Assembly: GCF_000003815.2 (NCBI RefSeq)
Contig: NC_049988.1
Location: 18,797,598-18,861,597, forward strand
Length of the DNA stretch: 64,000 nt
Direction of reading: 5' to 3'
Origin: Branchiostoma floridae
Lineage: Eukaryota; Chordata; Leptocardii; Amphioxiformes; Branchiostomatidae
The notes under the pieces were generated by a model. That model worked only from the letters and a program-made list of their open reading frames with translations. It had not been told where the DNA came from and ran no database searches. The translations under genes and the position numbers were made by a program. The number at the start of each line of letters is the position of its first letter. The stretch's first letter is position 1. Positions 1 through 64,000 of the stretch are shown one piece after another.

Positions 1-173
1 TGGATAGAAGTAAAATGTAATTTGTTCTGCTATAAATAAATTTCCCTGTTATCTATAGCTAACAAGTACTCTCTTTGCATTCTTATGTCTTTTTCGTGTC
101 GCTGAGTGTCCGGTACCCCACCCCACCCCCGTAGTTTCACCCAGGTTAGGTTGTGTTGATACCTTATAATCCA

Positions 174-388
174 ATCTCCAAGCAGAGTTACCAGAGGCAT
201 AAGATAGTATCAAAGATGGCTAAGGAGTATAGCTGGCTAAAGATAATCTCCAAGTAGATTCTATGGTAGTATAAGGAAGGAGGTTGAAAGAGGGGATAAA
301 AGCTGGCCAAGGAGTACAGCTGGCCAAAGGGAGTCATTGGGTCAGCTTTGATACTATCTTGTGCCACTGGTAAATCTGCCTGGAGATC
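174..388. mobile_element. MITE-like foldback element, TCTCCAAGCAGA family (copy 1)
   Basis: The segment opens with ATCTCCAAGCAG and closes with a diverged inverse (CTGCCTGGAGAT). The subterminal parts GATAGTATCAAAG and CTTTGATACTATC are also inverted. Related copies lie at 5065, 10137, 24471, 51803 and 52389. No coding capacity is seen. The family is recognised only by its repetition here, and the transposase that moves it is unknown. Confidence 0.7.
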
Positions 389-1280
389 ACTTATAATCGG
401 CAAAGCCGGGCAATCGGGAAAATTGTGCTGAAAATGGGCTTTCCAAATAAAAATAAGCCGTTTCTACTGTATCTACTGTATCTACATCTCTGTCTACATC
501 TCAAACTAGCACCACATGAACTCAACCTTCGCAAAAGCTTCAACGGATCATTGTAGACGTTACCGGGCAGCGACCTTCGGGAGCGGACTAAAGCGAACAA
601 GGCTGGACTCCAGACTAACTACATGGATACTATAAACCCAATTTTCACGATAAATCACATGTGCTCACTTGATAACGCCGGGGTGATTAATTGTTGCTGT
701 TGTTGTTGCGTTGCTAGGGTGGGAGGATCAGTGGTAACATAGTGTACCCTGCCAACCCAAGGGCCTCTTGAGATATCTTATAGTCTCGAGCGAGGTCACA
801 CTCCTCTAAAGATATACAAGCTTGACACGACAGAATGTACAGTGACTTTTGTATGGTCAAACATAAACTACAAAAAAGTGAATACAGAATGAATCATAAA
901 ACTCTACTAACTGAACAATATAGGATGATTAGAAAACCTCCATACAATCAGGTGGGGCTAAACATGAGTGTCACTAGGGCTGTGTACCTAAATACCCGTA
1001 CCTGTACCGTACCTAAAAACTTGTTTAGGTACAGGTCCGGACCTAGGCATCTGTGTACCTGTACCTGTACCTAAACAAACTAAATCACTATTAAACACTA
1101 CTTTTTAAGACTGCTGGACAAGTAAATCCCGAATCAACAATGACAATGGTAATAATCTTTCAGTTGAAACTTAAGAAAACTTGCAAAGAAATTGTTTTGA
1201 GATTCAAATATGTAATTCCCCATACAAAGATGACAATTTATCACTAGCAAAGACAGTTAGCTACATGTTTAACTTACATA
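389..1280. other. Non-coding stretch with no recognised gene
   Basis: No convincing coding region is seen. A stretch at about 979-1075 is built of repeated GTACCTG/ACCTAAA words and their inverses. It resembles material at 30340-30400, 54800-54890, 55490-55570 and 63430-63500, so it is probably a low-complexity dispersed repeat. Confidence 0.4.
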
Positions 1281-1861
1281 TACGAGGGGCGTTCAATAAG
1301 TAATGCCCCTGACCCATTTCCCATAGCAGGAGATTAATGAAACTTGGCATAGTTATTAGTCTTTCTCTTCATAGGAACCACGCAGAGTTATGCATTTCTC
1401 CCATCGTTTTATATAGCTCTGGCCCCCTTTTTGTAGGACACGCCAGGTTGGTCCTCCAACAGATGCCTCATCAATCGCAGAAGAGGGAAGACCAGGTCTG
1501 GGAGCTGTTTCCACAGACTTCCGTACATGTTTGAATTCAGGATGCCAGCGTTTTACAAGGTCATATGATGGGGCATCATTACCATAAGTTTCATTCATTT
1601 CATCAAAAGTCTCCTTTGGTGTGCGTCCTTTTAAATACAAAAACCGGATCACTGCGCGACGCTCAACTGGCTCCATTTCACACCTGGTCCATTTCACACC
1701 TGACTAAGTTCAAACACCAGTAAATCAGAAACCACAATTAGTTCAGAGCTGTCTTTTGCAACATAACCCATAGAGATATGAATTATTACACATACAAAAT
1801 TTCATTTAGATCAGACAACTGGAAGTGGGTCAGGACCATTACTTATTGCACGCCCCTCGTA
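1281..1861 (-). mobile_element. Internally deleted Tc1/mariner-type transposon
   Basis: The ends are long inverted repeats. The left end begins TACGAGGGGCGTTCAATAAG and the inverse of the right end begins TACGAGGGGCGTGCAATAAG; similarity continues for about 35 bases. Both ends fall at TA, the target-site dinucleotide of the Tc1/mariner superfamily. The 581-bp body holds only the start and end of a transposase reading frame on the minus strand, so the element cannot move by itself. Confidence 0.85.
1356..1697 (-). pseudogene. Remnant mariner transposase (N-terminal HTH region joined to C-terminal tail)
   Basis: A 113-residue frame inside the mariner-like element. The first ~75 residues read like the N-terminal helix-turn-helix region of mariner/SETMAR-type transposases: an ERRAVIRFLYLKGRTPKE motif followed by a Y..VKRWHPEF helix and the PRPGLPS linker. 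It then jumps to a C-terminal WRVLQKGGQSYIKRWEKCI stretch. The DDD/DDE catalytic core normally lying between these parts is absent, consistent with one in-frame internal deletion. It should bind terminal repeats at most, and could not catalyse transposition. Family assignment is from motif recognition; confidence is good for the superfamily and low for the subfamily. Confidence 0.75.
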
Positions 1862-1862
1862 T

Positions 1863-2015
1863 TTGTCCAATTTCTACAATTAGATCACCGAACCACGAAG
1901 CCTGGTTTGGATAATGGTCCTACTCGGCCGGCTGACTCCCCTAGCGAACTATTGACTCTATTTGTCCAATTTCTACAATTAGACCACCGAACCAGGGAGC
2001 CTGGTAGAGGCTAAT
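1863..2015. mobile_element. Partial MITE, GCCTCTACCAGGCTCC family
   Basis: It contains two direct copies of a TTTGTCCAATTTCTACAATT block, each followed by ATCACCGAACCACG-like sequence and AGCCTGG. It ends with GCCTGGTAGAGGCTA. The same order occurs in the fuller copy at 62415-62584, and an inverted-arm version is at 40737-40932. A short piece of the same end is near 3407-3435. Confidence 0.65.
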
Positions 2016-2346
2016 GAAATGCCTCCAGACGACTCTGTCTCGCAAATCACAAAGCAATCTTTTAGACATTTACCTATCTTAGCATTATGAGAGCTGTCGG
2101 ATCTAAAGATAGAGTAAAATCTACTTCTGGTATCGCAAAGTCTGTAGTGTTTAGACATAGTATTGTGTGAGTACTGCCTCCTGTTTGGGCACACTAGCTC
2201 AGTACATTGTCGGCCTTGCTGCGGCCGAGCAATTTTACAGAGCGATCAACAAAGTTCATCGATAAAAACGGAATCTTTTTTGTGTGTTTTGTTGTCTTCT
2301 TGATCTAGTCATGATGATACTTGTGTGTCTTCCACGATATTTCTAT

Positions 2347-2560
2347 TACTGTAAATGCATTTAAGTTCGTCGGGATTTACTTTCGCGGTAGCGGGAAAAT
2401 GGAGTGTTCGCGGTGGTTTTGAGTTCGCGATAGCACCATAGATTGCAGTCTCATACTATGATCGAAAAACGTTCGCGGTGGTTTTAAGATCGCGGTGAAT
2501 TGGTCACCACGAAAACCGCGAATATAAAACCACCGCGCGCACATTTCTGCATTTACAATA
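2347..2560. mobile_element. MITE-like element rich in TTCGCGGTGG, TACTGTAAATGCA ends (copy 1)
   Basis: Terminal TACTGTAAATGCA and TGCATTTACAATA form imperfect inverted ends. Internal TTCGCGGTGG repeats and ACCACCGCG inverses fold back. Other copies are at 10459-10640, 16914-17006, 57048-57258 and 61509-61681. There is no coding capacity. Confidence 0.75.
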
Positions 2561-2604
2561 TTACACAAAGAGTAACACAACTCCAATTTATATAGCAGCG
2601 ACGC

Positions 2605-2766
2605 CTAACCTCCAAAGCAGGCTTTCTGGGGCCTTTTTCGACTCATAATACACTTTTGCTGGCCATTTCTTTTTGTACTGGGTCGCTGATTGCCGACCGT
2701 CGCTGATTACTGGCCCCGTACAAAAAGAAATGGCCAGCAAAAGTATATGCCTGCTATGGAGGCTAA
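2605..2766. mobile_element. Foldback MITE, CCTCCATAGCAGGCT family (copy 1)
   Basis: The left arm has TAACCTCCAAAGCAGGC and then ACTTTTGCTGGCCATTTC, TTTTTGTAC. The right arm holds their inverses, ending in GCCTGCTATGGAGGCTA. The centre is a GCGTCGCTGATT-like loop. Relatives lie at 11865-11985, 33518-33649 and about 57567-57705. Confidence 0.75.
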
Positions 2767-2800
2767 GCGATGCCCAGCTTTAGTGAGATTCCCGCTTAGG

Positions 2801-3000
2801 CTTAGGTCACATTTCCAAACCGGGGCCCGGCCGGGCAGCTTTCGAGAGTGAAAAGAATGGTATAAAAGTCATCAAAATACACAAAATGGCAACATAAGAT
2901 CCATGGGCATGATTTGTGTATATTTCTAGCTATAGGTATAGATTTTCATTTTCATTTTTTTAAACATCCCGGCGGGGCCCGGTTTGGAAATGTGACCTAA
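2801..3000. mobile_element. MITE with TTAGGTCACATTTCC terminal inverted repeats
   Basis: A ~27-base terminal inverted repeat (TTAGGTCACATTTCCAAACC followed by GGGCCCGG) bounds a 200-bp element. Internal sequence is AT-rich with no reading frame. A diverged relative at 7735-7935 keeps the GCCCGGTTTGGAA end, and a short fragment lies near 11565-11600. Confidence 0.75.
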
Positions 3001-3009
3001 ACCTAAGGC

Positions 3010-4230
3010 ATTACAGTTTTTTCCCACGTTGTGCAACTGTTTTATTTGCTGGGCATTAAGGGATTGTCGACATCGTCAGTCGGTTTTGCCTTTGATTCAT
3101 TTGTAACAGTAGACACCGATCCCTTTATTCAGGTCAAAAGAGGTCAGAGGGTCAGACCTGCCCGGGGCAATCATTTTGCTTTTCTTATTACATTTCTAAA
3201 GATAATAGGGTCGATGCTGTTTATGTTTGGGAAAATATTCTTTTTGTCACGAGCACGTTTCTTCTTCTTCTTTGTTATTGTAGAAGCGCTAGCATCCCCT
3301 CTGTGAAAGAAATAACTGTTATGGTCACTTCAGGTTCTCCTAAACATCAGTCCACTAGGTTTCCAAAGGATGTCATCCGTGCTCTTCAAGTAGAGGATTC
3401 TACTAGCCTCTACCAGGCTCCGTGGTTCGGTGGTCACATGACTAACCTGTTAATTTTCTGTTAACTAATTGTTTGCTTATGTGTTGTTTTTATTGTTATG
3501 AATTGTAGGACTCCGGGAAGAATAGTGATACTACACTTAGTATCACTAATGGAGATCCCAATAAAACAAACAAACAAATAAACAAACAAGCGCAATGATA
3601 ATCTCCCTGTCCTAGTCCTAGATCTAGATGCTCTATTGTTGATGTTGTTAGCGATGATGACTCTAGTACAACCTCTCTGATTGGTTGTCACGGCCTCATC
3701 TACCTTCGCCTTTGTAATCTCAAATCTCATTGGTCCAGAACAGGAATTTGCATAATTTAAGTTTAGAACTGTTTAATACCCGTTCACACGTCAGCGTCCC
3801 CATTTCTAGCGTTTCGGCTTGCCGGCTACTAGCCTGGTTAAATATCGCTTATAGCAGCCCGCCAAACATCCGCCGGCCCCGGGAGCCGGTTACAGCCGCG
3901 GACAGCGGGGTTTGTGTTACACAGAGGTGTGTGCTCTTCACATTACTTGTCGTTTTGGGGCTTAACGTTACATTTGGTTATGATCAAAGAATGCCATCTT
4001 TTCTTATTTGGTGTTTATATGTAGAGTGGTGTTGCTAACGGTTTCTACTGTCCAAGAAGAGGTGACACGGGAAAATTGAAACCCTCTTATGACGTGAATA
4101 TATGCGACCTGATTTCTCAATCTGGGACATATTCTATTGTAGCTTTGTCAAATGATGTCCTACGTGTTGAGTTGATACAACAAGCCCCCGGTCACATACA
4201 TTGCACGATTTACCTACGATAGTGAATTTT
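3010..4230. other. Non-coding stretch with no recognised gene
   Basis: No recognisable domain is seen in any frame. It contains a GC-rich patch near 3840-3930 and a short fragment of the GCCTCTACCAGGCTCC repeat near 3407-3435. Confidence 0.4.
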
Positions 4231-4233
4231 TTA

Positions 4234-4463
4234 TACCCGTCACATTATCCACGATCTTCGGGCGTATCGATGGAAGATCGGCCATATTTAAGATCGACAG
4301 AGGGTTGCGCGTATTTTTCACCTGAAAACCGTCCCTGTCACATATAAGCCATACTTTGTACCTTGTACAATTGTTGTGCAATAAAGTTATCATTATAAGC
4401 GAGGCTCGGGCGATTACCGCAGACTCGTCGTCCGATCGATTTTCGCCAAATGTGACAGGGGTA
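4234..4463. mobile_element. MITE with ACCCCTGTCACATT ends (copy 1)
   Basis: Starts ACCCGTCACATTATCC and ends GGATT-free inverse AATGTGACAGGGGT. Virtually the whole 230 bp recurs in inverse orientation at 9487-9724, keeping blocks such as GATCTTCGGGCGTATCGATG. Short inverted ends and full-length repetition define it as a non-autonomous element. Confidence 0.75.
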
Positions 4464-4616
4464 TTATAAACGTCGTGGATCATTCGATAGGGTTAGCTAG
4501 ATGACCTTATCCGGGTCAATCGAAGGTAAATCGCAATTAGTAGAATTAGCCATGGACGTGTGCCGCGCGACCAAAAATACAACTGAAAATTTTGAACATG
4601 TTCGAAATTTTGTCAT

Positions 4617-4891
4617 ATCGTCGAACGATTTTCGTAGTCCCTATGCCAGGCGGCTATGGGCGCTGTTTTGTACCGGTGACTTGGCAAAAGTAAGACCGCT
4701 CGCTTTCCAGCAATGTCGATTTTCCTTAAACATTGGCAACGCCATTGTTCAAAATGTTGTCATCGTCGTATGATTTTCGTAGCCCCTATATCAGGCTTCT
4801 CTGTGGTTGCTGTTTTGGTACTGTTGAGTTCGCAAAAATAAGACCGCTCGCTTTCTAGCAATTTCGATTTTCCTTAAACATTGCCAACGCT
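4617..4891. repeat. Two-copy tandem duplication of about 130-145 bp
   Basis: The blocks 4617-4742 and 4761-4891 share GATTTTCGTAG, AAGACCGCTCGCTTTC and TCGATTTTCCTTAAACATTG in the same order with scattered substitutions. No function is apparent. Confidence 0.75.
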
Positions 4892-5064
4892 GTTTAAAAC
4901 TGTGGCAATATCAGAGCAAAGTTGCAACCAGACAACAGCGCGCGTCTGCTACAATTTCCCACGTATCTTATACAGTACTGGTAATGCCTACAATTGTAAC
5001 ATTTGGTTGCAATCCTCTGTCATGACATGGAGTTCTTGTCTAGTTATGTATGTTGAAAAGGACT

Positions 5065-5206
5065 AGTCTCCAAGCAGACCCCACGGTGCCTTAGAAATAG
5101 TATCAAAGCTGGCAAGGTGCCCGTTTGACTCTCCCTTTGGCCGGCTATTCTCCATTGCCAGCTTCGATACTATTTCTAAGGCACCGTAGGGTCTGCTTGG
5201 AGACTA
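5065..5206. mobile_element. Foldback MITE, TCTCCAAGCAGA family (copy 2, near-perfect palindrome)
   Basis: Left arm TAGTCTCCAAGCAGACCC and right arm GGGTCTGCTTGGAGACTA are inverse. The arms extend through the GCACCGT and CTTAGAAATAGTATC segments for more than 45 bases with few mismatches. It is the best preserved copy of this family in the window. Confidence 0.8.
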
Positions 5207-5282
5207 GAAAAGGACCCGTTTCTGTCTAGTTACGCGCGCTGAATTGAAAAGCATCCGATGACAGGAAACATATATCTATCCA

Positions 5283-5317
5283 TCTCTCTGCATCTGTCTC
5301 TCTGTCTCTGCCTCTCT

Positions 5318-5398
<81 letters not shown>
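5283..5398. repeat. (TC)n followed by (TA)n microsatellite
   Basis: An almost uninterrupted CT/TC run of about 80 bases leads directly into about 25 bases of TA. Open frames across it are artefacts of the dinucleotide repeat. Confidence 0.95.
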
Positions 5399-5519
5399 GA
5401 TTTTCGTTTGGAGTCATGTACGCAATGTTGGTTTACAGCATATGTCGGTACAACACACGAAGACGCTACTGCGCATGTTTGGCCCTATTACTCGCTAACA
5501 CGTTCACCGAAGCAACAGT

Positions 5520-6130
5520 AACCTACAATAAATAATCTTCCATCAAAACCACAAAAGTACAGCGACTTTCGCGAGCTTTACAACTATACCCACAAGCAAA
5601 CAAGTGTGGATAAACCAACGTACAAGGATATTATGTCCATGGCTACACAATGTTTCGCTGCCAGGGACTGATGGTGACACGTCTGTCAGTCGGTCGGGTC
5701 GCTAGGAGGGCGATTCCAGACGGCTTTCACACAGGGCTCTACCGTCGTTACTCTTGTATCTGCCACTAATCCACATCATACAAACAAGACAATCCTAGTC
5801 TCTGGATAAAAACAAGAAAAACCTAGTTTCTGGACGCCGGGGCTCAACTCTAATTGTGTCAGGTCTCGTGTCGTAACGGCAGCGAGTTTGACCCAGAACC
5901 AATTGATTTATGACATCTGCGCTCGCATCAGTTTTCGGCCGTTTCGCGTCCCCCCCCCCCCCTAAAAAAATTCAACTATACAGTAGATCACACAAAGCAG
6001 CTTCAAACTAAGCAATGTTGTCGTAGATTACAAAATAGATATTGGAAAACGTCTACTAATGTCATAGAATGTTCCAAGGTCAAAGAAGATTTAAAAAAAA
6101 ATGAAGAATCAGTTATTCGGCTATAATATA
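5520..6130. other. Non-coding stretch, no gene seen
   Basis: Contains a poly-C tract at about 5951-5963. A segment at 5825-5910 (TTTCTGGACGCCGGGGCTCA, then TTTGACCCAGAACC) resembles 7090-7175, indicating a dispersed repeat. Confidence 0.4.
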
Positions 6131-6131
6131 T

Positions 6132-7090
6132 TCAACCTTCCTGACCACTCAGATTTCATAATGAAGGCAAGCGTTTGTTGGGTCAAACTATCTTTTTTTA
6201 GACCATCTGACAACCTCTGAAATGCTAATGGCGTCACTTCCTGGTCAAACGCAGAAGGCACTTGACTCCATTGTTGAATGGGGGGAGGACTACTCTCTCA
6301 AGGTAAACGGGAAAAAGACAATGGACATGGTTATCAGCGCAAGGAAGGAGGTAAACATTCCTGTCCCTCCTTATCCGACAATATCCGGACATGTGATTCA
6401 GAGGACTACGTCTTTCAAACTACTTGGAGTACACATCACTGCCAACCTTACCTGGGATGAACACGTTCATTTCATGTTGACGAAGTCCCGTCCACGTGTG
6501 TATTACCTTGCAGCAGCAAAGAAGGCTGGTCTCCCTACTGATGTCTTGCTCCAGATTTACCTAACATTCCTACGCCCCTTACTGGAGTATGCCAGTCCGG
6601 TGTGGGGAGGACTGCCGAAACACCTGTCAGACAAGCTAGAAGCCATGCAGAGGCGCTGTCTTAGAATCATTGGTATCCCATCTGACTCTCTGCCCTCACT
6701 ATCAGACAGACGGGACGCAGCGACGCTGAAGACTCTACAAGACATACTGCGGGACAGTAGCTCTCCGCTGAGGCAGTTCTTTACTTCACCTCAGGACATT
6801 TCGTACAGTCTTCGTCAGGAAGCCCGATACAGGGCATCTAGAAGTAAAACGAAGCGACATGAGATGTCATTTGCACCCCGCTCTGTACGATTGCTGTACG
6901 AAAGTGCTAGATGATCGGCAAAGAATGTTGATTCTGTCATGTATATTTTCTTAATCCGATTGCTGTCTAATTTTAAATGTTGTAAATGTATTAATGTTTT
7001 AAAGTTGATTCTGTGACTGATGACGTATTTCATGTGTATATACATGCCAAGTCATCCAGAAATAAAGCTGAATCTGACCATCCTTCACCT
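6132..7090 (+). mobile_element. 3' fragment of a non-LTR retrotransposon (LINE)
   Basis: Holds the C-terminal part of a reverse transcriptase frame, a short 3' region and an AATAAA-containing tail (CCAGAAATAAAGCTGAATC near 7056). It is 5'-truncated, as expected for a dead LINE copy. The ~90 bp upstream of the frame (CTTCCTGACCACTCAGATTT, AAGGCAAGCGTTTGTTGGG) recurs at about 10857-10920. Confidence 0.7.
6222..6914 (+). pseudogene. LINE reverse transcriptase C-terminal fragment
   Basis: An open frame of about 230 codons without the catalytic YxDD motif; it covers the thumb/connection region beyond it. Recognisable LINE motifs are KLLGVHI...LTWDEHV, then a lysine-rich AAKKAG segment, then the FLRPLLEYASPVW block and LEAMQRRCLRIIG, which are typical of the CR1/L2/Jockey-like branch. 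The first methionine is only the first available ATG, because the true frame would extend upstream into the missing part of the element. The frame is intact for its length, so the copy may be fairly young despite truncation. Exact clade is uncertain without a profile search. Confidence 0.8.
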
Positions 7091-7682
7091 TATTTCTGGA
7101 CGTCGGGGCTCATCTCAGACTCTCTATTTGTGCCGGGTCGTGAGATGCAACAGCGTGTTTGACCCAGAACCCAATCAAAAGTACTCTCCAAGCAGAGGCT
7201 AGGTTCCGGCTGTTTTTGAACTCCTGAATAACTCGAGCCTATGTGGTATATTCCACATAACAGACCAGCTTCTCAGGCCCGCAGAGCGAAGTTATATATT
7301 ACATTGTCACAACTAACATTTGTATATCTAGCTATAAACGTTGTTTGAAGCTATTAATGAGGATGATCCTACTGTACTTGGTGAGTTTCACTCTACGACA
7401 ATTCTGGGTGTGACTTTGCCCATATTGCTGGGCACTGGGAGGACCACGCTAATATAATCAATTATGTGTGTCATATTAGGTGGATCAATGTAAAAATTTA
7501 TGTACATCACCTTTTTAATGAGTAAACTACTGGAAAATAATAAATTGGGGATTTTCTGATGCTGTCCTTTAAATAGAAATAGATTTAGTTTAGACGTTAT
7601 TCCCTTTTGATTTATCTATGAATATCATTTCCCTTCTTTGTTAAGTATGTTTATGTATACCACTACTACTTTACTCTGTGTG

Positions 7683-7720
7683 CAATTAGCCCTCGGGCAT
7701 GAATTTGCAAGAAAGATATA
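7683..7720 (+). repeat. LINE 3'-tail motif (copy a)
   Basis: Contains GCAATTAGCCCTCGGGCATG followed by AATTTGCAAG. The same tail occurs at 9112-9145, 37802-37840 and 63062-63098, where it usually runs into AATAAA. It probably marks ends of 5'-truncated retrotransposons. Confidence 0.55.
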
Positions 7721-7734
7721 TAATATAATGCCAG

Positions 7735-7935
7735 GGTCCCACTACCAAGCCGGGGCCAGACCAGGCTGCTCGCGATCGTGAGAACGAAAAATAAAAGTTT
7801 ATATCGAGAAATATATACAGATTATTCCATGCCTTCTCTTACTCTTTGTGTATTTTTTGCCTTTGTGTCTTTTATATCATACTTTTCGTCCCCACAAATT
7901 GCCCGGGCGGGCCCGGTTTGGAAAGAAGACCTTAG
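7735..7935. mobile_element. Diverged MITE, CCGGGCCCGGTTTGGAA family
   Basis: Left AAGCCGGGGCC and right GGGCCCGGTTTGGAAAG match the ends of the element at 2801-3000. The AT-rich interior is also comparable (AAAAGTTTATATC). Confidence 0.5.
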
Positions 7936-8052
7936 CATAGCGACCCATCCAGATAGAGATCTGTCGCTGGCACACTGTCCTGGCAACGAAGTACACTGTT
8001 AAACTGTTTGTTTGTTTGTTTGTTTGTCGATGAAGATAAGACATCTAGATAA

Positions 8053-8725
8053 TAAGATATGCCAAAAAGCAGTTACTCAAGCAACTGGATATGATTTTGG
8101 AAACGGTATGACGTTTCAGATTGTATGCACCATCTTTCGTCAGTAACACTACCTTGCTTCGGTACCCTTGTTCCCTATTGGACATCCAAAATTGTCTTCA
8201 GCTCTTTTGCATTCATAGTAAGGGCATAGAAGACCAGTTACTCACAGATGTCTTCAGTGTCACTGACGAAAGACAGTGGATGATATATCTGAAACGTCTG
8301 ACCGTTTCCAAAAGCATATCCAGTCGCTTAAGTAACTGCTTTTTGGTATGTTGCCTTACCTTGTTTCCTATTGGACAACCAAAATTGTCTTCAGCTCTTT
8401 TGCATTCATAGTAAGGGTATAAAAGACCAATTACCCAGATCACTTCAGTGTCACTGACGAAAGACAGTGGATGCTATATCTGAAACGTCTGACCGTTTCC
8501 AAAAGCATATCCAGTTGCTTAAGTAACTGCTTTTTGGTATGTTGCCTTACCTTGTTTCCTATTGGACAACCAAAATTGTCTTCAGCTCTTTTGCATTCAT
8601 AGTTAGGGTATAGAAGACCATTTAATCTTTAGTGTCAGTGACGAAAGATAGTGGATGTTATCTGAAACATTCGACCGTTTCCAAAAGCATATCCAGTTGC
8701 TTGAGTAACTGCTTTGGGGCTGCTT
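8053..8725. repeat. Foldback repeat with three tandem units of about 191 bp
   Basis: The outer left end reads AGCAGTTACTCAAGCAACTG GATATGATTTTGGAAAC. Its inverse GTTTCCAAAAGCATATCCAG TTGCTTAAGTAACTGC occurs three times at the ends of successive units. The block CTATTGGACA(A/T)CCAAAATTG starts near 8172, 8365 and 8556, giving a spacing of about 191 bp. Each unit also carries CACTGACGAAAGACAGTGGA. Related simple copies are at 13216-13283 and 18484-18648. Confidence 0.8.
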
Positions 8726-8744
8726 GTTTGTTTGTGCATTTTTT

Positions 8745-9150
8745 TCAGGCAACTAAAATCAGGAAAAGCTAGACTTGTACGCAGCGTAGAAGAAAATAGA
8801 ACCAGTAGAAAAGAACTGAGTCAGCTTACAGATCGTTTTTTGTACAGAGGCTGTCATTCTTGTATAAGACTATTTCTATAACCCTGTTAACGTCACATAA
8901 CCCATTCATTATAGAAAAAGTGGGACACTTCGTCTTCCACTGCTTCCAGAAAATAAATTAAACCGCCAAATCATTAAGATCGTAGCTCTTAGCAGTCCAT
9001 ATCATTGCTAGGATAGTCACTTGTTTCCACGTGTCACCATTTGTATCTAATAGATACCAAAGTCTTTTATTTTATGTATTTTTACTATGTATTCTGTAAG
9101 TCCCATGTTGCAATTAGCCCTCGGGCAAGAACTTGCAAATAAACTTTCAT
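8745..9150 (+). mobile_element. LINE 3' fragments
   Basis: The segment 8745-8880 (CAACTAAAATCAGGAAAAGC, then CTGAGTCAGCTTACAGAT and GGCTGTCATTCTTGTATA) matches the LINE end at 62270-62405. In reading frame it gives a degenerate C..C.R.C.S.I.L zinc-knuckle tail. A separate LINE tail GCAATTAGCCCTCGGGCAAG with AATAAA sits at 9112-9145. Confidence 0.6.
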
Positions 9151-9233
9151 TGATTACAGTCGCGTCATATCATCAGCTTGTATCACTTCTATCTCAGGTT
9201 TGAGGCTACAAACGCGGGAACATCAAAAGCTAC

Positions 9234-9351
9234 AATGTCGTCACCGCCATCATCAGCTGGTCGTCGCATTGTGTTCGAAGAACCGGACGCTAATACATTC
9301 GTCAAGATGCAGCGATCGTTTCCAAGCTCGGCCAACAAAAACCATAAAAAG
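9234..9351 (+). CDS. Possible short coding exon, unknown protein
   Basis: An ATG in a reasonable context (ACAATGTCG) opens a 39-codon frame, MSSPPSSAGRRIVFEEPDAN and onward, that reaches AAAAAG followed by GTTTGT, a possible splice donor in phase 0. Serine-rich start and G+C above its surroundings make it look more coding-like than nearby sequence. No domain is recognised and no partner exon can be assigned. It could be a first exon of an unplaced transcript or chance. Confidence 0.2.
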
Positions 9352-9486
9352 GTTTGTAGGGAATAGATTTTCGTGTTCACGTGTATTGTAGAGTTCGTTA
9401 GTAGGTTGCTAAACTGTTTGTATTGGCCTGACTGCCAGGAGCCTGGGTAACATATGCATCCTTATTAGTTTCTAGGGGATCGCAAA

Positions 9487-9724
9487 TACCCCTGTCACAT
9501 TTGGCGAAAATCGATCGGACGACGATTCTGTGGCGATCGCCCGAGCCTCGCTTATAATGATAACTTAATTGCACAACAATTGTACAAGGTACAAAGTATG
9601 GCTTATACGAATGTGTGACAGGGACGGTTTTCAGGTGAAAAATACGCGCAACGCTCTGTCGATCTTGAATATGGCCGATCTTCCATCGATACGCCCGAAG
9701 ATCGTGGATAATGTGACAGGGGTG
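9487..9724. mobile_element. MITE with ACCCCTGTCACATT ends (copy 2, inverse to copy at 4234)
   Basis: Begins ACCCCTGTCACATTTGGCG and ends AATGTGACAGGGGTGG. The body matches 4234-4463 in inverse orientation over its full length with scattered substitutions. Confidence 0.8.
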
Positions 9725-10136
9725 GTAATAGTCAACCCTCAGAAGACTTGGTTCCCCGGAAACTGACTTGGACGGTACCAAGGATAGGATCCTAGATTAC
9801 GTTGTTGTTGTGGTGAACTACGCAAGGTCATCACTGTTTTGCTTTTTTGTTGTTGTTTCTTTGTATAGATCAGGCGGTATGCTAATGTTGTCTATGTAAG
9901 AATGTACGTTCACACGGTGCTGCACATGTGCCTTGTGTCAGACCAAGGAGATTTTATATCAGATATAAAAGCTCCTTGGTAAGACTGACATCCCATGTTT
10001 CATAGACAACATGAAAATATTAGCAGATCTTTCGGTCCGCAAAACAGTATCCATGGGATAAAACAGCATCTTTGTCCTCCAGCTGAGTTTGATTCTGACC
10101 CTCTCTTGTCATGATAGGCCCTGCCGAATCTCCAAG

Positions 10137-10298
10137 CAGATCCTACGGTAGCATAAGACAGTATCAAAAGCTGCCAGAGTAGTGAAGCTGGCTTAGGAGT
10201 GTGTTTCGCTACCGGGGAAATCGACACCTCTTGGCTGACTACACTCCTTGGCCAGTTTGGTACTATCTTATGCCATTGTAGGATCTGCTTGGAGATTA
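10137..10298. mobile_element. Foldback MITE, TCTCCAAGCAGA family (copy 3)
   Basis: AATCTCCAAGCAGATCCTAC at the left and GTAGGATCTGCTTGGAGATT at the right are perfect inverses. Internal AAGACAGTATC and GGTACTATCTTA arms are also inverted. Confidence 0.8.
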
Positions 10299-10458
10299 GG
10301 CCCTTCCGGCTGAAAGAATAGGACTAACTTTCCCACAAACGTTAACCTCTGCTTTATAATAGAGTATCGATGGTCAAGCCAAACCGATGACCAATGGTAC
10401 TGTTGTACCATTAGCTTGGATACTGTCCTGCCGACGGAATGATCAAGGAGATGAGGCA

Positions 10459-10640
10459 TACTGTAAATATATTTAAGTTCACAGGGATTTAATTTCCCTG
10501 TAGCGGGAAAGAGGACTTTTCGCGGTGGTTTTAAGTTCGCGGTAGCACCATGCACTGTAGTCTCTTACTGCCATGGAAAATGTTCGCGGTGGTTTTTTTT
10601 TTCCACCGCGAAAACCGCGAACATTAAACCACCGCGAAAC
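10459..10640. mobile_element. MITE-like element, TTCGCGGTGG family (copy 2)
   Basis: TACTGTAAATATATTTAAG start, TAGCGGGAAAG, two TTCGCGGTGGTTT blocks and inverse ACCGCGAA blocks in the same order as the copy at 2347. The right terminal repeat has been lost. Confidence 0.7.
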
Positions 10641-10855
10641 CTTTGGGTAGGATCCTAGATGATGACATCATACTCGTGTCATACACGAGTTTCGCTGGCA
10701 CGTGGCGGCTCTCAAATCTTCCAATCCGTGAGGTCACATCTCACATGTCTAACTGTAGCGTCCTAACGCTTAGGCGCACCGGTGCCCTACACTTCAAGCA
10801 GAAGTTAGGCTTCGGTGGCTGTTTTTTGACGTTTTTATGCGTTTATATCGGGCGT

Positions 10856-10951
10856 TTTCAACCTTCCTGACCACTCAGATTTCACAATGAAGGCAACCGT
10901 TTGTTGGGTCAAGCTATCTTTTATTCGCACGCCTACCTCTTTTTTTTAGAC
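10856..10951 (+). repeat. Second copy of the sequence upstream of the LINE fragment
   Basis: TTCAACCTTCCTGACCACTC and GTTTGTTGGGTCAAGCTATC match 6132-6196 with a few substitutions. It is a remnant of the same LINE family or of a repeat that hosted it. Confidence 0.6.
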
Positions 10952-11149
10952 CATCCGTATGTCTCGCAGCAGATAAAAACACATAAAAAAGGTTTAAAAA
11001 AAACAAGACCAGCCGGAGCCTAACCTCTGCTTGGAAAGTACCGATACCCTAGTCTCTACCAGACTGACTACGCTGGCTATTATAGGGAGAATATAATTTG
11101 CCAGGGGAGTTCTGCTACCAGAGGAGTTGTCCAGGAAAACAATCAATCA

Positions 11150-11860
11150 ATCAATCAAACATGAACCTTAGAATGGACTGACTCCCCTGGCCTAGTCCCG
11201 ATTTTTCCCCTCCGAATTCTACGATCCCCGCACCCTCGTAGGAAGGCCTGGTGGAGGTTACCGGTGTCCGCCAGCGGACTCAGGGATGTAGCCCCGGCCG
11301 GGCTTGTATTATATAAGCCACAAATTTGTCCAAGTGGACAATTTACCGGATGCGGGGTTGGGGGTGGGGGTGTACCCTTCGGTGTACCCCACGGGTAGGT
11401 CACGGCGTCTATTTGTTACCGGGTCCCGGGTTCATTTTAAGTCCGACTTGAGTTCAACCTGGTGCCCTAACGGGCCAAAAAATACCCCGGGAGCCGCAAG
11501 GTGCCACACGTAGCCACGTCGGGGTTATGCATGAAAGTGTCCCCAAACAGGTCGTAAACTGCCCGGCAGGGCCCAATTATCAAATTGAGACCTAAGCCTT
11601 AATTAGCGGGCTTAATCTAAGGGATACTGATTGGTCCGCTCACCAACACGCAGCATTTGTATAAAAAAAACTGCAACATTTAAAAAAAAATTGAAATCAC
11701 CGTCTACTTACTTGATATCCCTGTAAAATACCCTATTTCTAAATGCAACGGATATAGGTCACACCGCGGATAAAGGTGAACTAGCGTTACCTTAGCTTGT
11801 TTCCTAGTTCTTTTCTTTATCAGCGCGAAAATCCAAAGGTTCTCTTGTGTGTTTGCCTTA
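11150..11860. other. GC-rich non-coding stretch
   Basis: High G+C with short inverted words such as CCCTTCGG/TGTACCCCACGGG, but no supported gene. It could be a diverged dispersed repeat. Confidence 0.35.
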
Positions 11861-11864
11861 GCCT

Positions 11865-11985
11865 CCGTAGCAGGCTCTCTGGGGCCTCTTTTCTTTGGCT
11901 CAGTCATAATACACCTTTGCTGCCTATTTCTTTTTGTACTTGGTCGCTGATTGCTGGCCGTCGCTGATTCATTGGCCTCTCAAAG
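11865..11985. mobile_element. Half copy of the CCTCCATAGCAGGCT foldback MITE
   Basis: TAGCCTCCGTAGCAGGCTC, ATAATACACCTTTGCTG and TTTCTTTTTGTACT match the left arm of the element at 2605. The right arm is replaced by the adjoining microsatellite, beginning at the inverse word AAAGGTGTATT. Confidence 0.65.
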
Positions 11986-11987
11986 GT

Positions 11988-12122
11988 GTATTCACTCACT
12001 CACTCACTCACTCACTCACTCACTCACTCACTCACTCACTCACTCACTCACTCACTCACTCACTCACTCACTCACTCACTCACACTCACTCACACTCATT
12101 CAGTCACTCACTCACTCACTCA
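11988..12122. repeat. (TCAC)n tetranucleotide microsatellite
   Basis: About 33 TCAC units with minor interruptions near the right end. Serine/threonine/histidine-leucine repeat frames across it are artefacts. Confidence 0.97.
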
Positions 12123-12768
12123 TGGCAAGGCATTGTCACTCTCCCTGAGGAACCCCTCCCTTGAACTACTCCAGACTCTTCTGCATTTTGCAGTCTGTCG
12201 CCAGGTGGGGCCTAGATGTTTCTGCAGGTTGTCTCTCCACCTGGTGCACGGCCTCCCTCTGCACAAGGAGGTTGTTTTAACCTCCTTGCTCTGCATTATG
12301 AGCCGAAAAAGAAGGCTCTAGAAAGTCTGTTACGGAGGCTATGTTTGCCCGTAGGTGGAACGCCTGACATACCTGTCCAACCTGTCCATTGTGTGGCCGG
12401 GGTACGAGAGGTCATTCATTGGTCAGATCTAGGGGTGAAAGGTTATGTGAAGTCGATAATCTACAAGCAGAAGTTCGGAGACAACGTATTTTTTTTCTAG
12501 CTACCCATTTTTGTTACACACACCTCTGAAAAGCTGTGAAATCTTGCGCATCTACAAACGTTTCTACTAACAGAAACGGAGAGCAGAAACAACAACTTAA
12601 AGACAACAGTGCCTTCTAGAATCTGATGGGCATTGTATTCAGCGCAAAACATTGGCTCTTTTGTAAATCACCAAACCGGAACACCAATCATGCGAAACGG
12701 GGGCAGCTTGGGCCATCCGTAGTTACCTGTAGTAGTACCTGTTGCGTTAGCCGCCGAAGAAGACAAGC

Positions 12769-12924
12769 ATGTCGTCCGTGGCCGGCACCGAAGCGTCCAC
12801 CGCAGGGTCGGATTCTGTGTTCCACAGCAGTCGAGACGAGCTCAGGCGAATCTTCGCGCAGGCTAGAGGCGTGGAGCCGAAAGAGGGCATCGATGGCCCG
12901 ATATTTTGGATCGAACCTCCCGAG
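12769..12924 (+). CDS. Possible short coding exon, unknown protein
   Basis: An ATG opens 52 codons (MSSVAGTEASTAGSDSVFHS start, later RRIFAQARGVEPKEG and IFWIEPPE) ending CCCGAG with GTAGAC following, a possible phase-0 splice donor. Third-position G/C bias is high, unlike the flanks. No domain is recognised. It lies 1.9 kb upstream of the SLC23 transporter start, but that first exon has an in-frame TGA just upstream of its ATG, so in-frame splicing into it is unlikely. An alternative 5' exon for another transcript or chance remain possible. Confidence 0.3.
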
Positions 12925-13215
12925 GTAGACAAGTACTCAACACTACTCACGACTACTAGTACTACGGCACGCATACCTGCACTAGTGGTAACCTCTGTAG
13001 TAGGACTACCTGGCCACTCCTTGTAATCGGTGGCTCCTCTGACAATTATTTCCACTGAAACGGGTACTAAGATTCATATCTAGAGTGACGAACTGTCCAC
13101 CGACTCTGGTAATTTTTCAAGTCCCGTGATTTGGTTTTATTTACATGTCACTATTCTTCCTGGAGTCGGGGTGTGAAGAGACTTAAACTAAGTTAAAGGT
13201 CATAGAAGACACTCC

Positions 13216-13283
13216 AAATAGCAATTACTCAAGCAACTTGACAGGATTACCAAAATCATATCCAGTTGCTTGAGTAAATGCTC
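13216..13283. repeat. Short foldback repeat, TACTCAAGCAACT family
   Basis: CAATTACTCAAGCAACTTG and the inverse CCAGTTGCTTGAGTAAATG bracket a very short centre. It is a compact relative of the repeats at 8053 and 18484. Confidence 0.6.
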
Positions 13284-13289
13284 ATGACT

Positions 13290-14540
13290 TGGCGTTTTTC
13301 ATTACCTGGATGTCTAACCTTTATGGACGTGTCATAGATATAGCCACTTTAATTTGTTTGTTTTTATGCTTCTCAGACTTTTCAAACTGAATATGTTAGT
13401 AAGAGGTCACCAGAAGGCTTGGAGGGAAACTCTGACTGTAGGCTTGACTGTACTTTTAGTAGAGGGTTAGCCCCTCGAAGCATGTTGTTTATGGTGGTCA
13501 GCTTGTTTTAAATTACGCACGTTACCTAGCCTTAGGGGCCATGTGGCCCTGTCTTTAGCGTAAGTGCATTCGGGGTGAAAGAAAGGTCTGAGCGAGGAAG
13601 GAACATCAGAAACGCGATTTCACCTTTGCTCCAATTTTGTTGTGTATACATTGTCTGTTGCAATGTTGTGGTCTTTAAAGTGGACTGTACCATTTTTTTA
13701 GAAGGTTACATAATAAGTTTCTATTTTTGTCTTTTCAGTACTTTTGTATTTCTTTGTTGATATCAATTCAAAACATACTTTCCACGTTGCATTGTTTTGG
13801 ACCCCTCACTTCTACAGTTGAAAGATAAACTTGTTACATTTAAAAATGGCAAAAAGTAACAGGTGTCCCTTTCCTCTTGTAACCGATGAATAGTGTTACA
13901 ACAAAATCGCTACAACTACAACTTCTGACATGTTTACACAAGTCAGATTCTCCACTCGAATAAATTTTCTATGCTGTACTTAAATGGTTGTCAAGTTTAC
14001 CATGTTTTCGCTTGTCAGATTGAGCTCTTTTCCATGTAAAAGTGTGAATATGCAAGTTTACATAGGCTGGCCTTTAGTTGACCCCTAAAGGGGAGTTGAA
14101 TGCATTATTTGAAATATTTCTTGGTCTTTTATGAGAATATTTTGAATAGAAATCTAAGACAACGAATATAAATTAGTATCTAGATCAGATAGAATCAATA
14201 GGAGCAAATCTGGACAAAATGTTTGATTTTTGCCATGTTTATAAAAGAAATATCTCCCTAAAATGAAGTGGTCCTGTCTTTCACTGGTTGGACGGAGCTA
14301 TTAAATTGGAGGGAAAATACGTTTTATCTTTTTTTAATTTTAAAAGGGTCAAATTCATACATTCATACATTTAAAACTTTAACTTTACCCAGATTAATCA
14401 TAGCAAGAGATTCATAATTTTATATATGTTACATTTAAGAAAATACTTTGTGCAGTAAATATCTTTTGTTTCTACTAATACTACCTACCAATGCGTAGTC
14501 TATTCCTGAGCTATACCCTCCCAGACGCTAGACGCTGGAT
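13290..14540. other. AT-rich intergenic stretch upstream of the SLC23 transporter
   Basis: No coding exon, RNA gene or recognisable repeat is seen here. Confidence 0.4.
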
Positions 14541-14541
14541 A

Positions 14542-14583
14542 CTGATTGGCTATGGGTAAACAAAATACGGACGCTGATTGGCT
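14542..14583 (+). promoter_or_regulatory. Paired inverted CCAAT boxes upstream of SLC23 transporter
   Basis: CTGATTGGCT occurs at 14542-14551 and again at 14574-14583, a 32-bp spacing or about three helical turns. The inverse, AGCCAATCAG, is the NF-Y consensus. The pair lies 210-250 bp upstream of the start codon at 14793. NF-Y use is inferred from the motif only. Confidence 0.55.
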
Positions 14584-14792
14584 ACAGGGCTAGCATGCAC
14601 TCTGCACGTGATGGCGAGAAAATGGCGCGCAATCCGAAAAGTGCGGCCAGATGACTCATGTACATGATCCCGGACGTAACCGCAGGAGTGACTAACCCGA
14701 TTTTTTCAGGGCGTGCTGACATATTTCCTCTACAAAACCACGTGGAGTTTTCTGTCCTACGGATCCGGAATTTTCTCGACTGATCCTTCACG

Positions 14793-17700
14793 ATGTTTCC
14801 GATCGATTTCTCCCAGGAGAAGCGACACAACGAAGTCGTCGACGAAGAGCTTCGGAGCTTCACGGCAAGGGGCCCCGAGGACGATCTGGGCGGCCTCCCG
14901 TCCACTGTCCGCTCGTCCACGCCGGTTTCCGATCCGCCGCCCTACAACGATTTGGACCTACAGTACACCATCGAAGACATCCCGCCATGGCCGATGTGTA
15001 TTTTGCTCGGATTCCAGGTGAAAGTTTGATTTATTTGGCAGACAGTGTATAAACAAGAGGTCACTCCGACCGAATCCTTTGTTTTGTTTTGGCGCCTGTT
15101 GTCTTTTCGCGCCATTTCTTTATTAGTTTGATTTTTGGCTAATGATTAACTTAATAATGGGCCTTAAGATCTCAAGTAGATTAATAGAAATAATTTTGGT
15201 TTACAATACTGCCATATAGAGGTGCAGTATTCGTTTGAAATTCTTACTGATTTTGTAAGGAAAATTCTTAGATATTTGCCCCTCTCCCACTCCAAATATA
15301 TACCAAATTGTAAAATTCCTCTTAAGGACTCTATCATAAGAAAAAGCACGGTACTCAATTTTTTTGTTACCTCCAAATTACATGCCAAGTTGTTGAAGTT
15401 GTGAATTTTATTTTGCAAATTGATTTTTCGAAGAACTATCACGAATACAATTACAAAAATTATTTGAAGGGTTGTCAAAGTGGAAATTTATTCTACTCTA
15501 ATAAAAATTGCTTTACTGTCTGTTTCTATTCTACTACATGTAATTTGTTTCTATTTCATATGTTTATATTTTACTATTCTGTTACAAATTGTAACTGTAA
15601 TTGTAATTGTAATTGTAACTCAAAATTATGGTGAACCACAGCAAGCTTGTATTATACAAGCTTGCTGTGGTTCACCATAATTTTGAGTTTTGGCCAGTTG
15701 AATAAAAAAAAAAAAAGAATTGAAAGCAAAAGATAACCTCTACCTACCTACCTACCCTAATTTTATCAGGACTGAAACAGGAAACAACATTTTTCCTAGG
15801 CCTTACAAACTAACTAACTGGAACCAGGAGCTCAACTGTGGCAGTGAGGCTGCTACCAGTTGAGCTACAGGGATATTTGTCTAAGTCAATGATTTTAAGT
15901 ATGTATATGTTTAAAAAGTATGCAATTCAGCGTATGCCTATGATCTTTTTATCTGATCACAATGATCTAAAAAAAACATTCATTCATTCATGAAAAAAAG
16001 TATTCAGCCTATGTATGTGATTAAGCTACAGGGGCATCCCTAAATAATAGTGAATCTGCCCAAGTCTGTTATTTTAAGCATCTATCTGTAAAAAAAATAA
16101 ACCATTCATTCACTCACTCACTTCTTCCTTGTTTGCAGCACTACCTGACGATGTTTGGTGCTACCGTTGCCCTGCCCCTGATCCTGTCCGGTCCGCTGTG
16201 CGTCGGGGAGAACAACGTTGCGAAGGGACAGCTGATCAGTACCATCTTCTTCGTGTCGGGGCTGTCCACACTGATGCAGACCACCATTGGAATCAGGTGA
16301 GCTCAAGTTTGTCATCATGCTCTTCTTGTTGCTTGTTGTATCAAACTTTAGCAATACCCTGTTTTCAGGGCCCATTCCTCTGTCTTAAGAATTTGCTCCT
16401 TGTGACAAACAAAAAATATCATTCCATGCATCCAATATATCTTGAACTTTCAATTGCATAAAACTGATTAAAATTTACCTTCATATGCTTAAAATGACAA
16501 GTTAACAACAAAAATCAACAACAACAGGCCCCGATGAAATAGACAAATGTAGTGTACATGTAATACTATTACCGGTAATTACTTGGACTATTTGTCTACC
16601 CATTGTCGAAGGCGGTACATTCACGTTGCTGGTACTTCCATATGCTTAAAATGACAGATTTAAAACAAGAATCAACAACAATAGGCCCCAATAATGAATT
16701 AAGATGGACAAATGTAGTACACATGTAATACTATTGATAATTTCAACTGTTTTGCCTCTGAAAGGCTGCCTATTGTCCAGGGCGGCACGTACACCTTCCT
16801 GGTGCCTACATATGCTTAAAATGTGATACCAGTATTAACTTTGAACTGTTTGCCTCTGACAGGCTGCCCATCGTTCAGGGTGGCACCTACACCTTCCCGG
16901 TGCCGATGTATAAAACTGTAAAAGCAGAAATGTTCGCGGTTATCGTGTCAGTACTTTCGCGGTACTGCGAATTTAAATCGCTGTGAACCTAAGTGCATTT
17001 ACAGTAAATGTAGTACTTAGCACTATAAGTACTGTAACTTTGACTGTTTGCCTCTGAAAGGCTGCCGATTGTCCAGGGGGGTACTTATACCTTCATGGTA
17101 CCTTCATAAGCTAACAAAATACTTAAACAGGCTCCAATAAGATTGAAAAATGTAGTAGCACTATTAAGAATTTGAACTGTTTGCCTCCGACAGGCTGCCC
17201 ATTGTTCAGGGCGGCACGTACACCTTCCTGGTGCCGACGTTCGCCATCCTGAGCCTGGAGAAGTGGTCGTGTCCGGCGGAGGGGGAGGAGGGGTTCGGTG
17301 AGGACGAGACATGGCAGCAGAGGCTGAGGGAGGTGAGAGAACATGTTAATGTTTTAATTTCGGAAAGTAATTACATCATCAGGGGTTTTTCCTGAGTCTG
17401 GAGAGGTGGGCGGGTCCAGGGTTCAGTGAGAACGAGACCTGGCAGCAGCGGCTCAGGGAGGCAAGAGAACTCGTTAATGTTTTCTTTACCGTGAATCTTT
17501 ACTGTGAACCACAGCTAGTAGATACCCTCCTTCTCCCAGGGTAATGAGGCTGTCCTAGCTGCAGCAGTATCTGTATCTGTATCAATATAGCCGGTATAAG
17601 CGTGGTAGTATTCAGTAGTTAAAGTGGTACTCGTATTGGTCTGGACTGGATGATGTTTCAAGCAGCAGAGGCTCAGGGAGGTGAGAGAACATGTCAATGC

Positions 17701-20700
17701 TTTACTAGCCTTTAGTTTCGGGTAGTAATTTCATAATCGGGTTTTTCCTGAGTCTGGAGAAGTGGTCTTGTCCGTAAGGGTTTTGCGAGAACGAGACATG
17801 GCAGCAGAGGCTGAGGGAGGTGAGAGAACATGTCAATGCTTTACTAGCCTTTAGTTTCAGAAGGTAACTTCATAATCAGGGGTTTTCCCTGAGTTTGGAG
17901 AAGTGGGAGGGTTCGGTGAGAGAAGGGTTCGGCAAGGACAAGACGTGGCTGCAAAGGCTGAGGTAGGAGAACATGTCAATACTTTACTAGCCTTTAGTTT
18001 CGGAAGGTAATTTCATAATCAGGGGTTTTTCCTGAGTTTGGAGAAATGGTCTTGTCTGTAAGGGTTCGGCGAGGATGAGACATGGCAGCAGAGGCTCCGG
18101 GAGGTAGGAGAACATGTCAATACTTTACCTTGAATCTTTACCTTTGTAAGAATGGTACGTTCTTAGATTGCGACAGTTTTCGACTCGTTCGATTTTTCAA
18201 ATAAACTTTTCAGTTTTCAGTTAAGTCTTAGCATCCAAAGTGTCCAAACGTGTTCCTTCCGTTGTCTGTTTGTCGCTGTGTCTTAAGTGTAAATGTAGTG
18301 AATGCGTGTTGGTAGTGATTAATTCCTTATGTTTAGGTTGTTGCAGAGGGTTGACAACATCATATTTCAATTGTACTGATTCAGATTTCACAATGTACAA
18401 GCACAATTTTCTATTGCTACACAAATGAGAACATGTCGGAAAGCAATTCTGCAACATTATCAACACCTCCTTAATATGTTAGGCACTTACTCAAGCAGCT
18501 GGATATGATTTTGGAAATGGCCAGATGTTTCAGATGGAATCTACTATCTTTCGTCAGTGACAATGATGACGAAAGATGGTGGATACCGTTTGAAACGTCT
18601 GACCGTTTCCAAAATCGTATCCAGCTGTTTGAGTAACTGCTTTTTGGCGTATCTTATTACCTGGATGTCGAACTTTCATCGACCCTCCTTAATCACAATG
18701 TCTGTTTCTGTACCCACAGATCCAGGGTGCCATCATGGTGTCGGCGCTGTTCCAAGTCTTCATCGGTTTCAGTGGGCTGATCGGCATCATGCTGCGTTTC
18801 ATCGGGCCCCTCGCCATCGCGCCGACGATCGCTCTGGTTGGTCTGTCGCTGTTCGAGCCCGCGGCTAACTTCTGCGGGGTGCAGTGGGGCATCGCTGTTT
18901 TGTAAGTTTTGTGTTTGTTTGGGCCTTTATTTATCCATGGAAATAGACAAAAAACCTACCTAACTTTTCAACAGAACAGCATCGGTCTTTTTTAAGAGCA
19001 ATTCAACTCTTTGTAACAAGACATGACATCAGTTCATACAGATACTATGAGAGATAGAACATCGGACTCTGTGATCAGTGGACCAAATTACAATTTTGAA
19101 AAGTGCAGCTCCGAATCACTTCTACCAACACAGACGAATGTTTAAGCTGGGTCAGAGTTCTATAATTGTAGAAAGTCTATGGCGTCTCCGTCCATAATAA
19201 TTTTAAGTTCACTATTTACTGTTCCTCCATTTCCAGTACCATATTCCTAGTGCTGCTGTTCTCCCAGTACCTGAGTAACTACAAGGCCCCGGCTATCGGC
19301 TGGAGGAAGGGGCGGTGTGGAGTCATCTGGTGGCCAGTCTTCAAGCTCTTCCCAGTAAGTCTTATTGTTTGTGAGTTTGTTGACTACACTTGCCTTACTG
19401 ACAGTTCAGAGCTAATTACTCAACTACTCTAGTCTACAGGCTAAGGCTAGTTCACCTTTATCAGTAAGTTTATCCGTTCTTTTCAAGGACAATGTATTTA
19501 GTGATATCAAGTCGACAGATGACGGTTTCAAACTGTAATATTTTGAAAATAGTACAATTTGAAACTGCCGTCCATGGACTTGATATCCCTGGAAACCCTG
19601 TTTCGCAACACAATGGATATAGTTTAGAGGCGGATAAAAGTGAACTAACGTTAAATCTTTAGTCAGTTTGCTCTCTTTTTCTGAGACAGTGGAAGACAAA
19701 GGATCCCACTATTCGTCTCTTTGTGGGTACTGTGATGTTAAGAGGAGAGAAGTTTTCTTTTTGTCTGAAAATGTGGAGATGTTTTTATTACCATTCATGT
19801 TTACCTTTAGACCCTGTTAGGATTCAAGCTAGAAATATAAGGCCATACCTTTTAAAATGTCATTGTTACATATATTGTAATCTTATAGGTTTAGATCAAA
19901 AGAGAGAATTATTATCCATAATGATTACATCATACCCACCCCACCTCCAGGTTATTCTTGCCATAATCTGTGCCTGGATTCTGAGTGCCATCCTAACCGC
20001 AGCAGGCGCCTACACCGACGACCCCTCAAACCCACAGTACCTGGCTAGAACTGACGCTCGGACAAGTGTGCTGAACGACTCTCCCTGGTTCTACTTCCCT
20101 TACCCAGGTACATGTATGACCGTTATCACCTCCGTGAAAATGGAGGTATTGTTTTTGGTGGGTCTGTCTGTTTCCAAAAATGTGTCGTTTAATTTGGGGC
20201 CCTTAAAAAGTTGGTTCAGGTCAGTAGATTTCTATAGGGCATGTAAATTGTCCAACACTGCCAAATCAATCTTTTATTCTATCTATAAAAAAAATATGAG
20301 ATCGCGCAAGTTGGCTTGTCCTTACTTCATATTTGTAATCTTGTGTTTAGGACAATGGGGCATCCCCACAGTCAGTGCCGCAGGAGTTTTCGGCATGCTC
20401 GCTGGCGTACTTGCTTCCATGATCGAATCCGTCGGCGACTACTACGCTTGCGCTCGCCTGTCCGGTGCACCGCCTCCCCCGATTCACGCCATCAACCGCG
20501 GTATCGGGATGGAAGGGATCGGGTGTCTGCTCGCCGGAATCTGGGGCTCCGGGAACGGTACAACGTCATACAGCGAAAACATCGGCGCCATCGGAATTAC
20601 CAAGGTAGGTTATGACTCAGTCATGGGGTCCTCCTTTCATTTCTGTACACCTACAAGAAGTGTCACATCAGGGTTCATATTTGATTCATACTTGGGTTCA

Positions 20701-23700
20701 TATTGAAATGATGTAATCAATAAAAAGAGTGAGTATCATTACCATTACAACAACCTTTTTTATACCATAGTGACCTACAACATCTCATTACACATCAGCA
20801 GCCATTGTTGCTATGACTTTAACCTTTAAGAAACTGCCAGTCAAGGTCCAATTGACAGTTCTATATCAACATTGTTAAGGAATGGACTGATGTAGAACTG
20901 TCAGCAGGACCTGCATTGTTAACTTTTACCCAAGTTTATGTGTGTATGCCCCAGTTATACTGTTGAGTTCTATATGTGTTCAGGGACACCTGAAAAACAG
21001 ACTGTAGCCCAAGTGTGATTTTTAACCTGGTAAGATAAAATAAACAGAAAATGATCAGACACAGTGGATAACACCGCACTACCCGTAAGGCCTCGAAATG
21101 ACTATGGAACTACTTTAACGACAGGTCGGCAGCCGACGCGTGATCCAAGTTGGCGGCATCATCATGATTGTCCTGGCGGTATTCGGGAAGTCTGGCGCCC
21201 TCTTAACGACCATTCCATGCCCTAGACACAGTGGATACAGCTTCAAAAATATTTCCTTTTATCCTATCTTTATCTTTACGAATCCCCAACAGGTTGGCAG
21301 TCTGCGCGTGATCCAAGTCGGAGGCATCATTATGATTGTGTTGGTAGTCTTCGGGAAGTTTGGCGCCCTCTTCACGACCATCCCTGACCCCATTATCTAC
21401 CTCTTCACGACAATACCGTGCCCTAGACACGGTAGATAGTAAACCACTGTCCCCACAGCTTAAAAAAAAACCTTACTTACCGTGTATCTCTACAGGTCGG
21501 CAGCCGACGTGTGATTCAAGTCGGGGGCATCATTATGATCGTTCTGGCGGTCTTTGGAAAGTTTGGCGCCCTCTTCACGACCATCCCGGACCCGATCATC
21601 GGGGGTCTGTTCTGCTGCACGTTTGGTATGGTGACGGCTGTCGGGATCTCCAACCTCCGCCACGTGGACCTCAACTCCTCGCGGAACCTCTTCATCCTTG
21701 GCTTCTCGCTCATCTTCGGCCTGGTGCTGCCGAGCTGGCTCAATAAAAATCCTGGCGCCATCAACACCGGTGAGAGACTTTTTTTTCTTTTTTTGAATTT
21801 GCTTTTGGAGAGACAAGGACAGGTACTGCACTCAAGTTTTAGTAACTGATTTTAATAGTGCCACAGAAGGTAAAGGTCACTCACTTTACCTCTCTGACTG
21901 AAGTGAGGTAGGTCGTGCTAAGTTATTCTCCAAGCAGAGGTTGGGGATAGTAGTGGTCGGGAGTATCGTTCCCTCCGCTCACCTCTCCTTTATCCTGGGG
22001 GTTCTCCCTCATCTTCGGCCTGGTGCTGCCCAGGTAAGGCTTAAGAAAAAAAATGTTGTGTGCGCTTTAAGTGCCTGAAACCACACATTTCTGTGTGGTC
22101 TAAAGGGTTCGACCCACTAGACAGAGCCGCATGGAAGCGCAGTGTAAAGACTAGCTGACTGCTGCCTACCTGTGTCAGGGATCCCAGCAGCAGTATAATC
22201 AAACAATGGATAGTGAGTGAGTGAGTTAAACTTAAAGCTGATTCTGATGTTTTAAATGTTGCAGGTGTGCCTGCTTTGGACCAGGTTTTGACAGTGATTC
22301 TCAGCACTAACATGGCTGTGGGGGGTCTGATCGGGCTGGTTCTGGACAACACAAGGTCACTTAAAATGCCAGAAACCACTCATTTCTGTATGATGATGAG
22401 TTGTGCAGACTATGCGCTTGTCCTTGTTTAATCCACTCTCACCACCCATTTATCCCCTTAGTCTTTTCGGGGATTAGGAAGCTGAAGGATGCGGAAAGCC
22501 TTACCCAAAACCGCCCTGAGTGGAGACTACTTGCTGCCCAATGTGTCACAGAAAGATCTAAGTCTTATTGATAAGTAAATAATGCAACTTCTTCTAGTAT
22601 TTAAAGCTAACTTTGATGTTTCAGGTGTGCCTGCACTGGACCAGGTGTTGACGGTGATTCTCAGCACTAACATGGCTGTGGGGGGTCTGATCGGGCTGAT
22701 TTTGGACAACACCATCCCCGGCACCCTGGAGCAGAGGGGCATGCTGGAGTGGAGAGGGATCGAGGACGGTAGGTGTTTTTCCTTCTGCTCTTTTAGTCTT
22801 TGTAGACAGCCTGCAGCATTACCAGTGTCCCACGCAGGCTTTTAGGTGTCCAGGGTAGCCAGGATTTCATTTTAGCCTAGTGGTAACGGCATGGTAGCGA
22901 AGCGACCAACCACTGAATGAATCAGGAGATTAGTGTGGAATGGGGGTCTTGGTCCCTCCACAGTGAGATTTTGACAAAGTAGAGTTAAAAGTTGGCACTC
23001 ACTGTTAACATCACATGTAATTTGAAGGATTTCTTGGACAGTGTTTTGAATGGCATATCATCATTTTCCATTGTTCAGACATTGATTAGACATTGTTGAA
23101 CAAGCAAATGATAGCAAAACACTACTACACCAGTTAAAGATTAGAGTAGTGGCCCTTATTTTAGCGTAGTGGTCACAAATTTTAGCGTAGTGGCCCACTA
23201 CGCTAAAATGCACTAGCTAGAACCCTGGTGTCTTTCCGCCTGCTGTATTTGTCTTGATATCTTGTGACAATGGAGCCCTGTCGTGGAAGAATGGTGTCAG
23301 CCTTTTAGCCAGGCATGCATCCAGGTGTATTTTGGATGTGCTGTTCTAAAAATAGCAAGAAGCTAGATGCACTAGACACCCTTACACTGGGGAGTAGATC
23401 CTCTGACAAGCATGAAATTATGAATGCTCAGGGATGCCACAAGGTCTTTTGTGGTCACAGTCTTTTACTGTGACCTCTCTGACAGTAATTTTGCCCCTCA
23501 GGATACCTTAGAATGCACCAATTTGACCTAAAATTCTCTATAACTCTGCACCATGGAAGCTGGATGCTCCCGGATCCCCCCTACAATACTTGCATCTATA
23601 TCACTTACTGCAACTCTCCAAGAAATTTAAAATCCTAGCTAAAAGCTGACAGGTGTGTGCACTAGCCCTCTTCTGAGTATCCCGTTATATTCACTATAAA

Positions 23701-24244
23701 CCTAACACAACCTGTCAAATAAATATACCTCATTCTTATATCACTAGTTGTACCTCAGAGTCTGCTCTTTGACCATGACCATTTTTTGACCTGGATGTGT
23801 TATGGTCTTGATTTTTTGGTGGCAGATAGCTTGTAACGTGTTAGTAGTGTATGTTTGGGTTCCCTAGTTTACATAGATTTGTCCCCTAACACAGCCTGTT
23901 TTCCGTCCACAGACCATCCTGAGTACGGCCGCTACATGGACGGCTACAACTTCCCGTTCGGGATGAACCTTATCCGGAAGGTCGCGTGTTTCAGCCACAT
24001 CCCGTTCTGCCCCACCTTCCACGAGGATTTCCTCACTTTCATCACCTGTGGGATGAAGAAACGCGCCCGGACCAACGCCGACGTTTCAGTTCCGGACGAC
24101 AAGCCGTACGTGGTTGATGTGACCGCGGACGATTCCGGTATGAATTCGATGATTGGAGACCGTCTGCACAATCATCATCTGTCCAATGCGGATTTCGAGA
24201 ACGAAATTCCCGGAAGCACTCCTGTGAGGACCAGTGTCTTGTGA
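14793..24244 (+). CDS. SLC23A: SLC23-type sodium/ascorbate or nucleobase transporter (10 exons, 660 aa)
   Basis: Membrane transporter of the nucleobase-ascorbate (NAT/SLC23) family; vertebrate relatives carry vitamin C with sodium. Exons joined at GT-AG sites: 14793-15017, 16139-16296, 17194-17332, 18720-18901, 19237-19354, 19951-20107, 20351-20604, 21496-21769, 22625-22768 and 23913-24244. They total 1,983 bases with frame kept at every junction. Diagnostic pieces are [17 protein letters not shown] in exon 1, [16 protein letters not shown] in exon 2, the NAT signature [11 protein letters not shown] at the end of exon 7, and [13 protein letters not shown] plus FGLVLPSW in exon 8. The length (660 aa) fits vertebrate SVCTs (about 600-650). 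The start is the first ATG after an in-frame TGA. Substrate cannot be told from sequence. Introns are full of partial copies of its own exons. Confidence 0.93.
15619..15687. repeat. Perfect 34-bp inverted repeat with one-base centre
   Basis: CTCAAAATTATGGTGAACCA at the left is followed, around a central T, by its exact inverse ending TGGTTCACCATAATTTTGAG. The arms match over all 34 bases. It lies in intron 1 of the SLC23 gene, directly after a (TGTAAT)n stretch. Confidence 0.9.
15725..15880 (-). mobile_element. tRNA-derived SINE (minus strand)
   Basis: Read on the minus strand it has a tRNA-like head: TGTAGCTCAACTGGTAG (box A-like) and CTCCTGGTTCCAGTT (box B-like). It is followed by GGCCTAGGAAAAATGTTGTT and a GGTAGGTAGG end. 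The GGCCTAGGAAAAAATGTTGT piece recurs on the same strand at about 46300-46345. It lies within intron 1 of the SLC23 gene. Confidence 0.6.
16596..17112 (+). repeat. Four tandem partial copies of SLC23A exon 3 (5' half) with intron sequence
   Basis: Copies of the exon 3 start lie at about 16596-16635, 16764-16809, 16863-16908 and 17061-17100, before the real exon at 17194. The last three keep an acceptor-like CTCTGA(A/C)AG and all read like [14 protein letters not shown]. Each breaks off after the LVP codons into TATGCTTAAAATG or similar intron sequence. The intervening intron segments (GGCCCC, AATGTAGTA, ACATGTAATACTATT) are repeated too, so whole intron-plus-half-exon units were duplicated. 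None keeps a splice donor, so they are pseudo-exons. Confidence 0.85.
16914..17006. mobile_element. Short MITE-like element, TTCGCGGT family (copy 3), in the exon 3 duplicates
   Basis: Begins ACTGTAAAAGCAGAAATGTT CGCGG and ends GTGCATTTACAGTA. It sits directly after the third partial exon 3 copy and separates it from the fourth. Confidence 0.65.
17385..18105 (+). repeat. Four to five tandem partial copies of SLC23A exon 3 (3' half)
   Basis: After the real exon 3 (17194-17332), its second half recurs at about 17385-17461, 17660-17682 (short), 17742-17820, 17886-17965 and 18028-18103. The copies keep CCTGAGTCTGGAGAAGTGG, a GGGTTCGGCGAGGA-like block and ACATGGCAGCAGAGGCT. Most end in a donor-like GGGAGGTGAGAG or GGGAGGTAGGAG, followed by repeated intron AACATGTCAATGCTTTACTA. 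They lack the exon's first half and its acceptor. Several have frame-breaking changes (for example TCTTGTCCGTAAGGG), so they are non-functional remnants. Confidence 0.85.
18484..18648. mobile_element. Foldback MITE, TACTCAAGCAACTGGATATG family
   Basis: ACTTACTCAAGCAGCTGGAT ATGATTTTGGAAATGG and the inverse CCGTTTCCAAAATCGTATCC AGCTGTTTGAGTAACT flank a centre that is itself inverted (CTTTCGTCAGTGAC/ATGACGAAAGAT). It lies in intron 3 of the SLC23 gene. Confidence 0.8.
21122..21437 (+). repeat. Two partial tandem copies of SLC23A exon 8 (5' half)
   Basis: Copies at about 21125-21237 and 21292-21437 precede the real exon 8 (21496-21769). They keep an acceptor-like CAG and read close to [20 protein letters not shown] and [11 protein letters not shown]. 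They then pass into a shared CCATGCCCTAGACACAG- type tail instead of the second half of the exon. The frame stays open through both copies, yet neither has a convincing donor. They are recent partial exon duplicates. Confidence 0.85.
21990..22036 (+). repeat. Partial copy of SLC23A exon 8 3' end with donor-like site
   Basis: TCTCCCTCATCTTCGGCCTG followed by GTGCTGCCCAG and GTAAGG mirrors the real exon text CTCATCTTCGGCCTGGTGCT GCCGAG at about 21709-21735. The copy lies downstream of the real exon, as for the exon 3 second-half copies. Confidence 0.75.
22262..22362 (+). repeat. Partial copy of SLC23A exon 9
   Basis: Starting after a GCAG acceptor, the copy reads [20 protein letters not shown] and [10 protein letters not shown], almost identical to the real exon 9 (22625-22768). 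It then diverges into AAGGTCACTTAAAATGCC. It lacks the [13 protein letters not shown] end. A TGGACAACACAAGGTCAC junction gives no strong donor. Confidence 0.85.
23296..23650. mobile_element. MITE, GCCTTTTAGCCAGG-ended family (copy in SLC23A intron 9)
   Basis: Left CAGCCTTTTAGCCAGG and right CCTAGCTAAAAGCTG are inverse ends. Internal CCCTTACACTGGGGAG and ATCCTCTGACAAGCATGAAA match, in inverse orientation, the element at 47906-48250. Confidence 0.7.
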
Positions 24245-24385
24245 GGTCAAAGCTATCCTTCAAGTCATTCCATGCTGCAAATCTAGATAAGGGTTTGAAA
24301 TCATCTTAGTGTAAGTGCACTAGTGAGGTTGTCCTATTAAATTAGGTGCAAAGGAAAAGAGTTAGAATGTTATCAAAAACCTGCC

Positions 24386-24790
24386 ATCATCACCTGTCCA
24401 ATGCGGATTTCGAGAACGAACTTCCCAGAAGCACTCCTGTGAGGACCAGTGTCTTATGAGGCCAAAGCTGAATCTCCAAACAGATCCTCCGGTAGCAAAA
24501 GATAGTATCAAAATCTGGCAGAGGAGTGAAGCCGGTTTAAGAGTGTGTTTGGCTACACGGCAAATGTACGCTTCTTGACCAGTTTAGTAATATCTTACGC
24601 CATTGTAGGATGTGCTTGGAGATTAGCTATTGTGCACAAATGCCTTCAAGTCATTCCATGCTACAATTCTAGATAAGGGTTTGAAAGTCATCTTAGAATA
24701 AGTGCACTTGTGTGCATGTGGTTGATCTAGAAAACTGAGGTGAACAGGAAAAAAGTTCACATCGTTAGAATGTTAGCAAAACCTGCCAAC
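24386..24790 (+). repeat. Tandem duplication of the SLC23A last-exon end and 3' UTR
   Basis: The block at 24390-24459 repeats the end of the coding region (TCCAATGCGGATTTCGAGAA, GCACTCCTGTGAGGACCAGT, stop) from 24177-24244. The following UTR text (CAAGTCATTCCATGCT, TAGATAAGGGTTTGAAA, GTTAGAATGTTA, AACCTGCC) is duplicated as well. The second copy is split by a MITE at 24471-24625 that the first copy lacks. The copy lies beyond the natural stop and is probably untranslated. Confidence 0.85.
24471..24625. mobile_element. Foldback MITE, TCTCCAAGCAGA family (copy 4)
   Basis: AATCTCCAAACAGATCCTCC and the inverse GTAGGATGTGCTTGGAGATT bound it. The duplicated UTR flanking it shows the pre-insertion site: one UTR copy has it and the other does not. 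Confidence 0.8.
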
Positions 24791-25021
24791 ACAGCTTTGA
24801 AAATTCCAGTGCACCCAAGTTTTCTATAGCTCACCTAATACAACAAAGATTTCATTATTTTTCCAAAACTTTAATGTCAAGAATACTGTATATTGTACAC
24901 TGTATACATTCTTTTATTTACATAACTCTTCACTAGTATATACAGTAGGTGTGCTGATGCACTTTCGGTCAAAAATTAGCTGCACAGCTCCAATTTCCTA
25001 GCCCCATAGATTCAGATGAAG

Positions 25022-25500
25022 CCCAATAGGAGCTCAGGATTCTTTACCGGCATGAAAATCCATCCAATAGGAGCTCAGGATTCTTTAGCACCATGAAAAA
25101 ATCCATCCAATAGGAGCTCAGATTCTTTATCATCATAAAAATTGGTCCAATAGGAGCTCAGGATTGTTTACCAGCATGAAATTCCATCCAATAGGAGCTC
25201 AGGATTTATCATCATCATAAAATTGGTCCAATAGGAGCTCAGGATTCTTTATCATCATAAAAATCAGTCCAATAGGAGCTCGAGGGTTCCTTATCATGTT
25301 GAAAATCAGTCCAATAGAAGCTCAGGATTTATTTTCATCATAAAATTGGGTCCAATACGAGCTCAGGATTCTTTACCACCATGAAATTCCATCCAATAGG
25401 AACTCAGGATTTATTTTCATCATAAAACTTGGTCCAATAGGAGCTCAGGATTCTTTATCACCATGAAAATCAGTCCAATAGGAGCTCAGAATTCTCTGTC
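25022..25500. repeat. Minisatellite: 12 units of about 41 bp
   Basis: Units begin TCCAATAGGAGCTCAGGATT at about 25022, 25063, 25106, 25147, 25188, 25228, 25269, 25311, 25352, 25393, 25433 and 25475. The rest of each unit alternates between a TTTACCACCATGAAA- type and a TTTATCATCATAAAA- type. It is about 0.8 kb downstream of the SLC23A stop codon. Confidence 0.95.
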
Positions 25501-26548
25501 ACCATGGTAACACACAGGTTATTTAAGTCTTGTTTACCCAGAAAGCATTAACAGAAAAACAAAAATTTGTTGCCGTGGCTTTAAGGTACTGAAGGTCTTT
25601 GCTTGAAATACTTATTTTGCAGCTTATTTATTTCTTTGCCATTTATTTCTTTATGAATTTTCCCTTCCTTATTTATAATCCTGTTTTTATGTTGAGTTTG
25701 CAGTGACAGTGTTCATATTGACAACACATATAGCGTTATATGTGACATGTATGTTTTAAAGTTTTTCACTTGGTGAATATTTTAAACAAATTATCGATAC
25801 AAATGTCAAAGAACATTTTACCCAGGGAATATTATGGTCATCTTGCCTTTGTCATGTGCTTGCCGTAAGATCACCGAAAGCAGTGATTTTACTTTCAAAT
25901 TTTCGGAGCTTTATTATGAAAGTGTTCTTACAAGTACGTGAATGTTATTTGTGAGGTTTTTCTCTGTTACAACTTACAATGCACAAGTTTATTCTTCTAA
26001 GGAGCTGCATATTGTATACATGAATTTTGATATCATTCCATAGCCTAGTATATAAATGCTAGTTCACCTTTATCCTTGGGGTAGCCTATATCTTTTTTGG
26101 TCGGGGGGCTTACATGTAGCTGCTAGTAGTGGCCACAGTAATTTTGTTTGCCTCGACTGTCCAGTTCTGCCACAAAACACACCAAGGCGGCAAATGCAAG
26201 TAGCCACTGCTGTGAGAATATTATATACTAGTTCATGTACACATGTACTTAGCAGTAATTTTATCCTGTCTAGTTACATCTGTTAAAAAGACCCATGTAT
26301 TTTTTCAATGTTAGTTCTAAAACTTACCAAAAATGGGTGTTGTACTCAGGTTTCTGCCTGGAGGGCTTAAACGCCTCTCAGAGCTTCCATGTGTGCAAAA
26401 GCTGCAGGTTTCATGGAATAGTGGGATTTGGAATCATGGGAAATATGCAAATAGCTTTTGGAACCAAAGTTGATGTGTGCCTTATTGTATGTATGTTCAA
26501 TTACATACTTAGTAGTCCTCAATGTGGCATCATGTTGGTAAAAAAAAA

Positions 26549-26830
26549 AAATAGTGATTAGGGTATTTGGCCTAGAACCTAGAGGTCCTGGGTTTGAGTC
26601 CCCTGGCATGCTACTGATGATCTTGTGCTCTTGGGAGAGGGACTTTACACATATTTCCTCACTCCATCTATGTAATAATGTATATGGGTACGGGTATCTG
26701 ACTTCAGTTGGGGAGGTAAAAGGCAATGCAAGGAGAGGGATGGGCTCTGCCTCCCAATACTGAGCCCTACACACAGTGGATAAAAACCCCTGTTTTACAG
26801 TCTCAAAAAGGCTAAGGAACTACCTTTACC
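26549..26830 (+). mobile_element. tRNA-derived SINE
   Basis: A tRNA-like head has a box A-like AGTGATTAGGGTATTTGG and a perfect box B-like GGGTTTGAGTCCCC. It is followed by a non-tRNA body (CTTGTGCTCTTGGGAGAGG, ACTTTACACATATTTCCTCA) and a tail of CTACCTTTACCTACC. A related body is at about 44780-44850 on the same strand. The head cannot fold into a full cloverleaf and is not called as a tRNA gene. Confidence 0.7.
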
Positions 26831-26839
26831 TACCGTTAG

Positions 26840-27742
26840 TAGTTTTAGCAAGTTTCTGGAAGAAATGAATTGTTGTAAATGATTGGTTTGTGCGGACATA
26901 TTTGAATGGTTTTTACAACGTCAGATTCAATTTGTTGTGAATGTTTTGACATTTTAAGATGTACTTTTATGCAAGAGTTCTATCATTTTAAGCAGAATTC
27001 TATCACACACACTGTGCTTTTACGTATGCTAAGTTAAGGAAAAATGCTGGCTTGGATGTTGAAGCAAATGTGTCATACTTTTTGTTGTAAATTGTGATTA
27101 GTTGCAAATCACCGTAAGAATTGTGATGCCACCTGGTACCGTGTAGTACTGCAATTTGTAGCTGTTGGCTTTTTCCCAATTCGTGAGAATATCAAAAGAC
27201 AAAATTGTGCATTTTTGTTTGATAATACTTGATAGCACTATTTGAATGCAGCCATTTTCTGAGTGAATTCTTGGAAATATGTGCTTTGTAATGGGCAAAG
27301 TTGACCCCCATCGCAAAGTGGTATAAGCCACCCACAAATTGTATTGAATAGTCATGTTTTATAGGGAAATTAATGTTTACTTTGTGAAGAGTCACTGTTA
27401 GTGAATAAATATTTTCAACCACTGAGCTGGGACTGAACCATTGTGCCGTGTCCTTATATTTGATGTCAAGTGTTGCTATGTTTGTCATAACTGGCGACAC
27501 TATGTTTGGAAAACTTGTTTTCAAAGTAGTGACCAATGAATTAATGACTACAAGTATGGCGTAGATCTACATGTAAATGCTAAAAAGGTTATCAATACCC
27601 AGGTAATAATTCAGTTTTGCAGAATTCTGAGAACGTCAACAAAAATTCCAGGTACCCCCGGCTAACACAAAATCATCAGGAATCTCAAGTTCTCCGGACG
27701 TTGGATCTTCGAGCGAAGTGAGAATAAAATGTATGATGTTGA
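26840..27742. other. Intergenic stretch between convergent genes
   Basis: AT-rich; no coding exon or recognised repeat family seen. Confidence 0.35.
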
Positions 27743-30700
27743 TTAATTGTTAGAAAATATAGTCACTGTGTCGTCATCCCAATTCGTGAGTACCAGTTGA
27801 CCCTCCGGGCCCACGGCGACGCCCTGTATCCCAGCCCCTGTGTCGACATGGCAGACATACTCGCCGCGACTTGTGAATATCTGTACTCGACAGTTGGAAG
27901 AGTCTGCTACGATGATGTGGCCCTGACTGTCCGTACAGACCCCGCGGGGGAAACGCAGCTGACCTTTGCCGCATCCTCTGCCCCCAAACCTGAGGAGGAA
28001 CTTCCCCGAGCCGTCATACTTGTAGACAGAGTCGGTCGCACAGTCCGACACAACGGCGTTTCCGTCCAAGTCCACAGTAAGTACCGAGGGTACTGCATTT
28101 CTGGATGCACGAACCTCCTCACCAGCGAGCCGTCTGGGCGGAACACCTGGTGATGATGATGATGAATTGATAAATGGTTTATCCAAAATAAAATCCCTCA
28201 CTGCCTATGGCTGATTTGCAAATTCATTACAATTGTGTTTGCAATTAAAATACTCTCTCTCGGCTTTTCTTCGCTACGGGTAATACAAATTACAGATTCA
28301 TTACAATAGTTGTTGCAAATACACTACAGATCAGTATCATTTATCAATAAAAAGTGTAATAAACTCTTAAAGTTTTGACTTAAGTTTTGACTAATAAAAC
28401 ATTGACTCGAGCATGTAGCATAAAGGAAATCCTATAAAAGATAAACATTAGCAAAGGGGGTCAGCTTTATAATACCTGCACATCACCATGGCCCCTATCC
28501 GCCTCAGTCACCAGGATGTGGCGACTGCGACTGTCCACCGCAATTCCTCGGTAATACCTGATCCTCGGGAGGCTAAACTTCCTCATGGCGATTCCGTCCT
28601 TGCTGTATTGAACGACGTGATGGTTTGCTTTACCGTCGTCTCCCACTACCCACACCGTGCTGTCGCTGTCATCGATAGAAATGTCATGCGGTGTCATCTC
28701 TCCGTCCTCTGCACCAGGCACCAGTGTTGGGAAGTGTCGGAGATAGACACCCTCTGTGTCGTGGACTTGGACTCGTTTGTTGCCCTTTTCGACCACAAAT
28801 ATCTCGTTGCTAGGCGACACCACAACGTCGTATGGGTTGTCGAATTTACCAGGTTCTTTTCCCGGCTCACCAAAAGTAAATGTATTCCTCCACCTCTCTC
28901 CGCTAATAGCACCAAGTGCTGCTCCCTTTGCCCTAATGGGTCGCGTTTCCTCCATTGTTCCTGTGTCGCTTCGATCTTTGCTACCGTCAAAACCTAGCAC
29001 TGCAGCGCTCTCATCTGCTGCCTCTTCAGTCGATACTTGCACCACCTTTACCACGCCTGCTTGTCTCCCTGCGTTACCATTATCGTCCGCAAGGTGTGTC
29101 TGTGTAGCTACCTCTGCCTTCTCGTCCTGTGTTGACAAACCAACAGGAGACTTCTCTCCTCTGTACTCCAGCGGCCAACCTCCGGGTGGCTTCTCTCCCG
29201 TATAATCTGACAGGCGCGACGTCATCTGCTTAGCGGCCTTCTCTGCGTATTCGCGGGCACGCTGGAGGTCTTTCTCAAGAACTTCGATCGTCTCAAGGGC
29301 TTCCTTCAACCTGTTCTCTGCAATAGTGAGCTTGGAGCGCATGGTCATGAGCGTTGCGGAGTCCACAGCTTCTGCCTTTCTGAAGTTTTGGATAGCCTGC
29401 CTCATCTGGTGTTCTCTGAGCCGATCCTTCTGCACCAGAGCCCGGACCAGGCTGTAGGAGAAGCCCTGGTACTCCAGACTCGCGGCTGCCTGCAGATGGA
29501 GCGGCAGGGCGTCCGAGAACAGGTTCAGGGCAGACAGGCTTGTCCAGCTCTGTGGTGCCCTCTGCTGCTTGGTCTTGGTACTGCACCCTACTTCGATGTC
29601 ATCGACTGGACGTTGTCTTTTGATATCTGAAATGAACGAAAGTGAAACCCACGTTTCATTATAAGAGAAAGGGGTCGGGGACAATTGGAACAACTGTAAG
29701 TAAGTATCTCAGAATCTCTCGAGAGTTCCCAAGATATGACAACCGAGAAGAAAGTGAAAGTAATCCATTTCACTTTCGCTTTTCACGAAGTTGCACTATT
29801 TGACGATTATAAGTATCAGTCTTTGTCAATCAAAAGGAGGAAGACAGCAAAATAGCGGGAAAACACGCGGACTAAATGAACCCACCATTCAACATTGCCC
29901 CTTGCGTGACTTTGATGGGACGTTCTGCATCGATCTGCAGAGACTTGACGCCCATGTACACAAGTCTCGGGTCGGAGTGATCCGCCATGTGCCTCAGCAC
30001 CGCCGTGTTCTCCCGCGGAACGGAGAAGTGCACCAGGATGCTCTTGTGCTTCTTGTACCCTCTGAACTTGACCTGTGACTTCCTGGTGCCGATCAGCGAT
30101 GCGATGCTGTTTCTGTTTCGATCAAGAGTTTCCTGGATCATATGTGCTGGGCCGTGCACGACCCAGTAGGTGTTGGACGTTGTAATTCCTAGAATTGAAT
30201 GGATATGAAAAAAAGTTTTTTCAAACCCTATTATCGTATAATTTGAAGTAGTATGCAGTCATCACTTCCTAAAATCAATATGCAATATCTATCGGAAAAT
30301 AACACTCCCGTGTGGAGTGGAATGCCCCTTTTAAGTCCGGACCTGAATCTGAACTGCTGGACTTGAATCCGGACCTGAACCTGAATATGAGTTTAGGTAC
30401 GCACCACTAGTCACCATGGTTACTAGAGGTGTACCTGACACCCTGTGGTGTTTGATTACATTATGTAGCAAGTGGCAGGACAGAACTGAGGGGCTGGTCA
30501 CCAGATATAGGAATATGTTTGAGTAAGACGAAGCAGAGTACATGTAATTGTTTCAAGTGGAAGAAGCAGAAGAGGAAAAGTAGGGAATTGTAGCAAAACA
30601 GCATGTTTCCCTTCCGTGAGGGTGAACATGAAAATGATAACGTATTCTTTGTGTCAATAAACGTTTGTGGGCGTTTTCTCTATTGCTTTATTATCATTAT

Positions 30701-31084
30701 TATCTTACCTTCTTCATTTCCGTTCTCAGCGCTGATTCTTGGTTGAAGTTCGGGGTTTTCCGGAATCTCTCGGTCCGGCGGTTGGAACGGCCTCAGGGCA
30801 TCTCTGATCAGGTCTTCTCGTCCGATTCTTTCCAGGATTTCTTCCACGAAGTCCAAGTTCTCTCGGTCTATTTTGCGGAGTTCAATCAGCACGCGGAAAA
30901 CGTCCACTGCCCTTCTGAGTTTTTCCGCCTTGCCTTTCGGAATGAGGTGCATACAGAACAGTTTTACGTCTGTGGTCTCCTCCTTCGTGAGAGACTGGGA
31001 TATGTGGAGTAAGGTTTGGACGAAATCAAAGTGGCGTAGGTCATCATCAGTTATTCCTTCAAATTCCCTGGCTGATCCTGCCAT
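27743..31084 (-). CDS. Death-effector-domain / coiled-coil / NHL-propeller protein (4 exons, about 745 codons, frameshift in last exon)
   Basis: Minus-strand exons 31084-30709, 30188-29886, 29626-28476 and 28146-27743, all with GT-AG sites and matching phases (1, 1, 0). Exon 1 encodes a death effector domain at about residues 18-100 (FDFVQTLLHISQSLTKEETT, then VKLFCMHLIPKGKAEKL), the fold used by FADD and caspase-8 for assembly. Exon 2 encodes about 100 residues that I do not recognise. Exon 3 carries a coiled coil (about 290-370), an acidic linker and the start of an NHL beta-propeller (FGEPGKEPGKFDNPYDVVVS). Exon 4 completes the propeller (GGRGCGKGQLRFPRGVCTD). Near 28079-28084 the exon 4 frame shifts by one base. 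A likely role is innate immune or death signalling with a sensing propeller; that is inference. Confidence 0.8.
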
Positions 31085-33517
31085 CCTGAAAATAATGGAT
31101 ATTGTAAGTTATTTACATATATACACATTAATACAATAATATAAAAGTTACAGTCTTGTAGTTGTGCCTTTATTAAGGGAAGACATCTCCTTTAACCTCT
31201 CCTCCTTTGCTTTTATTTTGTATTTGCGCACACGTTTGAGACAGTTAAACTGAGGTCCCCCCTGGTATTCTACATAAATAATATTTCCCAATGTGGATTG
31301 CCGGGCTGCGCCTGCATAAATGCTGTGTCCGAGTTTACATGGACGTTTGCAATGTTATACAGGTCTTTCCAGACGACGTGCAAGCAAGGCATAGAGGTCG
31401 AAAAGGTCAACTCAGTGCGCCCAGAATGAAGTATGTGTTGTGTTGGTTCTCTTTCTGATGTTAACATTCGAGGCCTTTACAAAGATTACAAACAATACAT
31501 GTAACAAATGCCCACATGGTACGTTATTTAATTGAGAGGGCGCCCTATCAGATGCCGTTCACTGAATGTTATTTTCCAAGGAGTAAGGTATGGTAGGGTG
31601 GTGTATGAGTCTAAGAATAGCTGCCCGACAGTGGCACAACATTAACACATATTTCACTGGTAGTGAAGCGTGATTGAAAACTCACCTGGTTATATGATGT
31701 AGTGCTTGCTTAAGGGCGCATACGACGCTTTTAAGCGCAGTCTATTCTTCCAAGACAGCTTCTTGAATTCTCAAAGGTCTTCGAAGGCGCTCGCAATTAA
31801 ATGACTCGTGAAGATGGCAAATTAATAACGCGTATTAGGTGAATTGTTAACAGCAACTGTCGGCAACCTTAATTGTAGACTTGAATGTCTGCCATTGGTC
31901 GTTTAACGTGATGATATACGTCCGCAAGGGTCGCAAAATAGTTCAACACAAACATTTGATACCAAAAAAAATTTCCAATCTTGCTTTGGTGGCCTTGAAC
32001 AGCAACACCTGCAGAGTTAAATTAAACATTCTAGTTTCAGAGGAAGTGCACATGCTTAGTCAGCTCACACGAAAAAAATCTTAATTCTTTCGTCACATCA
32101 CCTTCACTTCATTGTATCAATCCGCACATACCCTTTCAAACGCAAAAATGTTAGTGATACCAAACACAAACACAAAGGTGAACCTATTTGCATACGGGTC
32201 ACTACTGACGCCAACGTTGGTAGTGTAAGGATCAATGACAAACTGGAAAAGCCTGTAAATGAACTCATGTCACTTAATTAACCTACAGTAAAAGTCACTC
32301 GTATCAAGGAGTCTCAATAAACTATGTTTGAAGTGAACCTCCGCACATATGCATGTGCTCAGTCCGCTTAAACGCAGAAGAAAAACTCCAGGATTATGTG
32401 TGTGTTCAAGGAGGTTACACTTTGATATGCTGAACAAAATGACAGATGAACTAATTGTTTGTTTGTTTTATTCAGATCTCCTATAACTATTCTTCCTAGA
32501 GTCCTTTTAAGTACGAATAATGAAATCTAAGACTTATACAACAATGTAGAAAATTAAACGTAATGAAATGAAATGAACATGAAGGAAAAATACTGAACAT
32601 TTAACATTAAACATAATGAACGCACGAAGATCAATAATGATGGGAAACAACGAGGGTCAAAATTACCGTTAATGTTACAAAATTACAAATTTCTTCCAGG
32701 TTTTCCGATGATGAGTTCTATTATAGAACGTGACTCATTTTACCAAGTACAGTAGGGGCATTCTGGTGGTTAACAGCTTAAAACAACGTACGCCTGTAGT
32801 TAAGATAAACAGGGCTTAAGTGTGGCAGGTCATTAGTAAGCCACCGTCGCGTGCATGGCGAGGGGTGTGTTACGCCAAATTGATAGATAGGGGCGGTTAG
32901 ACCAGGTGTACAATACAAGTAGACAGAAGGAGCTGGCGTTAAGCCAAGGTTATTGACCGCGAATCCATTCAGCTTTAGAAACAAAGCAAAGGGAATCCGT
33001 ACGGTGTAATATTGAACCAAACAGTAATGAATGGCAATGAAAATGACACTGCTCTTTATTGCATATCATTGCCCAACATGAAGGTAATGCATTGAGTCAG
33101 ATGACTAACGTAGAAGTGTACAGTACTAGAAAGGTTACGTTATAATTCATCTTCATCTAAAACTAAAGCCTCTTTCCTCTTCTTAACACTCGTTTAGACA
33201 TGTTTTCCCATTACGTTGTACTTTTTAGTTGTCATGATAACGTATAGATATTTCACTACGCCTTGACAAGGCCACAATGATTGTATGGGGGACATCCTCT
33301 GTGCACCCTAAAACTGATGCGAGCGTGCCGAAAAAAAAACGTTGTGCAAAAAAATACCGAGCTTTAGCCTGATCCTATTTTCATGAGAGACCATATCATC
33401 TAGCCTCCTTCGCAAACTTCTAGCGGGCCCAGCTTTTATTTTAGGTGGCGCTGGCTCGCGACTTTTCAACGTTGGCTAATGCTGGGGCAATAACAAGTGG
33501 CTTCCCTGGCATTAGAG
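31085..33517. other. Intergenic stretch with no recognised gene
   Basis: No exon with family similarity is found. It presumably contains the 5' region of the minus-strand DED/NHL gene next to 31085; no TATA box is obvious. Confidence 0.35.
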
Positions 33518-33649
33518 TAGCCTCCATAGCAGGCTCTCGGCCGGTAGTCAGATAAGGCCAGAAATCAGCGACCCAGTACAAAAAGAAATAGCCAGGAAAA
33601 GTGTATAATGGGCCAAAAAAAGGCCTCAGAGAGCTTGCTATGGAGGTTA
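33518..33649. mobile_element. Foldback MITE, CCTCCATAGCAGGCT family (copy)
   Basis: TAGCCTCCATAGCAGGCTCT and the inverse AGAGAGCTTGCTATGGAGGT TA are its ends. Internal GTACAAAAAGAAATAGCCAG matches the arm of the element at 2605. Confidence 0.8.
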
Positions 33650-34147
33650 GCATTAGAGAACCTTAATTGAAAATCGGGAACAAGTGTCTAAAATAAGCCA
33701 CGTGACAACGTACTAGTATATAGTCAAACCTATATGACATCGTTACACGTAAGCGCTACTGATACAACAATAGCGCTGAATATCAATTTATTAAACACTT
33801 TTCGACTACAACTCTCTGCCAGCGGATTTAGATCTAGAGAATCGCTCCATCGGAGATACGCTAGAAATGTTTGCTAATTTTTGGTCCCAATTTCCCTAAA
33901 ATCCTTTTGTAGAATGCTCTATTCACTCACTGTCGATCGTTGCTCAAAGTAACGAGCTATTCACCTCAAGGACCACCTGGATTTGTAGAAATACGACCTC
34001 AGGAGGAAAAAATACCTAGTGTTTTGCTACTTCTGTTTCTGTGGCGTTTTTCGACTATTTTGTACCATTGTGACATCCATTCCTATATGACGTCACTAAA
34101 ACAATTCGGCGATGTAGCCTATCATTTTATGATGGAATCCCGAGAGA

Positions 34148-34482
34148 CCAATCAGAGGTCTATCTGGCAAGAGCCAATCAGAGCCAAACTTGACAAACGC
34201 CATTGTTCTCTTAGCCAATCAGCGATCAACCAATCAGCGTTCAGCATGACAGACCACCAACCAATCACAGCTCAACAGGTCAGGGTGACCTGGCCATCTC
34301 CATCGTTTCTATAATTCTAGCCAATCAGCGTTCAGCAGGTCAGGGCGCCCTGCTGTTTCAGTAAAATTAGCCAATCAGCGTTCAGTAGGGCAGGTTGCCC
34401 TGACCACTTACCTCCTAACTCACCAATCACAGCTTAGCAGGTCCTGATTAGCCAATCAGAAGGCAGCAGGTCAGAGCGCCCT
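34148..34482 (+). promoter_or_regulatory. Array of nine CCAATCA boxes and four palindromic AGGTCA-type elements
   Basis: CCAATCA occurs on the plus strand at 34148, 34174, 34215, 34230, 34261, 34321, 34371, 34423 and 34452, mostly as AGCCAATCAG (NF-Y type). Interleaved are AGGTCAGGGTGACCT (34277-34291, a perfect inverted AGGTCA with 3-bp spacer), AGGTCAGGGCGCCCT (34337-34351), AGGGCAGGTTGCCCT (34387-34401) and AGGTCAGAGCGCCCT (34468-34482). The units look like degenerate tandem repeats of CCAATCAGCGTTCAGCAGGT plus palindrome. The array ends 36 bp before the TATA box of the translocase gene. Confidence 0.8.
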
Positions 34483-34517
34483 GTTCAATTTCCATTGTTC
34501 CCCAGTGCACAGGAGGG

Positions 34518-34526
34518 TATAAAAGG
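34518..34526 (+). promoter_or_regulatory. TATA box of the ADP/ATP translocase gene
   Basis: TATAAAAGG, a textbook core element. Expected transcription start is about 34548 (in ACGGGCATCAGTTTTTGC), which gives a 5' UTR of about 105 bases before the ATG at 34655. Confidence 0.85.
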
Positions 34527-34654
34527 CGGCGCAAATCGCACACGGGCATCAGTTTTTGCTTGATTGACTCAAAGAGTTCAACTCCTCGCAAGCTACTTTA
34601 TTTTTTAATCTTGAACTTTCCATTTGTGGAATTTTGAAGAGTTTATCGTCGAAG

Positions 34655-35989
34655 ATGTCTGACGCATTCGGATTCATCAAGGACTTCCTGGCTGGAGGGA
34701 TCTCCGCCGGAGTCTCCAAGACGGTCGTGGCACCCATCGAGCGTGTCAAGCTGCTCCTTCAGGTAAGGAAACTTCTTAAGTAGTTCCTAGACTTGTGTTG
34801 TTAGCAGTACTTGAGTGTTCTTTTGTTTTACAAAGATGGTTCTGGAACGCCCAAGGTTAGCTTCTAGTTCTTTAGTCTTCTTGATCGTTTTTAACAGTTA
34901 ATGTTTTCACCAAAGTTGGAAACGTGACGGGCTACTCTATTAATGCTTGTATTTAATGAACTTTGCAGTGTACTCGATTACGCGTGTACCCTTGCTTTAC
35001 TTCTAGTTCATAGACTTGATCGTATCTTTAGCAGTATCTTGGACGGGCTGGTCTACTTATGTTAGTATTTCGCGTACGCGTGTTTTGTTTTCCAGTGCAA
35101 GTTCTAGAACATCTACGTATGTTATAAACAATTTTAGAACAGCCACGTGTTTTTGCTTTGGTTTGTGGTACCAGTTTACAGTTTTACTTATGATCGTCTT
35201 TATTCCATGCTACAGGTGCAAGCTGTGTCTAAGGACATCCCCAAGGACAAGCAGTACAAGGGCATCGTGGACTGCTTCTCCCGCGTGACAAAGGAGCAGG
35301 GCGTGGCATCGCTGTGGCGCGGCAACCTGGCCAACGTCATCCGCTACTTCCCCACCCAGGCTCTCAACTTCGCCTTCAAGGACACCTATAAGAAGGTCTT
35401 CCTGGGCGGCGTGGACAAGAAGACCCAGTTCTGGCGCTACTTTGCCGGAAACCTGGCGTCCGGCGGTGCAGCAGGGGCCACATCCCTGTGCTTCGTCTAC
35501 CCGCTGGACTTCGCCCGGACCCGCCTGGCTGCCGATGTTGGAGGCGGCGGCAAGCGCGAGTTTAACGGCCTCGGCGACTGCCTGAAGAAGATCTACAGGG
35601 CCGACGGCATGTACGGACTGTACCGCGGCTTCGGAGTGTCCGTGCAGGGCATCATCGTCTACCGCGCCGCCTACTTCGGCGGCTTCGACACCGCCAAGGG
35701 CATGGTGCCTGCCGAGTACAACAACTTCTTCCTGACGTGGGCCATCGCCCAGGGAGTGACCACCGCCTCTGGAGTCATCTCCTACCCGTTCGACACAGTG
35801 CGGCGCCGCATGATGATGCAGTCTGGCCGCAAGGAGGTCCTCTACAAGAACACCCTGGACTGCTGGAGCAAAATCCTCAAGACCGAGGGGTCGTCAGCTT
35901 TCTTCAAGGGAGCCTTCTCCAACGTTCTCCGCGGCATGGGCGGCGCCTTCGTGCTGGTCCTGTACGACGAGATCAAGAAGGTCTTGTAA
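34655..35989 (+). CDS. SLC25A4/5/6-like (ANT): Mitochondrial ADP/ATP translocase (2 exons, 293 aa)
   Basis: Inner-membrane carrier that exchanges matrix ATP for cytosolic ADP. Exon 1 is 34655-34762 (36 codons, [20 protein letters not shown] start) and exon 2 is 35216-35989; the single intron is phase 0, after KLLLQ. All three mitochondrial-carrier signatures are present: [22 protein letters not shown] and [12 protein letters not shown]. The last contains the RRRMMM hallmark that distinguishes ADP/ATP carriers from other SLC25 members. Length 293 is normal (about 298 in human). Codons are strongly C/G-ending, fitting a highly expressed gene. The promoter array lies immediately upstream and AATAAA lies at 36439. 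Which vertebrate paralogue it matches is not meaningful here, so the symbol is generic. Confidence 0.97.
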
Positions 35990-36438
35990 GAAGCCTTGAG
36001 AACAGTTCCAGTTCCTTAAGATCTCAGGAATGATGTAAATTTGATGATTGACATTCCAGAAGGAATGAGACTTTTTGATGAGATACCTAATTTTGTAATT
36101 GCTTGTAGATAGTGGCTATGTTTAAGTGCTATTTATTGCCGCTATAAAACTGTGTATTAGAAAATAGAATCATTGTAAATATTTCTAAAACTATATTTCT
36201 GAATTGTGTACTACTGAAATCATGAAATGGCTACACGCTGTGAAAAAATTGTGCTTGACGAATTGTACCAGTTCTTGCTTTGTCTTTAGTTTAGTGTATA
36301 CTTACTGTGTACAAATCATGTGAGACATAATACGAAACCTTGTGAAATATCTCAGATGTATAGACTTAAGATTGTGATATGTATAGACTTTAACTTTTAA
36401 GTAAGATTGTAATATTATTTAAATCTAAATTTATTCAG

Positions 36439-36444
36439 AATAAA
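36439..36444 (+). terminator. Polyadenylation signal of the translocase gene
   Basis: AATAAA about 450 bases after the stop codon, followed by T-rich sequence. Confidence 0.75.
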
Positions 36445-36519
36445 GTTTCTGAAACTTTATATTTTTGTTGGTCTTTTATACTTAAAGTGTCAAGCCTGAA
36501 CGAACGAATGGACGAATCG

Positions 36520-36910
36520 AAGAATAAATGGATGGATGGATGAATGGATAGATGGACAGATGGATGGATGAATGGATGAATGGATGGATGGATGGTTGGC
36601 TCGGTGGCTGGCCGGGTGGCCGGCGCGTCTGGCGGTTTTGCGAACCCTCCCTCGGGTGTATGCCACCGCCCATAGCCAGGGCTNNNNNNNNNNNNNNNNN
36701 NNNNNNNNNNNNNNNNNNNNNNNNNNNNNNNNNNNNNNNNNNNNNNNNNNNNNNNNNNNNNNNNNNNNNNNNNNNNNNNNNNNTAGATGTATGGATGGAT
36801 GGATGGATGGATAGATGTGGATGGACGGGTAGATGGATGGATGAATGAATAGATGGATGGATGGATGGATGGACGGATAGATGGATGGATGAATAAATAA
36901 ATGAATTAAT
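36520..36910. repeat. (GGAT)n/(GAAT)n microsatellite broken by an assembly gap
   Basis: GGATGGATGAATGGAT-type repeats lie on both sides of exactly 100 Ns (36684-36783). About 80 bases of unique GC-rich sequence adjoin the gap on its left. The true repeat length is unknown. Confidence 0.95.
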
Positions 36911-38010
36911 GAATAGACTATTAAATAGAAATAGATTCATACATAAATTGAAGGATGGAACAGATGGGTTGGCGGAATGAATTTGTGGATAGACTGAATA
37001 AATGAGGGAACAAATGGAAGCTGCCATATGATGCTTGGACAACTACCAGTTAATTGAATGAAAGAGCATTTGTAAGGATTGAAAATGCCATACTGTATTT
37101 AAACTACAGACATCGATGATTCACGAGCTTTTCTATGCTAATATAGACACAGAAAATCACCTTCGTATTGAAGTCATCCAACCCGCCTATCAGTCCAAAC
37201 TAGTATTCTTTATCATCCACTGCTTCCAAAGAAGAAGTCAAACCCCGTGTCAGGTAGATAGACGTAGAACCTTATTATAGACTAGCAACGTACACCGGTG
37301 AAGGTCAGACATCCAGGTAATAATATATGCCAAATACAAACAAACATGTAATAGTTATTCTGGCAATAGGATATGATTCTGGACTAGTAACGTAGTTTAA
37401 TTTTCACTGTCTGTGTCTCCTGTTTATATTTTGCACTCGCCTCATTTTTGTACACTATAATTGATATTTTTCCAACAAGAAAATGTATTGTGTTTTATTT
37501 GTAAAATCATGTATGAAGGCTTATTGCATGTAACGTTACCACATCAAAGTAAGGATAATGTAATGGATGCACAATTGCACACCACTAATTTCTAATCAAT
37601 TAAAAGTATAATGTACTACGATTGTCATTGTGAGGTTTGCTTTTTTATTCTTTAAAAACACTGGGCAATGAACTAATCCACGTTTTGCACAACGAGCGGG
37701 TTTTAGGATTTTAGAAATTTTGATGATCTTTAATCGCTGGATAATTGCTGTTGATTGAATCAATCAATGGATCATGAATTAATGATTAATTGTTGCTCGC
37801 TTGCAATTAGCCCACGGGCATGATTATCCAATAAACTGAATATATCCGTAATTTAACGATCGTCACTCAAGAAAACATCTGTCTGTGGATTTGCGAATGA
37901 TAAATGGTGTCCTTTGCATTCCCAGACGGTCCCGGGTCATCGCACATTGAGGACTCCTTCTGTCTGTAGTTCATAAATAAATCGCCAGATGTCGCCTTAT
38001 CCGTAGGGTC
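36911..38010. other. Intergenic stretch with LINE 3' debris
   Basis: CTTCCAAAGAAGAAGTCAAA CCCCG at about 37226 matches the LINE end at 62921. GCAATTAGCCCACGGGCATG at 37804 followed by AATAAA is the LINE tail. No gene is seen. Confidence 0.5.
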
Positions 38011-38020
38011 ATAGGTCACA

Positions 38021-38212
38021 CACGTGAAATGTGCCTTGCATCAGCTAACTTTGCAAAAGAAGTATTGTCAACATTAGACAAATCAATTCGTTTTCGGATA
38101 AAGCGTTATCAGAACTGTTTTGTAAATTCGCTTATTTGAAAAGGAATTCCCCACACTCCGCCCAACTCCGCCCACCGATTACCATAAATAGGCATGTGTA
38201 CAGACCACGTGG
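38021..38212 (+). promoter_or_regulatory. PHGDH promoter region: CARE/ATF4-type site, E-boxes, GC boxes, TATA-like box
   Basis: CACGTG at 38021-38026, TTGCATCA at 38036-38043 (the C/EBP-ATF response element core), tandem CTCCGCCCA at about 38157-38174, a TATA-like ATAAATAG at about 38184-38191, and CCACGTGG at 38205-38212. The start codon is at 38313. In mammals ATF4 and MYC activate serine-synthesis genes; their use here is inference from motifs. Confidence 0.5.
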
Positions 38213-38312
38213 TGCACAGGAGCGGGTATTTTCCACTGGCACACATACACATCCGTGTCATTTGCCGGCTTGGCGTTACGAAGAAGGGACTGCGCTAGTG
38301 TAAACCTCAACC

Positions 38313-41300
38313 ATGTCGCCCCCTAGCATCAAGAAAATCCTGATCAGCGACAGCGTCGCTCCAGAGTGTAAAGAAGTTCTGGAAAAGGCGGGAATCGTCG
38401 TGGAAATGAAGACCGACATGACGAAAGACGAGCTTTGTGAGAAAATCAAGGTGGGTTTATAAAACTTCACGTTCAAAAATTGCATCATGCAGGCATCTAT
38501 CGATCGATTTAATGGCACAACTTTCTTGTTGTTATATATTTTGCTAATTGCATTCCTCTTATTTTGTTTTTGTATCTACAAGAAGAAATATATTTATATT
38601 TCTTCTTTGCAAGAGGCTCATGCATGTAAGTCCATGCTTCAGCTACAAATTTCAATAGCTTAGAAATTCGAGCCGGAGTCTTTTCAAAGCCTGCAGGCAA
38701 AACTATCACGTGCAAGCCATGTGTGACGCTAGAATGTACTATTTCCCCACAAAACATAGAAATCAAAACTATTTTCTATCACTACATTTATGATTTGTTA
38801 CGATTATATAAATATTTGCGTTGCCGCGAATTTATTTGAAGTGTTTTGGGGAGAGAGTTTATCAAAAAGGTGGGAGGGGGGCGTTTAGTGGGCGGCTGCT
38901 GTAGCATTATATTTTCCCAGTTTAATTTCGATCCATCAGTGCGAGTTGAGATGCCAGACATTCCTTAATCCGTCTGATATAACATCGGCACTCTGCGTGG
39001 GGATTTTCCACCGGCACATGCTGACGGGCCGCCGCACGTGTGGCCCTCGGGTTAATGATTGATAGGGCCCCGCCTAGCCTCGTGGGGCGGCCCGGTACGG
39101 GGTTAACACAACCGTACAGTTTACACAAGGCTTGCAGCGATCTCCTCACACCCCAAAAGGGCTGGTACCGAGGTTATCTAGACGCTGGCATGCTGCCTGG
39201 GACAGTGTGTGTGTTGTTTTTTGGCAGCCATGTGTTGAAAGCAGGACACATAGACACAGTGCCACGTTGCTAGTGTGTTAGGCACTGTCAAAATACACAA
39301 CCTTATTGTATTGTAGTATCCGCATTATTTTAAAGCCCCTTTGTGTTGACTGTAGCCAAAGAGATTAAGGGGTCTGTCACCAGCTTAACTAATATTTTTT
39401 TCCGTGGCACTGATTGTTTTGGTAGCCTTTGTTGTCGATTCTCAAAGTTTATGAAAATACATTTTTGTTAATTTCATGTCTTAAAGTTCAGATTATTTTG
39501 AGGGATGACGTGAAATGTCAATCCTGGGATGGATTGATAAACAGATTTTGCAGATAGCTTTGATATGCATATAATACTAGGGTGTTACCAGCTGTTTTGA
39601 TATTATTACATAATTCATTGACAACTGTTTAATCTAGCGACAATCAATGTAGAGTATGATAAGGGACTTGAATTGTTGTAAAGCATAATTGAGATCCCCC
39701 CATTCAGACCCTCATAAAAAATTCTCACTATTTTCCACACCAACAAATATGCTAAAGATTTTGTAATATAGTATGATATAACTTTAGTAATACCTAACTT
39801 TACAATTAACAGTTCTCAAGTGTTATGGTTGGAAAAAGAAAATATATTGCACAAGGTGCTAATAGTATTCAAAAGGGCTGTGAAACAACTGTTGATAGTA
39901 CAAATGTATAATGCAATATATGTACACTGGTATCGAATAACCAGCTGTTTGTCCTTTCACTGTCTTCTACTGAAAAAGATTTCGTGCCCCCCTTTTCAGA
40001 TTAAGGAATGGAATAGCCCATTCCAAATTGCATTGTCCATATTAGGAGCAATAGAACTACAACAAGTGCAAGTGACAGGCCCATATGTGTGTTCTAACCC
40101 GATGTTTAGTGTAAATAGTGGTGCCCCTTTCCAGTAGACAGAAATTATTAACGCAAGTATTGATTGTAAACATACCCTACCCTAACTGCTGCTAAAAATA
40201 GATTAGATGATAAATTACTAAAAGTACTGGTTGTAGAGACAGATGGCCAATTGATAGATAATGGGTCATAAATCTTCATAAACTCTTAGATGACACTTAT
40301 CAAAAGGCCCAGTTGACAAACAGTGTTGCATGTCCAACACTATTAGAGTCAGTGGTCTCTTTTTGTCTCCATGAAATGGAAATAATGTTTTGGGCGTGTC
40401 TGTCTGATTGTTTGTGTGATTTTATAGTCAGTATAACTCAAGAGCCTCTTGATAGATTACGATGATATTTGGTAAGTATGTAGGTGTTTGGAAGATGAAG
40501 GTCAAGGTCAATTTTAAGCCCCCTAGTATGTGACCTTGGTACTGCAGCAGAACTTCCATTTTTGCATCTTTTTACCTGGACATCCATCCATCAGTCCTGT
40601 AGCTCAGGAAGCTGTAGGGGTATGACATGCTTTGGTCTTGTAATTATATCACTGTCTATAGTCACATATATGTGTTCCATGTAAAGGTGGGTTCACACGT
40701 GCGTATATATTTAAGTCCATTTGAGGTGCGTATGACGCTCTTAGTCTCTACCAGGCTCCACAGGTCACGGGAAAAATAGTACAAATTGGACAAATATAGA
40801 TACATAACATGCCAGATGAGTTAGCTGACCGAGAAGTATGGTTAGCGACCCTGCTAACTTGTCTGACATGTTACCTGTTTACGTTTGTCCAATTTCTATT
40901 ATTTTACAACGACCTGTGGAGCCTGGTGGAGGTAAATACTCCCATGCGCGCCTCATACGGACTTGAATATATACGCAGGTGTGACCCCACCTTTACTACC
41001 ATGTGGAATTGCAAAAAATTAGCCTCCCAGAATGGACTTGCAAATAAACTTTCATTCAATAAGTCATACTCAGAATGACTTCGCTTTTTGACGGATCTAA
41101 ACTTTAAACCAGGGAAGTTAATGATCAACTCGAATCGTTATCAGTGCCTACTTCAGTAGTGGATTGTTGTTAAACATTTGTTTAAAGTGTTTGCAAACGA
41201 TACCCTGTGGTGGTATAGGGGTGATGCAATGATTTATGCAAATATTTGCTTTAAACTTGAAAATCTATTCCTGTATTGAGGGCGTCGCAATCAAAATATA

Positions 41301-44300
41301 GTTTATCGCAGAACATGTTTAACTTATTAAAGTGGGCATCATGAGGCGTCAATACAGGTTCTTGATACAAATAGATACATGTAATTGCAAAGTTATAAGC
41401 TAGATTAAACTTCAAGACCACAAAACTATAAAAACATGCTATTCCTGAACTAGACAAATACTCATCATACAGTCATACTAGATACAGAATCTGAAAGCTG
41501 ATTTAAACTTCTTCCAATATCTGAGCCAGAAATTATTACCCTTCATACATCTGGACAATGATGAGAATATTTCGACAATACACATGCACATTTTTTTAGA
41601 AGGAAAAAACTGATTTGTGTGTTTCCCTTTCATACCTTTTAGTTTGAGTCATTGATAAGCTTTGTAGAACTTTTCCGTCGATCCAACCCTAAGCTTCAAG
41701 GAGACTTTCATTACGTTTGTTAATTCCTCTGTGATGGAAGCGGAGATGCGATCAGTTGTGCCAGCTGCGCACCGATACAGATCGCTGCTTTTGACGTCAC
41801 CCGCTCGCGTAAAGCTCCTCGGTTTGACATTGATGTGTGGGACTGGAAGTTCGATCAATAAGGGTTTTAAGGGCTTTATATATGTATTGATTATCATTGG
41901 GTATTGTGTTTCATAAGTTGGTGTATGATTATAGTATATGTATGTGGTTTTGTTCCTAGTATATTGCATTGATTTATTGCAGTGTTTTGAGCTTGTCTGT
42001 CTGCGTGTTTGTGTGTGTGTCACACCTAGTCAGGGCCAGTGTGTATGTCTGTGTGTGTGTATGTCTGTGTGTGTGTGTGCGCGTGTGTGTGTGCGTGCGT
42101 GCGTGCGTGTGTGTGTGTGTGAGTGAGTTTGTGTGTGTTTGTGTGTCTGTGTGCTTGTCTACAGTTTCTGTATGCTCTGCTAGAGAGTGCTTGCAATCAT
42201 GAGGGGGTGAAGTCTGCCATCTCTGATTACCATACTAGTATTTTACAAGTGCTCCTATTTTTCAATTACATCATCCGAAACAATAGTAAAACTGACTCCA
42301 TAGCCGTCTTCACCTCTGTCAAAACATAGAAATGAAAAGTAAAACCATAAGAATGCCAACATTTTACAGACGATCAAACATCTTTCAATAGTTTCATCAT
42401 GTTGGTAAATCACAGATGTATAAACTAAGCATTTTATTCAAACCAAAGTGTTAACAAAGAACTTTAATTGCCACCCAATCGACGCACACACATTGGTTGA
42501 ATTGCCTATTGTGATTGACAGATAGAATGGATCTATTGGCTGGATTAATGTCATACGGTTGCAGGGCTCGAAATACCGGCTGCATATGCAGGTTAGTGCA
42601 GGTAAAACTGGAGCTGTGCAGGTATTCCTGGTGTCTACCTGCACCAAACCTGCACTGGTCCATGTACTGGGTTTTAGACATAAATGTCTTATGATGTAGG
42701 TGCATGTGGATTGTTCTTAGTTGCATTGGCTGTTACCACCTATATTGCTATAAAGTGTAAAAGAAAATTCTGCAATGGTTCCTGAACAATTTTATTCTGA
42801 TCCATCCTTCCTAAATTCATAGTGGTGCAGGTAAAATTTGTCTGGTGCAGGTAATTTTCAATGTTACCTGCACCAGTGCAGGTATGCAGAAAAAGTATTT
42901 CGAGCCCTGGGTTGTGAGAAGGCATTTGGGATGTACTGTCCTTGTACCTTTCACCCCTATTACTGTTCATCCGACCATTTAATTACATCGCAGTGAATTT
43001 ATTACCGGTAAGCGCCCCAGGCTTTGACGTTGCTCTTTATTCAATAGAGTCATTTTCTCTTAAGCGTTCCTATTTCCTATCGTGGGTAGATAGTGGGGGA
43101 ACGTCCTTAGACGATTACCCGAGTGACGCAAGTTGTTGTGGGTGATCGATTTTGTGACTTTGGGGAATTTCCATCACGTTTACGTCAGTAAGACTGAGAG
43201 ATGTGTTGTGAGTTTACATTGCTAGCACACAAAGAACTGTTTATGGCCTATGGGGTATGAAAAAATGAAATTGAGAAAGATATGGATACAAGTTTGATTG
43301 ATTTGGGGAAATTTCCATCACATTTACGTGAGAGATGCATTGTGAGTTTGCAGTGCTGTCACATCAAGAACTAGTTTAGGTGGAATGAAATAGAATGAAG
43401 TTGTGAAAGATATGATGCAGGCACAACATTGTACATGTATCTGAAAACTTTATTAACCTTGTATACTGGGACAGCACTTGTAACATCACCCCTCATAATT
43501 ATGCCTGCCCTAAAACTATTGGAAATAGCAAATTTTTTTACCGTTCCCAGACATTCTGTTCTGGAATAGAGTGAAAGGTCCTGGAGACAGCCCTTGTCAG
43601 AAAGAAGAGGTTTGAAAACTTGAGATTTAATGAAATTGTTGTTTTTCTCCCCAGGGGGCTGACGGGTTGATCGTTCGTTCTGCCACCAAGGTGACAGCCG
43701 ACGTTATCGAGGCGAGCGACTGTCTGAAGATCGTGGGCCGCGCGGGAACCGGCGTGGACAACGTGGACATTCCCTCGGCAACCAAGAAGAACATCGTGGT
43801 CATGAAGTAGGTATTGTGTGGATAAAACACTGTGCAAAGTACATGTATAATGCTGGCAAGGGGCATGGAGGGAGGATAGTAGGAAAAAGGCAGGGCATAT
43901 GAAGGAAAGAGGGAAAAAAATTACTGGATAATAAAGAGGGCCAATCTAGTCATGCCACTGACTGGGCAACATCCAACAGTAGATCCTTTGCTGACGTTTC
44001 ATTTTTTGAATTGTCAGTGTACTATTACAGGTGTTATTACATTCATAACATGAGTGACAGGTAAAACTGTTCTGATAAGATCATTCTTTGATGGCTCTTT
44101 CCCTATCATTGATGATCTCCAGGAAGTTCTGGTAGTCCTGCAGGCTCTCAGGTGGCCTGTACAAGGTATCTTCCACCAGCATACAGTACTCTGTAGCACT
44201 GCTGACAGATGAACTGGGTTGAAAACATGTTCTGGTATTAAGATACAAGTAAATGATTGAATAATCATGTGTCCCGTTCTCACCCCCCCTTCCCCAGCAC

Positions 44301-47300
44301 CCCCGGAGGAAACACACTGAGTGCTGCAGAACACACCTGTTTCCTCATCGGAAGCTTAGCAAGGTCAGTCCAGCTGTTTTCACTTCCTGGTTGTTGTTGT
44401 TACTATCAATTTTCTTCCAACAGGGACTGTTTTAAAGGTAGAGTACGTACCTCCAAATGTTCGATGTCTGACATCTTGGTCACTGAGAATGGCCTAGTCT
44501 CTACCTTTAAAACAGTCCCTGTTGGAAGAGAAATGATAGTAACTGTATACATAGGTGACTGATGAACCTCTTTAACTGGTTGTTGTTGTTGTTCTTATTC
44601 TTAACCTTAAGCATTGGTGTAGTGTAAAGTACTGTAGTCATCATTGTTGTTTAGGTCCTTTGTGCAGAGTTGTAGTTTGTATAGACTGACTGACAGTAGT
44701 AGTAGTAGTAGTAGTAGTAGTAGCAGGGTAAAGGTTTGTTCATAACCAATAGCTGTGCTGGTTTAAATACTCTCCATGCCATGATGTTATGCCCTTGGGA
44801 AGGACGCTTCACACAGCTTTCCCTGACGATGGAGTGATGACCACTGATTGTATGCAAAAACACGGATTTTGTTGTGCTAAATACCAAGATGTGCACATTT
44901 TCCCACCAGAAAACGTTTTTTGATACCTTTGTTGGCACACTGCATGTAACTAAATTAATGTTGCATGTATCTATGTTGAATTTTCAGTTTCAAAAGCCAA
45001 CAATTTGGTTTCCAAAATCCATCTGGAAGTCAAAGTCAAAGTGATAAATGCTAAAGTCCTTCCCTGTTCCTTGTTGTTTCTCAGGCAGATCCCCCAGGCC
45101 CACATGTCCATGAGGGAGGGCAGATGGGACAGGAAAAAGGTGAGACACATTAAAAAATGTTATCCTTTGACTTTTTGAGCAATGCCTTTTTGTATCTTTC
45201 TATCTTGCTGTAAAATTCCTTTGTATGTACATGTGTATTCTTAAATGGCAAATTATATATGTTTCATTTTTGCTTAGTTCATGGGAAACGAGCTGTACGG
45301 AAAGACGTTAGGGATCATCGGTCTGGGGAGGATCGGCAAGGAGGTGGCACTGAGGATGCAGGCATTTGGCATGACGGTGAGAGGAGCTTCTTTTTTAGTT
45401 GGCAATTTCCAGATTGTACAACTTCATCTGAACTTGTCTTGGTCCTGGTGTATTTATTGGTGATTCACTGCAATACATTTTACCAAGCCCACCACGCCTG
45501 TCATTGTTGCATGAGAGTGCAGATAGTTGGCGAGGTACATACATACCTTTTATTTTGACTGCAATTGGCCCTGTCGGCCAAAGCCGCTCTTCCCAGAGGT
45601 CCAGTGTGAGGGGTAGTTTTTCATGAGAACATAAATAAATGATAGGTCAAAGGTCATAGCATTTAATTAGATGCAACCTCTGACCCTTGGCCCAGTGCAC
45701 GTGGGTGATCAGTCGCTCCAGTTCATCTGATGGGTGAGAACACGTTTTCACCCTGCAACCACCCTCCCGTAGATTTATCGGTGATTCACCGCAATAAATT
45801 TTACCAAGCCCACCACGCCTGTCATTGTATGGAAGGAGAGTGCAGATACATGTAATTTCCAGTTGCTTGAGTAATTGCTATTTGGCATTTCTAGATCGTA
45901 CATGTTTGACAAAGCAGATTAAAACCATGGTAAAGTGTTAACTATTGGAATGCAAAACCATCTGGTCTTTAGAACATTCTTCCAAAGGTTGAGAATAACG
46001 GTCAAACCTGTACAAGTGACACAATTGTCGACACTTTTCGGTGCATGGACATAGTTTCAGTCAGAAGTTTTGTTAAGCCAGCTTCCTATTCAAATAAAAA
46101 CTGCTTGCCCTGCCCCTATCCAAATGAAGGATAAATGATTTGTAACCATTATGCACACATTCAAAGTTTGACATTGAAAATGTAAGTGTCTTTATGTATT
46201 TCAGTTTTACTAAAACTGTATTGTATCACTAGACACAGAGTTTTGGCTAAATTGAAAAAAAAAAGATAATTCCTATCAAATGTAGTACCAACCCCAGTTT
46301 TCTTAGGACCAAAACAGGAAACACAACATTTTTTCCTAGGCCTTAGATATAAAAGGCCATGGTGCCCTGAATAGAAATATCACTTGTTCGTGTCAGGAAA
46401 TCGCTGAATATTTGTAACAGCAGCTGTTAGCTAGAGGCACGCTGTGCTGAGGGTAGACAACAGCTGGCACTTACAATGTACAATGTGTTATCTTCATGCA
46501 TGCAAGTCATACTTGTGTGATGATAGCTGTTAAGTATATGCATGTACATGTATAGCAGGGTTCTTAACAGGCCTTTTTAGCATAGGGGGCCCCCTATGCT
46601 CTGATTTGGATCCCCTATGCTGTGTTTCAACCAACGAATGGGGACTTTTGTGTTGTTTTTGTAAGAAATGTTCACTACATTTGGCCCTAAAATGCAAGAA
46701 ATGGTTTACGAATTCTAAAATTTTCAAGGGGAGGATTCCCTACAATAGTGATATATGTCTGCATCACTTTACCACATGGCTTTGCTGCACTAAGAAGCCC
46801 CTACACTGTGAAAAAATATCCTGGTGATAACAGTGTATAGCATTGATTAGTCCATACATCAATACATATCATTGAATCAAAAGAGTCGTTTTACCTCTTA
46901 GGATAGTTGTGTGAACTTGTATGTGATCTGAATTTTAAGAACATTTGTATATTGACTGGAGAGGGAACTTTGTAATGTTCATTCAAGGCATAAAGCTTTG
47001 TATATGTATCAGCATTAAAATTTTATAAGTTAGTTGACAAAAGAATTATTATGTTCTGACCAAAGAAGCAGAATGTAGTTATATTTGTTGTTAAAACCTA
47101 GATTGTACCAAGGAGTTATTGTCAAGATTGTTACTTGCAGGGCTCTAACCATCATTGAGTGATACAAGAAAAGCAAGCTTAATAAGACACCTATTTCTAT
47201 TCCAGACGATAGGTTATGACCCCATCATCGATGGCAAGACAGCCTCAGAGTTCAACGTGGAGTGGATGGAACTGGAACAGCTGTGGCCGAAATGTGATTA

Positions 47301-48855
47301 CATCACCGTACACGTGCCACTCATCCCACAGACACAGAGTAAGTTCCTATTATCCTAAAACTTTCCTTATATTATATTACTAGTAGTAGCCAGGGTTGTA
47401 GCCAGCTCCCATCCTTCTGTCCTTAGAAAGAATTTTGCAGCTGGGGACGGAAAAAAATTTTGCCCATTCCATCCGGATATCCTCTGTGATTAACAAAAAT
47501 CAATATGTAAAGATATAAAAACTTGAAATTTTGCTCTCCAAGCTCTCCAAAAAATCAGCGGAAGGTTTTGGAAGTATGGTCCACCAGCAAAATTTACACC
47601 TCAAAATGCAGGAAGTAGCATTTTAGAGGGCCTGGATTTCATGCCCTTAATGGAACGTCGGGCCTTCGGTGCTCAATAGGATTTCCATTCAAACTTGAGG
47701 GGACGGAAAATGATTTCAAGCTGGCTACAATCCTGCTTAGTAGTATCCAGTATTTGACTACACAGGAGTAGGCAGCAGTCTGCTAATTTTCACACCGCGC
47801 TTCCATGCGGCTCTGTCCAGCTTAGTATATAGTAATCACCCCACAGACACAAAGTAGGTTTGCATGTCCTAAAACTTTCCGTATATGATAGATTAATACC
47901 GGTACGCAGGCTTTTATCTAGGATTTTATCATAGGGTGTCCAATTTTCTTCCCGTTTGGCAAGCGCTGCAGGCATGAGTATTGTAGGGGGTCTGGGGACA
48001 ACCTCACTCGGAAAATTTTGAAATTTATAACTCTCTGAAACACCATTTCCCACATTTTGAGGTGCAAATTTGGGGGAATGAAGCAAATTTACTGTCAGAC
48101 AAGCCACATGTGACCTATAGCATCCCTGGTCAATCAGAATTTCATGCTTGTCAGAGGATCTGCTCCCCAGTGTAAGGGCGTGCAATTTGAGTTATTTTTC
48201 TAACAGGGCGTACAATGTACGCCTGTACGCCTACCTGGCTAAAAGCCTGCCGGTACTCGTAATCATCCTTCAGATACAGAGTAGCTTTCTTTATTCGAAA
48301 ACTTTCTTGGTATAATACTTTGTCCCTGTAGGCTGTACTATTGTAACAGTGTTGGTTTCTATAACCTAAAAACTCATCAACAGTGGAACAGGTTAGCATG
48401 GAACAAGATAAAGTCTTAGATGGATGGATTGATGCAGAATGTTTTACAGATGGTTTACAAGATAAAACAGCCAGATAGGTTTGAGCTCAGTTTTGGCTTA
48501 GGTTTTCACTAATGGCTCTGTCCCTCTAGGGTTGGTTACGTCAGTGTTAATACAGCTGTTATCGGATGCATGTTGGCTGTGCATGTGGGGTCCTGATAAC
48601 AGCCATGCAATCTATAACTTGTATTAAAAAGATAAGTGGAATTGTAAAATGAAATAATTTGTTAAAAACAGATGCGAACAAGCTATTAGGGGGCCCAAAA
48701 CGTAATCATTTCAAGGTTTCACCAAAACCCACCCACTTTCCAAATATCAATGCAATCCATCAAGGCATTCTTGTGTAATACTGGTCATTTGCACATGCAC
48801 ACGTGTATGCACACACACACACACACACCACTCTTACACACACACACAGACACAT

Positions 48856-48892
<37 letters not shown>

Positions 48893-51231
48893 AACATTCA
48901 CACACACATACACACACACATACAAGCACACACACACACACACACATACATACATACAAACACACACACACAGCCACACACACAAACACACACACACACA
49001 AACTGCATTTGGAGCCAGGAAATCCTATTTTGCCTCCAAACATCTGCTTGGAGATTACTATATATATTGTACGCATGATTTGCATTTTTTTGCTTTTTTA
49101 AAAGAATATTCCTTATGGCCCACTCCTTTGACTACGTACAGGCATACAATCACAAGATAGTGATTACATTGTAAACTGTATTTGCATGTTCTGCTTTTAG
49201 AAAAAAAAGTTAATTTTGATTACATTATTAATTTTTTGAACTAAGCATTAAAAAAGAATAGGCACACGGTTGCAAAAACATTAACTACATTGTAACCTGT
49301 TTTTTGCATGTTCTGCTTGCTGTTACTAACGCACGGCATGTTTCCCACCCAAGACATGCTGTGTGATGAAACGTTTGCGAAGTGCAAGGACGGCATGCGG
49401 GTTGTCAACGTCGCTCGGGGCGGGATTTACGAAGAAGCGGCGATATTGCGTGCGCTGGAGTCCGGGAAATGTGGAGGGGCAGCGCTGGATGTGTGGGAGA
49501 AGGTACGGGAGAGAATACACGTAGTATAGCCCCTCTAAATAACAGAATTACATTCCTGGATAGGGCTGTGTATCTAGAAATAAAAAGAAAACGGTACAGA
49601 AAAGTGTGTACATGTCCTTTAACAAGTATTGTCAATTATATCATTTATAAACAATTTTGCAGACACAGGTAATACTGTTAGTTACGCAGCCCTTTTCCTG
49701 GCACATGTTTTGCCCTTTTAAAGAAGGAAGAAAAGGTTGAAAGTTAGAAATGGCAATGTAATTCTGTTAGTTTACTGAAGGGGTGAAAGCTAAATTTTAC
49801 ACAACAGCAACAAGTTAACCTCATTTTTCCTCCTCCATCATCTTTTCAAACTCTCAAACTTCAGACCTCATGAACGAAGCGGTGTTCGCCAAGTGTAAAA
49901 AGACTCTGAAGGTTCTGAACGTTTCTCGCGGCGGGATCATATCGGAGGCTGACTTGCTGAAGGCCCTGGAAGCTGGGAACATCGCTGGTGCCGCCATTGA
50001 CACCTGGGAACAGGTTGGTTCTGGCTGCAGGGCATGATGGGTTGCGACCTTTAACCCCTGATGACCTCATGCTGACCTTGTGGTTACCTTTAACCACTCG
50101 AATGCTTACTTACGAACTTTACATTTTCAGAATGCAGCAGGGAAAACCTTATCCGTGGACAGTGCTTGATATGACAGCTTTTTATGATGAATTTGCCTGA
50201 GAAATGTTCATTCAGTCTAGAGCTTTTGTCATAACCATCATTGTTGTCAAAGATACAACACACACTAATAGAAAAAATGACACATGCTTGCATAAAGTAA
50301 TTGATACTTGTCATGATTCTGCTAGAGAGCAATGATTTGTGTATGGATTGGATGACCAGTGGGTTTTTTTCAGCAAGTGTGCTAGCTTATCTCTTGTTTG
50401 CTGGTATAATGTTAAAAACAATAAGTATGGCATACTCATGTAGCGCCATATTAAGTTGAGAAGAGAGTCGGCATGTGAGATGAGGTGCAGTTTGTGAACC
50501 CAGGATTGCAGCTTGTACTTTCCCAGTGCTGGGAGACTTAATAAGGAGCTCGTCGTAAATCCCACCGATGTAATCTTAATTTCTCTAATTTTTCACTCCA
50601 GGAGCCAACCACTAACACGGCACTAGTTCAGCACCCCAACGTGATCGCAGTGCCCCATCTTGGCGCCAACACCCGGGAGGGCCAGCGTCGCTGCGCTATC
50701 GAGATCGCAGAGCAGATCGTCGACTGGGTCAACGGCAAGGGGCTGGTTGGTGCAGTAAGTATTCATTGGATGATTTTTTACCTTTGCCTAGAAGGTTATG
50801 GTTTTTGTTGTGTATGTGTGTGTGCAGAAGACCAGCATAATTCTAGAATGTGTGTTTGTGTGTAATGTAGAAGGCAAGCATGTGTCTAGTATGCCTGCAT
50901 AGATTCTGGTGATATCTTATTTGTAGGACATAATAAAATTTTGGGCCTTGCTTCAAAAGAAACTGTAGTGAGACGTGACATTTTGGTTGAGAAAAGACAG
51001 GGATTGTCTCTAAAGCCTCCAAGAACTATGTTGTGTTGTGTGCAAAAGTGTAAAAGTTTTGTGGAATATGATACTGTTTTGCTCATACAAATCTTTAAAG
51101 AAAATTTTAGATGTATAAGTTAGAGCATTATACAAAATTACACATCAAAATAACAGTTGTTATATACAGTCAGCAAGAATTGTAATGATACAATGTAACT
51201 CAACCCCCTTTCTCTTTTTCAGGTCAATGCC
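38313..51231 (+). CDS. PHGDH: D-3-phosphoglycerate dehydrogenase, 3' end lost in assembly gap
   Basis: First enzyme of serine biosynthesis: NAD-dependent oxidation of 3-phosphoglycerate to 3-phosphohydroxypyruvate in the cytosol. Exons: 38313-38450, 43655-43806, 44298-44363, 45085-45139, 45278-45376, 47206-47338, then one of 49354-49502 or 49865-50013, then 50602-50754, then 51223 into the gap. Frame is kept at every junction (315 codons to 50754). Key features are [12 protein letters not shown], the nucleotide-binding [13 protein letters not shown], the catalytic-arginine segment ARGG (or SRGG), the EP glutamate opening the 50602 exon, and the catalytic-histidine motif PHLGA. The exon at 51223 begins VNA, as in vertebrate PHGDH. 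The C-terminal regulatory part, if present, is not visible. Confidence 0.95.
40737..40932. mobile_element. Foldback MITE, GCCTCTACCAGGCTCC family (in PHGDH intron 1)
   Basis: TAGTCTCTACCAGGCTCCAC AGGTC and the inverse GACCTGTGGAGCCTGGTGGA GGTA are the ends. ACAAATTGGACAAAT and GTTTGTCCAATTTCT are inverted inside. Confidence 0.8.
42003..42128. repeat. (GT)n-rich microsatellite in PHGDH intron 1
   Basis: Imperfect TG/GTGC repeat of about 125 bases. Cys/Val-rich frames across it are artefacts. Confidence 0.9.
42562..42911. mobile_element. MITE-like element with CAGGGCTCGAAATAC ends
   Basis: GCAGGGCTCGAAATACCGG at the left and the inverse GTATTTCGAGCCCTGG at the right. GTGCAGGTA words occur in both orientations next to the ends. 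No coding capacity is seen. It sits in PHGDH intron 1. Confidence 0.7.
43155..43420. repeat. Two-copy tandem duplication in PHGDH intron 1
   Basis: TTTGGGGAATTTCCATCAC, GTTGTGAGTTTACA, AAGAACTGTTTA and GAAAGATATGGAT in the first block recur with changes about 145 bp later. Confidence 0.65.
44085..44235 (-). CDS. Possible antisense exon inside PHGDH intron 2, unknown protein
   Basis: On the minus strand a frame ends ...[20 protein letters not shown], then [18 protein letters not shown] and a stop. It is preceded by a possible acceptor (CAACCCAG or CTGTCAG). The residue composition and periodic hydrophobics look protein-like, but no family is recognised and no partner exon is assigned. It could be the last exon of a nested gene, a decayed retrocopy or chance. 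Confidence 0.25.
44397..44550. mobile_element. Foldback element in PHGDH intron 3
   Basis: GTTACTATCAATTTTCTTCC AACAGGGACTGTTTTAAAGG TAGAG is followed about 65 bases later by the inverse CTCTACCTTTAAAACAGTCC CTGTTGGAAGAGAAATGATA GTAAC with few mismatches. Confidence 0.75.
44697..44722. repeat. (AGT)n microsatellite
   Basis: Eight to nine AGT units (also read as TAG) in PHGDH intron 3. It is followed by a SINE-like body (ATGTTATGCCCTTGGGAAGG, near 44784). Confidence 0.85.
45455..45850. repeat. Direct repeat pair of about 75 bp in PHGDH intron 5
   Basis: GGTGATTCACTGCAATACAT and CCAAGCCCACCACGCCTGTC at about 45459-45530 recur at about 45779-45850 with small changes. Confidence 0.7.
47391..47735. 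mobile_element. MITE with CAGGGTTGTAGCCAGC ends (copy 1)
   Basis: CAGGGTTGTAGCCAGC at the left and GCTGGCTACAATCCTG at the right are inverse. TTTTGCAGCTGGGGACGGA and CACCTCAAAATGCAGGAAGT lie inside. The copy at 54961-55323 matches in the inverse orientation. Confidence 0.8.
47906..48250. mobile_element. MITE with GCAGGCTTTTAGCCAGG-like ends and a 6-bp direct flank
   Basis: GCAGGCTTTTATCTAGG at the left and the inverse CCTGGCTAAAAGCCTGC at the right. The flanks read CGGTAC immediately before and after, a possible target-site duplication. The interior matches 23296-23650 in inverse orientation. Confidence 0.75.
48803..49003. repeat. (CA)n microsatellite in PHGDH intron 6
   Basis: About 200 bases of CA repeat with ATACA interruptions. 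His/Thr and Cys/Val repeat frames are artefacts. Confidence 0.95.
49354..49502 (+). CDS. PHGDH: PHGDH exon 7a (alternative catalytic exon, first version)
   Basis: 149 bases between AAG and GTACGG. With the single base carried from the preceding exon it encodes 50 residues, [20 protein letters not shown], then [15 protein letters not shown], ending AALDVWEK. It supplies the NAD-site/active-site arginine region. The match to vertebrate PHGDH (RVVN.ARGGI..E.ALLRAL.SG.C.GAALDV) is clear. It is followed 362 bp later by a homologous exon of identical length. Confidence 0.9.
49865..50013 (+). CDS. PHGDH: PHGDH exon 7b (alternative catalytic exon, second version)
   Basis: Also 149 bases, between TTCAG and GTTGGT, with the same phases. 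It encodes [20 protein letters not shown], then [15 protein letters not shown], ending AAIDTWEQ. By my count 26 of 50 residues are identical to 7a, including the RGG arginine. The frame is intact, and because 149 is not a multiple of three only one of 7a or 7b can be included without breaking the downstream frame. That makes a mutually exclusive pair more likely than two tandem constitutive exons. Confidence 0.88.
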
Positions 51232-51331
51232 NNNNNNNNNNNNNNNNNNNNNNNNNNNNNNNNNNNNNNNNNNNNNNNNNNNNNNNNNNNNNNNNNNNNN
51301 NNNNNNNNNNNNNNNNNNNNNNNNNNNNNNN
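51232..51331. other. Assembly gap of 100 Ns
   Basis: It starts nine bases into the PHGDH exon that opens at 51223. The sequence after it (AGATATACAAGATAGCTCG, then a TAG) does not resemble PHGDH. The end of the gene is missing, or the contigs are misjoined. Confidence 0.97.
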
Positions 51332-51802
51332 TCAACAAGAACAGGAAGACAAACATTGCTGAGATATACAAGATAGCTCGAAGAAAAGAAAAGAAAGTTT
51401 AGGAAGTACTTATTTTCTATCTTGGAAGACTTTTTACTTTGTCATACTATTTTTCTTTGTACAGTTGACATATGAGGAGATGTATGATGTCATAACTTGA
51501 AGTCTTATAATTGGTGAAGGTTTGTACATTGTATGAAGGTATGCACATTGTATGAAGGTTAATACATTGTATACATAAGGAAAGATTCAACCAAAGAAGT
51601 GTTGACCTTTTCTCTGAGGAGAAGGATGGAAAGAGCATTCATTGACGAACATTATTTTAGCATGATTCTGTTCTTTTGTAAGTAGGAAGTATAGAAACGG
51701 AGGGATTCCGTCAAAAGAAAAATTCTAGAAATAGATACACTTGCTTCTCTCATCTTTTGTATCAAAAGCACAGATCCTCTATTCTTATGTCATTACTGTA
51801 AG

Positions 51803-51954
51803 TAATCTCCAAGCAGATGTTAGGAGGGTGGTTGAATGTTACAAAATGTAGCGTTATAAAGCGTTACTGTATCTGCACTGTATGGCCAGTATACCCACTC
51901 TAAGGGGTGAAATACCAGAAACCATCCTCCTCCTTAACATCTGCTTGGAGATTA
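51803..51954. mobile_element. Foldback MITE, TCTCCAAGCAGA family (copy 5)
   Basis: TAATCTCCAAGCAGATGTTA GGAGG and the inverse CCTCCTTAACATCTGCTTGG AGATTA are the ends. Confidence 0.85.
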
Positions 51955-52388
51955 AGAATTTTCATTCTAAACAAAATTGAAGACAAAAAAAAAATACTTC
52001 TTCACACAACATTGTGAAAGATGAACTAACACCTTTCTGCTTTGTAATCTGCTTTTGCTTTTACAGTTAGCTGTTTAAAATGTAAATGACAAACTAAGCA
52101 AAGTCTTTCTGTACAAAATATCTTCTTTGGTTACAATGTATGTGTGTGGACAGTCCTTGCTTTTAGTGTTATTTTGTAACAAAACATCAGAAAAGTTGAA
52201 GTAGACAACAGGTGCTATTTCTTGTTAGAACGAGAAATTAGTTCTCAGAATGCTTATTTTGAGAAGTGTTTCAAAGCTGTAGACTTTGATGAAATGATAC
52301 CAAGGCAAAGATTGTGACTGTGTATGTGTACAATATACTAGTACATGATTGTATGAAGATGTATATCGAATATTGGCTATAAACATTG

Positions 52389-52466
52389 GTCTCCAAGCAG
52401 ATTTGAGTTGCTACTGTTCAGTCCATGGGATACTGTCTCACCAACAGAAGATTTGCTTGGAGATTA
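52389..52466. mobile_element. Short foldback MITE, TCTCCAAGCAGA family (copy 6)
   Basis: GTCTCCAAGCAGAT and AGATTTGCTTGGAGATTA bracket only about 50 bases. It is the smallest member seen. Confidence 0.7.
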
Positions 52467-52759
52467 TATAAACTATAGTTGGTGAAAGGTGAAGGTAGAT
52501 GAATCGCATTGAATCTGCTCATTGTCAGCGCTTTGTGGAGCTTCTCATTAAAAGTGCCATAATTTTGGAAGAAATGTTTAGAAAAAAAAAGCACAAGCAA
52601 TGCTTGGATGTTTCGATGTGACCAAAGGTTAAGGTAAGAGGTTACTTTTGGTGGTACATGTGTCTAGCTTAGCTGTCTAATATCTTCTGTGGAGAAACTT
52701 TAGAAATAAAGTTAACAAAACCAAGGAGAATGTGCTGCTCTTATTTTTGAAAGACACAT

Positions 52760-53169
52760 TAGAAGGGAAAAGAATAATGTGAAAGAGCTTCAAAAGCAAG
52801 ACAATAAATTAAATGAGATGATGGCAAAGAAATATGAAAAAGCTTCCGTTGAACGAAAAGAAGGTTAGAGGAGGATTCGGTGGCAGCTACATGTTTTGTA
52901 TATAGCAAAAACTGATAAAAAGGCAGAAACAATTAGATCTTGTTTGTGATGAATTGAAATCAAAAAGGGGTAAGCTTCAGAAAACTACAGAAGAGCGCAA
53001 TTTGGCTCATGACAAGATTGCCAAACTGAAAGAAGAATTACAGAGAATGATGGGACAGAACAGAGCTATGCAGGGCAAGATTGGACGACTAGAAGACAAA
53101 CTACGTCACCAACAAGGCGACCCCTTTCCTGCTCAATCTGGAAAAGCTAGCCATGGCACACGTACCTGA
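52760..53169 (+). pseudogene. Decayed coiled-coil protein fragment
   Basis: Two adjacent lysine/glutamate-rich stretches in different frames: KNNVKELQKQDNKLNEMMAK then a stop near 52868, and after an in-frame TAG near 52904 a longer frame, RQKQLDLVCDELKSKRGKLQ through KIAKLKEELQRMMGQNRAMQ, ending near 53169. Heptad-like leucines suggest one coiled coil interrupted by a frameshift and stop. A 41-base candidate intron (donor AAG/GTTAGA, acceptor TATATAG) lies between them, but the phases do not match. A processed or decayed copy, or an exon of a gene partly hidden in the gap at 51232, are both possible. The family is not recognised. Confidence 0.4.
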
Positions 53170-53170
53170 A

Positions 53171-54960
53171 AAACAAGACGGACATATACCCCCCTCCAAA
53201 CTAATCTATTATTACCTTCAGGTTAAGTTTGATTAACCATCTTTGCTTTGAACTTATAATTATGAATTGCAAACTGACAGATTGAAGTACTAGAAGTATA
53301 GTTTGCTTTTGAATCCCAGCTTTTGATATGGTTAACTTACATTACCTAGATTTTGTGCATGTGTGAGGACCCCTAGCATTTAAGTTACAAGTACTTTTCC
53401 TGTGCTAAATGCAAGTTTGTTTGTTTTCAGCCATTTGGAGGCAGTGGTGCAAGTAGAGCAAGATGACCAAATTGTTGTACTTTTGATGTGTTAGTTGGTA
53501 GCATTTTGTAATAGGGCTAAAGTTAGGTAGCTGTTTTGGTTAGTGCCACATGCACAGAGTTCAAACCTGTGGCACTAACCATAGGGGGGCCTATAATCGA
53601 GAATATCTCGGCCACTGTCGCTGGAGTGTGGAAATTTACATTATGATCTCCTCTGCCCCATGTGTTATTGTATGGGAAGCAATAGACACAATTAACAGAC
53701 ATATGGTAGCCCCTCAGCCTTTAATGATAAGCAGAAGAAAGAGACTTCAAAAACTTTGTCACCTCGGCAGTAGGTAATAGATCCCCATATGAACCAGGGG
53801 GAAAGCATATCCCCCCTTCACTTACAGTGGCACTATGAGTGTTGAATGTTTACTGGCCCCAAGGAATTATTGATAACAGATGTATCTCAAACGGTGCTGA
53901 CTATACTAAAGCACATGGTTGCCAATACATGCACTTTGCAAAATATGCGCTTCAAAATTTGTTTCTGTCTATATTTCAGTGAAAATAGCCATTTTCGCCT
54001 TGAAGACAGGTCAATATATTTCTTTACACTAACAGTAACAGCCTAATCTGCTAGCTAATGATTGTAGTAGCAGAGTCAGGTACAAAATTACTTTTATATA
54101 TACTACTTTGGTATTAGGCCATACTGGTAGGGCACCCACATGATAATGTATTCAATGCAGATGAAAAGTATCATCTTTTATTGTTTCAGCATTATCAATA
54201 TCTAATCTTAAAATAGCAAAATCAAATCCGTGTAGCCTAAAGTGAAGTATAGTTATTATAGGAAATATAGGTCAATACAAAAAGGTATCACTATGCAGTC
54301 TTAGTTAACACAAAGCTGCATACATGCCTGCAACCCTGAAGATACTAACTGTAAAAAGTAGAGGCCCATATACAGACTCTGATACAAAAAAAAATTGTTT
54401 CTTGTAGGATGAACAGTAAACTAGAACGTACATTTTGATGTGCATACATTGTACCATTTAGTTTTTATATATAGATGCTTTTGTCACATCACCAGTAAAC
54501 TGTCCCAGGGTGTCTTATTAACACATTATAACCCCACAAGACTGGGGGATACATAGAACTACATGACATTGTACATTTTGTATTCTACTATTAGTTTTAG
54601 CAGGTAACAAGAGCAAAGTAAAGGAGAGTTGATAGTGAGTTTTACAAGTTTCTATGGTCAAACTTAGTCTACTCTAAGTTAAGGCAGTTAGTGTTGTTTA
54701 CAATTGAAGATAAGATTTTAAAAAGCCAGTGGAAGTCACAAAACAGATTCCTTTGTCTTTGAAGCAAAATGGACAATGGTTCTGAGTATGAGACAATTGG
54801 GTCCAGGGTCAGGTTTGGACCTGGACCTGATTCTCTAGATCTGGACCATACCTGTACTAGTACCTGAATTTTCTGTACTGCTATCCACCCCTACCTGGTA
54901 TTGGTATTATATTAGTATCAAAACTATGAATACATGTATTATACCCGTGAGGGTCTGTAT
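53171..54960. other. AT-rich intergenic stretch
   Basis: No exon seen. A segment at about 54797-54890 (GGACCTGGACCTGATTCTCT AGATCTGGACC) recurs at about 55490-55570. Confidence 0.4.
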
Positions 54961-55323
54961 TAGGGTTGTAGCCAGCCTGAAATCATTTTCAGTCCCCTTG
55001 ATTTTGAATGGGAATCCTATCGAGCACCGAAGGCATGGCGTAACATTGCGCGTCATTTCTAGGGGGTCTGGGTCCCAGAAAATTTTAAAATCAAGACCCT
55101 CTGAAACACTATTTCCTGCATTTTGAGGTACAAATTTTGCTTGTAGACTAAGCTGTTCAATGGCATCTGTTTTGGTGAAGAATAACACATGGGTTTCAGT
55201 TTTTTTTATATCTTTACATATCACTTTGTCTGTCCCAGGGGACGGAATGGGGAAAACTTATTTCAGTCCCCAGCTGCAAAATTCCTTCAAAGGACTGAAG
55301 GACAGGTGCTGGCTACAACCCTG
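54961..55323. mobile_element. MITE with CAGGGTTGTAGCCAGC ends (copy 2)
   Basis: TAGGGTTGTAGCCAGCCTG at the left and GTGCTGGCTACAACCCTGG at the right. CTGCATTTTGAGGTACAAAT matches the copy at 47391 in inverse orientation. Confidence 0.8.
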
Positions 55324-55682
55324 GTCTGTATAGATGGACTGACAGAGAGAGGGTCTCTACCTCCTCTCACACAAGAGACTCAGTAGCCATATAGTTCTGG
55401 ATACCAGGCTACATGGATCTTGAAAATAAGTGCTGTTACCAGCTTTGAACACATAAGAAATGCCTTTTACATATAGGATATTCCACCAGGTTTGGACCTG
55501 GACCTGATCCTCTAGATCTGGACCGTACCTGTACCTGAACTTTCTGTACTGGTTCCCAACAATACCTGGTATGGTTGGTATCAAAACCGATACATCTTTA
55601 TTCCTATTATAATTAGGTTCTCCTTTCATGCAAGAGACTACAAAAGCACTGTTACCAGCATCAAACACATAAAAAATTCCCT

Positions 55683-56485
55683 TTATATACAGGCTATTTC
55701 ATCAGTGTGAGTACTCCTGTGTGTCTTCAGTTCTCCCTGTTGCCTGAACTGTTTGCCACATGTCACACACACGTAGGGTTTCTCCCCTGTGTGAGTCAGT
55801 ATGTGTCTCTTTAGATTTGACAGGCGAATAAACCGCATGTTGCACTCGTCACAACTGTGAGGTTTCTCCCCAGTATGAGTTTTCATGTGCTTCTTAAGAT
55901 TGTCTATGTGACCAAACTCCTTGTCGCACAGGTTACAATGGAAGGGTTTCTCATTGCTGTGAGTGTGTTTATGAATGTTCAGGATGCTCTTCTGACCAAA
56001 CTGCTTCCCACAAATCTCACACTTGTGCGGTCTCTCCCCTGTGTGGGTCCGTTTGTGTCGCTTCAGGTTACTCAGCTGACTGAACTGCTTGCCGCACTCC
56101 TCACACTTGTAGGGTTTCTCACCTGTGTGAGTCCGCAGGTGGCCCTTGAGGTTGCCCCGCTCACTGAACTGCTTGCCACACTGGCTACACATGAAGGGTT
56201 TCTCCCCAGAGTGAGTGCGCATGTGGACCGTCAGGGCGCACTTCAGGCTGAACGCCCTGCCGCAGTCCTCACACCTGTAGGGTTTCTCACCTGTGTGGGT
56301 GCGCAGGTGGCCCTTGAGGTCGCCCAGTTGGATGAACTGCCTGCTGCATACCTCACACATGAAGCGTTTCTCAACAGGCCATTTCTCCGTTTCGGTTTCT
56401 TTATCCTTGGTTGATGTCTCAACGATTTCATCCTTCTTACTCCTTCTCCGTTTTGCTGACATTGCAATTTTGGTCTTGAATTCCA
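55683..56485 (-). CDS. C2H2 zinc-finger protein, 8 fingers (terminal exon, 259 aa from ATG)
   Basis: Likely nuclear DNA-binding factor. From the ATG at 56462 the frame encodes 259 aa: a basic [10 protein letters not shown] start, a charged ~35-residue leader, then eight consecutive C2H2 fingers with canonical TGEKP linkers. The fingers begin CEVC, CEDC, CSQC, CEEC, CEIC, CNLC, CDEC and CVTC; the seventh has the unusual CDECNMRF. A splice acceptor (CTTCTTCAG before 56485) opens the exon in phase 1, so an upstream exon exists and translation may begin earlier. Fingers 4-8 closely match fingers 5-9 of the gene at 60393-61346, so the two are tandem paralogues. There is no KRAB, BTB or SCAN domain. 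Target DNA is unknown. Confidence 0.9.
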
Positions 56486-56545
56486 CTGAAGAAGTGAGAA
56501 AAGAAATGTTTGGAAATGCTAGCCATGTACAAAAACATTTACCAG

Positions 56546-57035
56546 TACAGTCAAACCTGTCTATAGCAGCCACTCAAGGGACTGGAGAAATATGGCCACT
56601 ATAGACAGGTGGCCACTATAGAGAAAATGTTGATCAATTGACCATGAGCAAGCTACACATGATTCTAGTTCCCACTTATTAAATCTTTCTCACCAAGTAA
56701 CATTGTCTCGATCTGTAAATTCACCGACAAAGACTCACACTTTAATGCTCAAGGCATGCATACCTTCTGCTACCACCAAAATGACACTCCAAATCCTCGC
56801 AAACTACAATTTCAAACTCAGTGCAGGGTGACATAAGGCTGCAATATGGTTGCATTAGGCAGTGTTACTGTATCTACTAGTACGGGACTGGAAATCGTGT
56901 GGCCGTGGCCCCGTTGGACAGGTGGCCACTAAGCCTATTTCTTAATCATTACGAATCCAAGGGACCAACAAAAAGTGGCCATTATGGCCAGGTGGCTGCT
57001 ATGCAAAGGTGGTTGTTAATACAGGTTTGACTGTA
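56546..57035. mobile_element. MITE with TACAGTCAAACCTGT ends
   Basis: TACAGTCAAACCTGTCTATA at the left and TACAGGTTTGACTGTA at the right are inverse. GTGGCCACTATAG and GTGGCCATTATGGCC words occur inside. It lies just upstream of the zinc-finger exon at 55683-56485. Confidence 0.8.
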
Positions 57036-57047
57036 CTGATCCTGATA

Positions 57048-57258
57048 TACTGTAAATGCAGAAATGTTCGCGGTGGTTTTATGTTAGCAGTTTTCACGAG
57101 GCAGTCTTACCACGAACTCAAAACGACCGCAAACATTTTTCCATTACAGTATGTGACTACAGTGTATGGCACTACCGCGAACTTAAAGCCACCGTGAACA
57201 CTCCACCTTCCCGCTAACACCAAATTAAATCCCCTCGAAGTTAAATGCATTTACAATA
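57048..57258. mobile_element. MITE-like element, TTCGCGGTGG family (copy 4)
   Basis: TACTGTAAATGCAGAAATGT TCGCGGTGG start and TTAAATGCATTTACAATA end. It runs in inverse orientation to the copy at 2347 and lies head-to-tail with the preceding MITE. Confidence 0.8.
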
Positions 57259-57566
57259 TTTCTCATTCTAAACAAACAAAACCATACAAGATTTCCACAA
57301 CCTAATGCCTTTGCTAGAGGATGGTAGCCTTTACAACTGATACTGTATATTCTTTCAAAAGGTGTCTCATAGATTATGCAAATAAACATATTTTGCATAA
57401 ACTGGATAACTGGATAAGTTGCTGTTCTTCACTTCCCAAATTCCTGTAAGTCAAGCTGTTCAAAATGAAAGTCTTATTTTAAGTGCTGTTGTAACTTGTA
57501 GCATTTTATCAAACGATAATGCAAATAATGCCTTGATTTGCTAGCTTGATCTGTGTCTAATGATGT

Positions 57567-57705
57567 CCTTGCTGGCCTTTTCTTTTCTACTGCCGGTGCG
57601 TACTACGCTACAGATACCCAAGAGAAAAGAGAAGGCCAGCAAAGGTGTATTATAATTTATGACTTTGAGCCAAAAAAAGATCCGGAGAGCCTGCTATGGA
57701 GGCTA
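57567..57705. mobile_element. Partial foldback MITE, CCTCCATAGCAGGCT family
   Basis: CTTGCTGGCCTTTTCTTTTC and the inverse GAAAAGAGAAGGCCAGCAAA G are the arms. The right end GAGCCTGCTATGGAGGCTA is intact and the left end is lost. Confidence 0.7.
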
Positions 57706-57840
57706 TTAATAAATCAATAGTGCCTCTCTATCTACATTCCTGTGACGTAATCGGCGCACGTAATCGTCTGCAAGATTGGTGGCTCATGAAGGGGAAAAGC
57801 GTAACTCATTTTTCATTCAAATGATTATCATAAACCATAT

Positions 57841-58105
57841 AGCTACGGTCGCGTGGCGCGTTGGTACACCCGATCCCTCGATCTCGGAAGTTAAGCAACG
57901 CGCGGTCCGGATAGTGCTTGGATGGGGGACCAACCAAGGACGTCCGGATTGCTGTAGCCTCACGAAGTTTCCACGAAATCGTCTTCCGGGAGGGACGTAA
58001 AACGGGGGTCCCGTGCTCGAGGAGGTGCCTCGACCACGTTAAACAGCCTCATTACTCATACTTGGGGTACCTAATGGCTGGCAAAATACACCAGATGATT
58101 AAATG
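57841..58105 (+). mobile_element. 5S-rRNA-derived SINE
   Basis: The first ~120 bases (57841-57960) are a 5S rRNA homologue. AGCTACGGTC pairs with GCTGTAGCCT at its end; the internal promoter is recognisable as GATCTCGGAAGTTAAGCAAC (box A region) and TAGTGCTTGGATGGGGGACC (box C region). No T-run follows. Instead comes a non-ribosomal body with GGGACGTAAAAC, GGGGGTCCCGTG and CCACGTTAAACAGCC, then a short AT-rich tail. That order is typical of 5S-derived SINEs (SINE3 class, including the Deu-type group). Family name is inference. Confidence 0.75.
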
Positions 58106-58109
58106 TATA

Positions 58110-60385
58110 TCGAGTCATCGAATTCCATGAAACCCTTCAAATTATGGAGTTGGACGTTTGTGCGCTCAACGTTTCTTCATGACAACCAAACCACCCTATG
58201 GAAAGTTTTCGTCGCACATTCAAAGCAGCAACACATCGAACTGTTAACCCTTCACATTTCCCCACTCTTCCTACCTACAAAGTCACCTGTATCGTACGGA
58301 TTCGTACCGAAATGTCACAAATAAACGCCTCTTCTTGTTTTGTGACCCGACCGCCCTGGTCAGGCCCCCTCGATGACCCGGAAATAGTCTGTTGTAGAGG
58401 TCACTGAAAGTGTCTCCTGATGACCCAATTCGGTTCTAAATATTTCTGCCAGATGGTAACGAGTAAATTTCTGGGTCTCAAATATGACTAGGTGTTTTTA
58501 TTTCTTTACGCTTAAACTGAGTAGACTCAAGACAATTTCATTCAAATATCACCAGGCAATTTATTTAAGAGTTTGTGGATACTAAACAAGTATACAGCAA
58601 ATGTAAAAGTACATGTAAAATTTATATGCAGTCAGTATATCCATGCCAATGGTAATAACTGGTTATAATTAGTAAACTAAGCTAACGTTAGATATGTGCA
58701 TCCATATATGAAAACGTAAGTGAACATACACAAATGGTTTCATCAGGCTTTGATACATTATTTTGATACATTACTTTGATACATTATTCTGTTCATTAGG
58801 CCACACCAATCTAGTTTGTTGCTTCTCAGATTTTTTTCTCCAGAAAAAATTGGACCAGCTGGTAAAAAAAAATAAAAATAAAAGTTTTTTTTGCAAAAAG
58901 TCTGTGGTGGAGAGATCGAGGGTCTTACTCAAGTTACACAACATAAATAACAACAGATTCAACAAATACTAAGTTTTCAGATTTCCTTGGCAAATTTTAT
59001 GCTACGAATCAATATTTATTTACATGTGGTCCCTGATTAGCAAAGCCCCAATTTTGAAAAGAAAAAAATCTGAAATTTGAGGCCCATAGTTTATAAGGGA
59101 GTCATGAGAGGCATTGAAAATTTGTCAACGGGATGTGTGGCCAATTTTTTTTTTCAAATTGAATGGGAAAAATAGGACAGCAGAATTCGAGAAGAAACAA
59201 ATAAAATTGGTGTTGCCTTAGCTAACATACATGATAGATAACAATGGCAAAGTTTTCTAATTATGACTCTTGTGGTCAGCAAGTTTCATTGCTGCTTTAG
59301 CAACAGGTACATATATTTTACAGGGAGGGGTTGCTAGTCCTTCTCCTAGTTTTCTTGGGTACACAACCTTATTTTGTATGTATATACATGTTCATTTGTA
59401 TATAGTACATTTGTATATATACATGTTATCAGTTCAGTTCATCCTACGTAATATATCTTATAGCTAATGAAATAATAAGTCAGAAAATTCTATTCTTGGC
59501 TATTTTGAATACGTACAGGTTCAGGCAGTGGTGAAATATATAAGTAATAATGCTCTTTGCAAAAGCCAAGACAGCGACTTTTTTTCAGAAAAGTATATAT
59601 ACTTACTTTATTAGGTGTCGAAGCACTTGACAAAAACTCAATGTTTCATATATTAAAAAAACAATTTAACAACCATCATACACATGTACATATGCAAAAG
59701 TTACATTGAATACATGATAAAACATGTAGAAAACACGGACGGACCTGTACGCCTAACATTTGTACATCTAGTTGTGTAAGTGTTCTTTAAAGCTATCTAG
59801 TAGTGCGGATGCCCCTTCTGTGCTTAGTGGCAACAAGTTCAACTTTACAACATTTTTACAGAAAAATGTTTGAACACCTCAATCCTAGTGCTTCGGTGCT
59901 AGAACGCAAGATCATTTCTTATCATTTACTGAGCTACTACTACTAATACAAGATACTTAGACAGTGCTTGCAATTTTTTTAGTCATTTCATACATCATGC
60001 TAGTCTGGAAATTTTCCCTCTGTCTTCAAGTGGCATCTAATCGACCACATTGTGAAACTCGAAAGGCAACATTTACGAGAAAATGCAGGATGCTTTCCTC
60101 CCAGTAATGTGCCTTTTATGAAACCACTACATGTTTTGCTCTCGCAAACCTATAACTGTTCATATTTCCTGGAACAGCTAATATTACACTTTTGCTGTAA
60201 AAGCTAATAACTTTGTTCATATTTGCTGTACCAGCTAATATGCTCACACATGTACATGTATGTCATACTCATAGGCAGTTCTAAGCTCTTATTGGTTCAT
60301 TGCAGAAGAGGAACAAGACCACACCAGCAAAACAATATGTTTTTCCTTCGGGAAACATTTAAAAATCTCACTGTCTTGTATACAT
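58110..60385. other. AT-rich intergenic stretch between two zinc-finger exons
   Basis: No convincing exon, RNA gene or repeat family is seen. The interval presumably includes the 3' UTR of the zinc-finger gene ending at 60393. Confidence 0.35.
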
Positions 60386-60392
60386 GCACATC

Positions 60393-61375
60393 TTACATGA
60401 AAGGTATCCCACTATTGTGGGTACTCTTGTGTGTCTTCATGGCCGTCAGTTGCCTGAACTGTTTGCCACATATCATACACATGTAGGGTTTCTCCCCAGT
60501 GTGGGTCATTTTGTGCGACTTCAGAGCACCTTGTTGACGAAACTGCTTGCCACATATGATGCACATGTACGGTTTCTCTCCTGTGTGTGTCATTTTGTGT
60601 CTCTTAAGGTTGGAGAGGCGACCAAACCGCATGTTACACTCGTCACAGCTGTGAGGTTTCTCCCCACTATGAATTTTCAAGTGTTTCTTTAGATTGTCCA
60701 TGATGCCAAACTGCTTGTCACACAGGGTACAGTGGAAGGGTTTTTCCTCCCTGTGGGTTTGTCGGTGGATGTTCAAGATGCTCTTCTGGCCAAACTGCTT
60801 CCCGCAAATCTCACACTTGTGGGGTTTCTCCCCTGTGTGGGTCAGCTTGTGCCTCTTAAGGTTGCTCAGCTGACCGAAATGCTTGCCGCACTCGTCACAC
60901 ATGTAGGGTTTCTCACCTGTGTGAGTCCGTAGGTGGCCTTTGAGTTGCCCCTGCTCACTGAACTGTCTACCACACTCATCACACATGTAGGGTTTCTCCC
61001 CTGTGTGGGTGCGCACGTGGACTTTTAAAGCATTCCGCTGTGCAAATCCCTTGCCGCACTCCTCACACTTAAAAGGTTTCTCCCCAGTGTGGGTTCGGAG
61101 GTGGTTGTTTAGGTCCTGGCGTCGGCAGAACTGCTTGCTGCAACGCTCGCACAGGTAGGGTTTCTCCCCTGTGTGTGTCCGCATGTGGCACTTCAGGTCG
61201 CTCGCCTGCCTGAACTCTCGATCACACCTTCCGCACTCGTACTTCTTCTTAACACGAGGTGGCTTCTCCTTCTTCAAAGACCAGTCTGGATCCCCGTCTT
61301 TAAGCTGGTCCTGTTCTTCTGTTTTGGCGTCGACTTCCGTTGCCATGGTAACATCAAATGCAAAGTCAACCAGTT
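60393..61375 (-). CDS. C2H2 zinc-finger protein, 10 fingers (terminal exon, 317 aa from ATG)
   Basis: Likely DNA-binding nuclear protein. From the ATG at 61346 it encodes 317 aa: a ~35-residue acidic/basic leader (MATEVDAKTEEQDQLKDGDP) and ten uninterrupted C2H2 fingers with TGEKP linkers. They begin CGRC, CERC, CEEC, CDEC, CDEC, CEIC, CTLC, CDEC, CIIC and CMIC. Fingers 5-9 align with fingers 4-8 of the gene at 55683, including the [13 protein letters not shown] finger and CDECNMRF, so recent tandem duplication is likely. The last two fingers are near-identical to each other. An acceptor (TTGAACAG, exon start 61375) opens the exon in phase 1 and the frame is open up to it, so upstream coding sequence may be joined. 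Confidence 0.9.
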
Positions 61376-61508
61376 CTGTTCAATTGAAAAAAACAACAAC
61401 AACAACAAAAACATTGATAAACAATTTCATAAGAATGAACAACTGAAGAAGTAAGCTTGAAATAAACTTGAATACTGGCCCTGACATTTCTATTAGGTGT
61501 AGGACAAA

Positions 61509-61681
61509 TACTGTAAATGCAGAAATGTTTGCAGTGGTATTCTGTTCAGTTTCTGTTCACTAGTGCTGCAAACCATTACAATATGTGAATACAGAATATG
61601 GCACTACCATAAACTCAAAACCGCACTACATTTCCACTATCGCGAAATTAAATCCCTGCAAACTTACATGCATTTACAGTA
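61509..61681. mobile_element. MITE-like element, TTCGCGGTGG family (copy 5)
   Basis: TACTGTAAATGCAGAAATGT at the left and ACATGCATTTACAGTA at the right. The interior is worn (TTTGCAGTGGT replaces TTCGCGGTGG). Confidence 0.75.
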
Positions 61682-61846
61682 TATTGTGCTTCTGGTGATA
61701 TAAGATATTTGATCTGACATTTGAGTGATGAAATCCCATGTAGTGTTACAAACTTTCTAATTACAAATTACCTGTATTTTGCAATTTTAGCCTGGTATCC
61801 AGCAGTACTATAGCTCCAGAGTATAATCTCCATGCAGTGGCATATA

Positions 61847-61948
61847 CATGTATATGTCACAGTAGAGATCACGATCCAGTAGAATCGCAGAACTCCTAGG
61901 AGAATCGGCGATTCTACTGGATCGTGATCTCTACTGTGACATATATGT
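61847..61948. repeat. Long hairpin: 42-bp arms, about 20-base loop
   Basis: ACATGTATATGTCACAGTAG AGATCACGATCCAGTAGAAT CG is followed after CAGAACTCCTAGGAGAATCG G by its inverse with about one mismatch. It is nested in a region with further inverted words (AGCCTGGTATCCAGC, TCAAAGCTGGCC, GGCCAGCTTTGA) and is probably a foldback element. Confidence 0.8.
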
Positions 61949-62110
61949 AAGCCAGTATCAAAGCTGGCCAAGGAGTCTGAGTCTCTGGGCCAGCTTTGAG
62001 TCTGTACTGTCCTCTCTAAGAACTATAATATGGCTTGATACCAAGCTATAAGGATTTGACATCAGTTGAGATAAAGGTGTGTATTACCAGTTAATATTGT
62101 ACTTTTTCTG

Positions 62111-62640
62111 TTGTTAATCAAGTTTGTAGAACCTCATGAACCCTGCTACACTGATGCTTTGATTGTTAGTTTACAGCTTCATATACTTGTTGCACATGTA
62201 GAGTATATTGACACAGAGCACTGGGAGGACCTTGTAAATGACAGATCCAGCTGGAGATGCACACTACTCAGGCAGCTAAAATCAGGAGAAACCAGACTGA
62301 TGAGCATGGCAGAAGAAAAGTGGATCCTTTGAAAAGAACTCTGCAACAGACCTGAGTCAGCTTACAGATGTGCCCTATGTGGCAGAGACTGTCATTCTTG
62401 TATAGGACTGTTTAGCTAGCCTCTAATAGAGTCAATAGTACGCTAGGGGAGTCAGACGGTCAAGTAGGACCATCATCCGAACCACGATAATGGTCCTACT
62501 CATCCGGCTGACTCCAGCGTACTATTGACTCTATTTGTCCAATTTCTACAATTAGATCACCGAACCACGGAGCCTGGTAGAGGCGACTGTTTAACCACAG
62601 TCGACGCTGTAGGGCTGATATCAATTAGGTTTTTACCATG
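62111..62640 (+). mobile_element. LINE 3'-end fragment interrupted by a MITE
   Basis: Before the insertion a frame reads EDLVNDRSSWRCTLLRQLKS. A shifted frame then gives AYRCALCGRDCHSCIGLF, the C..C.R.C.S.IGL..H zinc-knuckle tail seen at the C-terminus of many LINE polyproteins. After the MITE (62415-62584) the text resumes as NHSRRC, completing the knuckle. The sequence matches 8745-8880. Confidence 0.7.
62415..62584. mobile_element. MITE, GCCTCTACCAGGCTCC family, with 9-bp direct flank
   Basis: The right end GGAGCCTGGTAGAGGC is intact and the left reads GCCTCTAATAGAGTC. GACTGTTTA lies at 62406-62414 and again at 62585-62593 as a target-site duplication. An 8-9 bp duplication suggests hAT-type mobilisation; the family is otherwise unassigned. 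Confidence 0.8.
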
Positions 62641-63100
62641 CATGGTCAATAGAGAAAGGAAGATACAAAAAGCTACCTGTTCAACATCAAGAAAGAATTT
62701 GTAGGCAGTGCACAACGAATGCAGTGGAAAATGAAACACATTTTATTTGTGAATGCCCCCAATTCGATGCCGAAAGAAAAAGACTATTTGAAAGAGTGAC
62801 CGAAATCACACCAACATTTTCATTGTTGAAAATGCCACAAAAGATTCTCTTCCTACTAAGATCACCGAATCAATCTATTATACAATACATGGGGCATTTC
62901 ATTTTCAACTGTCTTCAAAGAAGAAGTCAAACCCCGTAATAGTTACGTAAACTTAGTACCCTATTCTGTATCGTATGTACATTCATCCACTTAAAATTTG
63001 AATGTTAGAATTTAGTTTATCTACACATTCATTCACTTCATGTATTTAGTCTTTCTTCTCTTGCAATTAGCCCCATGGGCATGAGTTTGCAATAAAACAT
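62641..63100 (+). mobile_element. Second LINE 3'-end fragment with tail
   Basis: A frame with CTTNAVENETHFICECPQFD and ERKRLFERV resembles the C-terminal H..C..C..R..LF block of L2/CR1-like retrotransposon proteins and runs to a stop at about 62939. It is followed by the shared tail GCAATTAGCCCCATGGGCAT GAG and AATAAA. It lies next to, but is a different family from, the fragment at 62111. Confidence 0.65.
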
Positions 63101-63154
63101 TTAATATTGACAGAAGGAGGCCACATATGATATGATACATGTAGAGTATCTTAC

Positions 63155-63388
63155 CACTATGAGTCTGCAAGTGCTTCTTCATGGCAGCCTGTTGGCGAAA
63201 GGTCCTGCCGCAGTCTTCACACTCATAGCGTTTCTCACCGGGGCGCTTCTGCATTTTCGTTCCCAAGTCCTCGGTTGACCCTTCACCCTCCTCACATGAT
63301 TCCTCCTGAATCCGGCTCGGCTTGCTCCTCTTTCTTTTTGCTGACATTGTAATGTTGGCGGTGGCTTCACTACTTCTGCACTGCAAAA
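63155..63388 (-). CDS. C2H2 zinc-finger protein, 5' coding exon with one finger
   Basis: From the ATG at 63347 it encodes MSAKRKRSKPSRIQEESCEE, an acidic linker, and one C2H2 finger (YECEDCGRTFRQQAAMKKHL and QTHS). A splice donor (AGTG/GTAAGA) cuts the exon at 63155 in phase 1, immediately where the TGEKP linker would begin. An acceptor (CTTTTCTCAG) opens the exon at 63388, also in phase 1. The MSAKR-RSK start is shared with the gene at 55683, so this is another tandem paralogue. The rest of its fingers must come from a downstream exon. The phase-1 acceptor at 61375 is compatible, though nothing proves they are joined. Confidence 0.75.
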
Positions 63389-63590
63389 CTGAGAAAAGAT
63401 ATGTTAAAAAATGTTAGCCATAGAGCTGTGTACCTAAACAAGTTTCAGGTACACTGACTTTTTTATATAGGTACTAGTAAGGTATAGGCCAGGGCCTGTA
63501 TCTGTACATGAACATCTTGTTCAAATACAGATTGATTTTCAATATGAAAACAAGGTTCTTTGAAATTTAAGTGATAATGACATAATGTTA

Positions 63591-63832
63591 ACCCTTAAAC
63601 TGCCAAAACCGGATATATCCGGCACACATATTCAATCATGTCCTGTGTGCCGTGCCCGGTTATAACCGGGAAAGCGCATTCCCCCGAAGTAGCAGCTTTG
63701 TGCGCGTGTAGCGCACGAACCCCGGAAGTTAGGGACTTCGGCCTTGTTCCGTTGTCTCTTTTCGTGGGTCAGCGGCTAACCCTGCCACTACTAGTATTTT
63801 ATAGGGTTGAAACTCTGGCAGTTTAAGGGTCA
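63591..63832. mobile_element. PiggyBac-like MITE (TTAA, CCCTTAAACTGCCA ends)
   Basis: The left end is TTAACCCTTAAACTGCCA and the right end is TGGCAGTTTAAGGGTCAA. The terminal repeats begin CCC and are flanked by TTAA (TCAA at the right, one change), the pattern of piggyBac-type elements. The GC-rich interior has its own hairpins (AACCGGATATATCCGG, CCCGGTTATAACCGGG) and no transposase. Confidence 0.75.
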
Positions 63833-64000
63833 AATTGTGCAAGAAACGATCCTATTGCATTGTATCCCTCATGACCACTGCCATTGAGCCACAAGGTATT
63901 ATTTTTAGAAAAACAGATGAAAATTGGATTAAGGTCTTGCAAAAGTGTTCTGTGCTGCAGTGTAGTAGTATAGATCAATGTGGCTTCAATACACCGAACA

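Follow-up and report, generated by a model that had tools for sequence, protein, structure and literature searches.

Alternative active-site exons, predicted to be mutually exclusive, in the PHGDH gene of lancelets

The PHGDH locus and its duplicated seventh exon

PHGDH, the first enzyme of serine synthesis, is the entry point to that pathway and a target for cancer drugs. A PHGDH gene was identified on the plus strand of a 64-kb stretch of Branchiostoma floridae DNA (64,000 nucleotides, hereafter the window, in whose positions all coordinates are given). The gene model was rebuilt from splice sites and homology, using as tblastn query a human PHGDH sequence. The following features were placed:

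38313..38450, plus strand: PHGDH exon 1, coding part, with the ATG at 38313 (tblastn, donor and joined frame, match to C3YSM4)
43655..43806, plus strand: PHGDH exon 2 (splice sites, tblastn, match to C3YSM4)
44298..44363, plus strand: PHGDH exon 3 (splice sites, match to C3YSM4)
45085..45139, plus strand: PHGDH exon 4 (splice sites, match to C3YSM4)
45278..45376, plus strand: PHGDH exon 5, with the Rossmann motif GLGRIG (splice sites, match to C3YSM4)
47206..47338, plus strand: PHGDH exon 6, leaving one base of a split Asn codon (splice sites, match to C3YSM4)
49324..49330, plus strand: TACTAAC, the sole plus-strand copy in the gene, a putative branch point with its branch A 25 nt before exon 7A
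49354..49502, plus strand: exon 7A, one of two alternative active-site exons, encoding residues 215-264, NVARGG / AALDV (48/50 residues as in B. lanceolatum P0004)
49503..49864, plus strand: intron separating 7A and 7B, 362 nt
49865..50013, plus strand: exon 7B, the other alternative active-site exon, encoding residues 215-264, NVSRGG / AAIDT (50/50 as in B. floridae P0002, 44/50 as in B. lanceolatum P0003)
50602..50754, plus strand: PHGDH exon 8, with the active-site His in PHLGA (splice sites, match to C3YSM4)
51223..51231, plus strand: start of the last PHGDH coding exon (VNA), of which the remainder (RDLKL and stop) would lie in the 100-N gap
51232..51331: 100-N gap in the last PHGDH exon, one of two 100-N gaps in the window

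With exon 7B (hereafter B) the model matched the public B. floridae protein C3YSM4 (P0002) at each of the 315 residues compared; RDLKL is the C terminus of P0002 and is masked in the window by the gap at 51232. Joining exons 1-6 and 8 through either exon 7A (hereafter A) or B gave an open frame of 315 residues. The best PDB sequence match of both isoforms was human PHGDH, not CtBP or GRHPR, and tblastn detected no second copy of the other PHGDH parts at credible E-values in the 64-kb window.

A first-pass annotation of this DNA had claimed that A and B are homologous exons of 149 bp with shared phases and GT-AG sites, and all of this was recovered at the same coordinates: both exons start in the split Asn codon, leave in the same phase and are bounded by GT-AG, and its count of 26 identical residues in 50 was reproduced, alongside 83 identical bases in 149. 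BLASTP aligned the two translations with an E-value of 1e-20 (single comparison). The 66 base differences are split 20/12/34 over codon positions 1/2/3. At pS 0.83 synonymous substitution has reached saturation, and dN is 0.42, the mark of two exons maintained under protein constraint. No credible third copy was found when the window was searched with A and B by tblastn at E-values up to 1. The two are thus tandem duplicated exons, adjacent, internal, homologous, equal in length and frame, and flanked by GT-AG.

The length of 149 bp means that A or B alone is readable and that wrong products hit early stops, in line with the earlier claim that including both exons or neither would break the frame. 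Skipping both leads to a stop at codon 219, 139 nt before the exon 8/9 junction, and including both leads to a stop at codon 267, 293 nt before that junction. Joint inclusion therefore breaks the frame, which makes the exons mutually exclusive at the level of the reading frame, and nonsense-mediated decay (NMD) would be expected for both-in and both-out products.

Both versions in a second lancelet and the segment they encode

Exon B alone was queried against 5.8 billion proteins, and of 20 candidates two matched, P0002 of B. floridae (50/50) and P0003 of B. lanceolatum (44/50). A search with isoform A returned a second B. lanceolatum PHGDH, P0004, as the top hit among 1005 matches (best 120 listed). 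Outside the exon no difference separates P0003 from P0004 (273 of 273 residues), whereas residues 215-264 contain 24 differences in 50. Each protein is reported on a contig of 20,381,850 bp. On the simplest reading, which rests on these protein records, they would be two isoforms of one gene. The pair, which the first-pass annotation had proposed to look for in other lancelets, thus has both its versions among B. lanceolatum proteins, and the proposal that exclusive use yields two isoforms gains support from P0004 carrying A, P0003 carrying B, the rest being identical, and the B. floridae entry carrying B. The lancelet matches that carried a name were from B. floridae and B. lanceolatum, and the 90%-identity clusters hold 2, 3 and 6 members. 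Splice sites were read in the B. floridae window, and the comparison with B. lanceolatum is at the protein level.

The probable source of P0003 and P0004 is BraLan3, an annotation of B. lanceolatum for which, according to sections of its description, RNA-seq of stages and organs was used and isoforms were added by PASA (PMC9673378). The same sections state that B. floridae proteins were taken as hints (PMC9673378), so that one of the B. lanceolatum models could rest on such a hint; RNA support behind both models is likely, not proven.

Two neighbouring PHGDH genes could in principle have given rise to P0003 and P0004, or the pair could be an assembly artefact of stitched haplotypes or paralogues. 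Haplotype problems are common in lancelet assemblies, the window contains two 100-N gaps, one of them in the last PHGDH exon, and intron 6 contains a short copy of its own boundary with exon 6 (82% over 56 columns). However, 24 residue differences in 50 together with saturated synonymous sites are far beyond allelic divergence, exons 6 to 8 are free of gaps, and by tblastn neither exon 6 nor exon 8 has a second protein-level copy in the window. P0003 and P0004 are moreover identical elsewhere in an assembly that, from the PacBio/Hi-C methods given in parts of its description, is presumably independent (PMC9673378). We regard both versions of this explanation as extremely unlikely, and a single gene with a tandem exon pair is retained below.

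Between B. floridae and B. lanceolatum, 2 of 50 residues changed in A, 6 of 50 in B and 10 of 273 in the remainder, counts low enough to indicate that both exons stay constrained. Since A (48/50) and B (44/50) each resemble their own counterpart more than they resemble each other, the pair is older than the split of the two species. Relative to the constitutive part, B changed more quickly (Fisher p 0.024), and the difference between A and B was not significant (p 0.27). The faster change of B is compatible with weaker constraint on this exon, as far as residue counts can indicate.

The segment encoded by exon 7, residues 215-264, is part of the nucleotide-binding domain. In human PHGDH, as described in the portions of PMC5732821 and PMC6300728 that deal with the active site, Arg235 contacts the substrate analogue or carboxylate, and the C233 backbone and D259 side chain contact the nicotinamide. 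Human literature numbering is one below lancelet numbering, Arg235 corresponding to R236 and D259 to D260. Exon residues were compared with a profile of 39 non-lancelet relatives, hand-chosen out of 234 fetched and mostly prokaryotic. N233, R236, G237 and D260 are invariant in 39/39 profile rows and retained in both A and B. The arginine of the RGG motif is therefore kept by both exons, as had been claimed, with R236 and G237 present in each, and the active-site set is complete, R236 and D260 lying in each exon and H283 in exon 8.

The divergence around RGG reported in the first-pass annotation was likewise evident, and neither version consistently follows the profile. At position 235, A has A235 (17/39) and B has S235 (22/39). 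Behind the arginine, A has Y240-E241 (0/39 each) against I240 (21/39) and S241 (1/39) in B, and I245 of A is found in 0/39 rows against 38/39 for L245 of B. At positions 259-261 A reads L-D-V and B reads I-D-T, with I259 in 21/39 and T261 in 3/39. Four residues of B, M217, V221, L229 and N253, each occur in 0/39 rows. With such oddities in A (Y240, E241, I245) as well as in B, neither exon is simply ancestral, and as judged from the alignment each has diverged at the turn that follows the catalytic arginine.

Structure predictions by AlphaFold2 gave mean pLDDT values of 94.9 for isoform B (B. floridae P0002) and 94.8 for isoform A (B. lanceolatum P0004). The top PDB fold match of both models was human PHGDH (7dkm), with TM scores by query length of 0.93 (P0002) and 0.92 (P0004), and both isoforms are thus predicted to be compatible with the human PHGDH fold, a result that speaks to structure and not to catalysis.

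These comparisons also bear on whether one exon, B as the faster, might be a decaying relic that is open, rarely spliced in and without a job. B resembles human PHGDH less than A does (24/49 vs 32/49, in a stretch where the human query agrees with the PDB alignment), it outpaces the constitutive part between lancelets (p 0.024), four of its residues appear in none of the 39 profile rows, and its donor, CAG/gttggt, is off the usual consensus. Yet the public B. floridae protein carries B, as does one of the two B. lanceolatum proteins, and B is stop-free in both species and retains the invariant residues. Several of its peculiarities, S235 (22/39), I259 (21/39) and L245 (38/39), are odd for animals but common in the mostly prokaryotic profile. 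That either exon is such a relic thus appears very unlikely, and we proceed with two maintained exons.

Age of the duplication and enforcement of exon choice

In a tree of the 50 exon residues with 43 rows, A was placed among animal PHGDHs (92/90) and B just outside them, at an unresolved fork. Counterparts paired across the two lancelets with full support (A 100/99, B 100/98). A clade of A and B together was not rejected in this 50-residue tree (AU p 0.228), so the tree fits either a lancelet-specific or an older duplication. No B-like protein from outside the lancelets was found among the 2 matches to the exon alone or the best 120 of 239 matches to the exon with its flanks; in the latter set the best non-lancelet match had 64% identity over 86 residues.

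On sequence grounds, reading frame and expected NMD would suffice for exclusive A-or-B output. Three further means of control were considered. Steric hindrance, through a short intron or a distant branch point, and competing RNA structures are known to enforce exclusive exon use, though such pairs need have neither. Steric hindrance is unlikely here, given the 362-nt intron and the 50 AG-free nt before exon B. The nearest AG upstream of the exon B acceptor lies 50 nt away, so the branch point should lie near B. Upstream of A, TACTAAC is a perfect branch-point consensus.

Competing RNA structure was not supported overall. A and B were each paired with the last 344 nt of intron 6, intron 7 and intron 8 (six pairs), and the energies of the resulting duplexes were no better than those of dinucleotide shuffles (60 each), 16 to 58 of 60 being as good or better. 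Among the longest perfect complements, the best of the six pairs was an 11-nt match, a weak lead given that six pairs were compared, between exon A at 49422-49432 (active-site codons) and intron 8 at 50553-50563, matched in 1/200 shuffles and ending 38 nt before exon 8. Exon B at 49952-49961 complements 50369-50378 (9/200 shuffles), and the remaining four pairs were ordinary.

TGCATG, the Rbfox motif, occurs twice upstream of exon A (49183 and 49305) as part of a 16-nt direct repeat, and of the 21 plus-strand copies in the window 14 fall in the PHGDH gene. Counting both strands, the window has 42 copies, in agreement with a shuffle mean of 44.7, and Rbfox control was not adopted beyond being a lead.

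A short enzyme, exon choice and known systems

The lancelet PHGDH has 323 residues and is without the C-terminal regulatory region. Only PF00389 and PF02826 were assigned by Pfam to P0002 and P0004, and PF19304 was found in addition to these two in a starfish protein (P0012, 540 aa). Pfam scored no ACT domain in P0012 either, and the absence of ACT in lancelets rests on length. Within the window, where the gap at 51232 limits the search, tblastn gave no credible match to human PHGDH beyond residue ~320.

In this respect the lancelet enzyme has the architecture of type III PGDH (for example, of Entamoeba histolytica), which according to part of PMC6300728 has substrate- and nucleotide-binding domains without ASB or ACT. 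Unlike type III PGDH, the lancelet sequence is nearest to animal PHGDHs, which when full-length have about 520-545 residues among the matches listed. A short lancelet form beside long closest animal relatives looks like secondary loss. A short PHGDH can work, since truncated human PHGDH (residues 3-314) is described in excerpts of PMC5732821 as having 75% of its activity left. Type III enzymes are not subject to serine feedback, as far as the relevant part of PMC6300728 goes, and control by exon choice would be an attractive, though speculative, idea.

The evidence is best explained by A and B being a tandem duplicate of one ancestral PHGDH exon that is spliced mutually exclusively, to which we assign a probability of roughly 0.93. 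Exon choice would then swap residues 215-264, comprising the substrate-carboxylate arginine, the nicotinamide-holding aspartate and backbone position, and the helix after them. Both mRNAs would be made, presumably in regulated ratios, and both proteins would be active PHGDHs differing in kinetics or in nucleotide or substrate handling, with mis-spliced products probably cleared by NMD.

A more far-reaching proposal is that, with ASB and ACT lost, lancelet serine synthesis came to be controlled by exon choice, 7A providing a housekeeping 3-phosphoglycerate dehydrogenase and 7B an enzyme that prefers another substrate or coenzyme (2-oxo-acid reduction, for instance), with the choice depending on tissue or stage. 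We consider this speculative and rather improbable. In the SRGG...AAIDT site of 7B, S235 and I259 are common to many prokaryotic relatives. The loss of regulatory domains raises the question whether splicing serves as replacement regulation, and isoforms that differ only in the active-site segment are a ready-made experiment on kinetics and specificity.

No description of mutually exclusive exons in PHGDH was found in searches of the open-licence PMC literature, and within the literature searched the first-pass annotator's statement of knowing no such case holds, although both isoforms are already present in public B. lanceolatum records. PHGDH is absent from the main texts of PMC5740500 and PMC7969005 and, by term count, from PMC9741552. 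In the portions available of PMC10154039, PMC10888101, PMC10729575 and PMC7614516, PHGDH and mutually exclusive exons are not tied together. Tissue-specific alternative splicing of PHGDH in pig muscle, of a kind not specified there (PMC10888101), and PHGDH mis-splicing in SF3B1-mutant cells (PMC7614516) are mentioned in parts of two of these papers. The lancelet pair is real, conserved and undescribed in the literature searched, and its location is unusually central.

Splicing that chooses between duplicated exons is well known, also among metabolic enzymes (KHK, PKM, OGDH). Human KHK, the functions of whose isoforms have been studied, is a sugar kinase, not a dehydrogenase. Like lancelet PHGDH it swaps homologous exons next to the ligand site, both of which retain a catalytic arginine, as outlined in part of PMC9741552. 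Exons 4a/4b of OGDH, also a dehydrogenase, are like the lancelet pair the product of an ancient duplication and mutually exclusive, according to the passages of PMC7969005 devoted to them. Set against OGDH, the lancelet exons are 362 nt apart, and the 50 nt before B are free of AG. Glycolysis feeds PHGDH, and the glycolytic enzyme PKM likewise uses mutually exclusive exons (PKM1/PKM2). The PKM isoforms differ at a residue binding the allosteric effector fructose-1,6-bisphosphate, according to a section of PMC9741552, whereas the lancelet pair swaps active-site and coenzyme contacts. With lancelet PHGDH, the metabolic enzymes that use such exon pairs gain a case in which the exchanged segment belongs to the active site.

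Complementarity between exon A and intron 8

A perfect 11-base complement was identified between positions 49422–49432 of exon A, one of the two alternative active-site exons of PHGDH, where it covers active-site codons, and positions 50553–50563 of intron 8, the latter arm lying 38 nt upstream of exon 8. This match was the best among the six pairs examined (exons A and B, each against the last 344 nt of intron 6, intron 7 and intron 8) and was reached in 1 of 200 shuffles.

Repeated sequences

Intron 6 contains a decayed copy of the exon 6/donor boundary (82% alike) and a further stretch 71% similar to that copy, together located at 47836–47890 and 48259–48317. These copies are possibly decoy donors, and they may point to a local tandem duplication. 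Upstream of exon A, a 16-nt direct repeat (49181–49196 and 49303–49318) carries in both copies TGCATG, the Rbfox motif. A short element with the core TGCTTGGAGATT recurs in both orientations (10284, 49043, 51803, 51940 and 52454); the 12-base core itself has eight copies within the window, and the element is perhaps a dispersed repeat.

Other coding stretches and the C terminus of PHGDH

Further coding stretches of the window were assigned by Pfam:

19663–20703, xanthine/uracil permease family
35138–35986, mitochondrial carrier
55686–56573, minus strand, C2H2 zinc-finger array
60396–61379, minus strand, C2H2 zinc-finger array

Compared with the aligned fish, echinoderm and Trichoplax proteins, in which the C-terminal ASB/ACT region was judged by length, lancelet PHGDH (38313–51331; 323 amino acids) is without this region, and all three lancelet PHGDH proteins found end in RDLKL.
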